Shown here: positions 1 through 5,833 of the stretch, piece by piece | Layout of the letters: each line of letters opens with the position of its first letter | How positions within the stretch are numbered: the stretch's first letter is position 1 | Origin: a candidate division SR1 bacterium CG_4_9_14_3_um_filter_40_9 | GTDB lineage: Bacteria > Patescibacteriota > Gracilibacteria > Absconditabacterales > Absconditicoccaceae | Reading direction: 5' to 3' | NCBI GenBank assembly: GCA_002791215.1 | Contig: PFWQ01000027.1 | Location: forward strand, 1-5,833 | DNA length: 5,833 nucleotides | Program-made: the position numbers and the translations under genes | Notes under the pieces: model-generated | Database searches by the model: none | The model's input: only the letters and a program-made list of their open reading frames with translations | What the model was told of the DNA's origin: nothing

Positions 1-27
1 GAAAAGATTGCAAGTTTATTCGCATAA
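1..27 (+). CDS. Possible C-terminal end of an upstream gene (partial)
   Basis: The frame open from base 1 reads EKIASLFA and ends in TAA at 25-27, nine bases before the ATG of the next gene and in the same frame. A short gap like this is what an operon neighbour would leave, and the TAA stop matches every other gene end in the window. Only eight codons are visible, so no product can be named and the frame could be open by chance. Confidence 0.35.
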   Translation, partial: EKIASLFA

Positions 28-36
28 ATAAAACAT

Positions 37-870
37 ATGGAACCAGCTCAGATTTTGTTTAGTGATTCCAATCTCTATTTCCAAGATACAAGCAGTTTGC
101 AATCCAATATAGGATTCATCAACCCGATGGATATAGATATTTACGTAAAGAAATCTTTTTCCTGTTTTCAAGAGCCAGTGAATATCATCGGTTGATATAT
201 ACAAGCATTCAACAGCAGCCATCGCATAGATCAAGCATGTACATGCTACAAAATAAATCTTACCAATAATCAACCGCTCCTCCAAGCTGAATGAATAATC
301 ACGTTTGATCTGGAGCATCAAGGATTCATCAACCAGGATATGATCAAAAATCTCATCCAGGGACTTCCAATAATCGCTATCGCTCTGCTCAGTCTCCTTA
401 CTTTAGTAGCCCCTGCGCCCATAGCAACGTCATTGCGCTACATAAGCATAATAGGTATGGTGGTGATGATTTTCTATTACGGCCGGAAGATGATCAAGAT
501 GTTTTACAAAATGTTGAAAGCTAAAGGTGTTGATTATGAATGAGTGATGGTCTATTATGAAAAGAACTCAGATTTGCTGAATATAAATAAAGAGTATATC
601 GCCATCCTCAAAGAGCTCCGCATCATGAAAATCGAGAAAATCGTAGCAAAAAATGGAGAATTTTACCTCAAACAAACCATTGAAAAACCGAGCTTCAGAA
701 AAATAATCAAAGGAATATTTGTTACCATGCCTTCAGACGAAACAGTAATTCAACAGACCATTGAAAATACTATACGTTTCCTACTACAGACGAGTTTTAT
801 AGTCAGCTACGCAAATAATTCCGCAATGAAATGAGGAAGTATTGATGTAGTGACTATAAAATCTTCTTAA
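37..870 (+). CDS. Unrecognised protein with two central membrane helices (code 25)
   Basis: Under code 25 this is one 277-residue protein with TGA read as glycine at residues 53, 86, 169 and 266. Under the standard code it falls into several short pieces. I do not recognise the family. An N-terminal region of about 107 residues is followed by two hydrophobic helices, about residues 109-130 and 135-149. The second is followed by a basic stretch rich in K, M and R, which suggests that the C-terminal part is cytoplasmic by the positive-inside rule. The C-terminal 120 residues are mixed, charged and probably folded (motif EYIAILKELRIMKIEKIV). No signal peptide is visible. The start is the first ATG after an in-frame TAA at 25-27; no Shine-Dalgarno sequence precedes it. 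A GFIN motif occurs at residues 26-29 and 96-99 and is encoded by an exact 14-base repeat. The lipase-like gene follows after 32 bases, so the two may be cotranscribed. I am confident of the gene but not of any function. Confidence 0.8.
111..334 (+). repeat. Exact 14-bp direct repeat inside one gene
   Basis: AGGATTCATCAACC occurs at 111-124 and again at 321-334, exactly 210 bases apart. The spacing is a multiple of three, so both copies encode GFIN in the same frame of the membrane-protein gene, at residues 26-29 and 96-99. The repeat may be the remains of an internal duplication or may reflect a repeated short motif; the residues between the copies show no obvious further repeat. Confidence 0.6.
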
Positions 871-888
871 GATTTTATATCATGATAT
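855..888. terminator. Overlapping dyads at a gene end; possible terminator
   Basis: TATAAAATCTT (855-865) and AAGATTTTATA (869-879) form a perfect 11-bp inverted repeat with a CTT loop, and the stop codon TAA (868-870) lies within it. A second perfect palindrome, ATATCATGATAT (877-888), shares three bases with the right arm, so the two structures exclude each other. The arm is A+T-rich and no clear T-run follows the stem, so this is not a textbook intrinsic terminator. It could equally be an mRNA-end stabiliser or a protein-binding dyad ahead of the lipase-like gene. Confidence 0.35.
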
Positions 889-902
889 GTCACTTCTCAA
901 CC

Positions 903-1721
903 ATGAATCCAAGCGTCATAGAAAAGATAAAAAAAATAGTAGGCTGAAAAAAAAACCAGGCGTCTACCGAAACTCCACAGGAAACTGTTTCCAATCCTCT
1001 CCAGCAGCAAATTCAAAATTCACCGGGAGCGAACATTTCCCCTACAGGAAAAACATATCGAAATAAATTAAACGGTGTATACAGCAAATACAAAAGTCTT
1101 TTTGTAGAAAAAGTCTTTACGGAAATAGTCATCCCAGGAGAAGATAAAACCTGCGCCTACATCGCAGATGAAAGTTACATATCGGAAGATAAACGCAAAA
1201 AAATAATCTGAACTTTTACGCTCGACGAAAAAAATAGCGGCAATATACACTGTGTCTACGTGGACGAAGCGAAAAATCTTTGCATCATAGGATACAGATG
1301 AACGGTCATCACTAATCTTAAAGATCTAGCAAGCGATGCGCAGATAGTATTGGATGTCCAAGGTATGGATCCTAGAGTAAAAGATGCATTAAAGGCATAT
1401 GATACCATCAAGAGGGAATATCCGAAACATCTCATCTGGGTATGTGGCCATTCATTGGGCGGAACTATCAGCTACGTCGTAGCAAAACATAGAGAGCCAG
1501 AACGCTGCGTGGTGTTCAATCCATGAGTTTCACTCAACACCTTTTTCATCCAAATGCTTCAAGATACTTTCCAACATAGTACACGAACTGAGCGTACCTA
1601 CACCTACAAAATCCTGGGAGACATCATTTCCGCAATCGGATTCGTCTGACACGTAAAAACTTTCACTATACAAGCAAATGAGCCATTAGAGCTTCATCTA
1701 ATGAAAAATTTCATTGAATAA
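903..1721 (+). CDS. Lipase class 3-like alpha/beta hydrolase (code 25)
   Basis: This 272-residue protein has TGA read as glycine at residues 15, 103, 133, 208 and 249. Residues 1-16 are basic, and about 17-50 form a Q/S/T/P-rich, probably disordered linker. The hydrolase domain starts near residue 66. Typical class 3 lipase features follow in order: GYRGT (130-134) in the place of the family's oxyanion-side F-R-G-T motif; the nucleophile elbow GHSLGG with Ser184; FNPG (206-208 plus preceding F) after the next strand; Asp240 in KILGDIIS as the likely acid; and His265 near the C-terminus as the likely base. The triad therefore appears intact and an ester or acyl-lipid hydrolase activity is expected; the substrate is unknown. 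No signal peptide or membrane segment is visible, so it probably acts in the cytoplasm or on the inner membrane face, unless exported another way. Two of the recoded glycines lie in core motifs (133 and 208). The start is ATG without a Shine-Dalgarno sequence. The gene is convergent with the next gene, leaving only ten bases between the stop codons. Confidence 0.85.
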
Positions 1722-1731
1722 TATATCACTT

Positions 1732-2286
1732 TTACTTACGTAGGCCTGCTACACTCGTAATACCGATAGCCAATACGCCTCCAGCTAAAGCAGTTCCGAG
1801 CTGAAGTAATCACATGGTAGTGAGGAATATTTTTGGTAAGAAGCCAAGAGAAACTAAGACTCGAGCGACTGCAAACAGCAATCAAAACTTAATAAAAGCT
1901 GACACACCCAACGCGAGAAATCTGTTCCATGATTTTGCGAGATAGAAATATTTCATACCCCATACCAAAAGAAAATTTCCGATCCGAATCAATGGAATCA
2001 TATACACCAAAAACATCGTAAATGGTCAGAAGATTACTCACCTAGCCAAAACTCCCAAACTCGGTAGCATAATCAATGGCAAGAGTGAATATTTCTTCAT
2101 ATGCAATGCGCCAAGCACTAGAAATGCATTTACAAGGATTCCTACAAGAATTTGCGGATGTCCAAGCAAAAATGGGACGGCGAACGACGCAACGATAGAA
2201 ATAGCCAATAGCACAACTTTTGCCCACGAAGACAAGACAAGTACAGTTTTATCGAGAACTATGGCGGTAGTTTGATTGTGCTCCAT
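1732..2286 (-). CDS. Small multi-pass membrane protein, possibly ECF S-component-like (code 25)
   Basis: This 184-residue, very hydrophobic protein has TGA read as glycine at residues 83, 87, 135 and 159. About six membrane helices can be drawn, near residues 22-41, 46-62, 66-82, 88-112, 123-148 and 158-180. From memory, the pattern with LPS in the middle, MIPLIRIGN (96-104), SAFIKFGLLF (129-138) and LQLGTALAGG (161-170) resembles a family of small membrane proteins in Clostridia and CPR genomes that databases often label 'iron hydrogenase'. That label is misleading here, since the protein has no cysteine at all and cannot bind an iron-sulphur cluster in the usual way. A substrate-binding (S) component of an ECF-type vitamin transporter is a plausible role, but this is inference. 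I chose ATG at 2284-2286. An in-frame ATG at 2389-2391 would add 35 residues, one of them a TGA glycine, without adding an obvious domain. Confidence 0.75.
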
Positions 2287-2546
2287 AAGAAGAAGAAATG
2301 AATAAAATCCAAATTGTAAAGGAAGATGGTATTTTCGCAGAAGATAATATGATTCTACGGTGGAAAATCAATCTTGATAGTTTATGTCCATTCTATATAG
2401 TGGTAATTGAGACACAAAGACCTAATAGCTTAGGTCAAACGTCGAAATTATACCGACGACTTTAGATGCTCCAACTTCGAACGTAGTGAAGAAGTTGAAG
2501 ATTTCTAAAGCAGGCGGTACGATAGTTTTATCCATCATCCAATATC
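2287..2546. promoter_or_regulatory. Divergent intergenic region with a hairpin cluster
   Basis: This region separates the starts of the minus-strand membrane protein and the plus-strand lipoprotein and must hold the promoters of both. Several dyads are visible. ATCAA-TC-TTGAT lies at about 2368-2379. GACCTAA (2419-2425) pairs with TTAGGTC (2430-2436) around a 4-base loop. CGTCG (2440-2444) pairs with CGACG (2454-2458). A compound hairpin pairs CTTTAGA (2460-2466) with TCTAAAG (2504-2510) and, inside it, CAACTTC (2472-2478) with GAAGTTG (2491-2497). The cluster at 2419-2510 could be a structured leader of the lipoprotein mRNA, or operators. No convincing -35/-10 pair was found. Small ORFs exist on both strands but are weak. 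Confidence 0.5.
2298..2465 (+). CDS. Doubtful small ORF (55 codons)
   Basis: An ORF from ATG at 2298 ends in TAG at 2463-2465. For it: AGAAGAA lies just upstream of the ATG and could serve as a ribosome binding site. Against it: it ends in TAG where every other gene here ends in TAA, it contains no TGA glycine, it starts only 11 bases from the divergent start codon, and its 3' half runs into inverted repeats. An open run of this length in such AT-rich DNA with only two stop codons is not rare. A plus-strand frame 2 run of coding-like sequence follows from 2429, so a frameshifted remnant of a gene is another reading. No family is recognised. Confidence 0.2.
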   Translation: MNKIQIVKEDGIFAEDNMILRWKINLDSLCPFYIVVIETQRPNSLGQTSKLYRRL

Positions 2547-3185
2547 ATGAAAAAAATACTTCTTCTGGTAGCGTTATGCACAAGCGTTCTTTTGGCATGA
2601 TGCGGAAAATCTGATGTGCAAACCTGTTCACTGACAGAGTTGACGGGGAATTCATGCACAGATGCAAGTTCACAATCCAGTGTGCCTTCGAGCACCGCTC
2701 TCGGCACAGCAAAGCTGATTCTCCAGTCTTTGAAAGATAATGATTTGCCTATCTTAGCGACATTTGTTGGATTACAAGGAGTCCGCTTCTCGCCATATGC
2801 ATATGTAAACACAGGAACAGATATCGTTCTCAGCAGTGATGAGATAAAGAATGGACTCGCTATCTCTAGATCGTACACATGGGGCGCCTTCGATGGGTCA
2901 GGAGAGCCCATCGATCTATGAATCGGACAATATTTTGAGAGATTCGTTTATGATCTCGATTTCCTCAACGCACCGGAAATAGTGGAAAACCAGGAAGTGA
3001 TGAGAGGTAATATCATTAATAATGCTTTTAATGTCTATCAAGGCAAATATATCGTAGAATTTTATATCCCAGGTATTGATCCAAAATATGACGGCATGGA
3101 TCGGAGAAGCCTCACACTGGTATTAGAAAAAACCGACGAGAAGCGGTATCTCATCGGCATCATTCACAATCAACGAACCATATAA
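2547..3185 (+). CDS. Putative lipoprotein with a conserved C-terminal domain (code 25)
   Basis: This 212-residue protein has TGA read as glycine at residues 18 and 125. Residues 1-18 are a lipoprotein signal peptide: KK, then a hydrophobic core, then the lipobox LLAGC, whose glycine at -1 is encoded by TGA. Cys19 would be lipidated and would anchor the protein on the outer face of the membrane. A polar S/T-rich linker follows (about 35-52). The domain from about residue 55 to the end carries GVRFSPYAYV (78-87), YTWGAFDGSGEPIDL (110-124), ERFVYDLDF (131-139), a PGIDPKYDGMDRRSL segment (175-189) and a final YLIGIIHNQRTI. I recall this pattern from uncharacterised secreted or lipoproteins of Firmicutes and other bacteria, but I know no function. 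The start ATG gives exactly a signal peptide of the right length, although no Shine-Dalgarno sequence precedes it. The gene is convergent with adk. Confidence 0.85.
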
Positions 3186-3191
3186 TGTAGA

Positions 3192-3208
3192 GGCGATTAT
3201 CAATCGCC
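3192..3208. terminator. Hairpin between convergent genes
   Basis: GGCGATT (3192-3198) and AATCGCC (3202-3208) form a perfect 7-bp stem with a 3-base ATC loop in the 34-base gap between the stops of the lipoprotein and adk genes. The position suits a bidirectional terminator. The T-runs are weak on both sides (AGAATTTTC on the plus strand), so efficiency is uncertain. Confidence 0.5.
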
Positions 3209-3219
3209 AGAATTTTCAA

Positions 3220-3792
3220 TTATAATTCAAGGGCCTTCTTGGTCGCCTCAAAAATTTCTTCCACAGTTCATTCTGCATCTATCTTTACCAATTTTCCCAT
3301 ATCTTCAAAATGCTTCAATACAGGCATAGTTTCATTTTCGAAAATAGCGATTCTGGTGTTCATAGCCTCAAGCGTATCATCATCACGAGACTCAAGTTTT
3401 GCTCTGCTCATAAGTCTTTCTATGGCCTTTTCTTTAGATAGCACATATTGTATGACGACAAAGTCTCTTTCTAATTTTGCTTCTTTTTCAATAAAGAAAT
3501 CAGCCTGCTCCATAAGTCTTGGAAACCCATCAATCATGATATATTTGTCATTTTTCTTGACAATATGTAAGCCAGTCAAAACCAAATAGTGAGTGATATA
3601 GTTGTCAATCATATCTCCATGTTCCATTATGCCTTTGACATAATTGCCTATCAGATTATTATTTGATGTGAGCGCTCTAAGTGTTTTCCCCATTTCAAAA
3701 TAGAGATGATCAGACAAAATTTCACAAAGCAATTTCGCTTGAGTGCCCTTTCCGCATCATTGGATTCCTAGCAGGATAATGTCTTTTTTCAT
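3220..3792 (-). CDS. adk: Adenylate kinase family protein (code 25)
   Basis: This 190-residue nucleoside monophosphate kinase is expected to transfer phosphate from ATP to AMP in the cytoplasm. TGA is read as glycine at residues 12 and 175. The P-loop is G9-I-Q-G12-C-G-K15-G-T-Q18, matching the family's GxPGxGKGTQ, and Gly12 is one of the TGA codons; proline is replaced by Gln11. The AMP-site motif DGFPR is at 88-92. The lid is the short form (about 130-147, R130, R136-D-D-D, R147), without zinc cysteines. An unusual point is YFEMGKTLRAL (31-41) in place of the usual ISTGDLLR: the Ser-Thr pair that contacts the AMP base is replaced, whereas the Arg is kept (R39). Substrate preference may differ, so adk is the best symbol but another NMP kinase is possible. 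The start ATG (3790-3792) gives the normal N-terminus; no Shine-Dalgarno sequence is seen. Confidence 0.9.
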
Positions 3793-3826
3793 ATTTTATT
3801 TGAGGAAGTTTAAAAAAAGCAAAGTG

Positions 3827-3854
3827 CTTATAAAGATTCTACAATAAATTACAA
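3827..3854 (-). promoter_or_regulatory. Weak candidate promoter for adk
   Basis: Reading the minus strand, TTGTAA (3854-3849) and TATAAG (3832-3827) are separated by 16 bases and lie about 35 bases before the adk ATG. The DNA here is so AT-rich that similar pairs arise by chance. The -10 box also overlaps a small hairpin followed by seven T (AAGCA-CTT-TGCTT, 3829-3817, T-run to 3812), which could instead be a weak attenuator in the adk leader. Confidence 0.25.
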
Positions 3855-3867
3855 ATTCAAATCAGAG

Positions 3868-3895
3868 AAAAGGTCGATTGCAATTTTAATTGACC
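3868..3895 (-). terminator. Possible minus-strand terminator, with alternative pairing
   Basis: Bases 3872-3880 pair with 3887-3895 to give a 9-bp stem, including two G-T pairs, and on the minus strand it is followed directly by TTTT (3871-3868 region). The left arm also contains GATTGC (3876-3881), which can pair with GCAATC (3896-3901) instead. The two pairings cross, so they form either a switch or a pseudoknot. This structure would end a transcript coming from the GC-rich island. Confidence 0.35.
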
Positions 3896-3976
3896 GCAAT
3901 CAGAGTTTACCCCGCAGAAGTGCGGGGAGGCGTTTTTGTCCAGGAGTACTCCGGGAGATCGGGCACGGGCAAGGTA
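3896..3976. other. GC-rich, hairpin-dense intergenic island; candidate small RNA
   Basis: This stretch is clearly richer in G+C than the AT-rich DNA around it and holds no supported gene. It includes the hairpin CCCCGCA-GAAG-TGCGGGG (3910-3927), the perfect palindrome GGAGTACTCC (3942-3951) and a GGG-rich run (3952-3970). It lies between the rpsI terminator (3978-4006) and a second terminator-like stem (3868-3895), so a minus-strand transcript of about 110 bases could be a separate RNA. I see no match to tRNA, the SRP RNA core or any RNA class I recognise. It might also be only a set of terminators and operators. Confidence 0.4.
3910..3937 (+). terminator. Strong hairpin with a downstream T-run (plus strand)
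   Basis: A perfect 7-bp GC-rich stem (CCCCGCA 3910-3916, TGCGGGG 3921-3927) with a GAAG loop is followed after five bases by TTTTT (3933-3937). The five-base gap weakens it as an intrinsic terminator. No plus-strand gene ends nearby, so it may act to block antisense transcription into the ribosomal operon or may be part of a structured RNA. Confidence 0.4.
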
Positions 3977-3977
3977 C

Positions 3978-4006
3978 AAAAAAAACCCTGCATATGTGAA
4001 GCAGAG
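3978..4006 (-). terminator. Intrinsic terminator of the ribosomal operon
   Basis: On the minus strand, 15 bases after the rpsI stop, CTCTGC (4006-4001) pairs with GCAGGG (3991-3986), a 6-bp stem with one G-T pair and a 9-base loop. It is followed at once by eight T (3985-3978). Position and shape are those of a Rho-independent terminator for rpoA-rplQ-rplM-rpsI. Confidence 0.7.
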
Positions 4007-4020
4007 TTCTTTTATGAAAT

Positions 4021-4443
4021 TTATCTCTTTGACCGCTTTGGTCTCTTTCTCGCTTTTTTGAGTCCAGGCTTCTTCCTCTCCTTGATTCTAGGATCTCTTT
4101 TGAGATGTCCGTAAGGCTTCAAAGTCAATCTATAATCTGGATTCCGATCTATCAGAGCTCTTGCGAATGCAAGTTTGATGGCATCAGCCTGACCAGCTAT
4201 TCCACCGCCCTTCAGGCTTATTTCAGCATCGAATTTCTTCACTGCGTCGTTTCAAATCGTTTCAAGCGGAGAAATCGCAGTCTGATACATATATATATTT
4301 CCGCCAAAATATTGTTGGAGGGTTTTTTCTTGCCCTCATTCGGTTTTTACAAGAAAATTTCCAGTTCCCTTGGAAGACAATTTGATGGTTGCAGATGATT
4401 CTTTTCTTCTGCCGACTGCGTAACTGTACTCTTTGTTTGCCAT
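4021..4443 (-). CDS. rpsI: 30S ribosomal protein S9 (code 25)
   Basis: This 140-residue protein of the small-subunit head has the normal S9 length. TGA is read as glycine at residues 36 and 64. YAVGRRKESSATIKL near the N-terminus is the family's signature start. KGGGIAGQADAIKLAFARAL (77-96) is the conserved central motif. The C-terminal LKRDPRIKERKKPGLKKARK and the final SKR tail match the family; in known ribosomes this tail reaches the P-site tRNA. The ATG overlaps the rplM stop by one base (TAATG), which suggests translational coupling, and no Shine-Dalgarno sequence is seen. It is the last gene of the operon before the terminator. Under the standard code two thirds of the gene would be lost. 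Confidence 0.97.
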
Positions 4444-4910
4444 TATTTATATAGATTTACAGGTTTAAAATTGTCATATCTTGTAGAAGTTCAAACAACC
4501 AATTTTAATCTCTTCATTCTCTGATCTCTCAATTTATTCTTAGGAAGCATACCTCTGACAGCTAATTTCAAAGCTTTGGTTGGATCTTTTTCCAAGACAT
4601 CACCGAGCTTAGCTTTTCTGACATTTCCTTTGTATCCGCTGTAGCTGTAATACAATTTGTCGGCTAATTTTTTACCAGTGACCTTGATTTGTTGAGCATT
4701 TTCAACAATGACAAAATCGCCGGCATCCCAGAAATCGTTGTAGTAAGCCTTATCTTTTCACAAAAGTTTTTTGGCAATGTCAGTTGCTAATCTTCCAAGC
4801 GTTCTTTTGGAAGCATCAACTCTATACCACTTTCTTTGCTTGTTCATTTCTTCAGGTTTCACCCAAAGGGTCTTATTGAGGTCTTTTTTAGTAAATTCCA
4901 TCGGCAACAT
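4443..4910 (-). CDS. rplM: 50S ribosomal protein L13 (code 25)
   Basis: This is a 155-residue large-subunit protein with TGA read as glycine at residues 51 and 140. WYRVDASKRTLGRLATDIAK (28-47) is the L13 N-terminal core, GDFVIVENAQQIKVTGKKL (64-82) the central strands, and AVRGMLPKNKL (117-127) the family signature. About 27 residues precede the core WYRVDA, including TLWVKPEE, an N-terminal extension also common in other bacterial L13 proteins. ATG at 4910 is used here; an in-frame ATG at 4901 (residue 4) is equally possible, and neither has a Shine-Dalgarno sequence. A 59-base A-rich gap separates it from rplQ. The stop overlaps the rpsI start. Confidence 0.96.
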
Positions 4911-4969
4911 ATCAATCAATTAAATAATTTTTTAATCTCTTTTGTCGTTTTCATCCTTTTCGTCCTCTT

Positions 4970-5359
4970 TTATAGTAATTTAAGCATGATTTTCGGAGCG
5001 GCATCACCCACTCTGTGACCTACCTTATAATCAGCAACGAAACTAGATTTGTTTCCTGCTTCTTTATATTTAGGTAACCGAGTATTAATGACTTTTTTTC
5101 CATCTTCTTCGCCATAGATGACTGATTGTGTATATCTTATGCACTCTCTTTTTCCATCTTTTTTATCTGGATATCTAGTGGCGATGTCCAACAATTTGGA
5201 AAAAAATGAATCTGCTTCAGATTTGAGGATCTTAGCTCTTTTTGGTGTAGTAACTACTTTCCCAGTTCTGACCAAGCTTGTGAGAAGCTGTCATACGAAT
5301 ATTCTTCTCTCTTTAGCTCCAGTACTAAGCTCAATCAATGGATTTTTCTTATGTCTCAT
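4970..5359 (-). CDS. rplQ: 50S ribosomal protein L17 (code 25)
   Basis: This is a 129-residue large-subunit protein with TGA read as glycine at residue 23. MRHKK at the start, L-STGAKERRIF, LLTSLVRTGKVVTTPKRAK (25-43) and the terminal RVGDAAPKIMLKLL are L17 features; family members usually have an R-N-L or similar where this protein has VGQLL. A segment of charged residues (about 64-106) is longer and less conserved, and the PKYKEAGNK part stands where many L17 proteins have a shorter loop. Its place directly after rpoA is the near-universal bacterial arrangement. The start ATG gives the conserved MRH terminus; no Shine-Dalgarno sequence is present, the leader being T/A-rich. Confidence 0.96.
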
Positions 5360-5387
5360 AATAAATAACACACTATATAAAACTATC

Positions 5388-5434
5388 TTTATCGCGAAGC
5401 GTTTATCGCCCGAAGGGCTTTTATCGCAAAGCTT
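5388..5434. repeat. Three tandem mini-hairpin units between rpoA and rplQ
   Basis: TTTATCGC recurs at 5388, 5402 and 5420, each time followed by a tiny loop and the matching right arm: CGC-GAA-GCG, GCCC-GAA-GGGC and GC-AAA-GC. The arms differ between units but keep their complementarity. On the transcribed minus strand the middle unit reads GCC-CTTCG-GGC, which contains the very stable C(UUCG)G tetraloop. The repeat occupies about half of the 84-base gap and may be an mRNA processing, pausing or stabilising element. Confidence 0.6.
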
Positions 5435-5443
5435 TTAACCATT

Positions 5444-5833
5444 TTATCCAAAAAGTGATTTATCGATATTCGCCAATGAACTGTTGATTTCATCGATGGC
5501 CTTTCTTCATATTCATTTCATGAGAAGAAGTTCTCCTTTCTTTTTCTTTTCGAGATCTTCAACATACAAGATATTATTTTTGATCAAGGCATTTCTTGTC
5601 CTTTCGCTCAATGGAAGCGCATCGATAGGCATGATCTTGATATTAGCTTCTTCATGCAGACTTACCTTTTCTTTCTCCAATTCATCGATATCGATCAAGA
5701 CTGATCTGTCGATATATACATTATCGAAGATGAAGAGTTTTGCATATGAAGCCAACACTTCTCCGGCGAACATAACGATCTCTTTAGGAGAAACTTTGTG
5801 ATAACCGGATTTGATTTCTAGGACCAATAAATC
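5444..5833 (-). CDS. rpoA: RNA polymerase alpha subunit, C-terminal part (partial, code 25)
   Basis: The last 129 residues of RpoA are present; the 5' part lies beyond the right end of the window. Residues 1-36 of the visible part (LEIKSGYHKVSPKEIVMFAG and following) are the end of the alpha N-terminal dimerisation domain. About 37-65 is a charged linker and 66-129 the alpha C-terminal domain, which contacts UP-element DNA and activators. IKIMPIDALPLSERTRNALIK matches the start of that domain. The helix-hairpin-helix KGIGRKAIDEI (106-116) has both glycines, residues 107 and 109, encoded by TGA. The protein ends NIDKSLFG before TAA, as usual for the family. It heads the visible operon, with rplQ following after 84 bases. 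Confidence 0.96.

Follow-up and report, generated by a model that had tools for sequence, protein, structure and literature searches.

Both UGA as glycine and CGA and CGG as tryptophan have been published for the Absconditabacteria by Shulgina and Eddy (2021; PMC8629427); there, CGG stands below 7 in all species but one in a tally within aligned Pfam domains, and the exception is assembly GCA_002791215.1, with CGG at 24, CGA at 30 and UGG at 35. The window analysed here is the whole stretch of 5,833 nucleotides that opens contig PFWQ01000027.1 of this same assembly, a draft of 95 contigs that is 88.5% complete. Sequence comparison makes it very probable (about 95%) that this organism, in whose assembly no RF2 was found, reads UGA as glycine and CGA and CGG as tryptophan. 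The L13 relatives that bear names include the complete SR1 genome RAAC1_SR1_1 (70%), which also holds the tRNA cluster of the window's contig, and metagenome-assembled genomes labelled SR1/Absconditabacteria, with broader labels only on the closest L13 relatives. Judged by these L13 relatives, the source is a member of the Absconditabacteria (SR1), which upholds one half of an earlier note's guess, Absconditabacteria or Gracilibacteria, and drops the other.

A recount over the nine reading frames of the window gave the 24 in-frame TGA codons that the earlier note had reported; none of the frames has an internal TAA or TAG, and all nine close with TAA. The forward strand encodes an ORF of 277 residues (37..870; four TGA at 193, 292, 541 and 832; CGG at 484); a lipase/serine hydrolase-like protein (903..1721; PF12146, 28.2 bits; PF01764, 25.5 bits; five TGA at 945, 1209, 1299, 1524 and 1647; CGA at 1059 and 1584); and a lipoprotein-like ORF (2547..3185; two TGA at 2598 and 2919; CGG at 3102 and 3144; CGA at 3174). 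The reverse strand encodes a third, hydrophobic ORF of at most 227 residues (1732..2415, 2415 being the longest start; four TGA at 2038, 2026, 1882 and 1810 in a tally that ran from 2283 down; CGG at 1984; CGA at 1861); adenylate kinase (Adk; 3220..3792; PF00406, 80.9 bits, and PDB alignments; two TGA at 3757 and 3268); ribosomal proteins S9 (4021..4443; PF00380; two TGA at 4336 and 4252; CGG at 4144 and 4033), L13 (4443..4901; PF00572, 133.4 bits; two TGA at 4758 and 4491) and L17 (4970..5359; PF01196, 33.9 bits; one TGA at 5291; CGG at 5078); and the C-terminal part of RNA polymerase alpha (RpoA; 5444..5833; PF03118, 45.0 bits; two TGA at 5513 and 5507). With TGA as glycine, Adk, S9, L13, L17, the C-terminal domain of RpoA and the lipase/hydrolase fold are matched, as the earlier note had expected of restored proteins; the lipoprotein, also on its list, has no family match, and neither it nor the 277-residue and hydrophobic ORFs match a Pfam or NCBIfam family at E 0.001. 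Reading TGA 2598 as glycine gives the lipoprotein-like ORF the putative lipobox LLA-G-C. Repeats and Rfam families within the window yielded nothing bearing on the genetic code.

The column survey described further below drew on 39 family loci, hand-picked (L13 identity mostly 54-74%, down to 47%), among which the same genome, fetched by two tools, may occur twice both in the column counts given here and in that survey, and on 68 standard-code loci, including two (L086 and L145) kept though flagged with TGA in aligned genes. Glycine is the commonest residue at six of the nine alignable TGA columns; the remaining 15 TGA codons lie in four ORFs for which the loci fetched held no relative. TGA 3757 encodes the second glycine of the Adk P-loop GIQGCGKGT (24 of the 25 aligned have glycine or TGA there), and glycine or TGA likewise occupies the columns of L13 TGA 4758 (109/109) and 4491 (86/96) and of RpoA TGA 5513 and 5507 (46/46 each). 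The claim that TGA falls on glycines conserved in these families holds for those six sites and fails at three: L17 residue 23 (TGA 5291), where the column is arginine in 37 of 42 and goes against the glycine reading; Adk residue 175 (TGA 3268), in a variable column; and S9 residue 36, a gap in 51 of 108 with glycine in 4.

TGA recurs outside the window: on other contigs, 119 ORFs, some of them surely spurious, contain 760 TGA among 39,273 codons. In supported ORFs the count is 289 among 16,323, a frequency like that of an ordinary codon. Codons were compared with 400 kb of each of two complete relatives, G040 and G008, only in ORFs matching at no less than 35% identity over 60 columns (16 of 119 and 10 of 119, respectively). 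Against G040, 62 of 95 TGA codons lie opposite GGN or TGA, and 247 of 336 GGN codons do so. None of 24 family genomes, the present one among them (assemblies 65-100% complete), has RF2 (TIGR00020) above cut-off, against 14 of the 16 others in the class and 10 of 14 controls; the release-factor match in the present assembly is RF1. Together with the six columns and the best sum of Pfam scores (see below), the comparison with G040 bears out the earlier note's reading of UGA as glycine.

Plain NCBI code 25, which changes UGA to glycine but leaves CGA and CGG as arginine, was the label given by the earlier note, and PMC13059738 assigns code 25 alone to a member of the Absconditicoccaceae; it is nevertheless very improbable, and the label fits UGA but very probably not CGA and CGG, which appear to act as tryptophan where table 25 has arginine. 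In the comparison with G040, 18 of the 35 CGA and CGG codons lie opposite TGG and none opposite CGU, CGC, AGA or AGG, whereas AGA, AGG, CGU and CGC face an unambiguous arginine codon in 95 of 163; against G008, 2 of 10 lie opposite TGG and again none opposite an unambiguous arginine codon. The score of S9 against PF00380 rises from 108.7 bits with CGG as arginine to 116.3 with CGG as tryptophan. At its C-terminal residue 137 (CGG, 4033..4035, reverse strand) the column is aromatic (W48 F38 Y17 CGA3 S2 CGG1 of 109) and contains no other arginine codon; at residue 100 (CGG, 4144..4146, reverse strand) the column is mixed (V23 W14 F12 Y10 CGA8 I8 M6 and less), and arginine is absent from the top 12 entries, together 103 of 109. 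At L17 CGG 5078 the column holds leucine 30, isoleucine 7 and tryptophan 2 of 42.

The column survey, in which the standard-code loci served as both references and control, kept columns with at least 15 standard-code references and so left out 226 of 389 family TGA, 6 of 51 family CGA/CGG and 61 of 313 standard-code CGA/CGG codons, the family CGA rows being the first 40 of 48. The 45 family-wide CGA/CGG columns comprise 16 aromatic, 29 other and 0 arginine, and the 252 in standard-code loci comprise 160 arginine and 0 aromatic. At seven ExoIII CGA/CGG sites, a solved ExoIII has tryptophan at four and arginine at none. Among public ExoIII relatives (best 120 of 7910) these columns hold R in some and W in others, apparently because each source used its own table; since database proteins were translated beforehand with differing tables, this search cannot settle arginine versus tryptophan. 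The arginine tRNAs of the present assembly serve AGA, AGG and CGU/CGC only, and all six UCG and CCG tRNAs of the complete relatives G004, G008 and G040 have G73 and lack A20 (numbering by eye).

Still less probable is that UGA encodes tryptophan, as in code 4 of Mycoplasma. At three TGA sites of ExoIII, tryptophan does fill 132 of 360 cells in the best 120 of 7910 public proteins, apparently because of the table used, as W appears at GGA columns there too. The Pfam scores of six proteins sum to 430.1 bits with glycine, 407.8 with tryptophan and 411.0 with cysteine; the deficit of 22.3 bits for tryptophan and the glycine columns of the P-loop, L13 and RpoA agree with the earlier note, which had judged tryptophan a poor fit. 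For the lipase-like protein alone glycine is no better (28.2 versus 29.1 bits with tryptophan for PF12146, 25.5 versus 24.8 for PF01764).

The glycine identity of a UCA-anticodon tRNA in relatives also argues against tryptophan. Such a tRNA occurs in 20 of 23 relatives of the same family (G015, G016 and G017 have none), and 19 of the 20 carry the full glycine identity set (G1:C72, C2:G71, G3:C70, U73), the exception, L194, having A3:U70 in place of G3:C70. The glycine tRNA that the earlier note proposed to look for is absent from the present assembly, as are UCG and CCG tRNAs, among 28 tRNAs found by Infernal (37-38 in the three complete relatives); the window's contig stops 7 bases past a tRNA-Ala, inside the cluster that holds the UCA gene in relatives. 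Other matches were set aside: TTCAATCC..., at first taken for the UCA gene, is tRNA-Glu; loose tRNA patterns matched tRNA-Glu(UUC) and chance sites besides the UCA gene; and a 15.9-bit tRNA match in the present assembly is part of tmRNA.

ARAGORN calls the relatives' UCA tRNA tRNA-SeC, apparently from its anticodon, but selenocysteine at UGA is scarcely credible: this tRNA has 74 bases and no long variable arm, UGA has the frequency of an ordinary codon in the supported ORFs, and the selenocysteine decoder that the earlier note had set against its own reading was sought as SelB (TIGR00475), which is above cut-off in 0 of 40 genomes and 2 of 14 controls. Equally hard to credit, for all the draft state of the assembly, is a standard code with the TGA codons put down to decaying pseudogenes or faulty assembly, given 24 TGA against 0 TAA or TAG inside nine frames, TGA in other contigs, a TGA-bearing L13 gene in 15 of 23 relatives of the family, and no RF2 above cut-off in the family.

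Under these three codon meanings, loss of RF2 would have freed UGA from termination, leaving RF1 alone to end genes at UAA and UAG. The UCA tRNA would be charged by glycyl-tRNA synthetase, and those with UCG and CCG by tryptophanyl-tRNA synthetase, the genes for all three probably sitting in the unassembled part of the genome; tRNA-Arg(GCG), which is present, would read CGU and CGC and leave CGA and CGG to the tryptophan tRNAs.

A recoded sister genome of the same class (G036; 97% complete; presumably of the Gracilibacteria type) resembles the present one in having TGA at glycine columns of L13 and no RF2 above cut-off. No UCA tRNA was found among its 34 tRNAs (ARAGORN on 17 of 30 loci and two short stretches, spanning all 34 tRNA matches); this counts against the decoding scheme, as do the negative results for the UCA tRNA in G015, G016 and G017 and for all three decoder tRNAs in the present assembly. 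Unlike those of the family, its UCG tRNA has A20 and A73, as in its arginine tRNAs (by eye); therefore CGA looks to be still arginine there. A stepwise rewriting is conceivable, if somewhat doubtful, in which UGA changed to glycine before the family and its recoded sister families parted, and CGA and CGG became tryptophan later, in the Absconditabacteria alone, going so far in the present genus that most presumed tryptophan codons (in supported genes, CGA or CGG makes up 91 of 161) would be former arginine codons.

The observation is real and the probable recoding ordinary for the lineage, and re-annotation is due with three changed codons, a code that NCBI lists as table 37; with these the proteins are read correctly, whereas gene calls and protein databases built on code 25, 4 or 11 misread such genomes. 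Because both changes were already published for the group, the genome illustrates a known code clearly and does not add a new one; its frequent CGG makes it a good test case for a change in the meaning of a sense codon.

Like genomes under NCBI code 25 (SR1 and Gracilibacteria), the present one has UGA at glycine positions of essential genes, lacks a detected RF2 and has, in its relatives, a glycine-type tRNA with a UCA anticodon; it differs in that CGA and CGG, arginine in that table, appear to act as tryptophan. With the code of Shulgina and Eddy (PMC8629427) it very probably shares the three codon meanings, and it shares tRNA-Arg(GCG) for CGU and CGC, low G+C (0.38 here) and, in relatives, UCG and CCG tRNAs with the tryptophan signs (G73, not A20). 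Unlike all but one of the species in that paper, it uses CGG frequently, at 25.7 per 10,000 codons of supported ORFs versus fewer than 7, the paper's base being aligned Pfam domains.

The nine frames of the window contain exactly 24 in-frame TGA codons, the number given in the earlier note, and no internal TAA or TAG among the 1,693 codons counted (nine stops included); TAA terminates all nine. Family searches identify adenylate kinase, ribosomal proteins S9, L13 and L17, the C-terminal domain of RpoA and a lipase/hydrolase-like protein; the other three window ORFs match no Pfam or NCBIfam family at E 0.001. Below, "the family" denotes 24 Absconditabacteria genomes, the window's own and 23 relatives. 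Nine of the 24 TGA codons fall within genes alignable to other loci, and the claim that they occupy conserved glycine positions holds for six of these, at which glycine or TGA is the top entry: 24 of 25 sequences at adenylate kinase residue 12, 109 of 109 at L13 residue 48, 86 of 96 at L13 residue 137, 46 of 46 at each of two RpoA sites, and 44 of 80 non-gap entries at S9 residue 64 (gaps in 29 of 109). It does not extend to the other three: adenylate kinase residue 175 lies in a variable column; S9 residue 36 faces a gap in 51 of 108 sequences and glycine in 4; and L17 residue 23 (window 5291-5293) faces arginine in 37 of 42, which speaks against glycine at that one site, where the TGA may reflect either a genuine substitution or an erroneous base. 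The best Pfam scores summed over six proteins were 430.1 bits with glycine, versus 407.8 with tryptophan and 411.0 with cysteine; the lipase-like protein alone (28.2, 29.1 and 28.5 bits, respectively) does not decide between these residues. In an alignment to 400 kb of G040, a complete SR1 genome, 62 of 95 TGA codons from the window's genome lie opposite GGN or TGA; for its GGN codons the figure is 247 of 336. By column counts, Pfam sums and the G040 comparison, glycine is the best reading of UGA in the window's genome.

Release factor 2 (TIGR00020) scores above cut-off in none of the 24 family genomes, that of the window among them, and does so in 14 of the class's 16 other genomes. The remaining two (G034 and G036), which come from other families, carry TGA inside L13. 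The release-factor match of the window's genome is RF1 (434.7 bits; cut-off 423.25). Selenocysteine decoding, an alternative that the earlier note had raised, was sought via SelB, which passes its cut-off in none of the 40 genomes and in 2 of 14 controls. A tRNA with a UCA anticodon is present in 20 of the 23 family relatives; for every one of these, ARAGORN reads the same anticodon but names the gene tRNA-SeC. Nineteen of the 20 have G1:C72, C2:G71, G3:C70 and U73, the rule for glycine identity in the available text of PMC8629427.

The UCA-anticodon glycine tRNA proposed as a check was not found in the window's own assembly (922,604 bases, 95 contigs, 88.5% complete), in which neither Infernal nor ARAGORN detects a UCA, UCG or CCG anticodon. 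This assembly has 28 tRNAs by Infernal and one tRNA-Met listed by ARAGORN alone, against 37-38 in each of three complete relatives. Contig C78 (11,557 bases), which begins with the window, carries tRNAs in the order Leu, Glu(CTC), Arg(TCT), Ala and terminates 7 bases past tRNA-Ala. Within the stretches fetched from relatives, tRNA-Tyr is near 19 of the 20 UCA genes and tRNA-Ala near 18, at 265-843 bases; one UCA gene at a contig edge misses both, another lacks Ala, and the Tyr/Ala order is swapped in four relatives. Because C78 ends beside tRNA-Ala and the relatives' UCA gene lies near Ala, we infer that the missing gene would be located just beyond the contig end.

The assignment to genetic code 25 is supported for UGA but overlooks a second change: CGA and CGG very likely stand for tryptophan rather than arginine. 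The arginine tRNAs of the assembly (anticodons TCT, CCT and GCG) serve AGA, AGG and CGU/CGC; none was found for CGA or CGG, although the window uses these codons 11 times. The column of S9 residue 137 (CGG) holds W 48, F 38, Y 17, CGA 3, S 2 and CGG 1 (n = 109), and translating CGG as tryptophan raises the S9 Pfam score from 108.7 to 116.3 bits. Opposite 35 CGA/CGG codons of the window's genome, G040 has TGG at 18, CGA at five, Phe at five and seven other residues once or twice, with an unambiguous arginine codon at 0 of 35, whereas AGA/AGG/CGU/CGC codons, as a control, face arginine at 95 of 163; against G008, another complete relative, ten sites include two TGG and no arginine. Among CGA/CGG codons in columns with at least 15 standard-code references, 45 from family loci fall in aromatic (16) or other (29) columns and never in arginine columns, versus 160 arginine and no aromatic columns for 252 from standard-code loci. 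At L13 residue 25, all 68 of the standard-code loci have Trp, and at least 12 family loci have CGA among 40 of the 48 family CGA rows. The UCG and CCG tRNAs of three complete relatives (G004, G008 and G040) have G73 and lack A20 in six of six (positions numbered by eye; ARAGORN begins these genes one base early). The seven CGA/CGG codons of ExoIII face Trp (four), Phe (two) and Ser (one) in the best-matching solved ExoIII; the five alignments listed all involve variants of a single protein, one with Ser at residue 210. On this comparative evidence, CGA and CGG very likely behave as tryptophan in the window's genome. In public relatives of this ExoIII (P0002-P0121), the CGA/CGG columns hold R or W and the TGA columns G or W, differences apparently due to each source's translation table.

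Consistent with the earlier guess of an Absconditabacteria or Gracilibacteria source, the usably named L13 relatives belong to SR1 and Absconditabacteria, among them the complete SR1 genome RAAC1_SR1_1 (70%); the closest matches carry no label narrower than 'Patescibacteria group' or 'uncultured bacterium', and one bears the name Peribacteria. A MAG filed as Candidatus Peribacteria (locus L076) has an L13 that is 67% identical to the window's, with CGA where Trp is otherwise invariant; this MAG looks like a misnamed Absconditabacteria genome or contig. Separately, six copies of a dispersed repeat some 50 bases long (core AATGAGGAATTATTGNGGTAGTAACTATAT, allowing 6 mismatches) lie in 134,863 bases of the window's genome: window 818-865, where the copy overlaps the first ORF at its 3' end, and L214:2266, L216:8461, L219:13999, L224:2384 and L224:6457. 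No copy occurs in shuffled sequence or in the 400 kb taken from each of G040 and G008; a looser core matches 11 times in the window's genome, 5 in G040, 22 in G008 and once in the shuffled sequence.

UGA as glycine was reportedly described in 2013 by Campbell and by Rinke, both cited in PMC8629427. CGA/CGG as tryptophan, in the available text of each, was published in PMC8629427 and repeated in PMC13092985; that of PMC13059738 describes an Absconditicoccaceae member by code 25 without mention of CGG. Both reassignments are already in print. As to their order, G036, a recoded genome from another family of the class, has a UCG tRNA with A20 and A73, like its own arginine tRNAs, and one CGA in an arginine column (L067), thin evidence that suggests that UGA was reassigned first and CGA/CGG afterwards; no UCA tRNA is among its 34 tRNA matches. 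This order is complicated by predictions in PMC8629427 that CGG means Trp in some Gracilibacteria but Arg in others.

In the 45 of 119 ORFs with support from a relative (16,323 codons), TGG occurs 70 times, CGA 49 and CGG 42, such that 91 of 161 presumed tryptophan codons are former arginine codons; TGA makes up 289 of 1,118 glycine codons, and the ORFs stop at TAA (29) or TAG (15), one running off its contig. Per 10,000 codons, these supported ORFs, counted whole, contain 30.0 CGA, 25.7 CGG and 42.9 UGG. In PMC8629427, which counts codons within Pfam domains, CGG is below 7 per 10,000 in all Absconditabacteria species but one, and that species has CGA 30, CGG 24 and UGG 35; the window's genome may belong to this exceptional species or one near it.
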